64,000 bases of DNA, taken from Ewingella americana ATCC 33852. GTDB lineage: Bacteria > Pseudomonadota > Gammaproteobacteria > Enterobacterales > Enterobacteriaceae. Below, one piece after another: positions 1 to 64,000 of this stretch. The stretch lies in assembly GCF_000735345.1 (NCBI RefSeq), contig NZ_JMPJ01000065.1:62001-126000 (forward strand), read 5' to 3'. The first letter of the stretch is position 1. Each line of letters begins with the position of its first letter. Below the pieces are notes generated by a model that was given only the letters and a program-made list of their open reading frames with translations, searched no databases and was not told the origin of the DNA. The position numbers and the translations under genes were made by a program.

Positions 1-800
1 AGCCATACCGGCAGATATCGCGAGCTGTAACTGCGTTTATCGACGCCGGAATCATTGATGATGGCGGCAATATCAGCCGACGCGGCCAGCCACTGCTGCT
101 TGATGCCATTGATGCGTTCGAGTATTTGCTGGTGACGCGTCTCAATGGTTTCGTCTTCAGCCGGAGGCTGACGCAGCTGGGGCATTTCACCATGTAAATA
201 AGGCGATAAGTCACTGAGCAAGGCTTCCGGCCCGCTCCATTCCTGCGAGATCACGCGCGCGATGTCCAGAGGCAGCGGATAGCAGTGACGACGCCAGAAG
301 TCAGCACAGGCTTGACGGCGCAGGGGGAGCTCATCCTGCACTAGCGTCTGCTCAAACAGAATGCCTGACTCGAATGCGTTGTGAGTGAGCATTCGCTGGC
401 AAAAACCGTGGATGGTGTAGATCGCCGCCTCATCCATCTGCCGCTCTGCTGCCAGCAAAATGTGGGCCGCCGAGGCTAGATCCTCGATTTGCGCCATCAG
501 CGATACCATCATCGGGTTGCCACTCTGACCGCGCACGCAGGCAATTCTTAGCTCGTGAATATTGCTGCGGATACGGCCACGAAGCTCTTCGGTGGCGGCT
601 TCGGTGAAGGTCACCACCAGAATCTCTTCCACCGTCAAACTGCGGGGGAAGGCCGCCTCCTTGCCCAACCCGAGCAATAGCCGCAGGTAGAGCACGGCCA
701 GCGTGAAGGTTTTACCCGTGCCCGCAGAGGCCTCAATCAACCGTGCTCCGGTGAGAGGCAGCGTCAGCGGTTCAAGCTTCTGCGGGATAATCTCAGTCAT
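1..800 (-). CDS. recB: Exodeoxyribonuclease V beta subunit RecB, N-terminal part
   Basis: This is the first 266 codons of RecB, the 3'-5' helicase and nuclease subunit of RecBCD, which resects double-strand breaks up to Chi. The rest lies beyond the left edge. The start ATG overlaps the ptrA stop in an ATGA, so translation is probably coupled. The protein begins MTEIIPQKLEPL and reaches the SF1 helicase Walker A motif ASAGTGKT at about residue 25, as in E. coli RecB. No stop occurs in this frame up to the edge. The order recC-ptrA-recB on one strand is the standard enterobacterial arrangement, with recD expected next outside the window. Identification is by Walker A, start context and gene order. 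Confidence 0.93.
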   Translation of the reverse strand, partial: MTEIIPQKLEPLTLPLTGARLIEASAGTGKTFTLAVLYLRLLLGLGKEAAFPRSLTVEEILVVTFTEAATEELRGRIRSNIHELRIACVRGQSGNPMMVSLMAQIEDLASAAHILLAAERQMDEAAIYTIHGFCQRMLTHNAFESGILFEQTLVQDELPLRRQACADFWRRHCYPLPLDIARVISQEWSGPEALLSDLSPYLHGEMPQLRQPPAEDETIETRHQQILERINGIKQQWLAASADIAAIINDSGVDKRSYSSRYLPVW

Positions 801-3685
801 TTACTGTTTACCTGATGAGGAAATGTTTTCTGAATCGAAGAGGTATTCGGGTACGTTTTGAACCCAGCCGGCTTGGCGTAGTCAGCCGTTTTCGCGTCAT
901 TGCCTGATACTTGCGAAAGCATCGCCAGCCCGTTCATTTTGATCACTGCTTTATGGAAGTAATCAGCCAGTTCCTCCTGGGTCAGTGATTGGATAACCGC
1001 CAGCACTTTATCGCGCGTATTGAAACGACTCTCTCCACGGCTGAAATCATTGCCAAAACGATCGGCTTCTTCATCAAGGGTCTGCGGCCGCTGCTGCATT
1101 TCGTTAATCAGCGCCTGTTTGTACTGAGCAAACTCGTCAGGTTTCATGGCACGCAGGCGTTTTTCTGCCTGAGGGTAAAATGCCAGATAGCGCTGATAGA
1201 GGTACTGAGGCTGCTTGTTGTTGCTTTGCAGCAAGAAGCCAATCCCCCACTGCTTACCGACCGGGATTGGGAAGGCAAACACCGCATACCCCAGCTGCTC
1301 CTGAGTACGCAACTGACTGTAGAACCAAGGTTGGATAATCTGGCCGAGCAGCGAACTGTAGGCCATGCTCTGCACTTCATCATAGCCTGTCGGAATATAG
1401 ACCGCCGCCAGCGCGCAGTCGGTACTGCTGCCCTGACGCTGAATATTCACCTTCTGCGGCTTTTTGATTTCAACGTGGCTTCCACGCCACCACTGAGAGC
1501 CATGCACCCCAACCTTATTGACGATAGCTTCTGACATGGCCTTCACTTCAGGCTCGGTCATGTTGCCGATCACCATGATCTCTACCGCTGCGTTATGGAT
1601 CAGGCTTTCACGATAGGTATTGATTTGCTCAAGAGTGATGCCAGCAACCAGCTTTTCGCGCTCTTCTCGCTCGGTATAAGGGATGCGTGACACCAGTTGG
1701 ACGGGCTGAAGCGCCAGCTCGAAGGCCTTGCCTTTATCCGCCGACGCTAAACGCTCCAGATACCAAGATTTAGCCTGATCAAGCTGCTCTTGGGTCGGTT
1801 TGAAATCCGGATAGCTATCCACCAGCTTGCTGAGCAATACCGGCAAACGCTCGGTGAAACCCGTGGCGGCAAACTGCAATCCATTGTCCGGCGAGGTGGA
1901 GAAGCTGATGCCACCAATAGAAGCCTGATAGCTCAGTTGGTCAAAGGCCACGCCAGTCAGATAATCCGTCAGGCCATACAGCACTTGATTCTTAGCGTTA
2001 TCCAGCGCCTGAGCATTGCGGAACGACACCATCACGTTGGCTTTAGGTTCTTGCGAGAAGTAGCGGCTTGGCATATAGAAGACGCGCAGGCCATTTTTCT
2101 CCACCACCAGCTCGGGCTTGGTCTGGTCGCTCTTCTTATTCACTATAGCGAGTGAGTCTGGAATGTATGGATTCAGCGCAGGCAGAGAGAGGGAAATTTG
2201 CTGGCTCTGCTGCTTCCACTGATCAAAGGTCGCGGCCGGGACTTTATCCACCTGATATGGCGCATTCACAAAATAAGCCACTTTGTTGTGAGGCTCGTCA
2301 GGGCTGATGTACCAGTAGCGAGCATTCTGCGGCGTAAGTTGCTCAAGGCGGGCAGTGATAGCCGCAGGGTCAAACTGGTCGGTCAGATAGGGCGAATCCA
2401 GAACGTGCTCGACCGGCACTCGCAGCATGGTATCAACCAGCCATTCGACATAGTCCATATCGCGAGTTAAGGCCGGATAGCGATAATCCAACGCCATTAC
2501 GTGGGCAATTTCGTCGAAATACTCCTTTTTGATTCCCTGCTGGCGCATCTCATTCAGATAGCTAAACACCGCCGCAATCACTCGGTCGCGCTGGGCTAGA
2601 CCTTTGTCAGTAAGGGAAATGGAGATATTGAACACGCCCTGATTGCGATCCACCATCGGATCAGCTCCGGCGTTAATCCCATCGGCCAGCCCCTCTTTCT
2701 GTAACCAGTCCGATAAGGTATTAGGGCTCCGGTTTCCAATTAAGTAGCTGATGTAGGTATCAGTTTTACTGCGAAAAGCCGCGCTGTTGTTATCAATGGC
2801 GAACTCAATACGCAGTTGCTTACGCGGCTGCGCCGGGATGAAATGGATAATCTCACCCTTTTGCGCCTCGGTAAGCGTTGGCACCGTGATGGCCGGAACG
2901 CTGGCATTATGGTTGCCAATTTTACCAAAGGTCTCGGCGGCTAGCTGGGCAAGCTCTGGCAGCGGCTTATTGCTGTAAATCACCGCAACCATCAGATTTG
3001 CAGAGTAATAACGATGATAAAACGCGGTAAGTTCATCATGTAGTTTACTGCTCGGTTTATCTTTTAGCGTATCAAGGTTGCCGCCAGAGAAACGGGCGCT
3101 TGGGTGGGCTGGGTTGAGGGTTTCAGCGCGAACTTGCGCCATACGCATGCCGTCTCGGGAACGCGCCATCGTTAGCTCGGCATTGACCGCGTTACGTTCA
3201 CGGTCAGCATTTAGTGGGTCGAGCAATGGCTCGGCGATGGCGTCCGCTAATCTATCAACCGCGGGTTGCAGTGCATCATTCTCCACCTCGAGGTAGAAAG
3301 CCGTGCGATAAGAGGCGGTGCTGCCATTGTGGCTGCCGCCGTGCTTTTTCAAAAACTCCGACAGGCTTTCCGGCTCGGGATACTTTTTTGAGCCCATCAG
3401 CAGCATGTGTTCGGTGTAGTGCGCCAACCCTAATTGGGAGTTGGGATCTTCTAAAGATCCCACGGGAATCGCTAACGCCGCCAGAGACTTGCTGGCTTCG
3501 CTATCGGAAACTAACAGCACGGTCATGCCGTTATTTAGCGTGATAGCCTGATACTGACGCGGATCGTTCTGACTCTTATTGATTGCTTGTGCATACGGCT
3601 GCCAGTCAGTTGCACACCACGCTGCCGGTATCCAAAAGACTGATAACAACAGTAACCCGGAAACACGGGTAAGCTGTTTTAACAT
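797..3685 (-). CDS. ptrA: Protease III (pitrilysin), periplasmic zinc metalloprotease
   Basis: Pitrilysin is an M16 peptidase that degrades small polypeptides such as insulin fragments in the periplasm. The N-terminus is a signal peptide (LLLLSVFWIPAAWCA, likely cleaved before TDW). The inverted zinc motif HYTEH lies near residue 90, followed about 70 residues on by the distal glutamate region (ERNAVNAE). The second, inactive M16 half follows, giving full length (962 aa; E. coli has the same size). The frame opens with a GTG at 3691, but GGGGGAGAG lies directly against that codon and 5-7 bases before the ATG at 3685, so the ATG is preferred. The gene sits between recC and recB on the same strand; the 3' end overlaps recB by 4 bases. 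Confidence 0.97.
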   Translation of the reverse strand: MLKQLTRVSGLLLLSVFWIPAAWCATDWQPYAQAINKSQNDPRQYQAITLNNGMTVLLVSDSEASKSLAALAIPVGSLEDPNSQLGLAHYTEHMLLMGSKKYPEPESLSEFLKKHGGSHNGSTASYRTAFYLEVENDALQPAVDRLADAIAEPLLDPLNADRERNAVNAELTMARSRDGMRMAQVRAETLNPAHPSARFSGGNLDTLKDKPSSKLHDELTAFYHRYYSANLMVAVIYSNKPLPELAQLAAETFGKIGNHNASVPAITVPTLTEAQKGEIIHFIPAQPRKQLRIEFAIDNNSAAFRSKTDTYISYLIGNRSPNTLSDWLQKEGLADGINAGADPMVDRNQGVFNISISLTDKGLAQRDRVIAAVFSYLNEMRQQGIKKEYFDEIAHVMALDYRYPALTRDMDYVEWLVDTMLRVPVEHVLDSPYLTDQFDPAAITARLEQLTPQNARYWYISPDEPHNKVAYFVNAPYQVDKVPAATFDQWKQQSQQISLSLPALNPYIPDSLAIVNKKSDQTKPELVVEKNGLRVFYMPSRYFSQEPKANVMVSFRNAQALDNAKNQVLYGLTDYLTGVAFDQLSYQASIGGISFSTSPDNGLQFAATGFTERLPVLLSKLVDSYPDFKPTQEQLDQAKSWYLERLASADKGKAFELALQPVQLVSRIPYTEREEREKLVAGITLEQINTYRESLIHNAAVEIMVIGNMTEPEVKAMSEAIVNKVGVHGSQWWRGSHVEIKKPQKVNIQRQGSSTDCALAAVYIPTGYDEVQSMAYSSLLGQIIQPWFYSQLRTQEQLGYAVFAFPIPVGKQWGIGFLLQSNNKQPQYLYQRYLAFYPQAEKRLRAMKPDEFAQYKQALINEMQQRPQTLDEEADRFGNDFSRGESRFNTRDKVLAVIQSLTQEELADYFHKAVIKMNGLAMLSQVSGNDAKTADYAKPAGFKTYPNTSSIQKTFPHQVNSK

Positions 3686-3727
3686 TGCCACTCTCCCCCA
3701 ATAAGGTAAATTTGCGAACTCATGCCA

Positions 3728-6700
3728 CTATGCCAGATTGTGTCGGGCTAGGGGCAAAAGGAAACGTTCCGCTTCGCGGATAATAGTTTGTAATTTTTGC
3801 GTGTCTAACTGGCGGAATACCCGCTGAATATAAGGATCGGCCCCTTCTCCGGGAACGCGAATATCCCCCTGCCATGCCTGAAGTAACTTGTTGCGCGCTT
3901 TCTCGAGCTTTTCCTCATCATGGCTTACCGCGCCAGTATCTTTATCAAAACACTGGGATAACCATGCCCAGCCGCTTTTATTGAGTAAAATCAGAGGCTC
4001 AGACATCCCCTCCAGATAGCCATTAATCAAGTCTTGTAGATGCTGCGTTGCACGCTCCGCAGGCATTGTGGCAAAGCGCCACGCCGTCGCACCGCGACCA
4101 TACATTCGGCTGTCTCCCTTGCCACCCGAGGCGCAATAGGCCAAGTGTTCAATCCACAATAGTAGACCGTCTCTCGCCAGCAAGGCCGCAGGACGCCAGC
4201 GCAGCAGCCCATTGTCCTGCACCTGATGCAACCACCCCGTCAATTTGATATCGCCCACGGACAAGTCCAGCTCAACGCTGCCGTGCTCCTGACGCTCGCT
4301 GCGCACGCTGTCGGCTAGCTCGGTCATCTCCTCAAGCTGCTTCTGCCAGTAAATCTCGCCAAACGGGCCATAAGGCAGACCGCCCGACGCGCGAACTCGA
4401 GTAAAGAGCTGGGCAGGATCCTGCTCTTCAATCAGCGTGTTGAGCAGTTGGGTATTGAACTGGTAGCGGTCCAGATTATCGAGAATAAAGGGCTCTTCAT
4501 CCGACAGTTCGGTCTCTTCCAATACGAAACTCACATTCAGCCGCATCTGGAAAAATGCCTTGATGGGATGACGATAAAAACGCAGCAGGTTTTCCAGCGT
4601 GACCTCGGTCATCGCCACCGGCTCCAAAGGCTGGTTGAAGTCCAACACTTCATCGCCCTGTCGGCTGGCCGCAGGCAGCCATTCTGCCGCAAAGCTTTGG
4701 TGCTCATTGCCTGCTTCGAAATTATTGGCATCGAAAGGCGTGCGCGGATGCCAGCACAGCAGATGCTTAGTCACGCGCTCCGCGCTTTGGTCCGCCGTTA
4801 AGCTCTCATCGCCCTTAAGACAGTAGCTTTGGCTAATGTACTCCAGCAGCTCGGTCACCAGCACGGAAGGATATCGCTCGCTGTTATCCTGAATCGAGCG
4901 GCCAATATAGCTGATATAGAGATGCTCCTGAGCTGAGAGCAACGCTTCGAGGAACAGGTAACGGTCGTCATCGCGGCGACTACGGTCGCCTCTTTCCACT
5001 TTCTGCGCCATCAGGTCAAAACCCAGCGGCGGCAGCGTTCGTGGGTAAACACCATCGTTCATTCCCAGCAGGCACACCACTTTGAAGGGAATCGAACGCA
5101 TTGGCATCAGGGTACAGAAGTTAATCGGCCCGGCCAGAAAACGCTGGCTGATTCGCTCCTGATCAAGTTTTGACGCTAGCTCGTCACGCAGGATAGACAG
5201 TGGCACCAAATCTGGGTATTGCGCCGCAACGCCGTGGCTCAGAACTTTTTGCCACTGCTGCTCAATCAGTGCCAGCGCCACTTCGGTTTCCCCTTCGGCG
5301 GAGAAAAATGTGGTGAGCAGCTCCTGACATAGCGGCAGCCACTCACTGACGCTGCGCGGCTTGGATAAGGTGATACGCCACTGGCTAAGCTGCATCAGCA
5401 ATTCGGCTAAATGCCCGGCCAATTCGGCGGCCAGCCCGGTTGATTCGTCATAAGGCAAGACGCCCTGCCACTCCCCTGACTGGCTGTCCATGGCGTAGCC
5501 CAACAGCATGCGGGTCAAACCAAAGTGCCACGTGTGCTGGCCGGTAGCAGGCAGCGCTAGCTCACGCACGTTGTCATCATCCAGCCCCCAGCGAATGCCT
5601 GATTCCCCCACCCACTGGCGCAGCAGTCGCAGACCGTCTTCATCAATGGAGAAGCGAGAAGCCAGCGCGGGGACTTCCAACAGCCCGAGCACTTGCTCAG
5701 CAGTAAAGCGACTTTGCGGTAAATCGAGCAGAGAGATAAAGGCTTGCAGCGCGGGGTGGGCCTGACTGGCCTTACGGTCAGACAAAGCAAATGGCAGATA
5801 GCGCTCTGCTGGCGCATTGCCAAATACTGCCTGAATATAAGGCGCGTAGCTGTCGATATCCGCCACCATGACAATAATGTCGCGCGGGGTGAGCGTTGGG
5901 TTTTCGGCCATCAGCGCGAGCAGATTGTCATACAGAATCTCCACTTCGCGCTGTGGGCTGTGGCAGACATGCAGACTCAAGGAGCGATCATTAGGGTTGA
6001 GCACCCTTTTTTGGTCGCTGCTAAGTAAGGTTTCTGGCGTCATACCAATAATGGCATGGTCCTCTAACTCCAACATATCTTGCTGAACGGCGTGGAGCAG
6101 GGAGCCATCGCCGACGTCAACAAAAGCATGAACTTCCTGAATATCATCCACCTGCGACAACAGGAACATGTGGTCACGCCCCAGCTTGCCCCAAGAAGCC
6201 AGCAGCGGATTACTCAGGTTCTGCATGCCCTCATCGTTAAATAGCTGTGCGGCTTGATCCGGCTCGCGGAACAGCGAAGCCTCTTCCAACTTTTCAAGAT
6301 AGTGGCGGCGCTTGCGGCTTTGCAGCCGGGCGAGAAAGGCGTAGTTCTGAATATCACCCCAATAATATTTGCACGGATTGGTGAACATCAGGTGAATATC
6401 AATGTGCTTACCCAATGCCTGTAACGCCTGCAAATAAACCGGCGGCAGTGCCGAAATACCGCAAATAAACACCCGGGAAGGTAAGCCCGGCGGAGTGACT
6501 TTGGCGTTTTCCAACTGGGAAATAAAGTTCTGATAAAGATTGGCGCGGTGCCATTCCGGCTGCTGCAGCTCTTGGGTATAAGCACAAAGCGCGCGCCACA
6601 GGGAAGATTGCCAGCGCTGCGCGTCATCAAGCCCGTAAATTTGACGCTCGCTCTCCCAGGCCTTTAGCCACTCAGGGCGATAAACCAGATATTGGTCAAA

Positions 6701-7102
6701 CAGATCAGCCACGCGCGCGGCGAGCTGATGGATTTTACGTTTGTCTTCATCGTCATCTAAATAGTGGCGCAGCGAGGCAAAGTCCTCTTCACCCAGTTTC
6801 TGCGGCAATAGCCACATGAGTTTCCACGTCATCGCGTCTTTGCTGAAGGCGCTCTCTTTGGGAATGCCCGGCAAGACCTTGGTGAACATATCCCAGATAA
6901 AGGTCGCGGGCAGCGGGAATGCGATATTCGCTGCAATACCAAATGTCTGCGCCAACTCCATTTGCAGCCACTGCGCCATGCCGGGGCTTTGCACCAGAAT
7001 CACTTCCTGACTGAAAGGATCGTCGAGTGGACGCCCCTCGATCAGCGCCGTGGTCAGCGTTTTCAGAATATCTAATTGGTTTGAGTGATAAACCGTAAAC
7101 AT
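3728..7102 (-). CDS. recC: Exodeoxyribonuclease V gamma subunit RecC
   Basis: RecC is the Chi-recognising scaffold of RecBCD. It splits the duplex and passes strands to RecB and RecD. The 1124-residue product matches the family length (E. coli 1122) and begins with the recognisable block VYHSNQLDILKTL. Conserved stretches such as QSPGMAQWLQMELAQ and FPLPATFIWDMF in the first 75 residues identify it. It folds like an SF1 helicase without catalytic motifs, and no intact Walker A is visible here either. The gene ends about 40 bases before ptrA, so the two are probably co-transcribed. A gap of about 115 bases separates its start from the pilin-like cluster upstream. Confidence 0.97.
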   Translation of the reverse strand: MFTVYHSNQLDILKTLTTALIEGRPLDDPFSQEVILVQSPGMAQWLQMELAQTFGIAANIAFPLPATFIWDMFTKVLPGIPKESAFSKDAMTWKLMWLLPQKLGEEDFASLRHYLDDDEDKRKIHQLAARVADLFDQYLVYRPEWLKAWESERQIYGLDDAQRWQSSLWRALCAYTQELQQPEWHRANLYQNFISQLENAKVTPPGLPSRVFICGISALPPVYLQALQALGKHIDIHLMFTNPCKYYWGDIQNYAFLARLQSRKRRHYLEKLEEASLFREPDQAAQLFNDEGMQNLSNPLLASWGKLGRDHMFLLSQVDDIQEVHAFVDVGDGSLLHAVQQDMLELEDHAIIGMTPETLLSSDQKRVLNPNDRSLSLHVCHSPQREVEILYDNLLALMAENPTLTPRDIIVMVADIDSYAPYIQAVFGNAPAERYLPFALSDRKASQAHPALQAFISLLDLPQSRFTAEQVLGLLEVPALASRFSIDEDGLRLLRQWVGESGIRWGLDDDNVRELALPATGQHTWHFGLTRMLLGYAMDSQSGEWQGVLPYDESTGLAAELAGHLAELLMQLSQWRITLSKPRSVSEWLPLCQELLTTFFSAEGETEVALALIEQQWQKVLSHGVAAQYPDLVPLSILRDELASKLDQERISQRFLAGPINFCTLMPMRSIPFKVVCLLGMNDGVYPRTLPPLGFDLMAQKVERGDRSRRDDDRYLFLEALLSAQEHLYISYIGRSIQDNSERYPSVLVTELLEYISQSYCLKGDESLTADQSAERVTKHLLCWHPRTPFDANNFEAGNEHQSFAAEWLPAASRQGDEVLDFNQPLEPVAMTEVTLENLLRFYRHPIKAFFQMRLNVSFVLEETELSDEEPFILDNLDRYQFNTQLLNTLIEEQDPAQLFTRVRASGGLPYGPFGEIYWQKQLEEMTELADSVRSERQEHGSVELDLSVGDIKLTGWLHQVQDNGLLRWRPAALLARDGLLLWIEHLAYCASGGKGDSRMYGRGATAWRFATMPAERATQHLQDLINGYLEGMSEPLILLNKSGWAWLSQCFDKDTGAVSHDEEKLEKARNKLLQAWQGDIRVPGEGADPYIQRVFRQLDTQKLQTIIREAERFLLPLARHNLA

Positions 7103-7216
7103 TGGCGCTTCCTTGGGGAAAAAAGACGAATTTATATGAGCTATTTTGAAGATTCAGCAGACTACTCTAAACCAGCTTAGAACCTAATGAAAACCCGTGA
7201 CCTAGGCTGAAGGTCT

Positions 7217-7552
7217 TCATAGGGCCGGTTCGCTATCTGAATCACACAATATTCTTGCGCCACGGGCGAGATATCCCGCAGGCGCTTGCACCTGAGCCAC
7301 CACTGTTTGGCATCCGCCGAGCCGATTGGTTCTTGTTATCTGGCTTTGCCAGCCTGCAGCCAGCGGGTAACCTTTGCTACTCGCCGCGTAGACCTCAAGC
7401 TGACCGTGCGCCTCCGACTTTGCCTGTTTAAACTGCCACTGGCGGATAAACCCGTCACTCAGTGACTGGTAGTACTGCAATAGCGCCAACAGAGAGACGG
7501 AAAGTAGCAGAGTCGCTATCAGTGCTTCTGGCAGGCTAAATCCCTTTTGCAT
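7217..7552 (-). CDS. ppdC: Prepilin-type protein, PpdC-like
   Basis: A 111-residue type IV pilin-like (minor pseudopilin) protein. The N-terminus has the prepilin peptidase signature: a very short basic leader MQKG, cleavage before FSLPEA with glutamate at position +5, then a hydrophobic helix (LIATLLLSVSLLALLQYY). It is the last gene of a four-gene cluster in the same place as ppdA-ppdB-ygdB-ppdC upstream of recC in E. coli, and overlaps the preceding gene by 17 bases. Minor pseudopilins of this cluster can prime assembly of type IV pili or type II secretion pseudopili. No major pilin or assembly ATPase gene is in the window, so the partner machine is unknown. Confidence 0.82.
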   Translation of the reverse strand: MQKGFSLPEALIATLLLSVSLLALLQYYQSLSDGFIRQWQFKQAKSEAHGQLEVYAASSKGYPLAAGWQSQITRTNRLGGCQTVVAQVQAPAGYLARGARILCDSDSEPAL

Positions 7553-8057
7553 GGTTCAACTCCCTTTCCTCGGCATCACAATAATTGGGGTCGGACTCCG
7601 GGCAGAAGTCCAACCATCCCTGCGCAATTGCGGTAAATCTGCGGCTGCCGTCTGGCGAACCCAGCAACTTGGCCTGCTGATACACCACCAGCGGTCGCGT
7701 ATGTTTATCTACGACACTCTGCCCTTTAAGCAGAAAAACACCTTCGCGCAGTGATGGCCTAATACAGCTGTGCAGGCTCTGCGATGGCTGGCCGGGAATT
7801 GGGATCTCAGCTTGCTGGCACTGCCACTGCTTGCTCGCTGAAGCTTGCCATGTTTGACTCAGCCCCCAGTTCAGTGAAGATTCGGCCTGCTCCCGCGCCG
7901 TTAAATAGCGGTGCTCATGGGCCGTCAACGCCAGACTATCCGCGAGTTGCTGCCCGAGGTTGGTCAGCAGAATAACCCCCAAAGACATCATCATCATGAC
8001 GCTGAGCATCATGGCGCTGCCTCTCTGCCGCTGAATGCACCAAGCTGAAGTCGTCAT
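7536..8057 (-). CDS. ygdB: YgdB-family protein of the prepilin cluster (PilX-like)
   Basis: A 173-residue protein with a basic N-terminus (CIQRQRGSA) and a Met-rich hydrophobic segment (MMLSVMMMMSLGVILLTNL) at about residues 16-35. This is typical of YgdB/PilX-N proteins that accompany minor pseudopilins. QRQRG before the hydrophobic helix resembles a prepilin leader, but the canonical glutamate five residues later is absent. The rest is a soluble domain with several cysteines (CQQAEI, CIRPSL, CPESDPNYC), presumably in the periplasm. It overlaps ppdB by 4 bases upstream and ppdC by 17 bases downstream, so it is part of one operon. The molecular role is not established in the family. Confidence 0.78.
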   Translation of the reverse strand: MTTSAWCIQRQRGSAMMLSVMMMMSLGVILLTNLGQQLADSLALTAHEHRYLTAREQAESSLNWGLSQTWQASASKQWQCQQAEIPIPGQPSQSLHSCIRPSLREGVFLLKGQSVVDKHTRPLVVYQQAKLLGSPDGSRRFTAIAQGWLDFCPESDPNYCDAEERELNHAKGI

Positions 8058-8632
8058 CTCGCCCGCCCCGCTACGTGGGTTTCCACCCGGCGATGAACCG
8101 TCGACGCCCCGCGCCAGTGGGCCGCGATATTAATCGTAAACAATGACTTACCGCGCGGAGTCAGCAGTTTGGTGACTTTAAAATCAGTCACTTTAACTTC
8201 AGCAGGATCAAGTAGCTTTTCCCAGCCACTCCCCTCGCAGCTCACGGCACCTCGCTGTGTTTCAATGGCTCCCGCGCGTAAGCGATAAGCGAAATACTCG
8301 GCTTCGTCATTGCCAGCAGGCTCCCAGCGCCCATTGCGATTAAGGTCATAGGCGATGATGACGCAGGAGTGTGAAGGTTCTCCCATGCTTTGCCCCATAA
8401 CCGTGGCCCTTCCACTGCACTCACCATTACAAAAACCGGCGCGACGCAGATCTTTCTCAATATTAGAAACCGTGCTTCTGAGCAATTGGTCTAATTGGAA
8501 GTGATGAGCAAGGTTTTGGCTACGCTGGCGCAGTAAAGGGTAAAGCTGCGCCGAGCTGAGCATCAACATGCTGCCAATTCCCAAGGCCATTAGCACTTCC
8601 GGCAGAGTAAAACCGCGCTGCTTCAGCCACAT
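8054..8632 (-). CDS. ppdB: Prepilin-type protein, PpdB-like
   Basis: A 192-residue minor pseudopilin. The leader MWLKQRG is followed by the processing site and FTLPEVLMALGIGSMLML, a canonical N-methylated pilin helix with the +5 glutamate. The C-terminal domain contains cysteine pairs (CNGEC) and a globular pilin-like region, consistent with PilW/PpdB-type minor pilins. It overlaps ppdA by about 10 bases at its start and ygdB by 4 at its end, indicating translational coupling through the whole cluster. It probably works with the neighbouring prepilins as an initiation complex of a type IV pilus or type II secretion-like fibre. Confidence 0.82.
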   Translation of the reverse strand: MWLKQRGFTLPEVLMALGIGSMLMLSSAQLYPLLRQRSQNLAHHFQLDQLLRSTVSNIEKDLRRAGFCNGECSGRATVMGQSMGEPSHSCVIIAYDLNRNGRWEPAGNDEAEYFAYRLRAGAIETQRGAVSCEGSGWEKLLDPAEVKVTDFKVTKLLTPRGKSLFTINIAAHWRGASTVHRRVETHVAGRAR

Positions 8633-9120
8633 ACCAGTACCCCAAGCATTGGTTTACCTTCACTGCATATGCGCAGCCGCCCTCTGGCAGAAAGAATAAT
8701 GCGTAGGCTTCCGGCCGAATTACGCAGGGTGATGTGCCCTGCTTGAGCCGCATTGCGGATGCCATAAAAACCCATCACCTTGTTGGTAAAGTCGATAATT
8801 TCCACGTCAGCATTTGCAACGCGAAAGTGCGGCAAGTCGTTCTCAGCGCCACAACCTTCTGGTCTGCTCCCTTGCCCCACGCAGCCTCCGACACCGTTGA
8901 TAACCCATAAAACAATAGAGCGGTTATAAGCATTAGCCTCGGCTTGTAGCTCGGTCAGGTATGAACGCAATTTCTGGGCGTGTTGCTCCAGCACCAGCGA
9001 TTGTTGGTAAGCCCGCCAGCCCTGTAGCCCCCATAAGCTGCACATCGCGATAAGCGCTATCACCAGCAGTATTTCAATCAACGTCATGCCACGCTCTTTT
9101 ACTTGGTTGGTCATTTCCAT
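8623..9120 (-). CDS. ppdA: Prepilin-type protein, PpdA-like
   Basis: First gene of the pseudopilin cluster, about 165 residues. The open frame extends to 9240, but the upstream 40 codons lack pilin character. The leader MEMTNQVKERG ending in the G before MTLIEILLVIALIAM (prepilin site with +5 glutamate) sets the start near 9120 or the second ATG at 9114; neither has a strong ribosome site. A C-terminal cysteine pair (CSEGKPMLGVLVCG) and an internal GGCVG/EGCG region resemble GspH/FimT-type pseudopilins. About 270 bases, including the thyA terminator hairpin, separate it from thyA upstream, so it is probably transcribed from its own promoter. Confidence 0.8.
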   Translation of the reverse strand: MEMTNQVKERGMTLIEILLVIALIAMCSLWGLQGWRAYQQSLVLEQHAQKLRSYLTELQAEANAYNRSIVLWVINGVGGCVGQGSRPEGCGAENDLPHFRVANADVEIIDFTNKVMGFYGIRNAAQAGHITLRNSAGSLRIILSARGRLRICSEGKPMLGVLVCG

Positions 9121-9354
9121 GGAGCGAGTGTAGCCAGACGCCTTCTTGATGCTAGCAGTAACCCTTTGATTTCCAAGAAACCTCGTAATGATTTCTTGCA
9201 ACAAACGGCAGTGACAAAGTTTTTGCGTAATGCCTCGCAAACTCGAAAAGTGGGCGGAAAAATGGCGGATAAAAGCACAAGGAAAGGTGTAGAAAAGAGT
9301 TGTGGGGAGTTGGTGAACAGAGAGAGGAAACGGATAAAAGGAGAAGAAAGAAGG

Positions 9355-9382
9355 AGTTTCCCGCCAGCGGGGGCTGGCGGGA
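9355..9382 (-). terminator. Likely intrinsic terminator of the lgt-thyA operon
   Basis: A perfect 10-base stem, TCCCGCCAGC / GCTGGCGGGA with a GGGG loop, starts 12 bases beyond the thyA stop. Read on the minus strand it is followed by a pyrimidine-rich tract (AAACTCCTTCTTTC). The stem is strong but the U tract is imperfect, so termination is likely but may be partial. Confidence 0.7.
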
Positions 9383-9393
9383 GTAACGCGAGG

Positions 9394-10188
9394 TTAGATA
9401 GCGACCGGCGCTTTAATTGGCGGGTGAGGGTCATAGCCCTCGATAGCAAAATCGTCGAACTCGTAATCAAACAGCGAAGCCGGCTTGCGTTTGATAACCA
9501 GTTTCGGCAAGGCACGAGGTTCACGGCTCAGTTGCAAATGAGTCTGTTCCATGTGGTTGCTATAGAGGTGAGTATCACCGCCTGTCCAGACGAAGTCACC
9601 GACTTCAAGGTCGCACTGCTGGGCCACCATATGCACCAGCAGAGCGTAGCTGGCAATGTTAAATGGCAGACCAAGGAACACGTCGCATGAACGCTGATAA
9701 AGCTGGCAGGAGAGCTTGCCGTTAGCCACGTAGAACTGGAAGAAAGCGTGGCAAGGGGCCAGCGCCATCTGATCCAATTCGCCGACGTTCCATGAAGAAA
9801 CAATGATGCGACGAGAGTCTGGATCTTGTTTCAACTGCTTGATGACGTTGCTTAACTGGTCGATCTGCTTACCGTCGGCCGCGCCCCAGGCACGCCATTG
9901 CTTGCCATAGACCGGACCGAGATCGCCATTCTCATCTGCCCACTCGTCCCAAATGGTGACGTTGTTTTCACGCAGATAAGCAATGTTGGTTTCACCTTTG
10001 AGGAACCACAGCAGCTCATGAATGATAGAGCGTAAGTGGCACTTCTTGGTGGTTACCAGTGGAAAGCCATCTTGCAGATTGAAACGCATCTGATGACCAA
10101 AAATTGACACCGTACCCGTACCGGTACGGTCAGCTTTAGGTGTGCCCTCATCGAGCACCTTCTGCATTAAATCCAGATACTGTTTCAT
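9394..10188 (-). CDS. thyA: Thymidylate synthase
   Basis: Converts dUMP and 5,10-methylenetetrahydrofolate to dTMP and dihydrofolate in the cytosol. The 264-residue length equals that of E. coli ThyA. The catalytic cysteine is in APCHAFFQF (Cys146), the phosphate-binding arginines are in [12 protein letters not shown], and the sequence ends PPIKAPVAI as in the family. The start is six bases beyond the lgt stop, so it is translated as the second gene of the lgt-thyA pair, the usual enterobacterial arrangement. A strong hairpin after the stop ends the operon. Confidence 0.99.
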
Positions 10189-10194
10189 GTTACC

Positions 10195-11061
10195 TCAAGA
10201 TAATTGTTTCTGCGGGCGACGGTAGGCCCAGATCATCATGATGACGCCAGCGATAACCATCGGCAGCGAAAGGATCTGTCCCATGCTGATGAAGCCGTCA
10301 AACAGCCCCAGCTGAGCGTCCGGCTGGCGGAAGTGCTCAACGATGCTGCGGAATGCGCCGTAACCAATCAGGAATAGACCTGAAACAGCACCCATTGGGC
10401 GTGGCTTACGGATGAACAAGTTGAGAATAATAAACAGCACTACGCCTTCCAGCAGCAGCTCATAGACCTGCGAAGGGTGACGCGGCAGAACGCCGTATTG
10501 GTTGAGCAGCGGCTGCCATTGTGGGTCAGCAGAGGCAATCGCGATATCTTCCTGACGCGAGCCAGGGAACAGCATCGCCCAAGGCACGGTGGTCACGCGG
10601 CCCCACAGCTCGCCATTAATAAAGTTACCCAAGCGCCCTGCACCGAGGCCAAATGGGATCAGCGGAGCAATAAAGTCAGAAACCTGGAAGAAAGTGCGTT
10701 TTGTGCGACGAGCGAACCACAGCATTACCACGATCACGCCAATCAAACCGCCGTGGAAGGACATACCGCCATCCCAGACTTTGAACAGGTAAAGTGGATT
10801 ATCGAGGAACAGTGGCAGGTTGTAGAACAACACATAGCCGATGCGGCCGCCGAGGAATACGCCTAAGAACCCAGCGTAAAGCAGGTTCTCAACTTCTTCT
10901 TTTTTCCAGCCACTGCCCGGCTTGTTGGCACGGCGCACGGCCAGCCACATTGCGAACACGAAACCGACCAGATACATCAAGCCATACCAGTGAAGTGAAA
11001 CCGGACCTAGCGAGAAAATGACCGGATCAAACTGGGGAAACGCCAGATAGCTATTGCTCAT
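10195..11061 (-). CDS. lgt: Prolipoprotein diacylglyceryl transferase
   Basis: Inner-membrane enzyme that transfers diacylglycerol from phosphatidylglycerol to the lipobox cysteine of prolipoproteins, the first step of lipoprotein maturation. The 288-residue protein has about seven hydrophobic segments. It carries the Lgt signature [14 protein letters not shown] at residues 142-155, including Arg143, and the essential His103 in GGMSFHGGL. It lies between ptsP and thyA and is closely coupled to thyA. Its substrates include several lipoproteins encoded in this window. Confidence 0.98.
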
Positions 11062-11234
11062 CTATCACCACAAGTAGTTTATTGTTTTATACCCTTCATA
11101 CTTCGGGTGCAGGTGTGCTCGTTGCCTTCCTGCAACACGACGTACACAGATATCGCCCGGTTAGGGGTCAGCAGGTCGCGGATCATAGCACAGGCAATAC
11201 GAGCCACGGACAAACAGGGCTGGAAAAGTTCTGT

Positions 11235-11276
11235 AAAAAAACGTCTCATTACCGCCAGCTTAATGCACACTGGCGG
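11235..11276 (-). terminator. Possible terminator or hairpin after ptsP
   Basis: On the minus strand, beyond the ptsP stop, a stem CCGCCAG / CTGGCGG with an 11-base loop is followed about 10 bases later by a run of seven T. The distance between stem and T run is longer than in classical terminators, so this may be a weak terminator or only an mRNA hairpin allowing read-through into lgt. Confidence 0.4.
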
Positions 11277-11306
11277 CTGGGAAAGCAGTGGTTTAGCGCC
11301 TTGGCG

Positions 11307-13553
11307 CTACTTGCCGCCGCGAATTAAACCGCCTAAACCTCGGCGCTCCATAAAGGCGGCGGTCATATGTCGCACGTCAGTGGTGAACTGGGCTTCCAGC
11401 ACGCGGCGCGCCAATTCTTGGGCATCCGCCAGCTCAATGCTGCGCAGTAAATATTTAATTCTTGCCACGCTGCGGCCGTTCATACTGAGATTGCGATAGC
11501 CCATACCGGTCAACAGCAGCGCGCCCATCGGGTCGCCCGCCATCTCACCACAGAGGCTGATTTGTAAACCCGCCGCTTCGCCTTCGGTCACAATCTGCTT
11601 CAAGACACGCAGCATCGCCGGATGCAGGCTGTCATACAGGCCCGCAACCCGCGTGTTGTTGCGATCTACGGCTAACAGGTACTGAGTCAGGTCGTTGGTG
11701 CCGACCGAAATGAAGTCCACCCGCCCTGCCAGCGACGGCAGCATGAAAATCATGGAAGGCACTTCAATCATCACGCCAATACGGGTTTTCGGTAAATCGT
11801 AACCCAGCTGCTCCTGCACTTCGCGGCCGGCGCGGTCAATCAGGCGACGCGCTTCGTCAATCTCTTCCAGACTGGTGATCATCGGTAGCAAGATGCCAAG
11901 GTTGCCGGTGGCGGCATTGGCGCGCAGCATGGCACGCACCTGTATCAGGAAGATCTCAGGCTGGTCGAGGGTAATGCGGATACCGCGCCAGCCGAGGCAA
12001 GGGTTCTCCTCGCTGATTGGCATATAAGGCAGCTGTTTATCTGAACCAATGTCCAGCGTACGCAGCGTCACCGGCTTGCTCGGGAATAGCTGGAGCATGC
12101 CCTGATACTGCGCCACCTGCTCCTCTTCAGAGGGGAAGCCGCTCTGGAGCATAAACGGAATTTCAGTACGGTAGAGACCCACGCCATCGACGCGGCTACC
12201 GAATAGCTTCTCGTGGTCGGCGCTCAGGCCCGCATTCAGCATCACCTGAACGCGCTCGCCGGTTTTCATCGCCGCGGGCTGTTCTACGTCATATTCAGCG
12301 CGCTGGCTTAGCTCCATCTCTTCGCTAATCAGGCGCTTATACTCGTTGACCAGCACCGGCTCGGGGTCAATCAACAACTCGCCGCGATAGCCATCGACGA
12401 TTAACTGGCGTTGGCTGAGCAGCGAAGGCTGAATATCCGCCCCCATGATGGTCGGCACGCCCATGGCGCGAACCAAGATCGCGGCGTGCGAGTTAGCCGC
12501 GCCGTCGCGCACCACCACGCCAGCCAGGCGATCTTGCGGCATCTCCGCCAACAGCGTGGCGGTCAGCTCGTCGGCCACCAGAATGAAACGCTCTGGCCAC
12601 GTCGTATTGCCCTGAATGGTGTCATCAAGGTGGAACACCAGCCGCTGGCCGAGCGCGCGCAAATCGCTGCCGCGTTCGCGCATATAAGTATCTTGCAAGC
12701 TGGCGAACTGCGCGGCGAACTGCTCGACCACTTTCTTAACCGCCCACTCGGCCACCGCGCCCTTGTCGATCTCAGTGAATAAATCACGTTTGAGGCGCGC
12801 GTCGTTGAGCAGGTGCGAGTAGAGGTCGAAAATAGCCGCGCTCTCTTTTTGCGCACTGGCGGTGAAACGCTTACTGAAGCGGCGGAACTCGGCACCGGCT
12901 TCTTCCAGTGCGCGGGTCAGGCGTTCGCGTTCACGCACGGTGTCCAGCGTGGACGCCATGTAGACTTGGTCGAGCGAAGGCTGAGTGCTGTCCTGCCAGC
13001 CAATGCCGATAGCCACACCCGGCGAGGCGGCCAGCGCTTTGACGCGAGTCTGGCGAAAGCGGCCATAGAGAACGTTGAGCTGCGCCTGCGAAAGTATCCC
13101 CGCCAGCTGGTTAGCCAGCGTGACCATGAAGGACTCTTCACCTTCGTCGAACTGCCGATGCTCACGCTGCTGGATAACCAACACGCCAAGTAGCTGACGA
13201 CGATGAATGATCGGCACACCGAGGAAGGATCTGAAGAGATCTTCTTTTACTTGAGGGATATATTTGAAACTAGGATGGCTCTGAGCGTCGGCGAGGTTGA
13301 TGGGTTCGGCAAGCCGCCCTACCAACCCGACGATCCCTTCGTCAAAGGCTAGCGTGATAGTGCGCCCGCGAGGTTTTTTCAAACCTCGCGTCGCCATCAG
13401 GTAGTAACAACGGCGGTCATTATCAGCGAGATAAACGGAACAGACTTCTGTGTCCATCGCCAGGCAGGTTTCATTGACCAAAACGTCCAACGCATCATTC
13501 AGGCTGGACGCCATTGCTACCTTTTCAACAATTTCTCGCAAACGCGTGAGCAT
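11307..13553 (-). CDS. ptsP: Phosphoenolpyruvate-protein phosphotransferase of the nitrogen PTS (EI-Ntr)
   Basis: First enzyme of the nitrogen-related PTS. It autophosphorylates from PEP and passes phosphate to NPr and then EIIA-Ntr, linking nitrogen status to potassium transport and envelope stress. The 748-residue protein has an N-terminal GAF sensory domain (residues about 15-155), the enzyme I N-domain, and the swivelling phosphohistidine domain with His356 in GAANSHAAILVRAMG. The PEP-binding barrel ends with FISVGTNDLTQY and LCGEMAGDP. It starts 11 bases after rppH stops, so the two are co-transcribed, and lgt follows downstream. Confidence 0.98.
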   Translation of the reverse strand: MLTRLREIVEKVAMASSLNDALDVLVNETCLAMDTEVCSVYLADNDRRCYYLMATRGLKKPRGRTITLAFDEGIVGLVGRLAEPINLADAQSHPSFKYIPQVKEDLFRSFLGVPIIHRRQLLGVLVIQQREHRQFDEGEESFMVTLANQLAGILSQAQLNVLYGRFRQTRVKALAASPGVAIGIGWQDSTQPSLDQVYMASTLDTVRERERLTRALEEAGAEFRRFSKRFTASAQKESAAIFDLYSHLLNDARLKRDLFTEIDKGAVAEWAVKKVVEQFAAQFASLQDTYMRERGSDLRALGQRLVFHLDDTIQGNTTWPERFILVADELTATLLAEMPQDRLAGVVVRDGAANSHAAILVRAMGVPTIMGADIQPSLLSQRQLIVDGYRGELLIDPEPVLVNEYKRLISEEMELSQRAEYDVEQPAAMKTGERVQVMLNAGLSADHEKLFGSRVDGVGLYRTEIPFMLQSGFPSEEEQVAQYQGMLQLFPSKPVTLRTLDIGSDKQLPYMPISEENPCLGWRGIRITLDQPEIFLIQVRAMLRANAATGNLGILLPMITSLEEIDEARRLIDRAGREVQEQLGYDLPKTRIGVMIEVPSMIFMLPSLAGRVDFISVGTNDLTQYLLAVDRNNTRVAGLYDSLHPAMLRVLKQIVTEGEAAGLQISLCGEMAGDPMGALLLTGMGYRNLSMNGRSVARIKYLLRSIELADAQELARRVLEAQFTTDVRHMTAAFMERRGLGGLIRGGK

Positions 13554-13564
13554 CTCTTTGCGAC

Positions 13565-14092
13565 TTAGCCTCTTTTCCGACGGTAAGCGGGCGATGTCCG
13601 GGGCACGGGCGTTTCCTGTATTGGCATCACAGTCGTGGAAAACTCTTTCATTACGCGGCGGTAAACATCACGTTTGAAGGACACGACCTGACGCACCGGA
13701 TACCAGAAGCTCACCCAGCGCCAGCCATCGAATTCTGGCGTACTGCTGCGCTGCATGTTGATGTCCGCATCATTGCACATCAATTGCAGCAAGAACCATT
13801 TTTGCTTTTGGCCGATACACACCGGCTTTGTATCCCAACGCACCAAACGTTTTGGCAATTTATAGCGCAACCAGTTGCGGGTCGAAGCCAGAATACGTAC
13901 GTCTTTTCTGCTGAGACCTACCTCTTCAAACAGTTCACGGTACATGGCCTGTTCGGCTGTTTCGCCTGGGTTGATGCCCCCTTGCGGAAACTGCCAGGAG
14001 TGCTGGCCGTATCGTCTGGCCCATAAAACTTGGCCCTGCTTGTCGCAGATTACGATACCAACATTCGGGCGGTAGCCATCATCATCGATCAC
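13565..14092 (-). CDS. rppH: RNA pyrophosphohydrolase
   Basis: Nudix hydrolase that removes pyrophosphate from mRNA 5' ends and so triggers RNase E-dependent decay. The Nudix box is complete: G38, E44, R52-E53, E56-E57 and G59 fit GX5EX7REXXEEXG. The start [15 protein letters not shown] is the standard RppH N-terminus and the length (175 aa) is normal. It is the first gene of rppH-ptsP-lgt-thyA. Its upstream region is the long non-coding stretch shared divergently with mutH. Confidence 0.98.
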
Positions 14093-14250
14093 CGGACTAC
14101 CTCAATAACTTCAAATCATAGATGTCTTGATTGTTTCATACTACCAACAGGCGGTAAACCACTGCTTACCCCCTATCTTCACGAATAAAAATGGGATAAC
14201 TCACAGAGAATGGCAAAGTTATAAACAGAAGCTCAGGCTGCCATGCGATT

Positions 14251-14633
14251 TTATTCACTTTTTCTGTGGATAGATGTGTGAAGAACTTCATAGTAAGAGG
14301 GGTGAAACTATTTTTAGCTTTTTCTTACCCTCAGATGACAGTTAAATTAAAATGATTAAATTCAGCTAATTAAAAGTAATTCACAGCTTCTTCACTGGGT
14401 TTGCTTATGCCCTAATAAGTTATCGAGATCGTCATTGGCGAAAGATCCACCAACGCCGTTTTTATCCACAGAGAAAGTCACTAGTTTGTCTAATTATGGG
14501 ACAAAAAGACAAAATACCCCCTCCGTCAAGCCTGTAAATCGAACCAGTGATCGGAATAAGCCGAGGTTATCCAGAAAATCTGTGGATAAGTAGGGGGAAG
14601 ATCCTGTTCATTGTCACCCGCAACTGTGGATCA
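14251..14633. promoter_or_regulatory. Cluster of DnaA boxes and GATC sites in the rppH-mutH intergenic region
   Basis: The 694-base gap between rppH and mutH contains no gene that I can support. It holds two perfect DnaA boxes, TTATCCACA at 14462-14470 (plus) and 14581-14589 (minus). Four further sites have one mismatch: 14251-14259, 14265-14273, 14567-14575 and 14625-14633. Five GATC sites lie at 14427, 14444, 14549, 14600 and 14629, well above chance. An AT-rich stretch runs from about 14335 to 14395. The sites at 14567 and 14581 form a near-perfect inverted pair five bases apart. The promoters of both flanking genes must also lie here. Binding by DnaA or SeqA is inferred. Confidence 0.7.
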
Positions 14634-14786
14634 ACTTTAAAATCGACGCTGGGTCATCGCGGGTATGCGGAAAAAAAAGCGCAATAAATCATGCTATTAT
14701 TCGACCTATCCACGGGTATAACTTTTAAATCCCGATATGATTAAACACGCGTATGAAAATTAACCAACAAATCTGAGACTTGCTGT

Positions 14787-15473
14787 ATGTCGATTCCATT
14801 TCCTATGACTGAACCTCCAAAAGATGAACAGAGCCTGCTGGCGCGCGCTCAGTCTTTGGCGGGTTACTCACTGGGTGAGCTGGCTGCTCGGGCTTCTTTG
14901 CCTATTCCTCCTAATCTCAAGCGTGAGAAGGGCTGGGTCGGCATGCTGCTTGAGGTCTATTTAGGCGCGATGGCGGGCAGTAAGCCGGAGCAGGACTTCG
15001 CGGAAATCGGCGTCGAGCTAAAAACCATCCCCATTGATGCCAATGGTAAGCCATTGGAGACGACCTTCGTCTGCGTGGCTCCTCTGACCGGCAACAGCGG
15101 CGTGACGTGGGAAAATAGCCATGTCAGGCATAAACTGGCACGAGTGCTGTGGATACCGGTCGAAGGTGAGCGGCAGATCCCGCTGGCAGAGCGCCGTATC
15201 GGTGCGCCTCTGATCTGGAGTCCTTCAGAAGAGGAGGAGCAGCAGCTGCGCGAAGACTGGGAAGAGCTGATGGATTTGATTGTTTTGGGCAAGGTCGAAA
15301 CTATTACTGCGCGCAAAGGCGAATTTCTACAACTTCGCCCCAAAGGTGCCAACAGCAAAGCCCTGACCGAAGCGATTGGCGAGTTTGGGCAGCCGATCAT
15401 GACGCTTCCTCGCGGCTTTTATTTGAAGAAAAGCTTCACCGGCCCCCTGCTGGCGCGACATTTCCTGCTGTAA
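14787..15473 (+). CDS. mutH: DNA mismatch repair endonuclease MutH
   Basis: Methyl-directed mismatch repair endonuclease. It is activated by MutS-MutL and nicks the unmethylated strand at hemimethylated GATC. The active-site triad is present as Asp70, Glu77 and Lys79 in [11 protein letters not shown]. Length (228 aa) and the C-terminal block [16 protein letters not shown] fit the family. In E. coli ygdQ lies between mutH and ygdR; here it is absent and the YgdR-type lipoprotein follows directly. The promoter region is unusually rich in DnaA boxes and in GATC, the enzyme's own target sequence. Confidence 0.98.
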
Positions 15474-15586
15474 ATCTGCCTTATTGATCTATACGAAATA
15501 AAACGCGTTTTTTTCAACGGTTGTCTGGCCCTTTTGCTAGGCTGTTGACTATCTTTATTTACAGCCCATTACTGAGAGGAATAATC

Positions 15587-15805
15587 ATGAAAAAAGGCTT
15601 AATGATAATCAGCGCAGCGCTGATGGTTGTCGGTCTGGCAGGGTGCGCCAGCGACTATGTAATTTCCACCAAAGACGGCAACATGATCCTGACCGATGGC
15701 AAACCGAAACTAGATAAATCCACCGGCCTGCTGAGCTACACCGATGAACAAGGCAATGAGCGTCAGATCAACAATGATGACGTTAGTCAGGTTATGAAAC
15801 GCTAA
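15587..15805 (+). CDS. ygdR: Small lipoprotein of the YgdI/YgdR family (DUF903)
   Basis: A 72-residue lipoprotein. The signal peptide ends in the lipobox LAGC (mature Cys20) and is followed by [10 protein letters not shown] and a small SH3-like domain typical of YgdI/YgdR. The longer frame starts at 15521, but the ATG at 15587 has GAGAGGA at a suitable distance and is the one giving a signal peptide, so it is chosen. Aspartate is absent at the second mature position (Ser follows the Cys), so sorting to the outer membrane is expected. Function is unknown in the family. Position between mutH and tas agrees with ygdR of E. coli. Confidence 0.92.
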
Positions 15806-15817
15806 GTAAAGCGCATT

Positions 15818-15843
15818 GCCAGCGGTCTTGTCCGCTGGCCTTT
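15818..15843 (+). terminator. Probable terminator of the ygdR-like gene
   Basis: Perfect 8-base stem GCCAGCGG / CCGCTGGC with a six-base loop, followed by only a short CTTTC tract, 13 bases after the stop codon. The stem is strong and the U tract weak. Confidence 0.6.
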
Positions 15844-15996
15844 CAACCTCTCTTGCCATTTTCTGCCTATCTCCGCTGCCGCACTTCCCCCACCCGCACC
15901 GCTTGTATATAGTCAGTTATCGTCCGTTTTATGAAGATAAGTCAGTTGAGGCGCTTTTATCGGCCTGACATTCTCAGAAAGTAAGGAACACCGGCA

Positions 15997-17037
15997 ATGC
16001 AATATCACCGTATACCCCATAGTTCTTTAGAAGTGAGTCTACTGGGACTCGGCACCATGACCTTTGGTGAACAAAACAGCGAAGCCGACGCCCACCAACA
16101 ACTGGATTACGCCTTGGCGGCGGGAATTAACTTCATTGATACCGCCGAGATGTACCCCGTGCCACCGCGCCCTGAAACTCAGGGGCTGACCGAGTCTTAT
16201 ATTGGTAGCTGGCTGAAAGCGCGCGGCAACCGCGAGAAGATCATTCTCGCCAGCAAAGTCTCCGGGCCGTCACGTAATAACGATAACGCCATTCGCCCGG
16301 CCCAGATGCTGGATCGCAAAAACATCCGCGCCGCGGTGGATGCCAGCCTGCAACGTTTGAACACCGACTATATCGATCTGTATCAGGTTCACTGGCCGCA
16401 GCGCCCGGCGAACTTCTTCGGCAAATTGGGTTATCAGTACAATGACGACAGCACCCCGGTCACCATTCTGGAAACTCTTGAAGCCTTGAACGAGCAGGTT
16501 CGTGCCGGGAAAATTCGCTATATCGGCGTATCCAACGAAACCCCTTGGGGCGTGATGCGCTATCTGCAATTGGCTGAAAAGCATGATTTGCCGCGCATTG
16601 TGTCGATTCAAAACCCGTACAGCCTGCTGAACCGCAGCTTTGAGATTGGTCTGGCAGAAATCAGCCAGCACGAAGGCGTTGAGCTGCTGGCCTATTCAAG
16701 CTTGGCATTCGGCACCCTGAGCGGCAAATACCTCAACGGCGCTAAGCCTGCCAACGCGCGTAACACGCTGTTCAGCCGCTTTACTCGCTACTCTTCGCCG
16801 CAGTCTGAACTGGCGATTGCCGAATACGTTGCGCTGGCCAAGAAGCACAATCTCGACCCGTCACAGATGGCGCTGGCCTTTGTTCGCCAACAGCCGTTTG
16901 TTGCCAGCACCCTGATTGGTGCTACCACGCTGGAGCAGCTGAAGACTAACATCGACAGCCAGAACCTGACGCTGGACCAAGAAGTGCTTAGCGCGCTGGA
17001 AGAGATCCACAAACGTTTCACCATTCCTGCACCTTAA
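15997..17037 (+). CDS. tas: NADP(H)-dependent aldo-keto reductase Tas
   Basis: Aldo-keto reductase of the Tas subgroup; the E. coli gene was found as a multicopy suppressor of tyrosine auxotrophy and the physiological substrate is unclear. The 346-residue TIM-barrel protein has GLGTMTFGEQN near the N-terminus. The catalytic tetrad regions are FIDTAEMYP (Asp and Tyr), ILASKVSGP (Lys) and YQVHWP (His). The start MQYHRIPHSSLEVSLLGLG matches E. coli Tas and follows AAGTAAGGA. It stands alone on the plus strand with a bidirectional terminator shared with the convergent lplT gene. Confidence 0.96.
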   Translation: MQYHRIPHSSLEVSLLGLGTMTFGEQNSEADAHQQLDYALAAGINFIDTAEMYPVPPRPETQGLTESYIGSWLKARGNREKIILASKVSGPSRNNDNAIRPAQMLDRKNIRAAVDASLQRLNTDYIDLYQVHWPQRPANFFGKLGYQYNDDSTPVTILETLEALNEQVRAGKIRYIGVSNETPWGVMRYLQLAEKHDLPRIVSIQNPYSLLNRSFEIGLAEISQHEGVELLAYSSLAFGTLSGKYLNGAKPANARNTLFSRFTRYSSPQSELAIAEYVALAKKHNLDPSQMALAFVRQQPFVASTLIGATTLEQLKTNIDSQNLTLDQEVLSALEEIHKRFTIPAP

Positions 17038-17054
17038 GCCTGAATCGCGGGCAC

Positions 17055-17085
17055 AAAAAAGGGCGCCGAGGCGCCCTTTTCTTTT
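17055..17085. terminator. Bidirectional terminator between tas and lplT
   Basis: GGGCGC / GCGCCC stem with a CGAG loop, preceded by a run of six A and followed by TTTTCTTTT. It therefore works as an intrinsic terminator for tas on the plus strand and for aas-lplT on the minus strand. Confidence 0.85.
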
Positions 17086-17097
17086 ATCTGTGGCTCA

Positions 17098-18306
17098 TTA
17101 AGCCGAGCGGCGCTTTTGCGCAATCTGCCACGCCCACAGAGCAATAATCGCCAGAGCAAACACCACGCCGAAGCCGACACCGATGGCGAGCACTGGCGCA
17201 CCGGCCATCACCGCCAGCGAATACAGGCCGAGCATCAGCAGCATCGCGGTATTCTCGCCGAGGTTCTGCACCGCAATCGCGTTACCCGCGCCGACAGACT
17301 CTTTGCCGAGATGCTGCAATAAGGCATTCAGCGGCACCACGAAGAAGCCGCCCAAAATCCCCACCAGCACCAGCACGATGTAAGCATTAAGCATTTTGGT
17401 TTGCAGCGTGAACACCACCACCGCCACGCCAATGGCGATACCCGCAGGCAGGCAGCGTTTCACCGTTTTGAGCGTGATGAGCTTGGCCGCCGCACCGGCA
17501 CCGAACACAATACCAATCGCCACCATGGCGTTCAGCAGGGTCGGCGTTTTGTTGTCCGTGATGCCCAGCGCCACTGGCACCCACAGCACCAGCAGGAAGC
17601 GCAGCGTCACGCCAGCGCCCCAGAACAGGCTGGTGCCGACTAACGAGAAGCGCGTTTCAGCATCTTTCCACAGGATACGGCAAGCGCGGAAGAAGGTGCC
17701 GGTCATCGCCGATAAGCGCCATGACTGACCCGGACGCGCCGCAGCCAGCTTTGGAATGAACCAGTTAGCCACCACGGCTAAGCCGTAAGTCAGCACACAA
17801 ACGCCCAAGGCGGCCAGCACGTTCCAGTCGGCCAATGCCCCACCCGCCACGGAACCCAGCAAGATAGCGGCAATCGTCGAGCCTTCCATCAGGCCGTTAG
17901 CTTTCACCAGTTGCTCGCCTTCAGTGATTTCGCCCAAAATGCCGTATTTGGCTGGTGAGTAAGCCGCCGCGCCGATGCCCACCAAGGTGTAACCCAAGAA
18001 AGGATTTAGCCCGACGCAGATCACCGCCGCGCCCGCCAGTTTGAGGATATTAGCGAACATCATTACCCGGCCTTTAGCAAAACTGTCGGCGAACTGACCG
18101 ACAAAAGGCGCGAGAATGATATAAGTGGCGACAAAAGCCATTTGCAGAATAGGCTGGCTCCAGTCGGGATAAAGCTGTTGTTTAATCAGCGCCAACGCGG
18201 CAAACAGCAGCGCGTTATCGCCAAAGGCTGACAAAAACTGAGCGACAATTACCGCGACCATACTGCGCGACATCAGCGGAGATTTGGCGGCTAAAGGCTG
18301 GTTCAT
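17098..18306 (-). CDS. lplT: Lysophospholipid transporter LplT
   Basis: Major-facilitator protein that flips lysophosphatidylethanolamine across the inner membrane to supply Aas. The 402-residue protein has about 12 hydrophobic segments and begins with [20 protein letters not shown], the characteristic LplT N-terminus. The MFS loop 2-3 region is [13 protein letters not shown]. Its start overlaps the aas stop by 4 bases, so the two are translated in a coupled way, as in E. coli. It ends at a bidirectional terminator shared with tas. Confidence 0.96.
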
Positions 18307-20468
18307 TCTTGGGGCTCCGGTTTTTCTGCCATCTCTCGCAGAGTGACAAAATCAGGTTTTCCGCTGCCGAGCAGCGGCAAGGCTTTGACCACGCGGATAT
18401 CGCGCGGCACGGTAAGTTCCGGCAGCCCAAGTTCACGGGCGGCTTTGGATAAGGCGTCACGACGTAATTCTGCATCCGTTGTGAACAGCACCAGCGCCTC
18501 GCCCTTACTGCTATCGTTGCGCGAGGTCGCCGCATGCTGCCCATCAGGTGACGCTTTCAGCGCCAACTGCTCCACACTTTCCAAAGAGACCATTTCACCG
18601 GCCAACTTGGCAAAACGCTTAACCCGGCCCTTGATGGTGCAGAAGCCCTGCTCATCCAAGGTGACAATGTCGCCGGTGTCATACCAGCCGGACTGAAGCT
18701 CGCCGTCGGCATTTTCAGCCTGTGGCTTCTCCAGCACGCCCGGATTTTCTACTCGCAGGTAGCCTTTCATGATATTTGGCCCGCGCAGCTGCAAGCGGCC
18801 GCCCTCTTCGATGCCCGGCACCTTAATCAGTCGCGATTCCATGCCCGGCAGAATACGGCCCACGGTCTTAATCTTGGTCGCCATCGGCACGTTGATCGAC
18901 ACCACCGGCGCGCACTCGGTCACGCCATAGCCTTCAAGAATGCGAATGCCGAACTTGTCCTGCCAGATTTGCTTGGTGCCTTCAGACAGCTTTTCAGCTC
19001 CCGCCACCACGTAGCGCAGGCGTGCAAAATCATAAGGATGAGCGAAGCGGGCATAGTTGCCGAGGAAGGTCGAGGTGCCGAACAGCACGGTGCAGTTCTG
19101 GTCATAAACCAGCTCCGGCACGATACGATAGTGCAGCGGGCTTGGGTAAAGGAAGACGCGCGCGCCGGTGATCAGCGGCGTTAACAGGCCGACGGTCAGG
19201 CCGAAGGCGTGGAACAGCGGCAGCGACGACATAAAACGGTCACGCGGCGTGAAGTCAGCAATGGTGCGGATCTGCTCGACGTTGGCCAGCAAGCTGGCAT
19301 GGGAATGCACCACGCCTTTCGGGTTGCCCTCGGAGCCGGAAGTGAACAGCACCAGCGCGGCGTCGTCGGGTTTCTGCGGCAGCATTGCCCGGCTAGGGAA
19401 GATCAGGTGGAACAGGATCCACAGTTTGTCTTCTTTGGTGACAGTATCTTTTAAATCTTCAAGATAGACCCATTTAGCTTCCGGCACGTTCTCAGGCAGA
19501 TGGGTCAGCTTGCCCTTCTCCAAGAACTGGCGCGAGGTAATGATAGTCTCGATATTCGCCGCCTTCATGGCGCACTTGATGCCTTTCGCGCCGGAGGTGT
19601 AGTTGAGCAACGCCGGAATTCGGTTGCGCATCGATGCCCCAAACAGCGCGGCGGCCATGATAGTGGCGTTAGGCAGCAGCATGCCGACGTGCTCGCCCTC
19701 GCGGGTGAAGCGCTGCAAGATTCGGCTCACGCCAAGGGATTTTTTCAGCAACCCTTGGTAGCTATCTTCTTTAAAGGCGATATCAGCGATGCAAGGCTTA
19801 CGGCGGCCGTAGCGAGTTTGAGCTGAAAGCAGCGCCTGATAGAGCGTTTGCGGCTCGCGGGTGTTCATCCGCGCGTCCATCATGATGTCGTGCAGCCTCT
19901 GCCCGGCCAAAACACGGCGTTCACGAGCGCGCGGGGCCTCAGGCATTGGCACCTGCTGCGGCGGCAAAATGTTGATAGTGACTTTCGGGAACCAGCGGAT
20001 TTTAAAGCTGCCGAACAGGCGGCCAAAGGGGGTGTACTCCGCGCCATCAATGCGCACCGGCAACACCGTGGCCTGCGACTTCGCCGCCACAAAGGCCGCG
20101 CCGTCATAAATTTTCATCAAGGAGCCGGTGACCGTAATGCGCCCCTCGGGGAACACTACCACCGGGCGGCCTTTCTCCACTTCGCGCACCAGCCGCTTAA
20201 TCGCCATCGGCTTGGTCGGGTCGAGCGGCACGAAGTCCACGTAGCGCTTCAACCACTGCATATACCAGCTTTCAGTGATATTCGAATAGACCGCAAACAC
20301 CGGCTTCACCGGCAGAAACAGCACCAGCAGCACGCCATCGATAAACGACACGTGGTTAGGGGTGATCAATAACTTGGGGTAGTTGAAATTGGGCTGAGCC
20401 GGGGTCACCGTCACGCGAAACGCCAGACGGAAAACGATGCGGAAAAGAGAAAAAAGAAATCGGTACAT
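18303..20468 (-). CDS. aas: Bifunctional 2-acylglycerophosphoethanolamine acyltransferase / acyl-ACP synthetase
   Basis: Inner-membrane enzyme that re-acylates lysophosphatidylethanolamine using acyl-ACP made by its second domain, so repairing phospholipids after lipoprotein acylation. The N-terminal acyltransferase has the HX4D motif in NHVSFID (about residue 38) and FPEGRIT. The C-terminal AMP-binding domain has [15 protein letters not shown] and YDTGDIV. The frame opens at 20492, but AAGGAGGTG lies inside its first codons and seven bases before the ATG at 20468, so translation starts there (721 aa, close to the 719 of E. coli). It overlaps lplT at its end. Confidence 0.97.
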
Positions 20469-20614
20469 CAGTGCCACCTCCTTATGAGCCATCCCTGATT
20501 CTAAGAAAAAAAAGGTTATAGAAACAGCATACTATAGGAGACAGAGATTTGACGAAGGAAGGCAAGAAGTTTAAGACTTTGCGAGGTGCACCCATGTTAT
20601 GTCCAAATTTTGGC

Positions 20615-20708
20615 AAAAAAAAACCTACGCATCCGCGTAGGTTGGTGCAAATTTAATCGGTATCAACATACAGTGTACGTTGATGATTCACCAATCAATA
20701 CCTCTGGG
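20615..20708 (-). ncRNA. omrA: OmrA/OmrB-type Hfq-dependent small RNA
   Basis: The minus strand reads CCCAGAGGTATTGATTGGTG at its 5' end, the conserved seed region of OmrA and OmrB. The RNA has a variable middle with its own hairpin (CATCAACGTACA / TGTATGTTGATA). It ends in GCACCAACCTACGC-GGAT-GCGTAGGTT followed by nine T, the terminator type of OmrA. Length is about 94 nt (OmrA is 88). E. coli carries omrA and omrB in this same aas-galR interval. Only one copy is visible here. The family is induced by EnvZ-OmpR and represses outer-membrane receptors, csgD and ompR by base pairing of the 5' end. The identification rests on matching remembered sequence and on synteny. Confidence 0.9.
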
Positions 20709-20754
20709 ACGTTCAATTTATCTGCTTTGGCGGATCAACAGCCAGCAGCCAATC

Positions 20755-20779
20755 GCAACATAATCACGCAAAGTGTAAC
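20755..20779 (-). promoter_or_regulatory. Candidate OmpR site upstream of the OmrA-type RNA
   Basis: On the minus strand GTTACACTTTGCGTGATTAT lies about 50-70 bases before the RNA 5' end and resembles the GTTAC/TGTAAC-type half sites bound by OmpR. A weak -10 (TAAATT) ends six bases before the CCCAGAGG start. The promoter is inferred from position and from the known OmpR control of the family. Confidence 0.45.
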
Positions 20780-20888
20780 CAGTGGTGAAAAACAGCCTGA
20801 GTTTTGCCATTCATGAAACATCAGGCAGTTACCTCAGTTTTTGAACATTTATCTCACCATTTCGGTGCACGAAGCCGACGTTTCGAAC

Positions 20889-23192
20889 TCACTCAAATCG
20901 CGCCACTTCGACCAGACAACTCATGGCATTTGGCCCCTGAGTCAGCCGCGAAGTGCCAATATCTAAGGTCAGCACGTTGGGATTTCCCGCCTGCTCGGTT
21001 TCTTGCCACGGGCCGCCAAATCCCGGATCAAACCAAGCGCCGGTCGCCATCAGCACCACGCCGCGTGCAATCCCGTCATTTAGCTCCACGCCCGCCAGAC
21101 AGCTGCCCCGTGCGTTAGAAATTTTGACCTGATTGCCGCTTTCCAACTGCCTTGCAGCAGCATCGGCGGGGTGCATCAGCAGCGTCTCTTTGCCAGCGGT
21201 TTTGTTGCTCTGGGCCAACGGAGAGTGATCCATCTGGCTGTGCAGACGATCCTTGGGTTGAATGGAGATCAGATGCAGCGGCCAAGTTTTTGCCGTCTCG
21301 GCCCCTAGCCACTCCACCGGCGGCTGCCACTCAGGATGCCCTGCGAAGTCGTCATAGCCATACCCGGCAATTTTCTCGGAGAAAAGCTCAATCTTGCCAC
21401 TTTGCGTCGCCAGCGGGTTGGCGCGCGGGCTTTTGCGAAACTCTTCGAAAAACACATAATCCTGCTCTGGCATAGGCAGCTCGACCGAGCCGCGCTGCCA
21501 GAAGGTGTCGAAATCAGGCCATTCCGCCCCCGTCCCCTGCTGCGCCACGCCGCACTGCTGGTAAATCTGCCTCAGCCAAGCATTCTCATCGCGCCCCAAT
21601 GTAAATTGCTCGCGATAGCCCAAACGTTCAGCCAAATCGGCAAAAATGTCGATGTCATTGCGCGCCTGATGCTGCGGCGCAATCGCCTGATGCATCGCCA
21701 ACACATAGCGATCACGCGAGGATCCGCCAATGTCATTGCGCTCAAGGGAAGTGGTGGCCGGAAGGACGATATCGGCCATGCGCGCCGCCGCGGTCCAGAC
21801 GTTGTCCTGCACGATGATGGTGTCCGGCCGCTGCCAGCCTTCCACCAGCCGGTTGAGCTGTTGATGATGGTGAAAAGGATTGCCGCCCGCCCAATGCACC
21901 AGATGGATATCCGGATAGTGAGAGGTTTTGCCTTGAAATTCATAAGGCTGGCCGGGATTGAGCAACATGTCGCTGATGCGCGCCACGGGAATGGATAAGC
22001 CCGAAGGGTTCGGGCCAGTGCTAACGGCGGGCCCCGGCGTGTCAAAACGCGGGTTGCCGACGCCGTTCATCGAGCCGTGACCGAAGGAGAAACCGCCGCC
22101 CGGCAGCCCCACCTGCCCGAGCATCGCCGACAGGGCAATCATCATCCAGTAAGGCTGCTCGCCGCGATGGGCGCGCTGCACCGAGTAAGCACAGGTAATA
22201 AAGCTGCGCACGCCAATCAGCTGTTGCGCCAGCCGGGCGATGCGCGCAGCCGGGATGCCGGTGATCTGGCTGGCCCACTCCGGCGTCTTCTCCACGCCGT
22301 CGGTTTTGCCCTGTAGGTAAGCCGCCAACTGGGGATAACCCACGCAGTGAGAAGCAAGGAAGGCGTCATCCTGTGCGCCAACTCTTTGAATTTCAAAAGC
22401 CAGCGCCATCATCAGCGCGGCGTCAGTGTTGGGCCGAATAGGGATCCACTCGGCATTCGCAAACTCCGGGCAGTCGTCGCGCATTGGGCTGATATTAACG
22501 ATCGGCGTGCCTTTCTTCGCCAGCTGTTCCAGCGCCGGTTTGAGGGTATGGGCCACCGCCCCGCCCGACGCCACTTGGGCATTTTTCAGCGCTAAGCCGC
22601 CAAATGCCAGCAGGATCTCGGCATTATCCACCACGCTCGGCCAAGTCGTCACCCGACCAGTCAGCGGCGTGAAGGTGCCGATAATGTACGGCAGGAAGAA
22701 TTGCGCCGTCCCCCAGCTGTAGTTCCCCTCCTGATCCACCCCGCCGCCGCCGGTAAAGTAGAAGCGCCGCACCAGCGAGCGAGCGTGGTGCAAACGCCCC
22801 GCCGACGACCAGCCGTAGGAGCCAGTAAAAATCCCCGCCGCGCCATATTTGTCGCGCACCCGGCGATTCTCTTCCGCCACCAGATCCAGCGCCACGTCCC
22901 AATCAACCTCGACAAAATCCTCCTTGCCCCGCAGCGCCCGGTTGCTGTGCTCACGCTTTTGTAGCCAAGAGCGCCGCACCGCCGGTTTGCGAATGCGTTT
23001 GTCGGAATAGACCAGAGGGATGATGGAGTCCAGCATCGGCGAAGGATCGCTGTCCGCCGCATGAGGCTCGCAGCGGATCAGGCGTCCATCTTCAACAACG
23101 GCGGTGTAAGCCCCCCAGTGGGCCAGCTGTGGGAATCGACGAATAGTCATTAAGGGTATCTGTCTCGGGAGTAGGAGTTTCAGGGGAAACAT
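20889..23192 (-). CDS. Cytoplasmic molybdopterin oxidoreductase, BisC (biotin/methionine sulfoxide reductase) type
   Basis: A 767-residue bis-MGD enzyme of the DMSO reductase family. GSYGWSSAGRLHHA (residues 124-137) aligns with the BisC/TorA/DmsA-type segment carrying the Mo-ligating serine (probably Ser130). ILLAFGGLALKNAQ, NISPMRDDCPE, HWAGGNPFHHH and VLPATTSLERND follow in the family order. There is no twin-arginine signal and no N-terminal 4Fe-4S cysteine motif, so it is a cytoplasmic type III enzyme like BisC, which reduces biotin sulfoxide and free methionine sulfoxide. The start is uncertain: ATG at 23192 or at 23150 (MTIRRFPQLAHWG), neither with a clear ribosome site. No electron-transfer partner is adjacent. 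It is an insertion relative to the aas-omrA-galR order of E. coli. Confidence 0.85.
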   Translation of the reverse strand: MFPLKLLLPRQIPLMTIRRFPQLAHWGAYTAVVEDGRLIRCEPHAADSDPSPMLDSIIPLVYSDKRIRKPAVRRSWLQKREHSNRALRGKEDFVEVDWDVALDLVAEENRRVRDKYGAAGIFTGSYGWSSAGRLHHARSLVRRFYFTGGGGVDQEGNYSWGTAQFFLPYIIGTFTPLTGRVTTWPSVVDNAEILLAFGGLALKNAQVASGGAVAHTLKPALEQLAKKGTPIVNISPMRDDCPEFANAEWIPIRPNTDAALMMALAFEIQRVGAQDDAFLASHCVGYPQLAAYLQGKTDGVEKTPEWASQITGIPAARIARLAQQLIGVRSFITCAYSVQRAHRGEQPYWMMIALSAMLGQVGLPGGGFSFGHGSMNGVGNPRFDTPGPAVSTGPNPSGLSIPVARISDMLLNPGQPYEFQGKTSHYPDIHLVHWAGGNPFHHHQQLNRLVEGWQRPDTIIVQDNVWTAAARMADIVLPATTSLERNDIGGSSRDRYVLAMHQAIAPQHQARNDIDIFADLAERLGYREQFTLGRDENAWLRQIYQQCGVAQQGTGAEWPDFDTFWQRGSVELPMPEQDYVFFEEFRKSPRANPLATQSGKIELFSEKIAGYGYDDFAGHPEWQPPVEWLGAETAKTWPLHLISIQPKDRLHSQMDHSPLAQSNKTAGKETLLMHPADAAARQLESGNQVKISNARGSCLAGVELNDGIARGVVLMATGAWFDPGFGGPWQETEQAGNPNVLTLDIGTSRLTQGPNAMSCLVEVARFE

Positions 23193-23226
23193 GCACTAGT
23201 TTGGCGTTCAGTTCAACGCTGGGAAC

Positions 23227-23545
23227 TTTTTTGGGCGGCTGCCCAAGCCTGCTAACTTCAAATTCAAGGTCGTGGGCTCGCCGCCCACACTGGCCCAAAG
23301 GGTTTTAAACGAAACCCTTTGGAATCCTGCGTTTTTTTGCTGCTGGAGGATCGAGGCTGCGCAGGGTCGGGATGGACATGTTTCAGCAGCCCCGCTGTTC
23401 GCCGCGAAGTGCCGCCGCTTAGGCGGTTCCCTCGCGGCGGGATTCCAACCCGCGAAAAAAGACTCGCGGTTTTCCACCTCTTGCTCGGCGTCACTTCTGA
23501 ACGCGGCTTACTGACATTTCAATCGTGCCGTTTCAATATTTTTAC
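23227..23545 (+). repeat. Left arm of a large imperfect inverted repeat
   Basis: This stretch matches, in reverse complement, the stretch near 23655-23970. Shared blocks include GGATCGAGGCTGCGCAGGG, CCGCCGCTTAGGCGGTT, TTCTGAACGCGGC and GTGCCGTTTCA. Within it, stems form at 23295-23322 (CCAAAGGGTTT / AAACCCTTTGG, six-base loop) and at 23450-23469 (CCGCGA / TCGCGG, eight-base loop). Frames in it are broken or lack start signals, so I do not call genes here. Confidence 0.85.
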
Positions 23546-23654
23546 TTCTTCTCCTCTCAGAGGAGAAGGCAGGGATGAGGAGTGGTTTGAATTGTGTTGA
23601 ATGTGGCAAACCTCACCCCTGCCCTCTCCTTAAAAAGGAGAGGGAGCAAACCAA
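23546..23654. repeat. Central palindrome of the repeat element
   Basis: TTCTCCTCTCAGAGGAGAA and GGCAGGGATGAGG (23548-23580) are mirrored by CCTCACCCCTGCC and CTCTCCTTAAAAAGGAGAG (23611-23643) around a 30-base centre. Each half has its own small hairpin as well. It resembles the REP/MITE-like GAGAGGG repeats common in intergenic DNA of proteobacteria. Confidence 0.75.
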
Positions 23655-23970
23655 AACCACCTGAAACGGCACGGCGTAAAAGCCAGTAGGCCGCGTTCAG
23701 AAATGACGCCGAGGGAGTGGTTCGAGACCTATGGCTCGAAGCCCGAACTGAGGAAACCGCCTAAGCGGCGGCATTTCGCGGCTGTCACCAAGGTGCCTGA
23801 AACACGTCCATCCCAACCCTGCGCAGCCTCGATCTTCCAGCAATAAAAAACGCAGGGTTCCAAGGGAGGCGCGTTTACGCCTCCCTTGGTCGGTGTGGGC
23901 CGACGCCCACGGTCTTGACCTTGAAGTTGAATTTAAAAGCGGGCTAAGGGCTGCCGCCCCCAAACATTTG
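23655..23970 (-). repeat. Right arm of the large imperfect inverted repeat
   Basis: Reverse-complement partner of the left arm, about 75-80% alike by eye. Its two stems lie at the equivalent places, 23860-23889 (CCAAGGGAGGCG / CGCCTCCCTTGG, six-base loop) and 23721-23740 (TTCGAG / CTCGAA, eight-base loop). Their bases differ from those of the left arm yet pairing is complete in both, so the changes are compensatory. The segment ends about 65 bases before the galR operator. Confidence 0.85.
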
Positions 23971-24034
23971 ACCCAGATCACATGCTCACCATCCCACCTC
24001 CTTGCGACCCGAGCCATTTTCCGTAAAACTGGTA

Positions 24035-24050
24035 GTGTAAGCGTTTACCC
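24035..24050 (+). promoter_or_regulatory. GalR/GalS-type operator upstream of galR
   Basis: GTGTAAGCGTTTACCC matches the gal operator consensus GTGNAANCGNTTNCAC at every fixed position but one. It ends 22 bases before the galR start codon, which points to autoregulation of galR or control by its paralogue GalS. Confidence 0.8.
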
Positions 24051-24072
24051 TCACACAAAATTTGGACGTGTA

Positions 24073-25077
24073 ATGGCTACCATCAAAGATGTTGCAAGAC
24101 TGGCGGGTGTTTCCGTCGCCACGGTTTCTCGCGTGATAAACCATTCGCCGAAGGCGAGTGACAGCTCGCGGGAAGCGGTGCTGAGCGCCATGCAGCATCT
24201 GCAATATCATCCGAACGCCAATGCACGCGCGCTTGCGCAGCAGTCTACTGAAACGCTTGGCCTGATCGTGGCCGATGTTTCTGACCCCTTCTTTGGCGCG
24301 ATGGTGAAAGCCGTCGAGCAGGTGGCTTATGCCACGGGCAACTTTTTGCTGATTGGTAACGGTTACCATAATGTCGACAAAGAGCGTCAGGCGATTGAGC
24401 AACTGATTCGCCATCGCTGCGCGGCATTGGTGGTTCACGCCAAGATGCTGCCGGACGACGAACTGCAAAGCTTGATGAAACAGATCCCCGGCATGGTGCT
24501 GATTAACCGGACTCTGGCTGGTTTCGAGCAGCGCTGCGTGGCGTTGGACGACCGCTACGGGGCGTGGCTGGCGACTCGTCATCTGATTCAAAGCGGCCAT
24601 CAACGCATTGCCATTCTCTGCTCAAATCACGGGATTTCGGACGCCAGCGATCGTCTACAGGGCTATCTGGACGCGCTGCAAGAGCACAACATTCCGGTGG
24701 ATGACAAACTGATTGCCTACGCCGAGCCGGACGAAATTGGCGGCGAGCAGGCGATGGCGGACTTGCTGGGGTTGGGCCGCAGCTTCACGGCGGTGACTTG
24801 CTACAATGACTCGATGGCGGCAGGCGCGCTGTCGGTGCTGAGTGACAACAGCATTGATGTGCCGACCGATATTTCACTGGTCGGCTTCGACGACGTGCTG
24901 ATTTCCCGTTACCTGCGCCCGCGCTTAACCACGGTGAGATATCCGGTGGTGGCGATGGCCAATCAGGCGGCACAGCTGGCATTAGCCTTAGCTAACAACC
25001 AGCCGCTGCCGGAAACTACCCATATGTTTAGCCCGACGCTGGTGCGTCGCCATTCCGTGACAGGTCCGGCGGGCTAA
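24073..25077 (+). CDS. galR: HTH-type galactose operon repressor GalR
   Basis: LacI-family repressor of galactose uptake and catabolism genes; D-galactose is the inducer. The N-terminal helix-turn-helix and hinge read ATIKDVARLAGVSVATVSRV. The periplasmic-binding-protein-like core contains LGLIVADVSDPFFGAMV and ISLVGFDDVLISRYLRP. The open frame extends upstream to 23893 into the repeat element. The ATG at 24073 gives the invariant LacI-family start MATIKDVARLAG and 334 residues (E. coli 343). It is preceded by a gal-type operator. The stop lies three bases from the convergent lysA stop. Confidence 0.96.
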   Translation: MATIKDVARLAGVSVATVSRVINHSPKASDSSREAVLSAMQHLQYHPNANARALAQQSTETLGLIVADVSDPFFGAMVKAVEQVAYATGNFLLIGNGYHNVDKERQAIEQLIRHRCAALVVHAKMLPDDELQSLMKQIPGMVLINRTLAGFEQRCVALDDRYGAWLATRHLIQSGHQRIAILCSNHGISDASDRLQGYLDALQEHNIPVDDKLIAYAEPDEIGGEQAMADLLGLGRSFTAVTCYNDSMAAGALSVLSDNSIDVPTDISLVGFDDVLISRYLRPRLTTVRYPVVAMANQAAQLALALANNQPLPETTHMFSPTLVRRHSVTGPAG

Positions 25078-25080
25078 GCC

Positions 25081-26343
25081 TTAGATCAGCTCCAGTGCCA
25101 GCAGCTCTTCAATGGTCTGGCGGCGGCGGATCAAGCGCGGCACGCCATTTTCAAACAACACTTCTGGTAACAGCGGGCGGCTGTTGTAGTTGGAAGACAT
25201 CGACGCGCCGTAAGCGCCGGTGTCGTGGAACACCAGATAGTCGCCGATTTCCACCTGCGGCAGCGAGAAGGTTTCTACCCCGCCTCCCGCCTGCTGGGTG
25301 AACACGTCGCCGGACTCACACAGCGGACCGGCGATCACTGAGTCAATCAGTGGCGCATTGCTGACGTCGCGACCATCGGCGGGCAGCAGGGAAATGTGGT
25401 GGTAGCTGCCGTACATCGCCGGGCGCATTAAGTCGTTGAAACCGGCATCGCAGAGGACGAAGTGGCGGCTGCCCATGTTTTTGGCGGCACGCACCTGCGC
25501 CACCAACACGCCAGATTCGGCAACCAAGAAGCGACCCGGCTCGATTTCCAGATGAACGGCATGACCCAAGTGAGCGGCAATCTGCTCGCGGGCGCGGTTC
25601 CATAAACCGTAATAGTGCTCGGTATTAATCGCTTCTTCGCCGAAATGGTAAGGGATCGACAGGCCGCCCCCGGCAGAAATCGCCTCAATATCATGACCAG
25701 TTTCAATCACTTGGCGCACCATCGCATCGCACACCTGCTCCAGATGGCCGTAATCCACGCCTGAACCAATGTGCATATGGATGCCCACCAGCTTCAGCTC
25801 ATAACGTTCAATCTCGGCCAGCGCCTGCGGCAAGTCGCCGTACCAGATACCGTGCTTGCTGTTCTCGCCGCCGGTGTTGGTTTTCTGGCTGTGGCCGTGA
25901 CCAAAGCCCGGGTTGACGCGCAGCCACACCGGGTGCCCGGCTTTCTGGCGGCCAATTTGCCCCAGCATATCGATAGAACCGGCGTTGACCGGAATATCCA
26001 GCTCGGTGACGCGGTCCAGCGTCGGCTGGTCCAGCACGTCGGCGGTGAAGACTATTTCGCTGGCTTCGCGGCCCGGCTTGAAACCGGCCAGCAGCGCGCG
26101 CTCGATTTCACCCAGAGAAACTGAGTCAACTTTTACGCCCTGCTCGCGCATCAGGCGCAGAATATGGATATTGGAGCACGCCTTCTGAGCAAAACGAATC
26201 ACGTCGAACTGGCGCAGCTGGCTGATGCGCTGAGTAATTATCTCTGCATCATAGGCCCATACCGGGCAGCCAAATTCTTGAGTCAGCGCCAGTAAATTAG
26301 CGGCGTTCAGAGCAGTAGAGGTGTCGTTTAAGGCGCGTGGCAT
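25081..26343 (-). CDS. lysA: Diaminopimelate decarboxylase
   Basis: PLP enzyme catalysing the last step of lysine synthesis, meso-diaminopimelate to L-lysine, in the cytosol. The PLP lysine is Lys54 in RFAQKACSNIHIL. GGGLSIPY and EPGRFLV bind the PLP phosphate. The cysteine motif CESGDVF and the C-terminal SSNYNSRPLLPEV complete the fold type III family pattern. The length of 420 aa equals the family norm. It is divergent from lysR, its activator, over about 130 bases, and convergent with galR with only three bases between the stops and no terminator visible between them. Confidence 0.98.
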   Translation of the reverse strand: MPRALNDTSTALNAANLLALTQEFGCPVWAYDAEIITQRISQLRQFDVIRFAQKACSNIHILRLMREQGVKVDSVSLGEIERALLAGFKPGREASEIVFTADVLDQPTLDRVTELDIPVNAGSIDMLGQIGRQKAGHPVWLRVNPGFGHGHSQKTNTGGENSKHGIWYGDLPQALAEIERYELKLVGIHMHIGSGVDYGHLEQVCDAMVRQVIETGHDIEAISAGGGLSIPYHFGEEAINTEHYYGLWNRAREQIAAHLGHAVHLEIEPGRFLVAESGVLVAQVRAAKNMGSRHFVLCDAGFNDLMRPAMYGSYHHISLLPADGRDVSNAPLIDSVIAGPLCESGDVFTQQAGGGVETFSLPQVEIGDYLVFHDTGAYGASMSSNYNSRPLLPEVLFENGVPRLIRRRQTIEELLALELI

Positions 26344-26473
26344 ACAAGATCCTGAAGTCTGAAGAAGCGAAAGTTAGCCTGAGTATCCCGCACTCGGCAC
26401 TTGCTGAAAAATATCTATTTCGCACCAGTCTATTCATTTATGATATGGGAATTACTCTCCAGCGGAGACGCCC

Positions 26474-27409
26474 ATGGCCGCCATTTCCCTGCGTCATATC
26501 GAAATCTTTCACGCCGTGATGACCACCGGCAATTTGACCGAGGCCGCCGCGCTGCTCAACACCTCGCAGCCGACGGTGAGCCGGGAGTTGGCGCGCTGCG
26601 AAAAGCTGCTGAATCTACAACTTTTCGAACGTTTGCGCGGCCGCCTCTACCCGACGGTGCAGGGGCTGCGGCTGTTCGAGGAGGTTCAGCGTTCCTATTA
26701 CGGGCTGGATCGCATTGTCAGCGCGGCGGAGGGCATTCGCCAGTTCGAGCAGGCGCAGCTCTCTATCGCCTGCCTGCCGGTGTTCAGCCAGTCTCTGCTG
26801 CCCGCCGTGTGTAAGCCGTTTCTGGACCGCTATCCTGACGTCAGTTTCAATATCGTGCCGCAGGAGTCGCCGCTGCTGGAGGAGTGGCTTTCCGCCCAGC
26901 GCCACGACCTTGGGTTGACCGAGAATACTCATACGCCTGCGGGCACCGAGCGCCAGCCTCTGCTGACCTTAAACGAAGTGTGCGTGCTGCCCGCCAACCA
27001 CCCGCTGGCGGCGAAAAAGCGCCTGACACCGCAGGATTTCGCCGGGCAGAACTTCATCAGCCTGTCGGCGACCGACAGCTACCGCCAACTGCTCGACGCG
27101 CTGTTTGCCGAGCATCAGGTGGCGCGCCGACTGGTGCTGGAAACTCACAGCGCCGCCTCGGTGTGCAGCATGGTGCGCGAAGGAGTCGGGGTGTCGATAG
27201 TCAACCCGCTGACCGCGCTGGACTATGTGGAGCGCGGCAACAGCGGCATGGTGATCAGAGCGTTCAGCCTGCCGGTGCCCTTCACCGTCAGCCTGATCCG
27301 CCCGCTGCATCGCCCCGCCTCGGCGCTGGTGTCGACCTTCATCGAGCACTGTCATCAGCAGGCCCAGCGCTTCCCTCAGCGTCTTCAGGCGGCCGTGGCG
27401 AACGAATAA
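26474..27409 (+). CDS. lysR: LysR transcriptional activator of lysA
   Basis: Founding member of the LysR family. It activates divergently transcribed lysA when diaminopimelate is present and represses itself. The 311-residue protein has the N-terminal winged helix (MAAISLRHIEIFHAVMTTGN, TSQPTVSRELARCEKLL) and the C-terminal effector domain with PANHPLAAKKRLTPQDF. The start chosen gives the family N-terminus. Divergence from lysA is the main support for lysR among LysR-type proteins. A Fur box follows close behind its stop and belongs to the next gene. Confidence 0.95.
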   Translation: MAAISLRHIEIFHAVMTTGNLTEAAALLNTSQPTVSRELARCEKLLNLQLFERLRGRLYPTVQGLRLFEEVQRSYYGLDRIVSAAEGIRQFEQAQLSIACLPVFSQSLLPAVCKPFLDRYPDVSFNIVPQESPLLEEWLSAQRHDLGLTENTHTPAGTERQPLLTLNEVCVLPANHPLAAKKRLTPQDFAGQNFISLSATDSYRQLLDALFAEHQVARRLVLETHSAASVCSMVREGVGVSIVNPLTALDYVERGNSGMVIRAFSLPVPFTVSLIRPLHRPASALVSTFIEHCHQQAQRFPQRLQAAVANE

Positions 27410-27425
27410 GGCGTCATAGCAACTT

Positions 27426-27444
27426 GTAAATGATAATCATTATC
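27426..27444 (+). promoter_or_regulatory. Fur box upstream of the chaN-like gene
   Basis: GTAAATGATAATCATTATC matches the 19-base Fur consensus GATAATGATAATCATTATC at 17 positions. It lies 16-34 bases after the lysR stop and about 55 bases before the chosen start of the ChaN-like lipoprotein, so iron repression of that gene is expected. Confidence 0.85.
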
Positions 27445-27498
27445 CATAACATGCTGGCAACTTGTGATTTAGCCCGTTATGGAATGATGAGGATCGTC

Positions 27499-28332
27499 AT
27501 GAAAAAGTTACTGATAGTAGCCTCCTTGCTGCTGGCCGCCTGCGCCCAGCACCCCACGCCGCCCAGCCTGACCTCCAGCAGCATTAAAGATCTGCATACC
27601 GGGGAAAGCCTCACGCCTGAGCAGCTTTTGGCCCGACTGGCGAAGCAGCCACGGGTGATTGTCGGCGAGAAGCACGACAACCCGGCGCATCATCAGATTG
27701 AAGCTTGGCTGGTGGAGAGCCTCCCTACCCAGCGCCCGCAGGGCAGCGTGCTAATGGAGATGTTGACGCCGAGCCAGCAGCCCGCCGTTGAGAGCACTAA
27801 ACGGCTGATGCAAACCCAGCCGGAGCTCTCTGCGACGAAAGTGGCAGAGCAGCTTAAATGGCAGAAAAGCTGGGACTGGTCGATGTACAGCCAAGTGGTG
27901 ATGCCCGCTATCCAAGCCCCTTATCCGTTGCTGGCGGCGAATCTGGATCGCAGTGAAATCATGGCTTTCTACCAGAAACCGGCCTTCCCAGCGGGAGCCA
28001 ACAGCGCTGATCCACAGGTCAGAGAGGCGATTGCCGACACCATTAAGGTTTCTCATCAGCAGAATATCGAGCCGGAACAGCTCCACGCCATGCTGGCCAT
28101 TCAACAACAGCGCGACCGCCGTATGGCAGAACGGCTACTAGCCGCGCCAACGCCGGCTTTGCTGATCGTCGGTGGGTATCATGCCAAACGCAACGTGGGG
28201 GTGCCGGTGCATGTTCGCGATTTGCAGCCTGAGGCGCAGGTGACGGTATTAATGCTGGCGGAACAGGGAGCGGAAGTGGATAAACGGCAGGCCGATTATC
28301 TGTGGATAACCGCGGCGGCGGGTAAGAAGTAA
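27499..28332 (+). CDS. ChaN-family haem-binding lipoprotein
   Basis: A 277-residue lipoprotein of the ChaN/PhuW family (DUF399), which binds haem at a dimer interface and is linked to iron acquisition. The signal peptide ends in LLAACAQ (mature cysteine 14). Family motifs are VIVGEKHDNPAHHQ, SWDWSMYSQVVMPAI and LIVGGYHAKRNVGVP. The open frame extends to 27430, but those codons cover the Fur box and lack a signal peptide. The ATG at 27499 has GAGGA at good spacing. The Fur box indicates induction under iron limitation. No haem receptor or ABC genes adjoin it. It is convergent with the MFS gene. Confidence 0.88.
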   Translation: MKKLLIVASLLLAACAQHPTPPSLTSSSIKDLHTGESLTPEQLLARLAKQPRVIVGEKHDNPAHHQIEAWLVESLPTQRPQGSVLMEMLTPSQQPAVESTKRLMQTQPELSATKVAEQLKWQKSWDWSMYSQVVMPAIQAPYPLLAANLDRSEIMAFYQKPAFPAGANSADPQVREAIADTIKVSHQQNIEPEQLHAMLAIQQQRDRRMAERLLAAPTPALLIVGGYHAKRNVGVPVHVRDLQPEAQVTVLMLAEQGAEVDKRQADYLWITAAAGKK

Positions 28333-28354
28333 TAATAAGAAGAAGTAGCAGGAA

Positions 28355-28383
28355 GCCGCCCCCGGCCTGAGCCAGAGGGCGGC
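28355..28383. terminator. Hairpin between convergent chaN-like and MFS genes
   Basis: GCCGCCC / GGGCGGC stem with an inner GGC / GCC pair. No T tract follows on either strand, so it may be a Rho-assisted end or an mRNA-protecting hairpin. Confidence 0.4.
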
Positions 28384-28390
28384 GAATAAC

Positions 28391-29554
28391 TTAGGCCAGC
28401 GCCTTTTCGGCTTTCTTCGCCGCGCGGCGGAAAGTGATAACACAGAGCACGAAGCCAACCAGTCCCAACGCCCCAGCCGCCAGCGGAACCGCCGTCAGCC
28501 CCAGACCGCGAGCGATAACCGCGCCGCCAACCCAGGCACCCAAGGCATTACCGACGTTAAAGGCGGCGATGTTTAAGGTCGACACCAGATTTGGCGCATT
28601 CTTGCCATAGGTCACCACGTTAATCTGCAACGCGGGCACGGCGGCAAAGCTGACCATCGCCCAGAAGAACAGCGTCACTTCCGCCGCCAGCAGGTTCACG
28701 CTGGTCCAGCTAAACAGCGCCGAGAAGATGGCAATCAGCAGGAAAATCAGAGTCAGGGTGGCACCCAAACGCCAGTCGGCAAGACGCCCGCCCAGCACGT
28801 TGCCGATGGTCAGACCGAGACCAATCAGCAGCAGGGTCCAGCTCACGCCGTGCTCAGACACGCCGGTGATCTCCGTCAGCATCGGCGCAATATAGGTGAA
28901 CAGCGCAAACATCGCGGCGGAGAAGAACACGGTGATCGACAGCGACAGCCACAGGCCTAAACCGCGCAGCGCGCCCATCTCTTTGCGCAGGTCGGTCGGC
29001 TCTTCGTCTTTAGTGTCCGGCAGCTTTTTATAAAGCGCGAACAGCGACGCCACGCCGATAATCGCCACCGCCCAGAAGGTCGAGCGCCAGCCAAGGGCCT
29101 GACCCAGCGCGGTACCCAAAGGCACGCCAAGGACGTTAGCCAGCGTCAGGCCGGTAAACATCAGGGCCACGGCTGAGGCACGGCGGTTTGGTGCCACCAG
29201 ATTGGCCGCCACCACGGCACCGATGCCGAAGAAGGCACCGTGACACAGCGCGGTGATAACGCGCGCCAGCATCAGGAAGCCGTAGCTGTAGGACAGCGCG
29301 CACATCAGGTTGCCGACGATGAAGATAATCATCAGCAGCAACAGCGTTTTCTTACGCGGCAGTTTGGCAGTCAGCACGGCCATGATAGGCGCGCCGATAG
29401 CCACGCCCAGCGCGTAGCCACTGATAAGCCAGCCCGCCAGCGGAATGGTTACCTGTAGATCGTTGGCCACATTGGGCAACAGCCCCATGATAACAAACTC
29501 AGTCGTGCCGATCGCGAATGCGCTCAGCGCCAGTGCCAGTAACGAAACAGGCAT
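28391..29554 (-). CDS. Major-facilitator transporter, DHA1 family, YdhP-like
   Basis: A 387-residue inner-membrane transporter with about 12 hydrophobic segments. MPVSLLALALSAFAIGTTEFVIMGLLP is typical of the AraJ/YdhP/NepI group of drug- or sugar-efflux proteins, and the MFS motif A region is AVLTAKLPRKK. The substrate cannot be read from sequence; related proteins export arabinose-type sugars, purine ribonucleosides or drugs. It lies downstream of a LysR-type gene on the same strand with a 319-base gap carrying two inverted repeats that could be operators. Confidence 0.85.
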   Translation of the reverse strand: MPVSLLALALSAFAIGTTEFVIMGLLPNVANDLQVTIPLAGWLISGYALGVAIGAPIMAVLTAKLPRKKTLLLLMIIFIVGNLMCALSYSYGFLMLARVITALCHGAFFGIGAVVAANLVAPNRRASAVALMFTGLTLANVLGVPLGTALGQALGWRSTFWAVAIIGVASLFALYKKLPDTKDEEPTDLRKEMGALRGLGLWLSLSITVFFSAAMFALFTYIAPMLTEITGVSEHGVSWTLLLIGLGLTIGNVLGGRLADWRLGATLTLIFLLIAIFSALFSWTSVNLLAAEVTLFFWAMVSFAAVPALQINVVTYGKNAPNLVSTLNIAAFNVGNALGAWVGGAVIARGLGLTAVPLAAGALGLVGFVLCVITFRRAAKKAEKALA

Positions 29555-29601
29555 AGGAAACTCCCCATTAATTAATTATTTACCCAACGAACACCACTAA
29601 A

Positions 29602-29727
29602 GCGGGCTGACTCGTGCAGTCAGTCCGCGAAAAGTAAGCAAGAGATCAAGACATCAGGATGGTGAAACGGGCCGCTAAACCCGTCGCAAAGTACATTGCT
29701 GCGTTAATTCATTTGTTAGCGCAATGT
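29602..29727 (-). promoter_or_regulatory. Two inverted repeats upstream of the MFS gene
   Basis: The 319-base gap between the MFS gene and the LysR gene has no supportable gene. It contains GCGGGCTGACT-CGTGC-AGTCAGTCCGC at 29602-29628 (one mismatch) and TACATTGC ... GCAATGT at 29692-29727 around a 21-base centre. Either could bind a regulator of the MFS gene; which one is unknown. Confidence 0.4.
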
Positions 29728-29873
29728 TGTATCTTGCCAACAGAAATACCACGCAGATCACACTTTTGACCAGTTAGAGGCCGGATCGACGGCACAAAAT
29801 GCTATGAGGATTTCCTTAACCCACTGATAAACAATAAGTTAGAAGATGTGTGGAAATGTTTCAAAAATTAGCA

Positions 29874-30791
29874 TTATCCCCCGGTCATCACCCAGCGCGG
29901 ATTACCGGCAAACCACGCCACCAGAAAATCGAGCAAGGCGCGCAAAGCCGCTGGCATCTGGCGGCGCGAAGCATAAATGGCATAAATCCCCAAGGTCTGC
30001 GGCTGCCATTGCGGCAACAGCGCGACCAGCTGCCCGCTGGAAATCAGCGGCGCGGCGGAGTAAGCAGGCTGCATCACAATCCCCGCCCCTTCTACAGCCC
30101 CACTCAGCAGCACTTGCGACTCATTGGCGCTGAGATTGCCACTCACCGGTATCGCCAGCTTTTCTCCCTGACGCTCCAACTGCCACAGGCTTTTGCCGAA
30201 ATAGCTGTAGGTCAGGCAGTTATGCAGCGCCAAATCCTCCGGCTTTTGCGGCGTGCCGTGGGCCGCCAGATAGGCCGGAGAGGCGCAAATCACCGAGGCA
30301 CACTCGGCCAGCGGACGGGCAATCAGGTTCGGGTCGAGATCATTGGTGATACGCAGCGCCAGATCGATACGATCCTCCACCAGATTGATCGCCTTACTTT
30401 CGAGTTGCAGATCAATACTCACCTGCGGATGCAGCCGCAAGAACTCGGTCACGGCAATCGCCACCGCCCCCTGCCCGAAGGACTGAGAGCAGCTCAGGCG
30501 CAGCAGGCCGCGCAGCGCGTCGTCTTCGCTCTCCCCCGCGCAAGCCATTTCCGCCGCCACCGACAGCATTTTCCGGCAGCGCGCCAGCGTGTTCTCTCCG
30601 GCATCGGTCAGGCTGAGTTTACGCGTCGTTCGGTGCAGCAGCCGCGCGCCGGACCACTTCTCCATCTCTGATAAATAGCGCGTGACCATGGCGCGAGACA
30701 TATTCAGCGACTCGGCGGCGCTGACCATACTTCCACGCTCGACAATGGCGACAAAGACTTCTGCTGCGGTGATCCTGTCCATATTATTCAT
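29874..30791 (-). CDS. LysR-family transcriptional regulator (CrgA-like subgroup)
   Basis: A 305-residue LysR regulator. The winged helix is at residues 5-60 (AEVFVAIVERGSMVSAAESL, MSRAMVTRYLSEMEKW, RLLHRTTRKLSLTDAG), followed by an effector domain with LRLSCSQSFGQGAVA. The motif RLLHRTTR-LSLTDAG is that of the large CrgA/YhjC-type subgroup. It is transcribed divergently from the metallo-beta-lactamase-fold gene across 118 bases, the usual layout for a LysR regulator and its target, so that gene is the probable target. The second possible start, M4, is three codons in. Confidence 0.88.
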   Translation of the reverse strand: MNNMDRITAAEVFVAIVERGSMVSAAESLNMSRAMVTRYLSEMEKWSGARLLHRTTRKLSLTDAGENTLARCRKMLSVAAEMACAGESEDDALRGLLRLSCSQSFGQGAVAIAVTEFLRLHPQVSIDLQLESKAINLVEDRIDLALRITNDLDPNLIARPLAECASVICASPAYLAAHGTPQKPEDLALHNCLTYSYFGKSLWQLERQGEKLAIPVSGNLSANESQVLLSGAVEGAGIVMQPAYSAAPLISSGQLVALLPQWQPQTLGIYAIYASRRQMPAALRALLDFLVAWFAGNPRWVMTGG

Positions 30792-30909
30792 CCGATTTAC
30801 GCAATAAACAGTTGCGCATTATCCGGTTTTTCTCTCGATTTATGCAACGTAAAGTAACCGAATTAACCCGCGTTATTTGGCGACATCGCCCAACCTCTGA
30901 GGACACATT

Positions 30910-31779
30910 ATGCGCCTGAAAAAATTGGCAATTACCGCCGCACTCTTACTGGGCACCAGCCTGACCGCTCGCGCCGCAGACCTGAAATTAGACGTCTACA
31001 ATCCGGGGCAAAACAGCATTTTTGCCGTTTCGTCAGAGATAGTCACCGGCGAAAAAGACGCGGTGCTGATTGATGCCCAATTCCAGCGCAATGATGCGCA
31101 AAAGCTGGTGGAGATGATCAAAGCCAGCGGAAAGAACCTGACCACTATCTATATTAGTCAGGCTGACCCTGATTTCTATTTCGGTCTGGATACCCTGCAC
31201 GCCGCCTTCCCTAATGCCAAGATAGTCGCAACTCAGGCCACTATCGATGAAATCAACGCCACCAAAGCGGGCAAAGTGGCATTTTGGGGTCCGCAGTTGA
31301 AAGACAACGCGCCAAAAGCGGTGATTGTGCCTGAGCCGCTGACAGGCAATTATTTCGAGCTGGAAGGCAAAAAGTTTGAAATCAAAGGGCAAACTCCTGC
31401 CCGCACCTTTGTTTGGATCCCAACGCTGAAGGCCGTCGTTGGCGGCGTTATTGTCGATGGCAACACCGAACACCTATGGGTGGCAGATACCCAAACGCCG
31501 GAATCACGTAAGGCCTGGATTGCCACGCTCGACCAAATCGCGGCACTGAAACCGACAACCGTAGTACCGGGCCACTTCCTGCCCGGCGCGGCACAGACGC
31601 TGAAATCCGTTGAGTTCACCAAGCAGTACTTGCAGACGCTGGAGAAAGAACTGCCAAAAGCCAAGAATGCGCAGGCGCTGGTTAAAGCCATGAAAGGACA
31701 TTACCCGGCATTAAAAGGGGATGAGTCATTAGAAATGAGCGCCAAAGTACTGAAAGGCGAAATGAAGTGGCCGCAGTAA
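30910..31779 (+). CDS. Secreted metallo-beta-lactamase-fold protein with degenerate metal site
   Basis: A 289-residue protein with a signal peptide (LAITAALLLGTSLTARA, cleaved before ADL) and a metallo-beta-lactamase fold: NSIFAVSSEIVTGEKDAVLIDAQF, then the loop normally reading HXHXDH. Here that loop is ISQADPDFYFGLD (residues 82-94): the first His is Gln84, the second is Asp86, the Asp is kept (Asp88) and the last His is Phe89. Downstream, LWVADTQTP and VVPGHFLPG retain the Asp and His ligands. It may bind one metal weakly or not be a hydrolase at all. It resembles secreted MBL proteins of unknown substrate. Divergence from the LysR gene suggests regulation by it. A terminator follows. Confidence 0.85.
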   Translation: MRLKKLAITAALLLGTSLTARAADLKLDVYNPGQNSIFAVSSEIVTGEKDAVLIDAQFQRNDAQKLVEMIKASGKNLTTIYISQADPDFYFGLDTLHAAFPNAKIVATQATIDEINATKAGKVAFWGPQLKDNAPKAVIVPEPLTGNYFELEGKKFEIKGQTPARTFVWIPTLKAVVGGVIVDGNTEHLWVADTQTPESRKAWIATLDQIAALKPTTVVPGHFLPGAAQTLKSVEFTKQYLQTLEKELPKAKNAQALVKAMKGHYPALKGDESLEMSAKVLKGEMKWPQ

Positions 31780-31809
31780 AATAAGATTATTTAGGATAAA
31801 ATCATTTGA

Positions 31810-31838
31810 TGGGTCCGCGAAGTCGGGCCCACTTTTTT
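31810..31838 (+). terminator. Intrinsic terminator of the MBL-fold gene
   Basis: Stem TGGGTCC / GGGCCCA (one G-T pair) with an eight-base loop followed by CTTTTTT, 30 bases after the stop codon. Confidence 0.85.
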
Positions 31839-32456
31839 AACTAAAAACATAACCGCTTTAATGCACAATAATTAGCTGCCAGATAAGAATACGCCTTGGA
31901 AAATACCCCTTTATCCTGCCTTGCCACCCTTCTTAGGAATTTTCCCGCTCAATTATCTCAAATTGCTAAATCTTCAAATTTCGAAAAAATGGAGTTTGCA
32001 GGGTTATTTCTCCATAAATTTCCGGCAGTAAGGCAAATAGTGCTCATCAAAGAGAGATAATGTTGTTTTAGCCCCGAGTGAGACTTCCAACAGCAACAGG
32101 CTCAGAAAACTCTTACTTCCAGCCATTAAAAAATCAGAATGCAATTATCTTGTTGTTTATTCTGCACATTTAATTAATTATGTTCAGTATTATCTTAGTT
32201 CGCAATCACTTCAAACGATCATTGAAAGACTTTTAATCGTTAAAACCTATTGAAAACGATCCCAAGCATCGGGTTAAACGATTTGTTTAGAACTTTATAT
32301 AATTTATATTGATTGTTAATTATTCATAAAAAACTAACCGCCCTTTTGTACAGAAAACTATTTTCTGTGCGTGAGCTTTATGCTTTCCGAAAGGTGGTTT
32401 TTCTCTGTGTGAATCGCCTTTTCGAGTGGATTATTTGTGTTACATGGAAGGCTATC
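31839..32456 (+). other. AT-rich non-coding stretch upstream of the LuxR-type gene
   Basis: About 600 bases with no gene I can support. The DNA is clearly more AT-rich than the genes on its left and has repeated AACGATC / GATCGTT-like elements near 32210-32285 (AAACGATC, TTTTAATCGTT, AAAACGATC, TTAAACGATT). This is typical of a long H-NS-type silenced regulatory region. An open frame from 32313 enters the LuxR gene, but its first 48 codons look non-coding. Confidence 0.5.
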
Positions 32457-33047
32457 ATGCCAAGAGTTATTATCTGGAGTGAATGTCAATATACTAAACT
32501 GGCGCTAGAAACGCTTATTCTAAAGTTGCCTTTCCACGTTGATGTTTTAACTCTCCCACAAAATAAAAACAGTATTACTTTCGACTCTTCCGATTATTTC
32601 ATTCTCGATCCCGCAGATAAAAGTTTTTCCCGATGCTATGAGTTTTTATTACAGCATCACGAGAGAATGGATGATAACCGGATGATTTTTTATTCGGAGT
32701 CGCTTGACGCCACCATCATGTCCACCTTGCTCAAAAGAGGCATTCGTTCTTTTTCTAAAAACAATAACTTACAAGAGACAAGCAACTTAATTACCAAGTT
32801 TATCTTGCTGAAGGATATTTCAGATTTATGCGATCAGCACTTCTTGTTGATCACTAAAATGGAAATAAAAATTCTTTCCATGCTGGTCTCAGGTGTTTCT
32901 ATCCGCGATATCTCGATGATATTAAAAAGAAGCATCAAAACGGTCAGTGCGCATAAATGCAATCTATTTAAAAAAATAGGCATAACGAATAATCAGGAAC
33001 TATTCTTTCTCTTTAACCATAGCGTTGCAGATATGACCGCGCTTTAG
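32457..33047 (+). CDS. LuxR-type response-regulator-like transcription factor
   Basis: A 196-residue DNA-binding protein. The N-terminal 125 residues form a receiver-like domain (MPRVIIWSECQYTKLALETL) that lacks an obvious phospho-acceptor aspartate triad. The C-terminal GerE/LuxR helix-turn-helix is at about residues 132-190 (KMEIKILSMLVSGVSIRDIS, KRSIKTVSAHKCNLFKKIGI). Layout and size resemble RcsA, BglJ, EcpR/MatA and MrkI-type regulators of surface structures. The chosen ATG has GGAAGG five bases upstream; the longer frame from 32313 does not. An EAL protein follows 58 bases later on the same strand, and the two likely form an operon. Confidence 0.82.
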   Translation: MPRVIIWSECQYTKLALETLILKLPFHVDVLTLPQNKNSITFDSSDYFILDPADKSFSRCYEFLLQHHERMDDNRMIFYSESLDATIMSTLLKRGIRSFSKNNNLQETSNLITKFILLKDISDLCDQHFLLITKMEIKILSMLVSGVSIRDISMILKRSIKTVSAHKCNLFKKIGITNNQELFFLFNHSVADMTAL

Positions 33048-33105
33048 GGCGAACAGTCTTGCAACGCGGCAAAAACGAGCCGTCATAAATATAGAGAAAA
33101 GAAGA

Positions 33106-33801
33106 ATGGATCCAGCTTCGGCGTCAGAGTTCTATTTTGTTTACGAGCCTATCATCAGCCCAGCCGGTAATGTGCTGGGGTTTGAAATGCTCACGCGGCA
33201 AAATTCGCTCAATGGGCCCTGCGCCAGCATTGAGCATCTATTTTCTCAGCTGCACGCCGAACATAAGTTCGATATTTTTTACACGCAATTGAATACGCTC
33301 AGCCATCAAGCCGAGTACTTTTTGGAACACGGCTTGAGTGTCTCTTTGAATGTCGATATTGAGATTGCCGAAGGCATTATTCGCTCGGTGGCCTTAACCA
33401 ACAGACTCAAACGCATGGGTTTTATTCGTTTGGAAATCAACGAGCACTTCGCCGAACTCTTTCACCCTCGCCCCCAGCCCCTGCTCAACCACCTGGCTGC
33501 CTGCTGCCCACTTTGGCTAGACGACTTCAGCGCCGACCACCAGCGTTTGCTGCCCGCCACGCTCAAGCAATTCGAGTGCATTAAGGTGGATAAACATTTC
33601 TTTTGGCAGCACCAAGGCAGCGAGGAGCTGAAGTCAGTGGTTCAGCAGCTTGGCCGCAGCTGTCAGGGCGTGATTGTCGAAGGGGTGGAAACCTCCGAGC
33701 AGCTCAGAGGTTTGAAATCGATGAATATCAAGGGGATGCAGGGTTATTTGTGGCCCGCCCGATTCCAACATAACTTAGAAAGTCACGTCAGTATCAGCTA
33801 A
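33106..33801 (+). CDS. Compact EAL-domain protein (c-di-GMP phosphodiesterase or degenerate EAL regulator)
   Basis: A 231-residue stand-alone EAL domain without membrane segments. Signature loops are FEMLTR (EAL replaced by E27-M-L), LNVDIEI (Asn82), RLEINE (Glu110), LDDFSADHQRL (Asp139-Asp140), IKVDK (Lys160) and VEGVE (Glu192, Glu195). The metal and catalytic residues seem mostly present. Loop 6, normally DDFGTGYS, is changed to DDFSADHQ, and EAL is EML. It could hydrolyse c-di-GMP weakly or, like YdiV, act by protein contact. It follows the LuxR-type gene as in the MrkI-MrkJ and similar fimbrial or motility control pairs. It ends directly against the next gene on the other strand. Confidence 0.85.
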   Translation: MDPASASEFYFVYEPIISPAGNVLGFEMLTRQNSLNGPCASIEHLFSQLHAEHKFDIFYTQLNTLSHQAEYFLEHGLSVSLNVDIEIAEGIIRSVALTNRLKRMGFIRLEINEHFAELFHPRPQPLLNHLAACCPLWLDDFSADHQRLLPATLKQFECIKVDKHFFWQHQGSEELKSVVQQLGRSCQGVIVEGVETSEQLRGLKSMNIKGMQGYLWPARFQHNLESHVSIS

Positions 33802-34518
33802 CTAAGGCTGCACGCGGACGAAAGTTCCGGCAGCCTGTACGTTCATGCCAAAGCCGCAGTCTCCGTCGGTATGCAGCCTGACGGCTTCTGGTGCGAATTC
33901 CATGCTCACCTTGCACTCGCCGCCGCCCGCGTTCTGATCATCAGCCTGATTGTATACAGCCTTGCCGTCTTTCACGGCGGTCACTACCGAGAATTCGCCG
34001 GTATTCGGGCCGTAATAGAGCGACATCAGCCCCATGTACATGCCGCTGAAATCGATTTTGAATTGAGCTTCTTCAGCTTTGACATCCACTTCATTCCAAC
34101 TGCCGTATCCGGCATATTGCCAATACTGCCCGGCAACGCTTGGTGCGGCGGGCAAGGCATCAAGCTGAGGTTGGATCTGGCTGAGGTTAAATTGTGATTT
34201 TTTGTCATCCGGCGCCAGCATCAGCCAGGCTTTGGCTTTGCGAAATTGCCCCTGACGAATATAAGTCAGCGCGATGTTGTTGTAGGCCGTGGCGATGGTG
34301 TCCTGCGGCTTGTGGCAGAATTCGCTCCATGCCACCTGATCGCGGAACAGCTCGCGCGCTTTGTCATAAGCGCCTTGCTGATAAGAGACTTTCCCCGCCG
34401 CCGCGTAAATTCCGGCTTTGAGGCAATCTTTCTCAATATCCGGCTCATCGATTTTCGCCAACGCCTGAAGACTGACAGAACAGCCCGCCACCAGCAGCAA
34501 ACTCAACCCCAATTTCAT
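33802..34518 (-). CDS. Putative lipoprotein with TPR-like repeats
   Basis: A 238-residue exported protein that I cannot assign to a named family. The signal sequence MKLGLSLLLVAGCSVSLQALA contains the lipobox-like VAGC (Cys13), though cleavage after LQALA by signal peptidase I is also possible. Residues about 37-110 look like two TPR units (YAAAGKVSYQQGAYDKAREL, AYNNIALTYIRQGQFRKAKA). The C-terminal half is a beta-rich domain with three cysteines (GGGECKVS, DGDCGFGMN). The start chosen has AAAAAGG upstream; the longer frame from 34542 does not. It is convergent with the EAL gene, with abutting stops, and divergent from the YddA-type ABC gene. Confidence 0.7.
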   Translation of the reverse strand: MKLGLSLLLVAGCSVSLQALAKIDEPDIEKDCLKAGIYAAAGKVSYQQGAYDKARELFRDQVAWSEFCHKPQDTIATAYNNIALTYIRQGQFRKAKAWLMLAPDDKKSQFNLSQIQPQLDALPAAPSVAGQYWQYAGYGSWNEVDVKAEEAQFKIDFSGMYMGLMSLYYGPNTGEFSVVTAVKDGKAVYNQADDQNAGGGECKVSMEFAPEAVRLHTDGDCGFGMNVQAAGTFVRVQP

Positions 34519-34660
34519 CAAACACCTTTTTCTTATAACCAAATGGAACTTTTTGCAGGAAAAACATCCTTACATGTGTGCCATTGCCCTCTCGCGCTGG
34601 CTGACCCATTCTGGGATGATTACGCATTCACAACATGAAAACATTGAAACATGGCTATTT

Positions 34661-36400
34661 ATGACTAATAAACCTGGGAAATCGGCACCTTGGCGTGCTG
34701 TCTGGCAGTTAATTAAGCCTTATTGGCTTTCCGAAGAGAAGTGGCGTGCCTGGGGCATGTTATCCGCCATCGTTATCCTCTCTTTAGCCGGCGTCTATCT
34801 GAGCGTCCAACTCAATGAATGGAACAGAGTCTTTTACGACGCGCTGCAAAACCGCAATTACCCCGTTTTCAAAGCCCAGCTGTTTAAATTCACCTGGCTT
34901 GCACTGATTTTTATCGTCATTGCCATCTACAAAGTCTATCTGACCCAAGGCCTGCAAATGAGCTGGCGTCGCTGGATGACCGAAGAGTATATGGACAAGT
35001 GGCTGGGCAATCACGCCTATTATTACACGGAGTATCAGCATCAGGTCGATAACCCCGACCAGCGTATTGCTGAAGACCTCAACGCGCTGACCAGCGGCAC
35101 CCTTTCGCTGGTGCTTGGCCTGCTATCCAGCGTGGTCACCCTGTTCTCCTTTGTGTTTATTCTGTGGTCCATCAGCGGCCCGCTGACCTTTATGTTCTCC
35201 TCCCATGAATTCACCATTCCGGGCTATATGGTCTGGTTCGCCCTGCTCTACGCGGTGGTCGGCTCGGTGATTGTCTGGTGGGTGGGTAAGCCATTGGTTC
35301 GTTTAGGGTTCAACCAAGAATGGTTCGAAGCGAACTTCCGTTTTGGCCTGATCCGTATCCGCGAAAACAGCGATGCTATCGCGCTTTATCACGGTGAGAA
35401 GAGTGAACGCGACCAGCTGAGCAGCAAGTTTGAATCCATCAAAACCAACTGGTGGTCGATCATGAAAGTGACCCGTCGCCTCAACGTGGCCTCCACTTTC
35501 TATGCCCAGTTCGCCAACATCTTCCCGATTCTGGTGGCTTCGCCGCGTTACTTCTCCGGCGCAATCCAGATGGGTTCTTTGATGCAAATCTCCTCGGCCT
35601 TTGGTCAAGTGCAGGGCGCACTGTCGTGGTTTATCGGCGCCTTCACCGATTTAGCCAGCTGGAAAGCCTGTGTTAACCGTCTGGCCGGTTTCAACGCCGC
35701 CATCGATCAGGTGAACGCCCAGCCGCGCGGCATTGACGTGCGCGAGTCCGATAAAGTGGATCTGCAACTCGACGATTTGACCCTCAAGCTGCCAAACGGC
35801 ACCGCGCTGTTCAGCAATGTTTCCGCCAGCCTGCAAGCCGGTGAGCGCGTGCTGGTTGCTGGCCCGTCTGGCTGTGGTAAGTCCACCCTGCTGCGCGCTA
35901 TCGCCGGTATCTGGCCTTACGGCGCGGGCAGCATTCACCTCGCCGCAGGCAAGAGTTATCTGTTCCTGCCGCAGCGCAGCTATATTCCGATTGGCACCTT
36001 GCGCGAAGCCCTGAGCTATCCGCAATCGGACCGTGAATACACTGACGACCAGCTGAATACCGTGCTGGAGCAGTGCTGCCTGCCGCATCTGCAAAGCGTG
36101 TTGGATGACTATGCCAACTGGAGCCAGCGCCTGTCGCCGGGTGAGCAACAGCGCCTGTCGTTTGCTCGCGCGCTGCTGATTAAGCCTGCCATCCTGTTCC
36201 TCGACGAAGCCACCAGCGCGCTGGATGACGAAACCGAGCAGCGCATGTACAGCCTGTTAGTCAGCGAATTGCCGGACACCTCGGTGGTCAGCGTGGCGCA
36301 CCGCAACACCGTCGCCAAGTACCACCAGCACTGCTGGCGCTTCAAACGCAGCGAAGAGGGCGGCAGCCACTTCTCGGCGTCCGCATTACTGCCTGAATAA
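34661..36400 (+). CDS. ABC transporter fusion protein, YddA / SbmA-BacA-like
   Basis: A 579-residue half-transporter: an N-terminal SbmA/BacA-like membrane domain with about six helices, then an ATPase domain with Walker A GPSGCGKST at about residue 410, signature LSPGEQQRLSFAR and Walker B ILFLDEATSALD. The membrane part has the family landmarks LNEWNRVFYDALQ and SWRRWMTEEYMDKWL. It works as a homodimer; E. coli YddA has no proven substrate, while relatives import peptides or vitamin B12-like compounds. The ATG at 34661 fits the family start (MTNKPGKSAPWRAVWQLIKP) but has no clear ribosome site; the frame opens at 34553. It is divergent from the TPR lipoprotein gene. Confidence 0.88.
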   Translation: MTNKPGKSAPWRAVWQLIKPYWLSEEKWRAWGMLSAIVILSLAGVYLSVQLNEWNRVFYDALQNRNYPVFKAQLFKFTWLALIFIVIAIYKVYLTQGLQMSWRRWMTEEYMDKWLGNHAYYYTEYQHQVDNPDQRIAEDLNALTSGTLSLVLGLLSSVVTLFSFVFILWSISGPLTFMFSSHEFTIPGYMVWFALLYAVVGSVIVWWVGKPLVRLGFNQEWFEANFRFGLIRIRENSDAIALYHGEKSERDQLSSKFESIKTNWWSIMKVTRRLNVASTFYAQFANIFPILVASPRYFSGAIQMGSLMQISSAFGQVQGALSWFIGAFTDLASWKACVNRLAGFNAAIDQVNAQPRGIDVRESDKVDLQLDDLTLKLPNGTALFSNVSASLQAGERVLVAGPSGCGKSTLLRAIAGIWPYGAGSIHLAAGKSYLFLPQRSYIPIGTLREALSYPQSDREYTDDQLNTVLEQCCLPHLQSVLDDYANWSQRLSPGEQQRLSFARALLIKPAILFLDEATSALDDETEQRMYSLLVSELPDTSVVSVAHRNTVAKYHQHCWRFKRSEEGGSHFSASALLPE

Positions 36401-36420
36401 GCTTTAACACTCGCCTTCCT

Positions 36421-36452
36421 TGCCTCTTTCCGCTCCAACGCGGGGAGAGGCA
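36421..36452 (+). terminator. Hairpin after the YddA-type gene
   Basis: TTGCCTCT / AGAGGCAA outer stem with an inner CGC / GCG pair, 21 bases after the stop and without a T tract. It is a weak or Rho-dependent terminator candidate. Confidence 0.4.
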
Positions 36453-36498
36453 AGTCAAAACCCATCCTAGCGCACAAATCTCCGCCTCAAATTTGTTC

Positions 36499-36522
36499 AA
36501 TTGTATACCCCGCTATACAATT
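36499..36522 (+). promoter_or_regulatory. Palindromic operator upstream of the GntR-type gene
   Basis: AATTGTATA-CCCCGC-TATACAATT is a perfect nine-base inverted repeat ending 22 bases before the regulator's start codon. It is probably the autoregulatory operator. The TATACAA half-site recurs in the promoter region of the neighbouring PTS gene. Confidence 0.7.
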
Positions 36523-36544
36523 AATTTTGACAACCGGAGGGCTG

Positions 36545-37297
36545 ATGAAAATCGACAAAACCTCGTTCGTACCGCTTTATCTACAAATAGAACAGCAGCT
36601 TACTGAACGGATCAGCGCTGGAGAGATTAAACCCGGTGACCCGATCCCCACCGAAGCCGCGCTGTGTGACATTTATGGCGTCTCGCGCATGACCGCGCGC
36701 AAGGCGGTGGACTATCTGGTGCGCCAAGGTCGAGTCGAACGTTTTCGCGGGCGTGGCACCTTCGTGGTGAAAAAAGCCCTGACCCGCAAGGTGAATCTGC
36801 CTCTGGACAGGCATCTGACGTCGAGCGAGCTGGCGGTCGAAATCAACGCGCCGATTGAAAACCGCGTGCTGGCTTTCGAACGCGTTTTAGCCACGCCAGA
36901 CGTCGCTAACGCGCTACAAGTGCCTGTCGGCACCGCCCTGCACTATATGGTGCGCCTGCGCCTGCTGGGGGAGGAACCTTTTGTTTACGAGCAGTGCTGG
37001 CTGCTGGCGGACCTGTTCCCCGACCTCACGCCGCAGCATCTGCAAACCTCGAAATACGCTTATTTGCGCTCCAAAGGCTATGAACCGGCGGGCAGCAATA
37101 AGCAGATATCGGCAGAACTTCCCGCCAATGAAATCCGTCTGGCCCTGCACCTGTCGCGCGATGAACCCGTGCTGCACGCCCACGCCATCTCCGAGTTCAC
37201 CGATGGCACGCTGTTTGAAGTCTCGGACGTGTATTACAACCAGAAGCACTACAGCTTCAGTATTCGGGCCAGAGTCAAAGGCAAAGAGCAAAAATAA
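36545..37297 (+). CDS. GntR/HutC-family regulator of the adjacent PTS gene
   Basis: A 250-residue regulator: N-terminal winged helix (PLYLQIEQQLTERISAGEIK, PTEAALCDIYGVSRMTARKA, GRVERFRGRGTFV) and a C-terminal UTRA ligand-binding domain that typically binds a phosphosugar. The frame opens with a TTG at 36527; the ATG at 36545 has GGAGG four bases upstream and is chosen. It is convergent with the EIICB permease gene, and a palindrome shared in half-site form with that gene's promoter suggests it represses the permease until its substrate phosphate appears. The ligand is not known. Confidence 0.88.
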   Translation: MKIDKTSFVPLYLQIEQQLTERISAGEIKPGDPIPTEAALCDIYGVSRMTARKAVDYLVRQGRVERFRGRGTFVVKKALTRKVNLPLDRHLTSSELAVEINAPIENRVLAFERVLATPDVANALQVPVGTALHYMVRLRLLGEEPFVYEQCWLLADLFPDLTPQHLQTSKYAYLRSKGYEPAGSNKQISAELPANEIRLALHLSRDEPVLHAHAISEFTDGTLFEVSDVYYNQKHYSFSIRARVKGKEQK

Positions 37298-37325
37298 AGG
37301 CTGACCCGAGAGCCAGCCTTCTTCC
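37298..37325. terminator. Shared hairpin between the GntR-type and PTS genes
   Basis: AAGGCTG / CAGCCTT seven-base stem with a nine-base loop directly after the GntR stop codon, followed by CTTCCTTCC. It is flanked by A-rich DNA on the left, so it may work on both strands. Confidence 0.55.
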
Positions 37326-37348
37326 TTCCACGCTTCCTTCAGCGGGCG

Positions 37349-38947
37349 TTAGCTAATCCCTGACAGCTCGGCTTTCACCAGATTCGCCACCTGCTCGACC
37401 TGCGGGCCATAAATCACGTGTACGTCATTGTCAGTCACCCGCTTCACCCCCATCGCGCCAGTTTTCAGCAACTTGTCATCTTGCACTTGCGACATATCTT
37501 TGACCTTCACGCGCAGGCGGGTGAAGCAGCAATCCACCTGAGAGATATTGCCTTCGCCGCCCAGCCCCAGAATGATCTCTTTGGTCTTCTGATTGCCTTC
37601 GGCAGGCTTGGCGCGCTCTTCGGCATCATTCTCATCTTCACGCCCCGGCGTTTTGATCTGCATGCGTAAGATCACCCAGCGGAAGCTGAAGTAGTAGATC
37701 GGCGCGTAGATGATCCCGAGGATCAGCGGGTACCACCAGTGGGTTTTCGCCCCACCGAGCACGCCGAAGATCAGGAAGTCGATCGCCCCGCCCTGCACGT
37801 TGCCGATCATCACGTGGAACATCTGCATCAGCACAAATGAAACCCCGGTCAGCACGGCGTGCAGCACGTAGAGCACCGGCGAAACAAAGATAAAGCAGAA
37901 CTCCAGCGGCTCGGTGATCCCCGTGGTGAAGGAGGCCAGCGCCCCGGCCAGCATCAAGGCTTTCACCCGCCCTTTATGCTCTGGCCGCGCGCAGTGATAC
38001 ATCGCCAGCGCCGCCGCAGGCAGCCCAAACATCATCACCGGGATTTTCCCTTGAGCCAGGAAGCGCGTGGCCTGCTGGGTCACGGTATCGGTAATAGCGC
38101 CGGGATTGGCGAGCGAGGCGTTGAAGATATTCAGCGCGCCAACGATGCTCTGGTTGTCCACCGTCGTCACACCACCAATTGGCGTAAAACGCACGGTTTC
38201 ATTGATGATATGGTGCAAGCCGGTGGGGATCAGCAGCCGTTCGGAAGTGGCATAAATAAAGGTGCCAATCTCGCCGGTGCGCCCGATCAACTCCCCCACC
38301 CACTGAATGCCCTCGGCGATGGTCGGCCAAACCAGCGACATCAGCACGCCGACAATTGGCAGCACCAGCACGGTAATAATCGGCACAAAGCGCCGCCCGC
38401 CGAAGAAGGCGATGGCCGTCGGTAAGGTTATGGTGTAGAAGCGATTGTGCAGCCACATGGTGATCAAACCGACCAGCACCCCGCCCAGCACGCTCATGTT
38501 ATAGGTGAAAATACCCAGCGTTTGGGTGAACTCGGCGGCGTAGATCATCGCCTCACTTTGCGACATTCCCTGCGCAGTAAGGTGCGCCACGCTGATGGTG
38601 TCCGGCGTAATGTTCTGCGCCAGTAAGCTATAATTAACCCCAACGTGCAGCCCCACAAAGCCGATCACTGCGGAGAAAGCCGCGGTGGCTTTCTCTGCAT
38701 TGGCCAGCCCCATTGCCGTCGCAACGGCAAAAAACAGTGGCAGGTTGGCGAACAGCGCTCCGGAAACCTGACGAATAAAGCCGATCACCAGCTGCAAAGA
38801 TTTTATTTCAGCGAAAGCTTCGCCCGTTACCGCCGGGTTCTGCAACGCCGCCGCCAGCCCCAAAAATATCCCGGCTGCCGCGATCACCGAGATCGGCGTC
38901 ATCAGCGCTTTACCCAGATCATGGATTTTGCTGCCTAATTTGATCAT
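37349..38947 (-). CDS. PTS EIICB permease of the glucose/maltose/alpha-glucoside family
   Basis: A 532-residue sugar phosphotransferase permease. The EIIC membrane domain (residues about 1-425) contains ERLLIPTGLHHIINE and GITEPLEF, hallmarks of the glucose superfamily. A linker rich in Asp, Glu and Lys leads to an EIIB domain with the phosphorylated Cys474 in CCFTRLR. No EIIA domain is fused, so EIIA-Glc (Crr) must supply phosphate. It resembles MalX and GlvC/AglA-type permeases; the substrate is probably a glucoside or hexose, but no hydrolase or isomerase gene adjoins to decide. GAGGG precedes the start. Confidence 0.88.
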   Translation of the reverse strand: MIKLGSKIHDLGKALMTPISVIAAAGIFLGLAAALQNPAVTGEAFAEIKSLQLVIGFIRQVSGALFANLPLFFAVATAMGLANAEKATAAFSAVIGFVGLHVGVNYSLLAQNITPDTISVAHLTAQGMSQSEAMIYAAEFTQTLGIFTYNMSVLGGVLVGLITMWLHNRFYTITLPTAIAFFGGRRFVPIITVLVLPIVGVLMSLVWPTIAEGIQWVGELIGRTGEIGTFIYATSERLLIPTGLHHIINETVRFTPIGGVTTVDNQSIVGALNIFNASLANPGAITDTVTQQATRFLAQGKIPVMMFGLPAAALAMYHCARPEHKGRVKALMLAGALASFTTGITEPLEFCFIFVSPVLYVLHAVLTGVSFVLMQMFHVMIGNVQGGAIDFLIFGVLGGAKTHWWYPLILGIIYAPIYYFSFRWVILRMQIKTPGREDENDAEERAKPAEGNQKTKEIILGLGGEGNISQVDCCFTRLRVKVKDMSQVQDDKLLKTGAMGVKRVTDNDVHVIYGPQVEQVANLVKAELSGIS

Positions 38948-39001
38948 CCGTTTCCCTCAATCAGTTGGCGAAAAAAGAACCACCTATTGAGTAAAGACCA
39001 T

Positions 39002-39020
39002 AATGTATAGTTGTATAGAC
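39002..39020 (-). promoter_or_regulatory. Candidate GntR operator in the PTS promoter
   Basis: On the minus strand the sequence GTCTATACAACTATACATTA contains two TATACA half-sites, the same heptamer family as the palindrome before the GntR-type gene, arranged in tandem rather than inverted. It lies about 55-75 bases before the PTS start. Binding is inferred. Confidence 0.5.
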
Positions 39021-39090
39021 ATAATGGCCGAGAGTATGAATGGGATCACAGTTTGGGGGGAATGAGTAAAACAAGGATGAAACAGGGTTA

Positions 39091-39129
39091 AGCCGGAAAC
39101 TGCGTGAAGGTCTTAGAGGGTTTCCGGCT
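39091..39129. terminator. Ten-base inverted repeat between the PTS gene and the Ner-like gene
   Basis: AGCCGGAAAC at 39091-39100 pairs perfectly with GTTTCCGGCT at 39120-39129 over a 19-base loop. It lies just downstream of the Ner-like gene on the minus strand and has no T tract. It may mark the left edge of the AT-rich islet or end transcription from it. Confidence 0.45.
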
Positions 39130-39157
39130 GAAAGTACGCCAAGAGCTGACCTTATTT

Positions 39158-39478
39158 TTAGACTTCAGCCGTTGCGTTGAAATGTTCTTTTTCGTGAGCT
39201 TCAATCTCCACTGCAACTTTTTTCCTACGCATAATTTTGACGATAAGCCTTCCCTGTTCATCAAAATATCGGCTCGGCCAAATGACGCTAGGAGGTAATT
39301 TCAAAGCATCAGCAATGATTTTCTCGCCTTTAGGCCATGACCTAGAGAGTGCATTAGCCAATGTCGAAGAACTTAGCCCCGAAGCTCTAGATACTGCCGC
39401 AAGTGTGGTACCACTTTTTCGTAACGCAGCAATAATGTCAGCCTGATGCCAGTCGCAAGCAGTTATCTTTCTTTTCAT
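39158..39478 (-). CDS. Ner/Nlp-like helix-turn-helix regulator
   Basis: A 106-residue DNA-binding protein of the phage Mu Ner / SfsB (Nlp) family, seen in the block DWHQADIIAALRKSGTTLAA, SGLSSSTLANALSRSWPKGE, KIIADALKLPPSVIWPSRYF. Ner is the negative regulator of early transcription in Mu-like phages, and Nlp is a chromosomal relative. The C-terminal extension is rich in Lys, Arg and Glu. The frame opens at 39523; the ATG at 39478 has AAGGA upstream and is chosen. It is divergent from an XRE gene across 120 AT-rich bases. It is a phage-derived regulator with no other Mu gene nearby. Confidence 0.85.
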   Translation of the reverse strand: MKRKITACDWHQADIIAALRKSGTTLAAVSRASGLSSSTLANALSRSWPKGEKIIADALKLPPSVIWPSRYFDEQGRLIVKIMRRKKVAVEIEAHEKEHFNATAEV

Positions 39479-39534
39479 AGTGATGTCCTTTTCAGTTAAG
39501 TTGCTCATCGAGCACCAACCCAATGATTATCCTG

Positions 39535-39577
39535 TTTTGGGATATTACAGTAAAGCGATGATATTCGTTTTTGGGAT
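39535..39577. promoter_or_regulatory. Direct repeats between the Ner-like and XRE genes
   Basis: TTTTGGGAT occurs at 39535-39543 and again at 39569-39577, 34 bases apart, in the short divergent promoter region. CCCAA at 39519-39523 adds an inverted half-site. These are candidate operators for one or both repressors. Confidence 0.5.
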
Positions 39578-39599
39578 TTTTTTATAACGAGTATTTTTG

Positions 39600-39830
39600 A
39601 TGGCTTCGATTTATAACAGTGATTATCAGGAAGTGATTGGTCTGCTGAAGAAAGCAAGACAGGACAAAGGGATCACACAAGTTCAACTGGCGGAACTGCT
39701 CGGAAAACCGCAATCTTTTGTCGCTAAATTCGAAAGTGGCGAACGCAGGTTAGATGTTGTTGAATTCGCTCGCATTGCAAAGTTGTTAGATGTGAGCGCA
39801 CTGGAAACACTTAATAAAATCTTTAAATAA
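39600..39830 (+). CDS. Small XRE-family (Cro/CI-type) repressor
   Basis: A 76-residue helix-turn-helix protein consisting only of an HTH_3 domain: EVIGLLKKARQDKGITQVQL, ELLGKPQSFVAKFESGERRL, VVEFARIAKLLDVS. ATG at 39600 is preferred to the TTG one codon earlier. It lies 57 bases before the KAP NTPase gene on the same strand, so it is probably the first gene of a two-gene operon and its autoregulator. Small XRE proteins in this position are common in toxin-antitoxin and phage-defence operons, but no toxin motif is seen here. Confidence 0.88.
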   Translation: MASIYNSDYQEVIGLLKKARQDKGITQVQLAELLGKPQSFVAKFESGERRLDVVEFARIAKLLDVSALETLNKIFK

Positions 39831-39887
39831 AAGCTCAGTGATTTTCTATTAATTTTTAACTACACATTATCTCTACAAGGAAATTCT

Positions 39888-41396
39888 ATGAATTGGGATT
39901 GGAGTGAAGAAGTTCAATATTTAAATGAAACATTACCTCCCGATAATCTAGACCGTGCAAAATATGCCAAATTCCTTTACGAAGTTGCGGCGAAGCGAGG
40001 AGAAACTTCGAACTTAGTTATTAATATCAATGCCGAATGGGGCGCTGGTAAAACGCATTTTACTCGTCGATTGGCACAAACCATTCAAGAAAAACATCCA
40101 ACAGTATATGTTGATGCCTGGAAGCAGGATTTTTCTGATGATCCTTTACTCGCTATATTTTCTTGTATTTCAGAACAACTCGGAAATCAATCTGATAAAT
40201 TCATTTCACTAATGAAGAAAACTGAAAAAAAAGTAGGAATACTTTTAAAAGGTGTAGCACCGGCTGTGGTTCAAGGAATAATCAAAAAAACCACCGGTAT
40301 TGATGATATTTCTGAGATAGCAAAAAGTTTAACAGAAAATATGATTGAACTGCATAAAGAAAAAAGTGCTGTAATCGAGGATATAAAAAAAGATTTATCC
40401 GAATGGGTTCAATTTATAAAACAAAAAGATGCAATGAAAAAGGACCTCCCTATTTTTATATTTATTGATGAATTAGATAGATGCAGGCCGAGCTATGCCA
40501 TTGACCTTCTTGAGATTGTAAAACATATATTTGATGTTAAAGGAATGGTTTTCTTCATATCAACTGACACCGCACAATTACAGCATTCGATAAAAGTTGT
40601 TTACGGACAAGGATTTGATGCACAACACTATTTAGGCAGATTCTTTGATCGAAGGTTTATCTTGGCAGCACCAAAAATAAATAAACTTTTGATGCAAAAA
40701 ACAGCCAGCAATTTCATTAATGAATTTTCAATAAAAACGGAGAAGCTCACACCAAAACCATTAAGTATTGAAAACTTCATCACAACACTTTCTAATATAT
40801 TTGAAGGTCTTGAAGTAAACCTCAGAGATTCAATAAAATATTATGATAAGTTATGCGACATAATAATCACCGAGGAAAGATATTATGACCCATATCTATT
40901 ATTACTTTTGATGTTTATTTATGATAAAGAAACGGATTTATATTTAAAAATAAAGAGCAAAAATGAAGACAATTTCAAAGCAAACGATTTATTAGCGTAC
41001 CCCAATAAATTATCATATTCCTTTAATAAAGAGCTCACTCTAAAAATAGACATTTCTGAAGAATCAACAGGTGTAATGTCTCTTTATGATCGAAGTGAAG
41101 GAAATGGATATAAATACAACATACCAAACAACAACGGCGTCGTTAATAGATCGTTCGAGCTAAGAGAATATTTAATAACATCCTTAAGCATAGCAAAAGC
41201 AGAAAATGCAACAAGTGAATATATCGATGAGTATGGAAATAATGTAACTGAAAGATGGATGTCAGGTGAAATTGAGAATGACAATAGTGTTGACATGTTT
41301 TTAAAATTGAGTTGGGCTTTTAGAAAAGATAACTCACTAGATCTTAAATTTGATGACTACTTTGATCTAGTTGAGCTATCAACAATATTGAATTAG
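39888..41396 (+). CDS. KAP-family P-loop NTPase
   Basis: A 502-residue NTPase of the KAP family (STAND class). Walker A is INAEWGAGKTHF (Gly52 to Thr56); the KAP-specific VDAWKQDFSDDPL follows at about residues 75-87; Walker B is PIFIFIDELDRCRP (Asp194-Glu195). Between them is the insert that carries membrane helices in many KAP proteins; here it has only one moderately hydrophobic stretch (VGILLKGVAPAVVQGII), so membrane attachment is doubtful. The C-terminal 200 residues are unassigned. Relatives include F-plasmid PifA, which excludes phage T7. The gene is markedly AT-rich compared with its right-hand neighbours, suggesting horizontal transfer. AAGGAA precedes the start. It lies behind a small XRE repressor. 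No transposase or integrase adjoins. Confidence 0.85.
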   Translation: MNWDWSEEVQYLNETLPPDNLDRAKYAKFLYEVAAKRGETSNLVININAEWGAGKTHFTRRLAQTIQEKHPTVYVDAWKQDFSDDPLLAIFSCISEQLGNQSDKFISLMKKTEKKVGILLKGVAPAVVQGIIKKTTGIDDISEIAKSLTENMIELHKEKSAVIEDIKKDLSEWVQFIKQKDAMKKDLPIFIFIDELDRCRPSYAIDLLEIVKHIFDVKGMVFFISTDTAQLQHSIKVVYGQGFDAQHYLGRFFDRRFILAAPKINKLLMQKTASNFINEFSIKTEKLTPKPLSIENFITTLSNIFEGLEVNLRDSIKYYDKLCDIIITEERYYDPYLLLLLMFIYDKETDLYLKIKSKNEDNFKANDLLAYPNKLSYSFNKELTLKIDISEESTGVMSLYDRSEGNGYKYNIPNNNGVVNRSFELREYLITSLSIAKAENATSEYIDEYGNNVTERWMSGEIENDNSVDMFLKLSWAFRKDNSLDLKFDDYFDLVELSTILN

Positions 41397-41411
41397 GCAA
41401 CAATATATTAA

Positions 41412-41437
41412 ACTAGGCGCAGAATACTGTGCCTAGT
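41412..41437. terminator. Eleven-base-pair hairpin after the KAP gene
   Basis: ACTAGGCGCAG / CTGTGCCTAGT with an AATA loop and one G-T pair, 16 bases after the stop, no T tract. It may end the islet's transcript or mark its right boundary. Confidence 0.5.
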
Positions 41438-41579
41438 ACATCGCCTCCTGCTTCAACGACTACACGCTGCGCTTCATCTCCTTATGTTAAAATTGTTAAA
41501 AATATTACTACCCATAAAAGCCCTACTTTTACCGCGCCTCTCCCAGCGCGGGTTAATCAAGACTCTTTAAGGAAGCACT

Positions 41580-43490
41580 ATGGCTATCTCTCGCCGCGAT
41601 TTTCTCAACGGTGTGGCTATTACCGTCACTGCCGGCATGACGCCGTGGCAGGCGCTGCAAGCCTCGCCGCAAACTGCGACGCAAACTCTCTATTACCCGC
41701 CTTCATTGACCGGCCTGCGTGGCAACCATCAGGGCTCTTATGAGGCGGCGCACCTGCTTGGGCGCGAAGGTAAAAAAGTGGATCCTTCAAGCTTGCCGAT
41801 TGAGGGTGAGTTTGACTTGGTGATTGTCGGCGCGGGCATTAGCGGGCTGGCGGCGGCGTGCTTCTGGCAGGAGCAGCATGGCAAGCAGCAGCGGATCCTG
41901 CTGCTGGACAACCACGATGACTTTGGCGGCCACGCCAAGCGCAATGAGTTCCATGTCGAAGATAAAACTATTCTCGGCTATGGCGGCAGTGAGTCTTTCC
42001 AGTCGCCGCGCACCAATTTCAGCCCGGTGGCGATGGGCCTGCTGAAGACGCTGGACGTTGATATCGAGCGCATGGCGAAAGACTTCGACCAGACCTTCTA
42101 CCCGGACCTGCACCTTAGCCGTGGCGTCTATTTCGACCGCAAAAACTTCGGCGTGGATAAAATCGTCAGTGGCGATCCGGGCCGCGCCGTGGCCGATGAT
42201 ATCCCACCAGAGCGCCTCAACGGCCGAGATATCAGCGACTTTATCAGCGACTTCCCGCTGTCGGAAGCTGACCGTAAAACCTTGATTGCGCTGCATACGG
42301 AGTCGAAAGATTATCTGGCGGGCATGAGCAAAGAGCAGAAAATCGAGTGGGTTGATAGCCACAGCTATACCCAGTTCCTGCGTGAAAAGGTGGGCTTGAG
42401 CGAAATCGCCATTCGCTACTTCCAGCAGCGGACCAACGATTTTCAGGCCGTGGGCATTGACGCCACCTCGTGCAGCGACGCGCGGATCTGCGCCCTGCCG
42501 GGTCTGGAAGGCATGGGCTTGCCGCCGCTGGATGCCGAATCCCTCGCCGACCTCGACGAGCCTTACATCTTCCACTTCCCGGACGGCAACGCCGGTCTGG
42601 CGCGGCTGATGGTGCGCCATCTGATCCCCGAAGTAGCGCCGGGCAGCACCATGGACGACGTGGTGTTGGCGAAATTTGATTACAGCCAGCTCGACCGCGA
42701 AGGCGCGCCGGTTCGCCTGCGCCTGAACAGCACCGGCATGCACGTCGAAAACATTGAGCATCAGGGCAAGCCAGCGGTGGAAGTGACCTACATGACCGGC
42801 AGCAAGCTGCACCGCGTGCGCGCCGGGCAGGCGGTGATGGCCGGTTACAACATGATGATCCCTTATCTCGTGCCGGAAATGGCGGAAGAGCAAAAGGCCG
42901 CGCTGAAGGAGAACGTCAAAGCGCCGCTGGTCTATTCCAAAGTGGTGATCCGCAACTGGCAGCCGTTCATCAAGCTCGGGGTGCATGAGATTTACTCCCC
43001 CGCCGCGCCCTACAGCCGCGTCAAGCTCGACTATCCGGTCAATATGGGCGGCTACCAGCACCCGCGCGACCCGAACCAGCCGATTGGCCTGCACATGGTT
43101 TACGTGCCGACCCTGCCGGGCAGCGGCCTCAGCCCACGCGAGCAGTCGCGCAAGGGCCGGGCTTTATTGCTGGGCACCTCGTTTGACGCCCACGAGAAGA
43201 TGATCCGCGAGCAGCTGCAAGGAATGTTCGGCGAAGCCGGTTTTGACCATCAGCGCGACATCATGGCGATCACCGTCAATCGCTGGTCCCACGGCTACTC
43301 CTACTTCCTCAGCGGCATGTTTGATGATGAAGCCGAAGCGCAGAAAACCATTCAGCGCGCCCGCCAGCCGGTCGGTCGCATCACCATTGCCAACTCCGAC
43401 GCAGACTGGAGTCCGTACGCCAACTCGGCCATCGATCAGGCATGGCGCGCGGTCAACGAACTGACCGCTATGAAGAAGGTGAACGCATGA
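41580..43490 (+). CDS. Tat-exported FAD-dependent oxidoreductase, spermidine dehydrogenase-like
   Basis: A 636-residue flavoprotein. The twin-arginine signal SRRDFLNGVAI marks export of a folded protein to the periplasm. The Rossmann FAD motif VIVGAGISGLAAACF is at about residue 80, followed by LLLDNHDDFGGHAKRNEF and a C-terminal NRWSHGYSYF block. Overall similarity is to SpdH-type spermidine dehydrogenases of the amine-oxidase superfamily, which oxidise spermidine to 1,3-diaminopropane and an aldehyde; the assignment is from family resemblance. It overlaps a tri-haem cytochrome c gene by 4 bases, so electrons probably pass to that cytochrome and then to the respiratory chain. AAGGA precedes the start. 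Confidence 0.8.
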   Translation: MAISRRDFLNGVAITVTAGMTPWQALQASPQTATQTLYYPPSLTGLRGNHQGSYEAAHLLGREGKKVDPSSLPIEGEFDLVIVGAGISGLAAACFWQEQHGKQQRILLLDNHDDFGGHAKRNEFHVEDKTILGYGGSESFQSPRTNFSPVAMGLLKTLDVDIERMAKDFDQTFYPDLHLSRGVYFDRKNFGVDKIVSGDPGRAVADDIPPERLNGRDISDFISDFPLSEADRKTLIALHTESKDYLAGMSKEQKIEWVDSHSYTQFLREKVGLSEIAIRYFQQRTNDFQAVGIDATSCSDARICALPGLEGMGLPPLDAESLADLDEPYIFHFPDGNAGLARLMVRHLIPEVAPGSTMDDVVLAKFDYSQLDREGAPVRLRLNSTGMHVENIEHQGKPAVEVTYMTGSKLHRVRAGQAVMAGYNMMIPYLVPEMAEEQKAALKENVKAPLVYSKVVIRNWQPFIKLGVHEIYSPAAPYSRVKLDYPVNMGGYQHPRDPNQPIGLHMVYVPTLPGSGLSPREQSRKGRALLLGTSFDAHEKMIREQLQGMFGEAGFDHQRDIMAITVNRWSHGYSYFLSGMFDDEAEAQKTIQRARQPVGRITIANSDADWSPYANSAIDQAWRAVNELTAMKKVNA

Positions 43491-44665
43491 AAAAGTTGAT
43501 GATGTTTACCGCGCTAATGCTGGCTAGCTCCTCGGCGCTGGCGATGTCCGATGGGGAATATGTCGCCAAAGCTGCCGACTGCGCCGCCTGCCACACTACG
43601 CCGCAGGGCCGCGACATGGCGGGTGGGCTGCGCTTTGCCACGCCGATTGGTGATATCTACTCCACCAATATCACGCCAGACAAAGCCGCCGGTATCGGCA
43701 ATTACAGCTTTGACGATTTCGATAAGGCCATGCGTAAAGGCATTGCCAAAGACGGCCATCCGCTCTACCCGGCCATGCCTTACACCTCCTACGCCAAAAT
43801 GAGCGACAAGGACATGCGTGCACTCTACGCCTATTTGATGGATGAGGTGAAACCGCAGCCAGACGCCAATCGCGAGAATCCAATCAGCTGGCCACTGTCG
43901 ATGCGCTGGCCGCTGCGGGTGTGGAACTCGCTGTTCCTCTCCTCAGGTGAGTTCAAGCCACGGGCCGACCAGAGCTCGGAGTGGAATCGCGGCGCGTACT
44001 TGGTGCAGGGCGCGGGGCACTGCGGTGCCTGCCACACACCACGTGGCTGGGCGCAGCAGGAGAAAGCCGAGGATGAAAGCGACGCTAAATTCCTCAGCGG
44101 TGGCGAGCTGGACGGCTGGTACGCCCCTTCCCTGCGCGGCATAAAAGGCAGCCAGCAAGAGCTGGTCACCCTGCTGAAAACGGGCCGCAACACCCACGCG
44201 GCGGTCAGCGGGCCGATGGGCGAAGTGATCACCAACAGCACGCAGTTCATGACCGACGCCGACCTCAACAGCATGGCGATTTATCTGTTGAGTCTAAAAG
44301 CGGAGCCAGCTGGGTCCCCGGCGAAACCGGCAACTGTCACCGCCAACGGCCAGCAGACCTATGCCCGCTACTGCTCGACCTGTCACGGCACGCAGGGCGA
44401 AGGTCAAGACTTCAACATTCCCGCGCTGGCGGGCAATGTGACGGTCACCTCGCCAAATCCACAAACCCTGCTGCGGGTTATCCTCAATGGCGGGCAGACG
44501 CCGGTGACCGCCGAGCATATGTCGAAAACCATGCCAGGATATGGCTGGGCGCTGAACGACCAGCAGGTGGCGGAGCTGACCAATACGCTGCGCGGCAGCT
44601 TTGGCAATCAGGCCGAAGCGGTTACCACCGAACAGGTGAAAGCGGCACGCGACGCTGCTAAATAA
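43487..44665 (+). CDS. Tri-haem periplasmic cytochrome c subunit
   Basis: A 392-residue cytochrome with signal peptide MKKLMMFTALMLASSSALA and three CXXCH haem sites: CAACH, CGACH and CSTCH, each with a distant methionine. This is the layout of the membrane-associated cytochrome subunits of gluconate, sorbitol and alcohol dehydrogenases, which hand electrons to ubiquinone. The frame opens at 43442, but the ATG at 43487 overlaps the stop of the flavoprotein gene (ATGA) and begins the signal peptide. It needs the Ccm haem-attachment system, which is not in the window. A bidirectional terminator follows. Confidence 0.9.
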   Translation: MKKLMMFTALMLASSSALAMSDGEYVAKAADCAACHTTPQGRDMAGGLRFATPIGDIYSTNITPDKAAGIGNYSFDDFDKAMRKGIAKDGHPLYPAMPYTSYAKMSDKDMRALYAYLMDEVKPQPDANRENPISWPLSMRWPLRVWNSLFLSSGEFKPRADQSSEWNRGAYLVQGAGHCGACHTPRGWAQQEKAEDESDAKFLSGGELDGWYAPSLRGIKGSQQELVTLLKTGRNTHAAVSGPMGEVITNSTQFMTDADLNSMAIYLLSLKAEPAGSPAKPATVTANGQQTYARYCSTCHGTQGEGQDFNIPALAGNVTVTSPNPQTLLRVILNGGQTPVTAEHMSKTMPGYGWALNDQQVAELTNTLRGSFGNQAEAVTTEQVKAARDAAK

Positions 44666-44681
44666 GCCGAGTAATAAAAGC

Positions 44682-44710
44682 AAAAAGGCCAGCTCAGTGC
44701 TGGCCTTTTC
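44682..44710. terminator. Bidirectional terminator between cytochrome c and efflux operon
   Basis: GGCCAGC / GCTGGCC stem with a TCAGT loop, preceded by AAAAA and followed by TTTTC, so it can act on both converging transcripts. Confidence 0.85.
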
Positions 44711-44729
44711 TTTGGCTGAATCTAGCCCG

Positions 44730-46169
44730 TTACTGGCCTACATCGCCATTCCAGCCGCCACCCAGCGCGGCAATCAGCTTAACGCTGGTCACCATCTGGG
44801 TGCTGAGCAGTGACAGAACGTTCTGCTGCTGGCTGAGGCTGGTGTTCTCGGTGGTGGCGACGTCGAGATAGTCGATCATCCCCGCCTGATACTGGTTGTA
44901 AGTCACTCGCGCCGACTCCTTGGCAGCATCGGCGGCGCGCTGCTGGGCCAGCGTCTGGGCATCCAGCGTGCGCAGCTCGACCAGATAATCTTCCACCTCT
45001 TGCAACGCCCCTAACACGCTCTGGCGATAGGCCGCCACCTGCGCGTCATAGGCCGCCTCGGCCTGCGCCACGCGGCTGCTGGTTGCGCCGAAATCGAGCA
45101 CCGTCTGGCTCAGTTCCGGCCCCAACGACCAGACGCGGTTCGGCAGGGAGAACAAGTTGTGGAAGGCGTCGCTGGCAAAACCGCCGCTGGCGCTGAGGGT
45201 CAGATCCGGGTAGTAGGCCGCAGTCGCCACACCCACCGCCGCATTGGCCGAGGCCATATTGCGCTCGGCAATGGCGATATCAGGACGGCGCTGCAACAGC
45301 TGTGACGGCAGGCCCGGCGGGATCGACGGCAGGGTGAATTTGATCTCCCGCGCGGTCAGGGTGAACTGTGCCGGAGGCTTGCCAATCAGCACCGCGATGG
45401 CGTGCTCCAACTGGGCACGCTGCCACTGGGCTTCCAGCGCCGAGGCGCGGGTGCTTTCCAGCTGAGTTTGTGCCTGAGCCAGCGTGGCGCGCGAGGTGTT
45501 GCCGCCTTCATACTGGTTCTGGATCACCGTCAGGTAGCGCTCGTAGGCGGCAATGCTGCGCTGATAGAGCGCGATTTGCTCATCCATCACCCGCAGTTGG
45601 AAGTAGTCCTGCGCCAGCTCAGACTGGGCGCTCAGCGTGGCGTTCGCCAGCTCGGCCTTGCTGGCCTGCGCGCTGGCCCGATCCTGCTCCTCGGTGCGAC
45701 GCAGTTTGCCCCAGAGATCCAGCTCCCAACTGGCGCTGAGCTTGGCCGACTGCTGCTTGGTCACCGCCTGCGCCGTGCCGCTGCGCGTGCTGTCTCCAGT
45801 GGCGCTAATGGTCGGGAACAGCCCAGCGCGCGCCTCAGAAACCAGCGCCTGCGCCTGACGATACTGCGCGGCGTACTGAGCGACGTTCTGGTTGGAAATC
45901 TGCACCTGACTCAGCAAAGAGGACAGCTCAGGGTCCTGATACACCGCCCACCAGTCTCCCTTGGTTTGGTTATCCTTCGGGATCGCCGCCGTCCAGCCCT
46001 TAGCCTCTTTAAATTCCAAGGAGAGAGGAGCCGAAGGCCGCTGATAGTCAGGCCCGACGGTACAACCCACCAGCAGCAGAGCCAACGCCAGTGGGGCGAG
46101 ACGGAAAACGGTGGGGCCGGAATTACGCAATGTCATCAAAGTCGTTTCGCTTTTCAATGAATTAGTCAT
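44730..46169 (-). CDS. Outer-membrane efflux lipoprotein (NodT/OprM-type)
   Basis: TolC-like outer-membrane channel of the NodT family, about 479 residues. The lipobox LLLVGC is followed by TVGPDYQRPSAP, typical of OprM/CusC-type factors. The repeated OEP domains contain WELDLWGKLRR and PDLTLSASGGFASDAF. The start is uncertain: the ATG at 46169 has CAGG upstream and overlaps the stop of the RND gene by eight bases, while 46136 and 46196 are alternatives. It is the fourth gene of an operon with an adaptor and two RND pumps, so this system carries its own channel instead of depending on TolC. Confidence 0.9.
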   Translation of the reverse strand: MTNSLKSETTLMTLRNSGPTVFRLAPLALALLLVGCTVGPDYQRPSAPLSLEFKEAKGWTAAIPKDNQTKGDWWAVYQDPELSSLLSQVQISNQNVAQYAAQYRQAQALVSEARAGLFPTISATGDSTRSGTAQAVTKQQSAKLSASWELDLWGKLRRTEEQDRASAQASKAELANATLSAQSELAQDYFQLRVMDEQIALYQRSIAAYERYLTVIQNQYEGGNTSRATLAQAQTQLESTRASALEAQWQRAQLEHAIAVLIGKPPAQFTLTAREIKFTLPSIPPGLPSQLLQRRPDIAIAERNMASANAAVGVATAAYYPDLTLSASGGFASDAFHNLFSLPNRVWSLGPELSQTVLDFGATSSRVAQAEAAYDAQVAAYRQSVLGALQEVEDYLVELRTLDAQTLAQQRAADAAKESARVTYNQYQAGMIDYLDVATTENTSLSQQQNVLSLLSTQMVTSVKLIAALGGGWNGDVGQ

Positions 46170-49100
46170 GTGAACCTGCCGATGGCGATGGCTCATGGTG
46201 CGGGCGCAGGCGATGCCATAAACGGCGGGTCGCGCGGCTCGAACGGTCCATGTAGAGATAGACCACCGGCGTGGTGAACAGGGTCAGAATCTGACTCAGG
46301 GCCAGACCACCGGCGATCGCCAAGCCTAGCGGGCTACGCAGATCGGCGTCACCGCCGCTGCCCAGCGCCAAAGGCAAAGCACCGAAGAAAGCCGCCAGCG
46401 TGGTCATCAGGATCGGGCGAAAACGCATCAGGCAGGCTTGGGTGATCGCCTGCTGCGGCGTCAGCCCGAGGCGTCGCTCGGCGTCCAGCGCGAAGTCGAT
46501 CATCATGATCGCATTCTTCTTCACAATCCCAATCAGCAGCAAGATGCCGATCAGCGCGATCACCGTCAGTTGGGTATTGGTCAGCAGCATCAGCAGCAGC
46601 GCGCCCAGCCCGGCGGAGGGCAGCGTGGAAAGAATGGTCAGCGGATGAATGTAACTCTCATAGAGCATGCCGAGCACGATATACACCGCCGCCAGCGCCG
46701 CCAGAATCAGCCACGGCATCATGCTTACCGACGAGTCGAAAGCCTGAGCCGTGCCGGCAAACCCGGCCTGAACCGTGTCCGGCAGGCCGATTTTCGCCAT
46801 AGTAGTTTTGATCAACTGTTGGGCATCGCCCAGCGCCACGCCGTCGGATAAGTTAAACGCCAGCGTGGTGGTTGCCGACTGCCCCTGATGCGCCACCGAC
46901 AGCGGCGCATTGGCCCCACTAAACGTAGTGAAGGCCGACAGCGGCACCTGCGCGCCACTGTCCGTGACCACATACAGCTGGTTCAGCACGTCAGGATTGC
47001 TGGTGTAGTCGTCCGTCAGGTTCATCACCACGTGGTACTGGTTGAGGGTCTTGTAGATGGTGGCGATCTGCCGCTGGCTGAAGGCGTTATTGAGCAGCGT
47101 GTCGATCATCTTGACGTTAACCCCCAGCCGGGTGGCCTTGTCGCGGTCAATGTTCAGATAGACTTCCTGCCCGCCGGTTTGCGAGTCGGAATCCACACCG
47201 GTCAGCTGCGGCAGCTTCTCCAGCGCGGCTTTAACCTTAGGCCCCCACTCGCGCAGCAGCGAAAGGTCATCAGCCTGTAGGCTGTACTGGTACTGCGCGT
47301 TAGCACTGCGCGCGCCGACTCGCAGGTCCTGCGCGGCTTGCATAAACAGCTGCGCCCCGGCCAGTTTGCTGGTTTTGGCCATCAGGCGGTTTGCCACTTG
47401 GCTGGCGGTGGCGGTGCGGTCTTTAATGTCTTTCAGGCGAACGAAGAACAGCGCGGTGTTGCGCGAACCAAAGCCGCCGCTGCCCGCCGAACTCATCACC
47501 GCGTCCACCGCCGGATCGTCTTGAATGATCTTGCTGTACTCCAGCAGCTTCGGCTGAATCGTCTGGAATGAGGTGTTTTGATCCGCGCGCATCATGCCCA
47601 TCAACATGCCGGTATCCTGCTCGGGGAAGAAGCCCTTCTCCACCACGGTGTACAAGTAGAAGTTGAGCATAATGGTCAGCAGCAGGCCGAACATAGTGAT
47701 CAACTGGTGGCGCATCACCCAGCCAAGTGCCGCCGCATAGCCCGCCAGCAGGCGATTAAGCCAGCGCTCGATCAGGCGATAAATGCGCGGCTGGCGCTTT
47801 TCCACCGCCGGTTTACGTCGCAGAAAACGGGCGCACAGCATCGGGGTCAGGCTGAGAGAAACCAGCATCGAAATCACCAGCGAGACGGTGAGGGTGACGG
47901 CGAATTCGCGGAACAGCCGCCCGAGGATGCCGCCCATCAGCAACAGCGGGATAAACACCGCCACCAGCGAAAGGGTCATCGACAGCACGGTAAAGCTCAC
48001 TTCCTGCGCGCCTTTGATTGCCGCGCGCACTGGTCCCAGCCCCTCTTCGATATGCCGGGTAATGTTCTCCAGCACCACAATGGCGTCATCCACCACAAAG
48101 CCGGTAGCGATGATCAGCGCCATCAGCGACAAATTATCCAGACTGTAGCCCAGCAGGTACATCACCGAGCAGGTGCCGATAAGCGAGACGGGCAGCGCCA
48201 GCGCCGGAATGATCACCGCCTGCAGGTTGCGCAGGAAGACGAACACCACCGCGATCACCAGCACCGTGGCTTCCAGCAGGGTCACTTCGGTGGCGCGCAG
48301 CGAGCCGGAAATGGTGCCTGAGCGGTCCAGCGCGATGTGCAGTTCGACGTCGCCCGGCAGGTTCTCTTCCATCTGCGGCAAAGCATTTTTAATCGCCTGA
48401 ATAGTTTCCAGCATGTTGGCCCCAGCCTGCCGCGTCACGCCCAGCATCACCGACGGCGTACTGTTGTAGTAGCCAACGTTGTACTTATCTTCAACCGAAT
48501 CATAGACATTGGCGACGTCGCTCAGGCGAATGGCCGAACCCTGAATGTAAGTCACAATCAGGGTTTTGTACTGCGCCGCCGTGCTCTGCTGGCCGTTGCC
48601 TTCAATCATCCACGACTGGTTCGAGCCTTGCAGCACGCCCTTCGGCAGGTTGGTGGTGCTGTTGGCGATGGCGGCGCGAATGGTGTCGAGCGAGATGCCG
48701 TAATGGCTGATCGCCTCCGGGCGCAGGTCAATACGCACGCCGGGAAGCGCCGAGCCGACAATCGAAACCTGCCCCACGCCGTTCACCTGCGCGATTTTTT
48801 GCTGCAACTGGCTGGACGCGATGTCATACAGCTCGCCTTTACTGCGCGTGGCCGAGGTCAGGGAGAGCATGATGATCGGCGCGTCGGACGGGTTGGCTTT
48901 GCGGTAGGTCGGCAGCGACGGCATGCTGCTCGGCAGCAGCGCCCGCGAGGCATTAATTGCCGCCTGTACGTCGCGCGCCGCGCCGTTGATTTCACGGTCG
49001 AGGTCGAACTGCAACACCACGCTGGTGGTGCCCTGCGAGCTGCTGGAGGTCATCTCAGTGACGCCCGCAATCTGCCCCAGCGCGCGCTCCAGCGGCGTTG

Positions 49101-49290
49101 CTACCGTGGCCGCCATGGTTTCAGGGCTGGCCCCCGGCAGGCTGGCGCTCACCAGAATCACCGGCAGGTCTAACTGCGGCAGCGGAGCCACCGGCAGCAG
49201 GCGATAGCCCAGCAGCCCGAGCAGCAGCACCGCGCTGGTTAACAGCAGCGTGGTGACTGGCCGGAAGATGAAAAAGCGCGAGATATTCAT
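46162..49290 (-). CDS. RND multidrug efflux permease, MdtC/MuxC-like
   Basis: A 1042-residue resistance-nodulation-division pump with 12 predicted membrane helices and two large periplasmic loops. The proton-relay aspartates lie in GFVVDDAIVVLENI, and the second relay segment is [15 protein letters not shown]. The N-terminus MNISRFFIFRPVTTLLLTSA and the tandem arrangement with a second RND gene identify it as the MdtC-type subunit; MdtB and MdtC work as a B2C heterotrimer that expels bile salts, novobiocin and similar compounds. It starts one base after the MdtB-like stop. No mdtD or baeSR follows, unlike E. coli. Confidence 0.9.
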   Translation of the reverse strand: MNISRFFIFRPVTTLLLTSAVLLLGLLGYRLLPVAPLPQLDLPVILVSASLPGASPETMAATVATPLERALGQIAGVTEMTSSSSQGTTSVVLQFDLDREINGAARDVQAAINASRALLPSSMPSLPTYRKANPSDAPIIMLSLTSATRSKGELYDIASSQLQQKIAQVNGVGQVSIVGSALPGVRIDLRPEAISHYGISLDTIRAAIANSTTNLPKGVLQGSNQSWMIEGNGQQSTAAQYKTLIVTYIQGSAIRLSDVANVYDSVEDKYNVGYYNSTPSVMLGVTRQAGANMLETIQAIKNALPQMEENLPGDVELHIALDRSGTISGSLRATEVTLLEATVLVIAVVFVFLRNLQAVIIPALALPVSLIGTCSVMYLLGYSLDNLSLMALIIATGFVVDDAIVVLENITRHIEEGLGPVRAAIKGAQEVSFTVLSMTLSLVAVFIPLLLMGGILGRLFREFAVTLTVSLVISMLVSLSLTPMLCARFLRRKPAVEKRQPRIYRLIERWLNRLLAGYAAALGWVMRHQLITMFGLLLTIMLNFYLYTVVEKGFFPEQDTGMLMGMMRADQNTSFQTIQPKLLEYSKIIQDDPAVDAVMSSAGSGGFGSRNTALFFVRLKDIKDRTATASQVANRLMAKTSKLAGAQLFMQAAQDLRVGARSANAQYQYSLQADDLSLLREWGPKVKAALEKLPQLTGVDSDSQTGGQEVYLNIDRDKATRLGVNVKMIDTLLNNAFSQRQIATIYKTLNQYHVVMNLTDDYTSNPDVLNQLYVVTDSGAQVPLSAFTTFSGANAPLSVAHQGQSATTTLAFNLSDGVALGDAQQLIKTTMAKIGLPDTVQAGFAGTAQAFDSSVSMMPWLILAALAAVYIVLGMLYESYIHPLTILSTLPSAGLGALLLMLLTNTQLTVIALIGILLLIGIVKKNAIMMIDFALDAERRLGLTPQQAITQACLMRFRPILMTTLAAFFGALPLALGSGGDADLRSPLGLAIAGGLALSQILTLFTTPVVYLYMDRSSRATRRLWHRLRPHHEPSPSAGSHD

Positions 49291-52200
49291 CTATTCGCCA
49301 GCCTGCTGGTGGTTGAGCTTAGCGGCGCGTTTGCGCTTCAGGCGCGGGTTCCAGCGGGTCGCCAGACGGTCAAACATCAGGTAAATCACCGGCGTGGAGA
49401 ACAGGGTCAGCACCTGGCTGAAAATCAGCCCGCCGACAATCACCAAGCCCAGCGGCTGGCGCAGTTCAGCACCGGAGCCACTGGCGAGCATCAGCGGCAG
49501 TGCGCCGAGCAGCGCCGCCATGGTGGTCATCAAAATCGGCCGGAATCGCAGCAAACAGGCTTGATGAATTGCTTCACGCGGCGACATGCCGTGTTTGGTT
49601 TCGGCCTCCAGCGCGAAGTCGATCATCATAATGGCATTCTTTTTCACGATACCAATCAGCAAGATAACGCCAATCAGCGCGATCAGGCTGAACTCGGTAT
49701 CGGCAAACAGCAGCGAAAGCAGCGCCCCCACCGCCGCCGACGGCAGCGTCGACAGGATGGTCACCGGGTGAATAAAGCTTTCATACAGAATGCCCAGCAC
49801 CACGTACATGGTCAGCAGCGCGGCGAGGATCAGCCACAGGGTGTTGCCGGTGGCGCTTTCAAACGAGGCGGCGGCCCCCTGATAGCGCAACGTGATGCTG
49901 TCCGGCACCTTTAGCTCGGCCATGCTCTGCTTGACGGCGGCCTGCGCCTGCTCCAGCGAATAGCCGTCTTTGACGTTGAAGGAAACCGTCACCGTCGGGA
50001 ACTGGTTTAACCGCGCCTGCAACAGCGCGCCGGTGCGCATATGGATTTTGGCAATCGAAGTCAGCTTCACCATGCCCGTGGCCGAGCTGGTGGAAGTGCC
50101 GGTGTCAGACGCCGAGGTGGTCGACCCCGACGCGCTGGTGGTCGTGGTGCTATTGGCATCGGTAGAGGCCGACGAGGACGAATTGGTATTGCTGGTCGCC
50201 AGATAGATGTCGTCGAACGACGCCGGAGACTGCTGATACTGCGGCGCAACTTCCAGCACCACGCGGTACTGGTTCGACTGGGTAAAGATGGTGGACACCA
50301 GACGCTGGCCGAAGGCGTTATACAGCGCGGTGTCGACATCCGACGCCGTAATGCCGAAACGCGCCGCGGCGTCGCGGTCCAGCTCGACATAGGCCACCTG
50401 CCCCTGATTTTGCAGGTTGCTGACCACGTCGCTGAATTCCGGCAGTTGGCTGAGTTTTTCGGTCAGCTTCGGCGTCCAGGTCACCAGATTTTCACTGTCG
50501 GCATCGTCGAGGGTGAACTGGTACTGGCTTGGCGTGACCTGATCGTCCACGGTCAAATCCTGCGAGGCCTGCATGTAGAGCGAAATGCCCGGCACTGAGG
50601 CGGTTTCTTGCTTCAGGCGGGCAATAATCGCCGGAGCGCGCTCGTCACGCTGATCGAAGGATTTAAGGTTAATTTGCAGACGGCCGCTGTTCAGGCTGGT
50701 GTTATTGCCGTCCACGCCAATGGTGGAGGAGACGCTGTCCACCGCCGGATCCTGCAAAATAGCCGCCGTCAGCATCTGCTGGCGACGCCCCATTTCGCCG
50801 AAAGAGACATCCTGCGACGCCTGAGTGATGCCTTGGATCATGCCGGTATCTTGCGACGGGAAGAAGCCCTTCGGCACCACCAGATAGAGCAGCGCGGTGA
50901 ACACCAAAGTCGCCGCCGCCACCAGCAGAGTGATGCGCTGATGGTTCAACACCACGATCAGCAGACGGTCGTAACCGGCAATCAGTCGGTCAAAAATTTG
51001 GCCGCCTTTGCGGTAGAAACGGCTCTGTTTCTCTTCCGGAATGTGGCGCAGCAAATAGGCGCAGAGCATTGGCGTCAGGGTCAAGGAGACCACCATCGAC
51101 ACCAATATCGACACCGCCAGCGTGATAGCAAATTCGCGGAACAGCCGCCCGACCACGTCCCCCATAAACAGCAGCGGGATCAGCACCGCGATCAGAGAGA
51201 AGGTCAGAGAGATAATGGTGAAGCCGATTTGCGCCGAGCCTTTGAGCGCCGCCTGCATCGGCGTTTCACCCTCTTCCAGCCGCCGGGTAATGTTTTCCAC
51301 CACCACGATGGCGTCATCGATAACAAAGCCGGTGGCGACGGTCAGCGCCATCAGCGACAGGTTATTGAGGCTAAAACCGCACAGGTACATCACGCCAAAG
51401 GTGCCAATCAGCGACAGCGGCACCGCGACGCTCGGGATAAGCGTGGCCGCCACGTTGCGCAGGAACAGGAAGGTGACCATCACCACCAACGCGATAGAGA
51501 GCATCAGCTCGAACTGCACGTCGCTGATTGAAGCGCGAATGGTCTGGGTTCGGTCGGACAAAATGGTGACTTTGACCGAGTCCGGCAGCGCGGCCTGCAA
51601 AGTCGGCAGTTGGCGCTTGATGCCATCCACCACCGCAATCACGTTGGCCCCCGGCTGGCGCTGAACGCTGATGATAATTGCTGGCTGTTTGTTGGCCCAA
51701 GCCGATAAATATTGGTTTTCCGGCGCTTCGGAGAGCGTGGCGATGTCCCGCAGGCGCAGCGCCGCACCGTTTTGATAGGTGACAATCAGGTTGCCGTACT
51801 CCGCCGCGGTGCGCAGCTGGTCGTTGGCGTCAATGGTGATGGAGTGGTGTTTGCCGTCGAAACCGCCCTTCGAGCCGTTAACATTACTGTTGCCAATCAG
51901 CGTGTTGATGTCTTCCAGCGTCAGGTTGTGAGCCGCCAGCGCGCGCGGATTGACCTGCACGCGAATCGCCGGTTGATTGCCCCCGGCCAGCGTCACCATG
52001 CCGACACCGGAAATCTGCGACAGCTTCAGCGCCACACGGGTATTCACCAGATCCTGCACTTTGGTCAGCGGCAGCGACTCAGAGGTCACCGCCATGGTCA
52101 GCACGGCGCTGTCAGCCGGGTTAACCTTTTTGTAGGTTGGCGGGTTCGGCAAATCCTTCGGCAGCAGGTTGTCCGCCGCGTTGATTGCCGCCTGCACTTC

Positions 52201-52518
52201 CTGCTCGGCAACGTCGAGAGAGAGGTCTAGCGAGAACTTCAGAGTAATAATCGACGAGCCGCTGGCGCTGGTGGAATACATCTGGCTCAGCCCGGCCATT
52301 TGCCCAAGCTGGCGCTCAAGCGGCGCGGTAATGCCCGACGCCATCACGTCCGGACTGGCGCCCGGGTAGAGCGTGGTCACCTGAATGGTCGGGTAATCCA
52401 CCTGCGGCAAGGCCGAGGTAGAGAGCATGTTGTAGGCGAAAATGCCCGACAGCATCACCGCCACCATCAGCAGGATGGTAGCGACCGGCCTTTGGATAAA
52501 GAGGCGTGATGGATTCAT
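49291..52518 (-). CDS. RND multidrug efflux permease, MdtB/MuxB-like, with Ser/Thr-rich insertion
   Basis: A 1075-residue RND pump, the MdtB-type partner, about 35 residues longer than E. coli MdtB. Relay motifs are [14 protein letters not shown] and [15 protein letters not shown]. The extra length is a low-complexity stretch of Ser, Thr, Ala, Gly and Asp at about residues 772-815 (coding DNA near 50070-50200) in the second periplasmic loop, before [12 protein letters not shown]. The gene overlaps the adaptor gene by four bases upstream and abuts the MdtC-like gene. It probably forms a heterotrimer with the next pump. Confidence 0.9.
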
Positions 52519-53822
52519 TTCGACCCGCTGTCTTTGCCGGTAGTGGCCTTATCAACACCGCCTTGTTCAGCGCGCTGTTTTGAGCTTCCGGCCTTGCTGG
52601 CTGCGGCTTCATCCTCGGCGCTGGCGGTCACCACCTGCACCTTGCTGCCATTGTTCAGGTGATCAATACCGGTGGTCACCACCTGCTCACCGAGCTGAAT
52701 GCCGGACAGAATCGCCACTTTGTCGTCGCCGAAGGCCGGGCCTGCTTTCACTTCGCGGCGCTCGACGGAGTTGTCGGCTTTCACCACATAGACGAAGTCA
52801 CCGTTGCCACTGAGCTGCAAGGCCGCCGCCGGAATAACCGTGGCTTTCTCCAGCGTGCCGACTTGCAGACGCGCGTTAACAAACTGATTCGGATAGAGCT
52901 TTTCGTCCTGATTATCAAACAGGGCTTTCAGCTTGATGCTGCCGGTGCTGGTGTCGATTTCATTGCTGATGAACTGCAACTTACCCTGCCCGAGCACCTC
53001 GCTGCCGTCTTGGTCAAAAGCAGTGGTCGGCAGCTGCTGCCCGCCACGCAGGGCTTTAAGCAGAGTTTGTAGATTGCTTTGCGGCACGCTGAAGGTGACG
53101 GCAATCGGCTGAGTTTGGGTGATGGTGACGATGCCCGTGGTGCTGCCGCTGGTGACCATATTGCCCGGGTCAACCAGACGCAGGCCGACGTGGCCGCTAA
53201 CCGGGGCGGTGATTTTGGCGAATTCGAGATTGAGCTTGGCGGCGGCGATTTGCGCCTGATCGGCCTTCACCGCGCCGGCGTACTGGCCTGCGGTCGCCAT
53301 TTGGCTCTCTAAATCTTGTCGAGCTAAGGAGTCTTGCGCGTAGAGTTTCTTATAGCGCGCCAAGGTCAGCTCGGCGCTTTTCGCCAGCGCCTGATTCTGG
53401 GCTAAATCGCCCTGATACTGCTCCAGCGTCGCCTGATAACTGCGCGGGTCAATCTGCGCCAACAGCTGCCCCTGCTCCACTTTCTGCCCTTCGGTGAAGT
53501 AGACCTTCATCAGTTGGCCATCCACCCGGCTGGTGACGGTCACCGTGGCATTGGCGACCACGGTGCCCAGCGCGCGCAGATACACAGGCACGTCGGCCTG
53601 TTCCGCTTTCCCCGCCTGCACCGGCGTTTGCGCCCCGGCCATTGCCGCGCCGTGCATGCCGCCGCGCATTCCACCTCGTCCCGGCCCGGCCTGCTTGTCT
53701 GGCGCACCCGAACTGCTGTGATGGAAGGCAAAATACCAAACCAGAATAGCCGCGATAATCACCGCGATGACTAACCACAATCTATTGCGGTTTTTAGGAC
53801 GAGAAGAGGTATTTGGCAGCAT
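52515..53822 (-). CDS. Membrane-fusion adaptor of the RND efflux system, MdtA-like
   Basis: A 435-residue periplasmic adaptor anchored by an N-terminal helix ([19 protein letters not shown]). A Gly/Met-rich linker ([17 protein letters not shown]) precedes the lipoyl, hairpin and beta-barrel domains; [19 protein letters not shown] is in the coiled-coil hairpin and [20 protein letters not shown] in the lipoyl half-motif. It is the first gene of the four-gene operon and overlaps the MdtB-like gene by 4 bases. The 312-base region upstream must hold the promoter; I see no BaeR-type site that I would defend. Confidence 0.92.
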
Positions 53823-54134
53823 AAAGTTATTGGCTTCGCACTAATAATGAGAAGAAAGCAGCTGAAAACGATCCTTCAACCAGAGAGTTCCGTTACCCGG
53901 CATTTATTATCCCGAAAAAACCCTGCGGCTGTTTTAGGACTGCGCAAAGATTGCGTTAACAATTAAGAAAGTATATTTCGGGTGAATGGGTGGAATTCTA
54001 ACATTGAATTGAACGTAAGTGAGAAAGATTACCAACCGATGACACCATTTTGTGACACTAAAACAGCTTGTCGTAGTGTCATTTTTTGGTATCATCATTG
54101 TATGAAAATCATGCCAAGAATTAGGGTTTAAACC
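53823..54134. other. Intergenic region between the efflux operon and the HicB-like gene
   Basis: No gene is supportable in these 312 bases, including no HicA-sized frame with toxin features. It must hold the divergent promoters of the mdtA-like and hicB-like genes. The right half has the TGACACTA palindrome listed separately. Confidence 0.6.
54053..54081 (+). promoter_or_regulatory. Inverted repeat upstream of the HicB-like gene
   Basis: TGACACTA at 54053-54060 and TAGTGTCA at 54074-54081 form a perfect eight-base palindrome with a 13-base centre; a third copy, TGACACCA, lies at 54040-54047. HicB antitoxins bind such operators, so autoregulation is likely. Confidence 0.6.
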
Positions 54135-54488
54135 ATGATGCGCAATACCATTAAAATTGACGGAGTCACGGCTGTCATCACTTTTGATCCGGACATTGAA
54201 ATGTTTCGCGGAGAGTTTTTAAACCTTAACGGCGGTGCCGATTTTTATGCCGACAGTGTTGAGCAGCTGAAGAAAGAAGGGGCTATTTCCCTGAAGGTGT
54301 TTTTCGACGTCTGCAAAGAGAAAGAGATCAATCCGTTTAAATCCTTCAGTGGCAAAGTCACCACCCGACTGTCTCCGGCCTACCATGAAGCGCTGGTTAT
54401 TGCTTCACAGGCTACAGGTCATTCGATTAATGATCTGCTGAATGAGGGCACCCAGTTGGTGCTGAAGAGATATGAGTATGTAATCTAA
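54135..54488 (+). CDS. Orphan HicB-family antitoxin-like protein
   Basis: A 117-residue protein with an N-terminal HicB-like partial RNase H fold (IKIDGVTAVITFDPDIEMFR, EFLNLNGGADFYADSVEQLK) and a C-terminal ribbon-helix-helix DNA-binding segment (TTRLSPAYHEALVIASQATG, HSINDLLNEG). HicB normally neutralises the mRNA-cleaving toxin HicA encoded next to it. No HicA frame is visible within 300 bases on either side, so it is a solitary regulator or a relic. An 8-base palindrome lies upstream. Two ATG codons stand in tandem at the start. Confidence 0.85.
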   Translation: MMRNTIKIDGVTAVITFDPDIEMFRGEFLNLNGGADFYADSVEQLKKEGAISLKVFFDVCKEKEINPFKSFSGKVTTRLSPAYHEALVIASQATGHSINDLLNEGTQLVLKRYEYVI

Positions 54489-54654
54489 ACCAACCTTTCC
54501 AGCCAGCGTAACGCACCCATTACAGCGCTGAATATCAAATAACAAAAACATTGATAATTTGTATTGTTTCACTCGCCGCCCTGTTGATATGTTGAAGGAA
54601 AGTGTTTTTCTCATCATTCTAATTTGAGTTAATAACAGAACTCGGCGGAGAGCT

Positions 54655-55473
54655 ATGAGCGCGAATTTTCCCTCTAAACCGGTTATTGGTGTGACGCTTG
54701 ATAGTGAAGAGGCTGGAGGCTATGCCGATTTTCCGTGGTATGCGCTGCGGCAAAATTATATGGCGAGTCTGGCTTCTCACGGCGCGGTTCCTTTGGCGCT
54801 CCCTCATCACGGCGAATTGGCTGAAGAGTATTTGTCACTTTGCGACGCCATCGTGGTGACCGGCGGCGCGTTTGATGTCTCCCCCGCCCTGTTTAATGAG
54901 CAGCAGTCGAGCGACCAGATTCGCCTCAAACCTGCCAGAACCGAGTTCGAAATCGCCATTATCCAAGGGGCAATGCGCCGCAATATGCCCTTGCTGGGTA
55001 TTTGTGGCGGGCAGCAGCTGTTGGCGGTATTGACCGGCGGTACCCTGCATCAGCATATCCCCGACGCCCTACCTGACGCCCTCGAGCACAGCACCACGGT
55101 CGATACCGAGAATGCGGGCGGCAAAAAGCGCGCGCGCCATCAGGTTGAGATTGTAGCTGACACCCTGCTTGCCCGCTGCGTGAAGGCTGCACGCTATGAG
55201 GTCAATAGCTCCCACCATCAGGCGGTGAAAAGCGTCGGCGAAGGTTGCCGCGTCAACGCCTTCGCGCCGGACGGGGTTATCGAAGGGATTGAGTGCGAAG
55301 GCTACGATTTTTGCCTCGGCGTGCAGTGGCACCCGGAGTATCAGCAACATGAGCAGGACCAGCAACTGTTAGCCGCCTTCGTCAGCGCCGCCACCCACTA
55401 CCAGCAGACCATGCGCAGCAGCGGTCGGGCGATGGCCTTGGCGATGAACCGTCTGGGCAAGGCTGACGAATGA
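54655..55473 (+). CDS. Class I glutamine amidotransferase-like gamma-glutamyl hydrolase (PuuD-like)
   Basis: A 272-residue enzyme of the C26 peptidase family, which in PuuD hydrolyses gamma-glutamyl-GABA. The catalytic triad is Cys117 in LGICGGQQLL with His226 and Glu228 in GVQWHPEY. The oxyanion loop VVTGGAFDVSP is also typical. No other puu genes (puuA, puuB, puuC, puuP, puuR) are near, so the substrate may be another gamma-glutamyl amide or peptide. It overlaps the VanY-type peptidase gene by 4 bases, and the two form an operon. Confidence 0.88.
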   Translation: MSANFPSKPVIGVTLDSEEAGGYADFPWYALRQNYMASLASHGAVPLALPHHGELAEEYLSLCDAIVVTGGAFDVSPALFNEQQSSDQIRLKPARTEFEIAIIQGAMRRNMPLLGICGGQQLLAVLTGGTLHQHIPDALPDALEHSTTVDTENAGGKKRARHQVEIVADTLLARCVKAARYEVNSSHHQAVKSVGEGCRVNAFAPDGVIEGIECEGYDFCLGVQWHPEYQQHEQDQQLLAAFVSAATHYQQTMRSSGRAMALAMNRLGKADE

Positions 55474-56003
55474 GCCATTCGCCGTCTGCCGCCACCACCG
55501 AGGCGCTCCGTGCGTTGGGCATTGACCCGCAGGTGATTGCTCACCGCACATTGCCGTTTTTCGAGGATGTTGATCCCAGCCATCTGGTGATTGCCGAGAC
55601 GGACGAAACTGGCAAAGCCCATCGGCTGACGGCCCCCGCCGCCGATGCTTGGCTGACAATGAAACGCGCCGCCGCGCAGGATGGCGTGGAGATCCTATTG
55701 GTTTCGGCATGGCGCGATTTGGCTTATCAATCCGGGCTGATTGAGCAGAAGCTGCAAGCCGGACTGTCAGCCGAGAAGATTTTTAGCTCGCTGGCCCCGC
55801 CCGGCTGTAGCGAGCACCACACCGGCCGCGCGGTGGATATCAATACTCCCGACTGCGACGAAGTGACCGGCGTTTTCGGCGAAACCGAGGCTTTCCGCTG
55901 GCTGAGCGACAATGCATCACGCTTTGGCTTCACCCTCTCCTTCCCGCCGAATAACCCTTGGGGCTTTATTTACGAACCTTGGCATTGGTGCTGGAACCCT
56001 TAA
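55470..56003 (+). CDS. VanY-type D,D-/L,D-carboxypeptidase
   Basis: A 177-residue zinc peptidase of the M15B family. The zinc motif is SEHHTGRAVD (His116, Asp123) and EPWH (Glu169, His172). The C-terminus ends directly after the motif (WHWCWNP). There is no signal peptide or membrane segment, so it should be cytoplasmic and may trim muropeptides imported for recycling, rather than act on the sacculus. The start overlaps the stop of the gamma-glutamyl hydrolase gene. Confidence 0.85.
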   Translation: MSHSPSAATTEALRALGIDPQVIAHRTLPFFEDVDPSHLVIAETDETGKAHRLTAPAADAWLTMKRAAAQDGVEILLVSAWRDLAYQSGLIEQKLQAGLSAEKIFSSLAPPGCSEHHTGRAVDINTPDCDEVTGVFGETEAFRWLSDNASRFGFTLSFPPNNPWGFIYEPWHWCWNP

Positions 56004-56126
56004 TCCACCTCGCTTCCCAGCCACTTATTACACAAAACTCCGTTGTTTTTAGTTGAAGCTATTCGTCAATTTATGTATTTTTATGCAAGTTAAGTGCATA
56101 AAACAACAAACACAACTGGAGTTACC

Positions 56127-56894
56127 ATGTTTAAGTCCTTTATTCTCGCCGGGTGCCTGCTTTCCTCTCTCGCCACTTCCGCTTTCGCGGCACAGCAAAC
56201 CTACGTGGTTGGCTCGGGTGGTACTTACCGTCCGTTCGAATATGAAAACAACCAGAAAGAGCTGGAAGGCTTTGATATTGATATCATTAAAGCCATCGCT
56301 AAGGCTGAGAACTTCAACGTTAAACTGGTTAACACGCCGTGGGAAGGTATCTTCGCGACGCTGAACTCTGGCGACCGTGACATCATCATTTCCGGCATCA
56401 CTATCACTGACAAACGCCAGCAGATGGTTGATTTCTCCACCCCTTACTTCCCAGCCGAGCAGTCCATCGTGGTGCCAGCGGACTCTAAAGTGGACTCCGT
56501 CGCCGCCTTGAAAGGCCAGAAAGTGGGCGTGGTTAACTCCAGCACCGGCGACATCGTGGTGTCTGATGAACTGGGCAAGAACAGCACAGATATCAAACGT
56601 TTCGACAACACTCCACTGATGCTGCAAGAGCTGTCTGAAGACGGTATCGGCGCGGCGGTTGGCGACGTTGGCGTGGTGAAGTACTACATCAAATCCCATC
56701 CTGAGAAAGCGCTGAAGCTGGTTCCGGACAGCAAATTCCAGCGTCAGTACTTCGGCATCGCGGTGGCCAAAGGTAACACCGAGCTGCTGGGCAAAATCAA
56801 CGCGGGTCTGAAAACCATCGTGGCTGACGGTACCTACGCCAAGATTTACGCCAACTGGTTCGATAACAACGTACCAACCCTGCCAACTAAGTAA
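56127..56894 (+). CDS. Polar amino-acid ABC transporter, periplasmic binding protein
   Basis: A 255-residue solute-binding protein of the SBP_bac_3 family with signal peptide MFKSFILAGCLLSSLATSAFA. Family blocks are GTYRPFEYENNQKELEGFDI, DIIISGITITDKRQQMVDFS and LKGQKVGVVNSSTGD. The ligand class is polar amino acids (glutamine, histidine, cystine or similar). The frame begins at 56094, but GGAG sits before the ATG at 56127 and that start gives the signal peptide. First gene of a three-gene transporter operon. Confidence 0.92.
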   Translation: MFKSFILAGCLLSSLATSAFAAQQTYVVGSGGTYRPFEYENNQKELEGFDIDIIKAIAKAENFNVKLVNTPWEGIFATLNSGDRDIIISGITITDKRQQMVDFSTPYFPAEQSIVVPADSKVDSVAALKGQKVGVVNSSTGDIVVSDELGKNSTDIKRFDNTPLMLQELSEDGIGAAVGDVGVVKYYIKSHPEKALKLVPDSKFQRQYFGIAVAKGNTELLGKINAGLKTIVADGTYAKIYANWFDNNVPTLPTK

Positions 56895-56906
56895 TTACGC
56901 ATAAAA

Positions 56907-56927
56907 TGGGGGCCAGCTCGGCCCCCA
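56907..56927 (+). terminator. Hairpin between the binding-protein and permease genes
   Basis: TGGGGGCC / GGCCCCCA with a five-base loop and no T tract. In such operons this kind of hairpin protects the upstream message from 3' decay so that binding protein is made in excess over permease. Confidence 0.65.
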
Positions 56928-56940
56928 ATCAAGGAAAAGC

Positions 56941-57705
56941 ATGACCGGATTTCGTTGGGAGATCATCTCCGAATACGCCCCGCTGTTTGTTCAGGGCGCG
57001 TTGATGACCATCAAATGCACCATTATTTGCGTTATTTTGGGCACGACTTGGGGCCTGTTATTGGGTCTGGGTCGTATGGCCCGCGCCGATGATGGTCCGT
57101 GGAAACTCATTTTGCGCTTCGCGGTCCAGTGGCCGGTGCGCGTTTACGTCAGCGCATTTCGCGGTACGCCGCTGTTTGTGCAAATCATGGTGGTGCATTT
57201 CGCGCTGGTGCCGCTGTTTATCAACCCGCGTGACGGCATTTTAGTCGCCAACGGCCTGATGTCCGCCGACTTCGCTCGCTCCCTGCGTTCGGATTACGGC
57301 GCGTTCCTCTCATGCGTGGTGGCTATCACCCTGAACGCCGGTGCCTACGTGTCGGAGATTTTCCGCGCAGGTATTCAGTCAATCGACAACGGCCAGATGG
57401 AAGCGTCCCGCGCGCTCGGCATGGGCTGGGGCAAAACCATGCGCAAAGTGATTTTGCCGCAGGCGTTTCGCCGCATTCTGCCGCCGCTGGGCAACAACGC
57501 CATCGCCATCGTCAAAGATTCCTCGCTGGCCTCGGCTATCGGGCTGGCCGACTTGGCCTACGCCGCGCGTACCGTTTCCGGCGCTTATGCCACCTATTGG
57601 GAACCCTACCTGACCATCTCGCTGGTCTACTGGGTACTGACGTTCCTGCTGTCGCTGCTGGTTCAACACATGGAAAAGAGGTTCGGCAAAAGTGATTCAC
57701 GTTAA
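56941..57705 (+). CDS. Polar amino-acid ABC transporter, permease
   Basis: A 254-residue inner-membrane permease of the HisMQ/GlnP family with about five helices. The EAA loop that docks the ATPase reads [20 protein letters not shown], and [20 protein letters not shown] is the typical first helix. It lies 46 bases after the binding-protein gene and overlaps the ATPase gene by 14 bases. As the only permease here it should form a homodimer. Confidence 0.93.
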
Positions 57706-58414
57706 GGATTTACAGAAGCAGTTTGGCGAAACTCACGTCTTGCGCGGCATCTCTTGCGATATCGCGGAGAAGGAAGTGGTCTGCGTGATTGGCCCCTCCG
57801 GCTCGGGCAAAAGTACTTTCCTGCGCTGCCTGAACGCGCTGGAGAAGCCAAACGGCGGCGAAGTGGTGGTTAACGGCTTTGCGGTGCATGACCCGAAAAC
57901 CAATCTGAACACGCTGCGTTCCGGCGTCGGCATGGTGTTCCAGCGCTTCAACCTATTCCCACACATGACGGTGCTGGAAAACCTGACCATGGCACCTATG
58001 TCATTGAAAGGTTTGTCGAAAGCCGAAGCCGTGTCGCGCGCTGAAAAGCTGCTGCAAAAGGTGGGACTGATCGACAAAATCGACGCGTGGCCCTCCAGCC
58101 TGTCTGGCGGTCAGCAGCAGCGCGTGGCGATTGCTCGCGCACTGGCGATGGAACCGGCGTTGATTCTGTTTGATGAGCCGACCTCGGCGCTGGACCCGGA
58201 ATTGGTCGGCGAAGTGCTGGCAGTAATGAAACAGCTGGCGCTGGAAGGCATGACGATGGTTATCGTTACCCACGAGATGGGCTTTGCCCGCGAAGTGGCC
58301 GACCGCGTGGTGTTTATCGATCAGGGTGTTATCCAAGAGCAAGGCACGCCGGAGCAGTTGTTTACCAATCCAACCAATCCGCGTACCAAGTCATTCTTGA
58401 GTAAAGTGCTGTAA
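57692..58414 (+). CDS. Polar amino-acid ABC transporter, ATPase
   Basis: A 240-residue GlnQ/HisP-type ATPase. Walker A is GPSGSGKST (about residue 33), the Q loop [13 protein letters not shown], the signature LSGGQQQR, Walker [13 protein letters not shown], and the H switch [10 protein letters not shown]. It is the last gene of the transporter operon, followed by a strong terminator. The start is inside the permease gene, so translation is coupled. Confidence 0.96.
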
Positions 58415-58433
58415 TAACAGCCGATATTGGAAA

Positions 58434-58456
58434 GGGCACCTCAGGTGCCCTTTTTT
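58434..58456. terminator. Intrinsic terminator after the ABC operon
   Basis: GGGCACC / GGTGCCC with a TCA loop followed by six T, 19 bases after the ATPase stop. An AAA run precedes it, so it may also end fucA on the other strand. Confidence 0.88.
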
Positions 58457-58464
58457 ATTGCACC

Positions 58465-59112
58465 TCAGGCCACGTCGCTCAGGCCATAGCCGTGGAATTT
58501 GCGCAGCACTTCATCAATGGCTTCATCACTTAGCAAAGGCACCTCTGGCGTGACGGCCAGCGTCAGCAGATAGAGCCTCGCCAGCACCTCCACCTCTTGC
58601 GCCAGCCACAGCGCTTTTTCCAAGGTTTTCCCGCAGGTTATCATGCCGTGATGCTGCAACAGTGTGGCTTTATAGCCGGTCAGCGCCGTCACCGCGTGGT
58701 CCGACAGCGCCTGTGTGCCATAGGTCGCGTAGCCCGCGCAGGGGATCTTCTTACCGCCCGCAGCTGCCACCATGTAGTGGATCGCCGGGATCTCTCGATT
58801 CAGAATCGCTACCGCCGTGGCGTGTACCGCGTGGTTGTGCAGCACTACGTTTTCCGCCGGTTTGGCTTGCAGAATGGCCAGATGGAAACGCCATTCGCTG
58901 GAGGGCGTTTTGCCCGCTTCGGCATTGCCCTGTCCGTCGACAAACACGATGTCATCTTCGCTCAACTGCTCGTAAGGCACGCTGGTCGGGGTGATGAGCA
59001 TGCCGTCGCCAAAGCGAACGCTGATATTCCCCGAGGTGCCTTGGTTCAGGCCCATGCGGCTCATTTCCAGACAGGTGTCGATTATCTGGCGTGCAATAAC
59101 GGTTCTTTCCAT
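58465..59112 (-). CDS. fucA: L-fuculose-1-phosphate aldolase
   Basis: Class II aldolase that cleaves L-fuculose-1-phosphate to dihydroxyacetone phosphate and L-lactaldehyde. At 215 residues it matches E. coli FucA in length and, by memory, in most of its sequence (RQIIDTCLEMSRMGLNQGTS). Zinc ligands His92 and His94 (LHNHAVHATA) and His155 (LLQHHG) and the catalytic Glu73 (SSEWRFH) are all present. It is divergent from fucR. The isomerase fucI, permease fucP and fucO/fucU are not here, so the pathway must be completed elsewhere or used for another sugar. Confidence 0.95.
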   Translation of the reverse strand: MERTVIARQIIDTCLEMSRMGLNQGTSGNISVRFGDGMLITPTSVPYEQLSEDDIVFVDGQGNAEAGKTPSSEWRFHLAILQAKPAENVVLHNHAVHATAVAILNREIPAIHYMVAAAGGKKIPCAGYATYGTQALSDHAVTALTGYKATLLQHHGMITCGKTLEKALWLAQEVEVLARLYLLTLAVTPEVPLLSDEAIDEVLRKFHGYGLSDVA

Positions 59113-59383
59113 TGTGATGTCCTCGGCGCGGCAAACTGTGGTGTAGTGACGTTTTGCCTATCTTCTGGTGGCTATTCGGCTGGCAACAGTTGGCGGCGTG
59201 GATGTGTGACCGCCTTCAAAATATCGCGGAAAAAAGCGCGTTTTCACCCTCGGCCCAACGCCTCGCCAACGCCCGTTTTCAGCGCCTTTTCAGCAAACGG
59301 GCAGTCGGCGCATCCTTGACTTGGCAGGCTGAAAAATGCCATGTATTGAGCCGCCGAATGTCGGATAAAAGGTTGGAGTGAAG

Positions 59384-60085
59384 ATGAATAAACAGGCTCG
59401 GCTGGATGAAATTGTTGCCTTGCTCAAAGGCAATGCCTCGTTGCGGGTGAATGACCTCGCCGAGGCGCTGAAGGTCAGCAAAGAGACGCTGCGCCGGGAT
59501 CTGAAGTATCTGCAACTCAAGGGCCTGCTGGTGAGGGAGTATGGCAAAGCCAAAAGCCTGAAACGCCCCTCCGATGACCCGAGCGTGGCCTTCGAGTCGC
59601 GCTCGAAAAGCCACGCCCAGCGCAAAAGCCTGCTGGCAGAGAAAGTCATAGAGTGGATAACGCCGGGGATGTGCATCGCCCTAGATGCCAGCTCGACCTG
59701 CTGGCATCTGGCGAAAAAACTGCTCGACCAGCCGCTGACGGTGTACACCAACAGCTACCGGATTTGCCACGAATTGGAGAAGAAAACCCAGATTGAGATT
59801 TTATGCTCTGGCGGCACGCTGGACCGTAAATTCGCCAGCTATATCAATGACTCGCCGCTGCACATGGTGCGCAACCTCGACATCGATTTATTCATTTTTT
59901 CCTGCGACGGCGTGGATGCCGACGGCAATATCTGGGACACGGATAATGGCAACACGCTGTTTAAGAAATTTATGCTGAAGAAGAGTCTGCAAAGCATTTT
60001 GCTGGTGGATTCCAGCAAAATTGAGCGTAGTAGTGAGGTGATTATCGGGCAGGTTTCAGCCGTGACCACGGTTATCCGCCAATAG
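59384..60085 (+). CDS. fucR: DeoR-family fucose regulator FucR
   Basis: A 233-residue DeoR-type regulator: N-terminal winged helix (RLDEIVALLKGNASLRVNDL, EALKVSKETLRRDLKYLQLK) and a C-terminal sugar-phosphate-binding domain with ALDASSTCWHLAKKL and EILCSGGTLDRK, close to E. coli FucR, which activates the fuc operons in response to fuculose-1-phosphate. GGAG stands five bases before the ATG at 59384; a GTG two codons earlier is less likely. It is divergent from fucA across 271 bases and its stop directly abuts the fucK stop on the opposite strand. Confidence 0.93.
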   Translation: MNKQARLDEIVALLKGNASLRVNDLAEALKVSKETLRRDLKYLQLKGLLVREYGKAKSLKRPSDDPSVAFESRSKSHAQRKSLLAEKVIEWITPGMCIALDASSTCWHLAKKLLDQPLTVYTNSYRICHELEKKTQIEILCSGGTLDRKFASYINDSPLHMVRNLDIDLFIFSCDGVDADGNIWDTDNGNTLFKKFMLKKSLQSILLVDSSKIERSSEVIIGQVSAVTTVIRQ

Positions 60086-61486
60086 CTAACGGGGATAATA
60101 GGTGTCGTAGTCGAAGCTGACCTGCTGGCGCGCCTCGTCGGCCGAGCCATAAACCCCAATACCTGCCCACGCGAACATCGCCGCTCCCGACACCGTGGTT
60201 TCTGCTTTCGCCAGCACCTTCACGGGCAGTTGCAAGGTGTCGGCTTTTATCTGGTTCCACAGGGCGTTGCGGCTGCCTCCGCCGACCAAAACCAGCTCCT
60301 GCGTTTTGAACCCAGCCACCTGCTCCAGCATCGCCAACTGCTCGCGCAGGCGCACGGATAACGCCTCCAGCGCCGAGCGATAGAGATGCCCGCGCTGGGT
60401 GGAGAGGGTTACGCCTTGCCACCCAGCCTGTTTGTCGCCCATCAGGTCGCTGCGCATGGTCACCCCTTCACTGCCCGCCGGAATGCGCCCGGCTTCTAGG
60501 AGCATCTGTTCATAAACCTGCGGCGCAGGCACCTCAGGCCAATAGAGTTTGCGGATCCACTCCAGCACGCCTGAGGCCAGATATTGGCAGCCCGGATTGA
60601 AGTAGCCACGGGCGCTGTCCAGCTCGCAGGTTGCCGCGTGGTGTGTTTGCAGCAGGTCGGTGTTGATGCTGGCCGTGCGCACCATCAAAATCTCCCAAGT
60701 GCCGGATGACAGCACCGGCTGGTTGATGCCCACGCCCGAGCCGTAAAGCGCAAACTGCGTATCATGGCCGGTTGAAATCACCGGAATGCCCGGCTTCAAA
60801 CCCAGCCGCGCCGCCATCTGCGGCTGCAATTCACCGATTTTATCTCCAGCATTAATCATGCGAGGGAACAGCGAAGCGTCTATGCCCACCAGCTTCAGCA
60901 GCCGCTCGCTGAACACTTCCTGAGTGACGTCCAGCAGTTGGCTGGTGCCCGCCATGGTTCTTTCGGTGGTCATTTCGCCGGTCAGCTGGAAGCTAATCAG
61001 CGACGACATAAACAGCCACGCATGGGCGCGGTCGAGCAAGTCTGGAGCATTTTCGCGCAGCCAAATCAGCTTATACAGCGTGTTGAAGCTGTAAGGCGCG
61101 ATGCCGGTAATGGCCTTGAGTTCGGCGGCGGGAAGGTATTTTTCGATGTTATTCATCACGGCTTCGGTGCGCGGGCATTTCCAGCTGATCACCGGGTAAA
61201 TCAGCTCTCCTTGGCTGTCCACCAGCGCGCCGTCCACGCCAAAGGCCGTGACGGTCAGGGCGCGAACCTGATGGTCGGGCAGCTTCGCCACCAACGACTG
61301 GCAGCAGCTTTCGAGGCTTTGCATAATCCTCGCCAGCGGCCAAATGTGCCACAGCGGGTTTTCTGCCGAGTTCAGCGTAAAATTTTGCTCGTGGGCGCTG
61401 GCCAATACGTTGCCTTGGCTATCAATCGCCATCGCGCGAATATTGGTGGCTCCGCAGTCCAGAACAATCACAATCTCGTTTTGCAT
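60086..61486 (-). CDS. fucK: L-fuculokinase
   Basis: FGGY-family sugar kinase that phosphorylates L-fuculose at C-1. The 466-residue protein shares with E. coli FucK (482 aa) the blocks IVLDCGATNIRAMAID, TAFGVDGALVDSQGEL, STGHDTQFALYGSG, PVLSSGTWEILMVR and ELVLVGGGSRNALWNQIKAD; the C-terminus is about 15 residues shorter. The start is preceded by GGGGAGAAG. It is convergent with fucR with no base between the two stop codons and no terminator hairpin visible. Confidence 0.93.
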   Translation of the reverse strand: MQNEIVIVLDCGATNIRAMAIDSQGNVLASAHEQNFTLNSAENPLWHIWPLARIMQSLESCCQSLVAKLPDHQVRALTVTAFGVDGALVDSQGELIYPVISWKCPRTEAVMNNIEKYLPAAELKAITGIAPYSFNTLYKLIWLRENAPDLLDRAHAWLFMSSLISFQLTGEMTTERTMAGTSQLLDVTQEVFSERLLKLVGIDASLFPRMINAGDKIGELQPQMAARLGLKPGIPVISTGHDTQFALYGSGVGINQPVLSSGTWEILMVRTASINTDLLQTHHAATCELDSARGYFNPGCQYLASGVLEWIRKLYWPEVPAPQVYEQMLLEAGRIPAGSEGVTMRSDLMGDKQAGWQGVTLSTQRGHLYRSALEALSVRLREQLAMLEQVAGFKTQELVLVGGGSRNALWNQIKADTLQLPVKVLAKAETTVSGAAMFAWAGIGVYGSADEARQQVSFDYDTYYPR

Positions 61487-61765
61487 CTTCTCCCCTCACC
61501 TCGGCACATCCTCTACAGGGATGGTTATCACTTCGTGGAAGATTGGAAAGAGGCATCCCGCTCCATTGGGGAATTGCGCAGTTAATCTGTGAAAAGGATC
61601 ACTAAAAACCGTCATTTAGCGGCAAATTCGTCCCGCTCGTTCTGCCCGTTTTCAGGCGATGGCGGGCAAGCGGGCAGTGTCGCGCAATATGCTCAAGGGA
61701 GGGCTGTAATGAAGCCTGCGCCAGCGATATAGTAGCCGCCGGGCAAGAGAGTCAAAGGAACCAAC

Positions 61766-62707
61766 ATGCGGCAAAATCAGTTAGACGGCATCGTCTCATT
61801 TATCGTGGTGGCGGAAGAGTGCAGCTTCTCTGCGGCGGCGGCGCGCCTTGGCATTTCGCCCTCTGCCGTCAGCCAGTCAATCCGCACACTCGAGCAACGA
61901 CTGGGCGCGACGCTGTTCAACCGCACGACGCGTAGCGTGTCGCTGACCGACGCCGGGAAGCAGTTTATGGAGCGCGCCCTGCCCTGCGTGCAAGAGTTGG
62001 TGTCAGCCAGCGAAGAGCTTGGGCAGTCTGGCGAGACGCCGACCGGGCTGCTGCGCATTAACATTCCCCGCAGCGCCCACCTGATTTTGCTTCAACCGAT
62101 TTTGCGCCGCTTTCTCGACGCTTGGCCGGGTATTCAGTTGGAAGTGATGGTCGAGAACGCGCTGGTGGATATCGTCGGCCGCGCCTTCGATGCCGGAATT
62201 CGTTTTGGCGAAATGGTGGATAAAGACATGGTGGCCGTGCCGCTCGGGCCGCCGCTAAAAACCTATATTGTCGCCACGCCGGAGTACCTTGAGCGCCACG
62301 GCATGCCCGACAAGCCTACTGACCTGCTGCGCCACGACTGCATCGTTTTCCGCCATAACACCAGCGGCCAGCGCGAACGCTGGAGCCTAAGCAAAGATGG
62401 CGAAGAGCTGACGCTGCCGGTCAATGGCCGCTTTATTATCAATGATTCGCTGGCGATGATGCAGGCCACGCTCGACGGCGTCGGCATCTCATGGATGGTC
62501 AGCGGCTATGTGGAAAATCTGATTGCCGAGGGGCGATTGATTTCAATCCTTCCCGACTGGTGCCCGCAGGTGCCGGGTTTCTGCCTCTATTACCCTGATC
62601 GCCGCCAGATATCATTGAAACTGCGCGTGTTTATCGACTTCTTAAAACAAGAGCTGGCGACTTCCGGCTCAACCATCGCTCGAGACAGCTTCGCCCACCA
62701 GTTCTGA
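61766..62707 (+). CDS. LysR-family transcriptional regulator
   Basis: A 313-residue LysR regulator. The winged helix reads LDGIVSFIVVAEECSFSAAA, LGISPSAVSQSIRTLEQRLG, LFNRTTRSVSLTDAG. The effector domain contains GLLRINIPRSAHLILLQPIL and DAGIRFGEMVDKDMVAVPLG, typical of the CrgA/YafC-like group. It precedes a short-chain dehydrogenase gene on the same strand with 115 bases between, carrying an inverted repeat. Such regulators often control an adjacent oxidoreductase; that link is inferred. Confidence 0.88.
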   Translation: MRQNQLDGIVSFIVVAEECSFSAAAARLGISPSAVSQSIRTLEQRLGATLFNRTTRSVSLTDAGKQFMERALPCVQELVSASEELGQSGETPTGLLRINIPRSAHLILLQPILRRFLDAWPGIQLEVMVENALVDIVGRAFDAGIRFGEMVDKDMVAVPLGPPLKTYIVATPEYLERHGMPDKPTDLLRHDCIVFRHNTSGQRERWSLSKDGEELTLPVNGRFIINDSLAMMQATLDGVGISWMVSGYVENLIAEGRLISILPDWCPQVPGFCLYYPDRRQISLKLRVFIDFLKQELATSGSTIARDSFAHQF

Positions 62708-62773
62708 TTGTGAAGTTTCTCTTCATGACTCGACAACTTTTATACGGATTATCGCGCCGCGACCTGAGGAGTA

Positions 62774-62795
62774 GCCTGTAGCTGATTCTACAGGC
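62774..62795 (+). promoter_or_regulatory. Inverted repeat upstream of the SDR gene
   Basis: GCCTGTAG-CTGATT-CTACAGGC, a perfect eight-base stem 27 bases before the SDR start. It could be an operator or an mRNA leader hairpin. There is no T tract after it. Confidence 0.5.
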
Positions 62796-62822
62796 ATCCC
62801 TTCTGATAAATAAGGTCGCAAA

Positions 62823-63668
62823 ATGGCAGATTCATCTTCCGCAAAAACGCTTCTGATCACCGGTGTTTCCTCTGGGTTTGGCCGTGCCTTGGCCGAGCAG
62901 GCGCTTAAAGAGGGTCACAGAGTGGTGGGCACACTGCGTAACGCGCAGGACACTCAGGCGTTCGAACAACTCAAACCGGGCAGCGCCTTCGGCTATGTGC
63001 TTGATGTCACTCACAATGAACTGATCCCCGCCACCATCGCCGATATCGAAGCCGAGGTCGGGTCGATTGACGTGCTGGTGAACAACGCCGGTTATGGCTA
63101 TGAGGGCGTGGTGGAAGAAGCCTCGCTGGACGCCGTGCGCCAGCAGTTTGAAGTCAACGTGTTTGGTGCGGTGGCGATGATTCAGGGCGTGCTGCCTTAC
63201 ATGCGTAAGCGCCGCGCCGGGCATATTCTCAATATCACCTCGATGGGCGGCATCATCACCCTGCCGGGGCTGGGCATCTATCACGGCAGCAAATTCGCGC
63301 TGGAAGGTATCTCGGAAAGTTTGGCCAAAGAGGTCAAAGGCTTGGGCATTCACGTCACCGCCGTGGAGCCGGGTGGTTTTCGCACCGACTGGGCGGGTCG
63401 CTCGATGACCCGCGGCGAGCGCAGCATCAGCGACTACGATGACGTGTTCGAGCCGCTGCGCCAGCGCCGTCAGGAGTACAGCGGCAAACAGTTGGGTGAC
63501 CCCGTCAAGGCCGCGCAGGTGATGCTGAAGCTGATCGCCACGCAAAACCCGCCGATGCACCTGCTGCTGGGCAGCGATGCAATCAAGCTGGTTGGCGAAA
63601 AGCTGGCATTCTTACAGCAGGAGTTCAGCGAGTGGGAAGCCGTTTCGCGCTCGACCGATTTCCAATAA
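62823..63668 (+). CDS. Short-chain dehydrogenase/reductase
   Basis: A 281-residue NAD(P)-dependent classical SDR. The cofactor motif is TGVSSGFG (residues about 14-21), then NNAG, and the active site is Ser in ITSM with YHGSK (Tyr and Lys of YXXXK). The C-terminal part resembles the YdfG/retinol-dehydrogenase-like oxidoreductases of unknown substrate. It is preceded by a LysR-type gene, which may regulate it, and followed by a strong terminator. Confidence 0.9.
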   Translation: MADSSSAKTLLITGVSSGFGRALAEQALKEGHRVVGTLRNAQDTQAFEQLKPGSAFGYVLDVTHNELIPATIADIEAEVGSIDVLVNNAGYGYEGVVEEASLDAVRQQFEVNVFGAVAMIQGVLPYMRKRRAGHILNITSMGGIITLPGLGIYHGSKFALEGISESLAKEVKGLGIHVTAVEPGGFRTDWAGRSMTRGERSISDYDDVFEPLRQRRQEYSGKQLGDPVKAAQVMLKLIATQNPPMHLLLGSDAIKLVGEKLAFLQQEFSEWEAVSRSTDFQ

Positions 63669-63691
63669 TCAGTGACTGACTCCCTTCGACA

Positions 63692-63717
63692 AGAGGCTCC
63701 CCGAGCCTCTTTTTTTA
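63692..63717 (+). terminator. Intrinsic terminator of the SDR gene
   Basis: AGAGGCTC / GAGCCTCT with a CCC loop followed by seven T, 24 bases after the stop codon. Confidence 0.92.
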
Positions 63718-63802
63718 GCTCATTTTCTTGGCTGACTTTCACATGCAATCTGTTCATAAATTGATAAAGTAGGAAGAAAACCAACTAAAACGAGCCCTTA
63801 CC

Positions 63803-64000
63803 ATGAACACCCCTCTGATAAACCAGTTAAAAGATGTGGTTGGACATAGCCATGTGCTGACCAAAGCCAATGACAAAGTGCCCTACACCAAAGGATTTCG
63901 CGTCGGCAAAGGCGAGGCGCTAGCCGTCGCGCTGCCAAGCTCACTGATGGAGATGTGGCAGTTGCTGAAAGTCTGCGTCGCCCATGACGTGATCATTCTG
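63803..64000 (+). CDS. dld: Quinone-dependent D-lactate dehydrogenase, N-terminal part
   Basis: The first 66 codons of a membrane-associated FAD enzyme that oxidises D-lactate to pyruvate and reduces quinone. The translation from ATG at 63803 contains LINQLKDVVGHSHVLTKAND, YTKGFRVGKGEALAVALPSS and LMEMWQLLKVCVAHDVIIL, which aligns closely with residues about 12-77 of E. coli Dld (RKGFR-G-G-ALAVVFP and LW-VLKACV). The frame stays open to the right edge. No upstream partner is visible; it follows a terminator and is probably transcribed alone. Confidence 0.9.
   Translation, partial: MNTPLINQLKDVVGHSHVLTKANDKVPYTKGFRVGKGEALAVALPSSLMEMWQLLKVCVAHDVIIL

Follow-up and report, generated by a model that had tools for sequence, protein, structure and literature searches.

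The window, the whole 64-kb stretch of Ewingella americana ATCC 33852 DNA analysed here, contains an islet of three genes with intact frames: a Ner-like gene on the minus strand and, divergent from it on the plus strand, an XRE gene followed by a gene for a KAP-family NTPase (Table 1). Within 40001-41000 the G+C content is 31.6%, whereas the adjoining 3 kb on the left have 57-58% and the 2 kb that start at 42001 have 60%; gene by gene, it is 32.1% in the KAP gene versus 57.7% in treB. In the closest relative (G001), the flanks around the islet match at 93.6% and 94.7% identity, and the unmatched stretch slightly exceeds the span from hairpin to hairpin. None of 200 shuffles of either hairpin matched the real fold, and the terminator scan called neither of them. 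No mobility gene, integrase included, is present among the three islet genes, and no tRNA was found in the 64-kb window. An AT-rich islet, bounded by hairpins and free of mobility genes, had been described by the sequence-only reading, and this description is borne out, the unmatched stretch being a little wider. Four of the five islet neighbours scanned with PADLOC gave no match and the fifth, an ABC transporter at 34553-36400, gave matches of the general ATPase kind only (mad3, mad8). The islet is located outside any defence island.

Table 1. Features of the islet, in window coordinates
Feature	Position	Strand	Basis or remark
AT-rich islet	39061..41474		Without counterpart in closest relative G001
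Left hairpin	39091..39129		11-bp arms 39091-39101/39119-39129, 3' of Ner-like gene; z -3.6
Ner/SfsB-type repressor, 106 aa, ATG 39478	39158..39478 (stop included)	-	Profiles
Operator-like site O1, TATCCTGTTTTGGGATA, inverted repeat	39528..39544	+	73 bp before XRE start
Operator-like site O2, GATATTCGTTTTTGGGAT	39560..39577	+	41 bp before XRE start
XRE regulator, 76 aa	39600..39830 (stop included)	+	HTH_3, 1.4e-13
KAP-family P-loop NTPase, 502 aa, PADLOC PDC-S20	39888..41396 (stop included)	+	Profile match
Walker A, WGAGKT, residues 51-56	40038..40055	+	Alignment
Walker B and KAP signature, FIFIDELDRCRP, residues 190-201	40455..40490	+	Alignment
Hypervariable stretch, residues 346-480	40923..41327	+	Mean information 0.83 bits vs 2.50 for residues 1-275
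Conserved C-terminal tail, residues 481-502	41328..41393	+	Conservation profile
Right hairpin	41412..41437		11-bp arms 41412-41422/41427-41437, after KAP stop; z -5.2

The KAP protein matches KAP_NTPase (PF07693) at 7e-40 and 137.6 bits against a cut-off of 20, confirming the family first assigned to it, and its Walker A and DELDRCRP-type Walker B residues are invariant or nearly so among the aligned relatives. In the PADLOC check that had been proposed, its best profile is PDC-S20 (3.9e-86, residues 19-375), a family whose models score 3.9e-86, 8e-56, 4.1e-35 and 2.7e-33; other KAP-type models, PifA (1.5e-15) and QatA (2.4e-12), are far weaker. No mention of the name PDC-S20 was found in the literature searched. 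The C-terminal residues, about 200 of which had been left unassigned, can now be distinguished by conservation into a conserved, lid-like part (residues 276-345), the hypervariable stretch and the conserved tail. No convincing solved-structure relative emerged: a single-sequence search gave two entries, with E values of 0.07 and 0.7, and a 71-row KAP profile gave none at 0.01. Many members of the KAP family lack transmembrane segments, and the hydropathy of the window protein (highest 19-residue mean 1.31) likewise gives no sign of inserted ones. Such segments within the NTPase domain figure in the title of the founding KAP paper, as cited in PMC11846954.

In a KAP tree of 67 rows, the window protein among them, it falls inside a 32-row clade (support 100/99), and the other 31 rows are all prophage-type copies lying between the CI repressor and the integrase of P2-type prophages. 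CI is upstream in 27 of 27 measured rows, with spacing from overlapping to 1672 bp, and the integrase is downstream in 27 of 27, with spacing up to 195 bp; for the remaining four of the 31, neighbours were taken from annotation or ORFs. The islet does not have this arrangement of CI upstream and integrase downstream. Identity to the window protein is 46-50% for the nearer clade members and about 37% for others, such as L064. When the CI-integrase slot was opened in eight E. coli sister prophages, five held a small ORF only and three held larger genes. Two of these three larger genes match PADLOC defence models (PD-Lambda-1, 2.3e-120; PDC-M11A, 2.4e-130), which strengthens an anti-phage reading of the window gene; together with the PDC-S20 match and the kinship to genes of this prophage slot, they support the original suggestion of a possible defence system. 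PMC9519451 counts a DUF4041 protein among its validated defence proteins. One of the five small-ORF slots also contains ClbS and an IS. Some more distant KAP relatives are flanked by HsdS and HsdR genes, adjoin SduA or follow a SIR2 gene; others among the matches listed (L048, L050-L053) have, by eye, ordinary metabolic neighbours.

The XRE gene is directly upstream of the KAP gene on the same strand, with a gap of 57 bases. The Ner-like protein matches HTH_35 (1e-33) and phrog_769 (5e-31), and the XRE protein, for which the domain scan ran with one extra start codon, has as its best solved matches other small XRE proteins (3f6w, 1.6e-14). Its six solved relatives include C.BclI (6.6e-07) and C.AhdI (1.2e-04), and the Control_protein profile matches it at 8.5e-06; to judge from these matches, the XRE family includes proteins like the controllers of restriction-modification (R-M) systems. 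The pair had been taken for two divergent phage-type repressors. The divergent arrangement of Ner-like and XRE genes stands, but the XRE protein resembles a controller protein and not a P2-type CI repressor. Divergent Ner and XRE genes with O1 and O2 between them align in the window and five other loci, and the chance values for O1 and O2 in the window are 0.00 and 0.02. The promoter scan gave nine sites in the stretch (8.6 expected) and no plus-strand site before XRE. The sole intergenic promoter-like site, at 39554-39526 on the minus strand, points towards Ner and shares bases with O1; sites of this kind are at chance level.

At the same place in a sister species (G002), XRE and the operators are found with a broken Ner gene and a 46-codon KAP tail corresponding to residues 457-502; in G001, another sister species, the place is occupied by some 625 bases of different sequence that include a DUF559 gene, and the islet is absent. 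A recent insertion with a clean empty site is thereby ruled out. Indeed, because the sister species keeps a decayed copy at the same place, the islet is not a fresh insertion, and the sequences indicate that it is older than the sequence-only reading implied. Vertical conservation in the genus, which would speak against a defence role, is seen in part: of the five other genomes of the genus, one keeps a decayed copy at this position and none has an intact KAP gene. Were the protein a housekeeping NTPase of the genus, unconnected with phage, its presence at the same place in two species would be expected, but so would intact copies in the other genomes, and the rest of its clade, 31 rows, consists of prophage-type copies; we regard this explanation as highly improbable. 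Between the two species the XRE protein has changed little (pN 0.09, pS 0.90).

Ner/XRE pairs and their two conserved operators turn up repeatedly, both on chromosomes and in plasmid records, and are mostly cargo-free. Among 47 XRE loci, which are not independent since some genomes contribute two (41 of 42 genomes with a match were opened), Ner is present in 31 and O1 or O2 in 37. Twelve more distant XRE loci stand outside this set: the listing for L276-L283 shows no Ner match beside XRE, and L269-L272 were read from annotation alone. At only 14 of the 47 loci is XRE followed within 300 bp by an ORF on its own strand, and seven of these ORFs were set aside as short or spurious (L318, L323, L325, L330, L341 and L342, of 71-114 aa, and L273, a repetitive 258-aa frame), leaving the window, L267, L315, L316, L336, L339 and L352 as cargo-bearing. 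Most pairs thus have no in-line cargo, so that the idea of a dedicated defence switch is not supported. L316 carries the L315 protein in a 189-aa version. Both Ner and the operators are missing from L339, and L352 has operators with Ner not called. PADLOC HNH models are matched by the cargo of L336 (5e-24) and L339 (2.4e-130), and no PADLOC model by that of L315, L352 or L267. For the L267 cargo, no Pfam family scored over its cut-off and no solved structure proved related; by eye it looks like a nuclease.

Several Ner/XRE pairs have a tyrosine integrase nearby or belong to an ICE-like region. Together with the broken Ner and KAP genes of G002 and the absence of the islet from G001, this might point to the decaying remains of an integrative element, with Ner/XRE as the element's switch and KAP as a passenger of little present function. 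We consider such a remnant unlikely given the three intact window frames, the conservation of the XRE protein between species and the lack of an integrase gene in the islet.

XRE relatives are also found directly 5' of restriction enzymes (L271, L270, L364, L373/L374), and two of the six plasmid-collection records opened precede one. Viral contigs gave 43 XRE loci, with Ner in six, an operator in 12 and a second XRE in seven; nine have a same-strand ORF of at least 150 aa within 300 bp, and none of these nine has Ner. Seven of the nine ORFs were searched; the other two, in L374 and L379, begin with residues that look the same as in L373 and L378. Among the seven, L364 and L373 matched REase_II, L382 matched MTase_III, and L369, L371, L372 and L378 had no match. 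The proposed neighbourhood search for XRE-KAP pairs found an XRE of the window family within 400 bp upstream at none of 160 KAP loci, so that XRE-KAP is ruled out as a widespread pair and rests on the window and one decayed copy. This result bears on a further explanation, that of a toxin-antitoxin-like or stabilising pair in which XRE is the antitoxin and KAP the toxin, without specific phage sensing. A small XRE directly 5' of a larger effector and preceded by operator-like sites would suit such a pair, as would the likeness of XRE to Y4mF- and HipB-type antitoxins, which is below curated cut-offs; we nevertheless find it quite unlikely, as the prophage KAP relatives lack an XRE of this family, several XRE relatives adjoin downstream restriction enzymes, and a domain profile search recognised no toxin domain in the KAP protein.

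With a probability of about 0.65, we favour a reading in which the islet is an independent unit for phage exclusion, made of two separately travelling parts, with an anti-phage NTPase under autogenous control. Because its KAP gene is prophage-kin and its Ner/XRE pair recurs elsewhere, the islet looks like a chimera of a prophage effector and a borrowed switch. The control half would be the recurring divergent pair with its two conserved operator-like sites: XRE, with Ner, would bind O1 and O2, so that XRE-KAP transcription is kept low and self-limited, in parallel with CI in prophages and C proteins in R-M systems. The KAP NTPase would presumably idle as a sensor until its hypervariable region recognises a component of an incoming phage, and nucleotide-dependent assembly might then halt phage development or the cell. 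That the unit is broken or absent in close relatives may reflect a costly defence gene.

Together, the tree and the conserved operators suggest a route by which the effector of a prophage's lysogeny module can part from the phage and stay under another repressor. It is conceivable, though we advance this only tentatively, that the Ner/XRE pair and its two operators form a general plug-in control chassis, taking interchangeable effectors and lodging in chromosomes, plasmids and integrative elements. Its effectors would then be a P2-prophage KAP NTPase here and, elsewhere, an HNH restriction-type nuclease, a YhgA-like protein and proteins of no known domain, and a captured defence gene would gain phage-style control without the phage. 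The conservation of O1 and O2 is sufficient for a pattern search for further cassettes, with or without cargo.

The closest profile, PDC-S20, is a PADLOC candidate family of single-gene KAP NTPases without a regulator cassette as far as the model shows, whereas the islet has Ner/XRE. PifA and QatA have the KAP P-loop domain in common with the window protein, which at 502 aa is shorter than their models (720 and 593-646). The kinship with PifA first proposed holds at the level of the broad KAP family but not as closeness: a PifA-type protein is ruled out by a match about 70 orders of magnitude weaker than that of PDC-S20. Compared with PifA, Tmn and QatA, the window protein has neither a strongly hydrophobic pair nor QatBCD partners. 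QatABCD is ruled out, with QatA at 38.7 bits against a cut-off of 600 and QatB, QatC and QatD not in the islet. Tmn, described in PMC11846954 as a KAP member stopping T2, P1 and others, does not fit either: by hydropathy the window protein shows no two transmembrane domains, and Tmn is not among the PADLOC matches. The C proteins of type II R-M systems are like the XRE protein in size, in the C.BclI/C.AhdI match and in having an effector directly downstream, but the islet has no restriction enzyme or methylase. In Campylobacter CJIE4, according to the account in PMC3995785, a KAP protein belongs to a block starting with a CI repressor and superinfection immunity was proposed; by description, this prophage gene near CI resembles the window gene. 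P2-type prophages have fixed sites whose defence cargo varies (Rousset et al., 2022, PMC9122126; Vassallo et al., 2022, PMC9519451), a CI-integrase slot being described for Vibrionaceae (PMC9122126); the available portions of the two papers name no KAP protein at these sites, and the window gene is outside a prophage. The KAP genes of such prophages, in E. coli W and others, form one clade with the window gene and are likewise preceded on their own strand by an HTH repressor gene, whereas the islet has no CI, integrase or other phage gene and is regulated by XRE, with Ner divergent. Prophages have this type of NTPase behind CI, the islet behind Ner/XRE.

The sequence-only reading had described an AT-rich islet with a Ner-like repressor, an XRE regulator and a KAP NTPase, and this is borne out as three intact genes between treB and an oxidoreductase gene; both of the hairpins that it proposed fold better than 200 of 200 shuffled sequences. 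The G+C content is 32.1% in the KAP gene, 41.7% in XRE, 44.3% in Ner and 57.7% in treB. The genome carrying the window (4.87 Mb in 92 contigs), with genes of enterobacterial appearance, contains one KAP match at E 0.001, the islet protein itself. Elsewhere in the window, a second AT-rich spot (32313-33047, 35% G+C) has a LuxR-like regulator adjoining an EAL-like protein, both assigned by eye, and an AT-rich stretch at 54135-54488 encodes a HicB-like protein (by eye), with no HicA-like gene noticed among the ORFs listed there.

Features of the islet and its immediate neighbours (window coordinates)
Feature	Position	Strand	Remark
treB	37349-38947	-	left neighbour of islet
Ner/SfsB-type repressor	39161-39478	-	intact, in islet
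O1, operator-like candidate site	39528-39544	+	between Ner and XRE
O2, operator-like candidate site	39560-39577	+	between Ner and XRE
XRE regulator, 76 aa	39600-39827	+	intact, in islet
KAP NTPase, 502 aa	39888-41393	+	intact, in islet
oxidoreductase	41580-43490	+	right neighbour of islet

Six genomes of the genus, including the source, were compared. In the closest relative, G001 (flanks 93.6% and 94.7%), the islet is absent and a DUF559 gene occupies the gap, and thus the spot between treB and the oxidoreductase varies within the genus. This DUF559 gene (L043:3957-4322; PF04480, 6.2e-29) lies between treB and the oxidoreductase. G002 (treB side 79%) retains an intact XRE at the same place, 83% identical, together with both O1 and O2, while its Ner gene has a broken frame and a missing end and its KAP gene is reduced to a 46-codon tail of 41% identity. 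The 41% of the KAP tail, against 83% for XRE, would fit rapid divergence of the effector, decay, or a different KAP allele. Between these two species pN and pS are 0.09 and 0.90 for XRE, this pS being beyond correction, and 0.05 and 0.63 for treB. In G004 an efflux operon lies near treB and the islet is absent; a different KAP relative (770-aa frame) is located elsewhere in this genome. The G003 contig stops about 130 bases past the matching stretch and so does not show the islet place, and G005 has no close treB; in neither genome did the KAP search (E 0.001) or the XRE search (1e-13) find a match. An intact KAP of the islet type is found in none of the five other genomes of the genus.

The Walker A and DELDRCRP motifs of the KAP family are present in the islet protein, and its best match among the PADLOC families is PDC-S20 (3.9e-86), followed by PifA (1.5e-15) and QatA (2.4e-12). 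Conservation over 71 rows separates a core (residues 1-275, mean 2.50 bits), a lid-like part with an invariant R313 (276-345, 1.69 bits), a hypervariable stretch (346-480, 0.83 bits) and a conserved tail (481-502, 1.86 bits). PDC-S20 is named in no paper found by our literature search, and the search of titles and abstracts found no XRE-KAP or Ner-XRE-KAP unit. Tmn is described as a KAP protein stopping several phages (PMC11846954), and superinfection immunity was suggested earlier for KAP proteins of Campylobacter prophages (PMC3995785).

KAP relatives were collected at 160 loci, the best 80 of 565 confirmed on genome contigs and the best 80 of 259 on viral contigs. Among these, 27 of 160 have a P2-type CI gene on the same strand within 1.1 kb upstream, and none has an XRE of the islet type directly before KAP; the XRE-KAP combination is not known outside the window and, decayed, G002. 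For the tree, the window protein was joined by the 60 best of 156 complete proteins and by six chosen by hand, 67 rows in all. The window KAP groups there with support of 100/99 in a clade of 32 rows, 100/99 in one of 17 rows and 99/95 in a set of four. Distance measurements cover 27 of the 31 rows that accompany the window in the 32-row clade: in all 27, CI lies upstream of KAP (overlapping to 1672 bp, in some rows leaving space for a further gene) and an integrase lies within 195 bp downstream. The remaining four rows are L063-L065, taken from annotation, and L047. In L047, a P2-type prophage of G069, a gene for a BRCT-domain protein (8442-8930) sits between CI and KAP, and this protein may be a partner of KAP; the CI-KAP gap is similar in size in L152-L154. 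At the DNA level, 27 of 5426 E. coli genomes have a relative of the KAP gene, none of them covering 80% of it. Some distant KAP relatives are flanked by HsdS and HsdR, follow a SIR2 gene or adjoin SduA, and others (L048 and L050-L053) have neighbours that look metabolic by eye among the genes listed. In L060:4220-11670 the HsdS and HsdR genes of a type I restriction operon enclose a KAP relative.

A related integrase matched in 1621 genomes, and eight of its 14 listed rows were examined to sample the slot between CI and integrase in E. coli P2-type prophages. Five of the eight slots hold one small ORF (four called YdcA, one hypothetical), one of them also with ClbS and an IS. The other three hold larger genes: a DUF4041 protein matching PD-Lambda-1 (2.3e-120), a 314-aa hypothetical for which the search gave no match, and an ASCH protein accompanied by two hypotheticals, one of which matches PDC-M11A (2.4e-130). 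The PD-Lambda-1-type and PDC-M11A-type proteins occupy the slot at L402:1742-3415 and L396:2003-3070. The CI-integrase slot is a defence slot separate from that between the replication gene and portal. A DUF4041 protein belongs to a set of experimentally validated defence proteins (PMC9519451), and a cI-int defence hotspot is described in P2-related prophages of Vibrionaceae (PMC9122126).

The Ner/XRE pair was followed through 47 XRE loci (the window, G002, two plasmid-collection records and 43 stretches of other genomes). A Ner-family gene is divergent from XRE in 31 of these and two XRE copies stand in tandem in 16; O1 is found in 31, O2 in 30 and either in 37. Wherever found, O1 starts 69-74 bp and O2 37-42 bp upstream of the XRE start; the one exception is an O1-like site in L275, at 36 bp. 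Six aligned intergenic regions (the window, G002, an Enterobacter plasmid, a Klebsiella plasmid record with ICE genes, G045 and G239) all share ATCC..TTTTGGGATA and GATATTCG.TTT..GGAT, most other columns being variable, and a search of the window allowing one mismatch finds either site a single time (chance 0.00 and 0.02). A same-strand ORF follows XRE within 300 bp in 14 of the 47 loci, seven of which were set aside as short or spurious. The cargo left consists of KAP in the window, proteins without known domain of 368 aa (L267) and 431 aa (L315, with a 189-aa version in L316), HNH proteins in L336 and L339, the latter lacking both Ner and operator, and a YhgA-like protein in L352. Exchangeable cargo behind Ner/XRE therefore occurs, but rarely; the pair itself is weakly linked to defence, the XRE family as a whole more strongly. 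Of the cassettes at the methionine salvage (mtn) locus, that of L267 carries cargo and that of L317 does not. Cassettes recur in or beside mtn genes (L267:5622-7397, L317:4898-5522, L273:5967-6630), with the 368-aa cargo on an Enterobacter plasmid (L267) and clear cargo absent elsewhere.

By analogy with sensor NTPases, the hypervariable KAP stretch would read a phage component, on which the KAP core would assemble once it is recognised, and the Ner/XRE switch would hold the unit quiet meanwhile; we infer binding, transcription and every later step of this mechanism.

Relatives of XRE at 1e-13 occur in 42 of 392 genomes of the family, counting the source genome. Directly after XRE relatives lie an EcoRV-type endonuclease in L271, REase_II genes in L270, L364 and L373, and, 76 bp away, a type III methylase in L382. 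At E 0.001 XRE matches six solved small regulators, the best being XRE proteins without a name (3f6w, 1.6e-14), and the six include the C proteins C.BclI (6.6e-07) and C.AhdI (1.2e-04).
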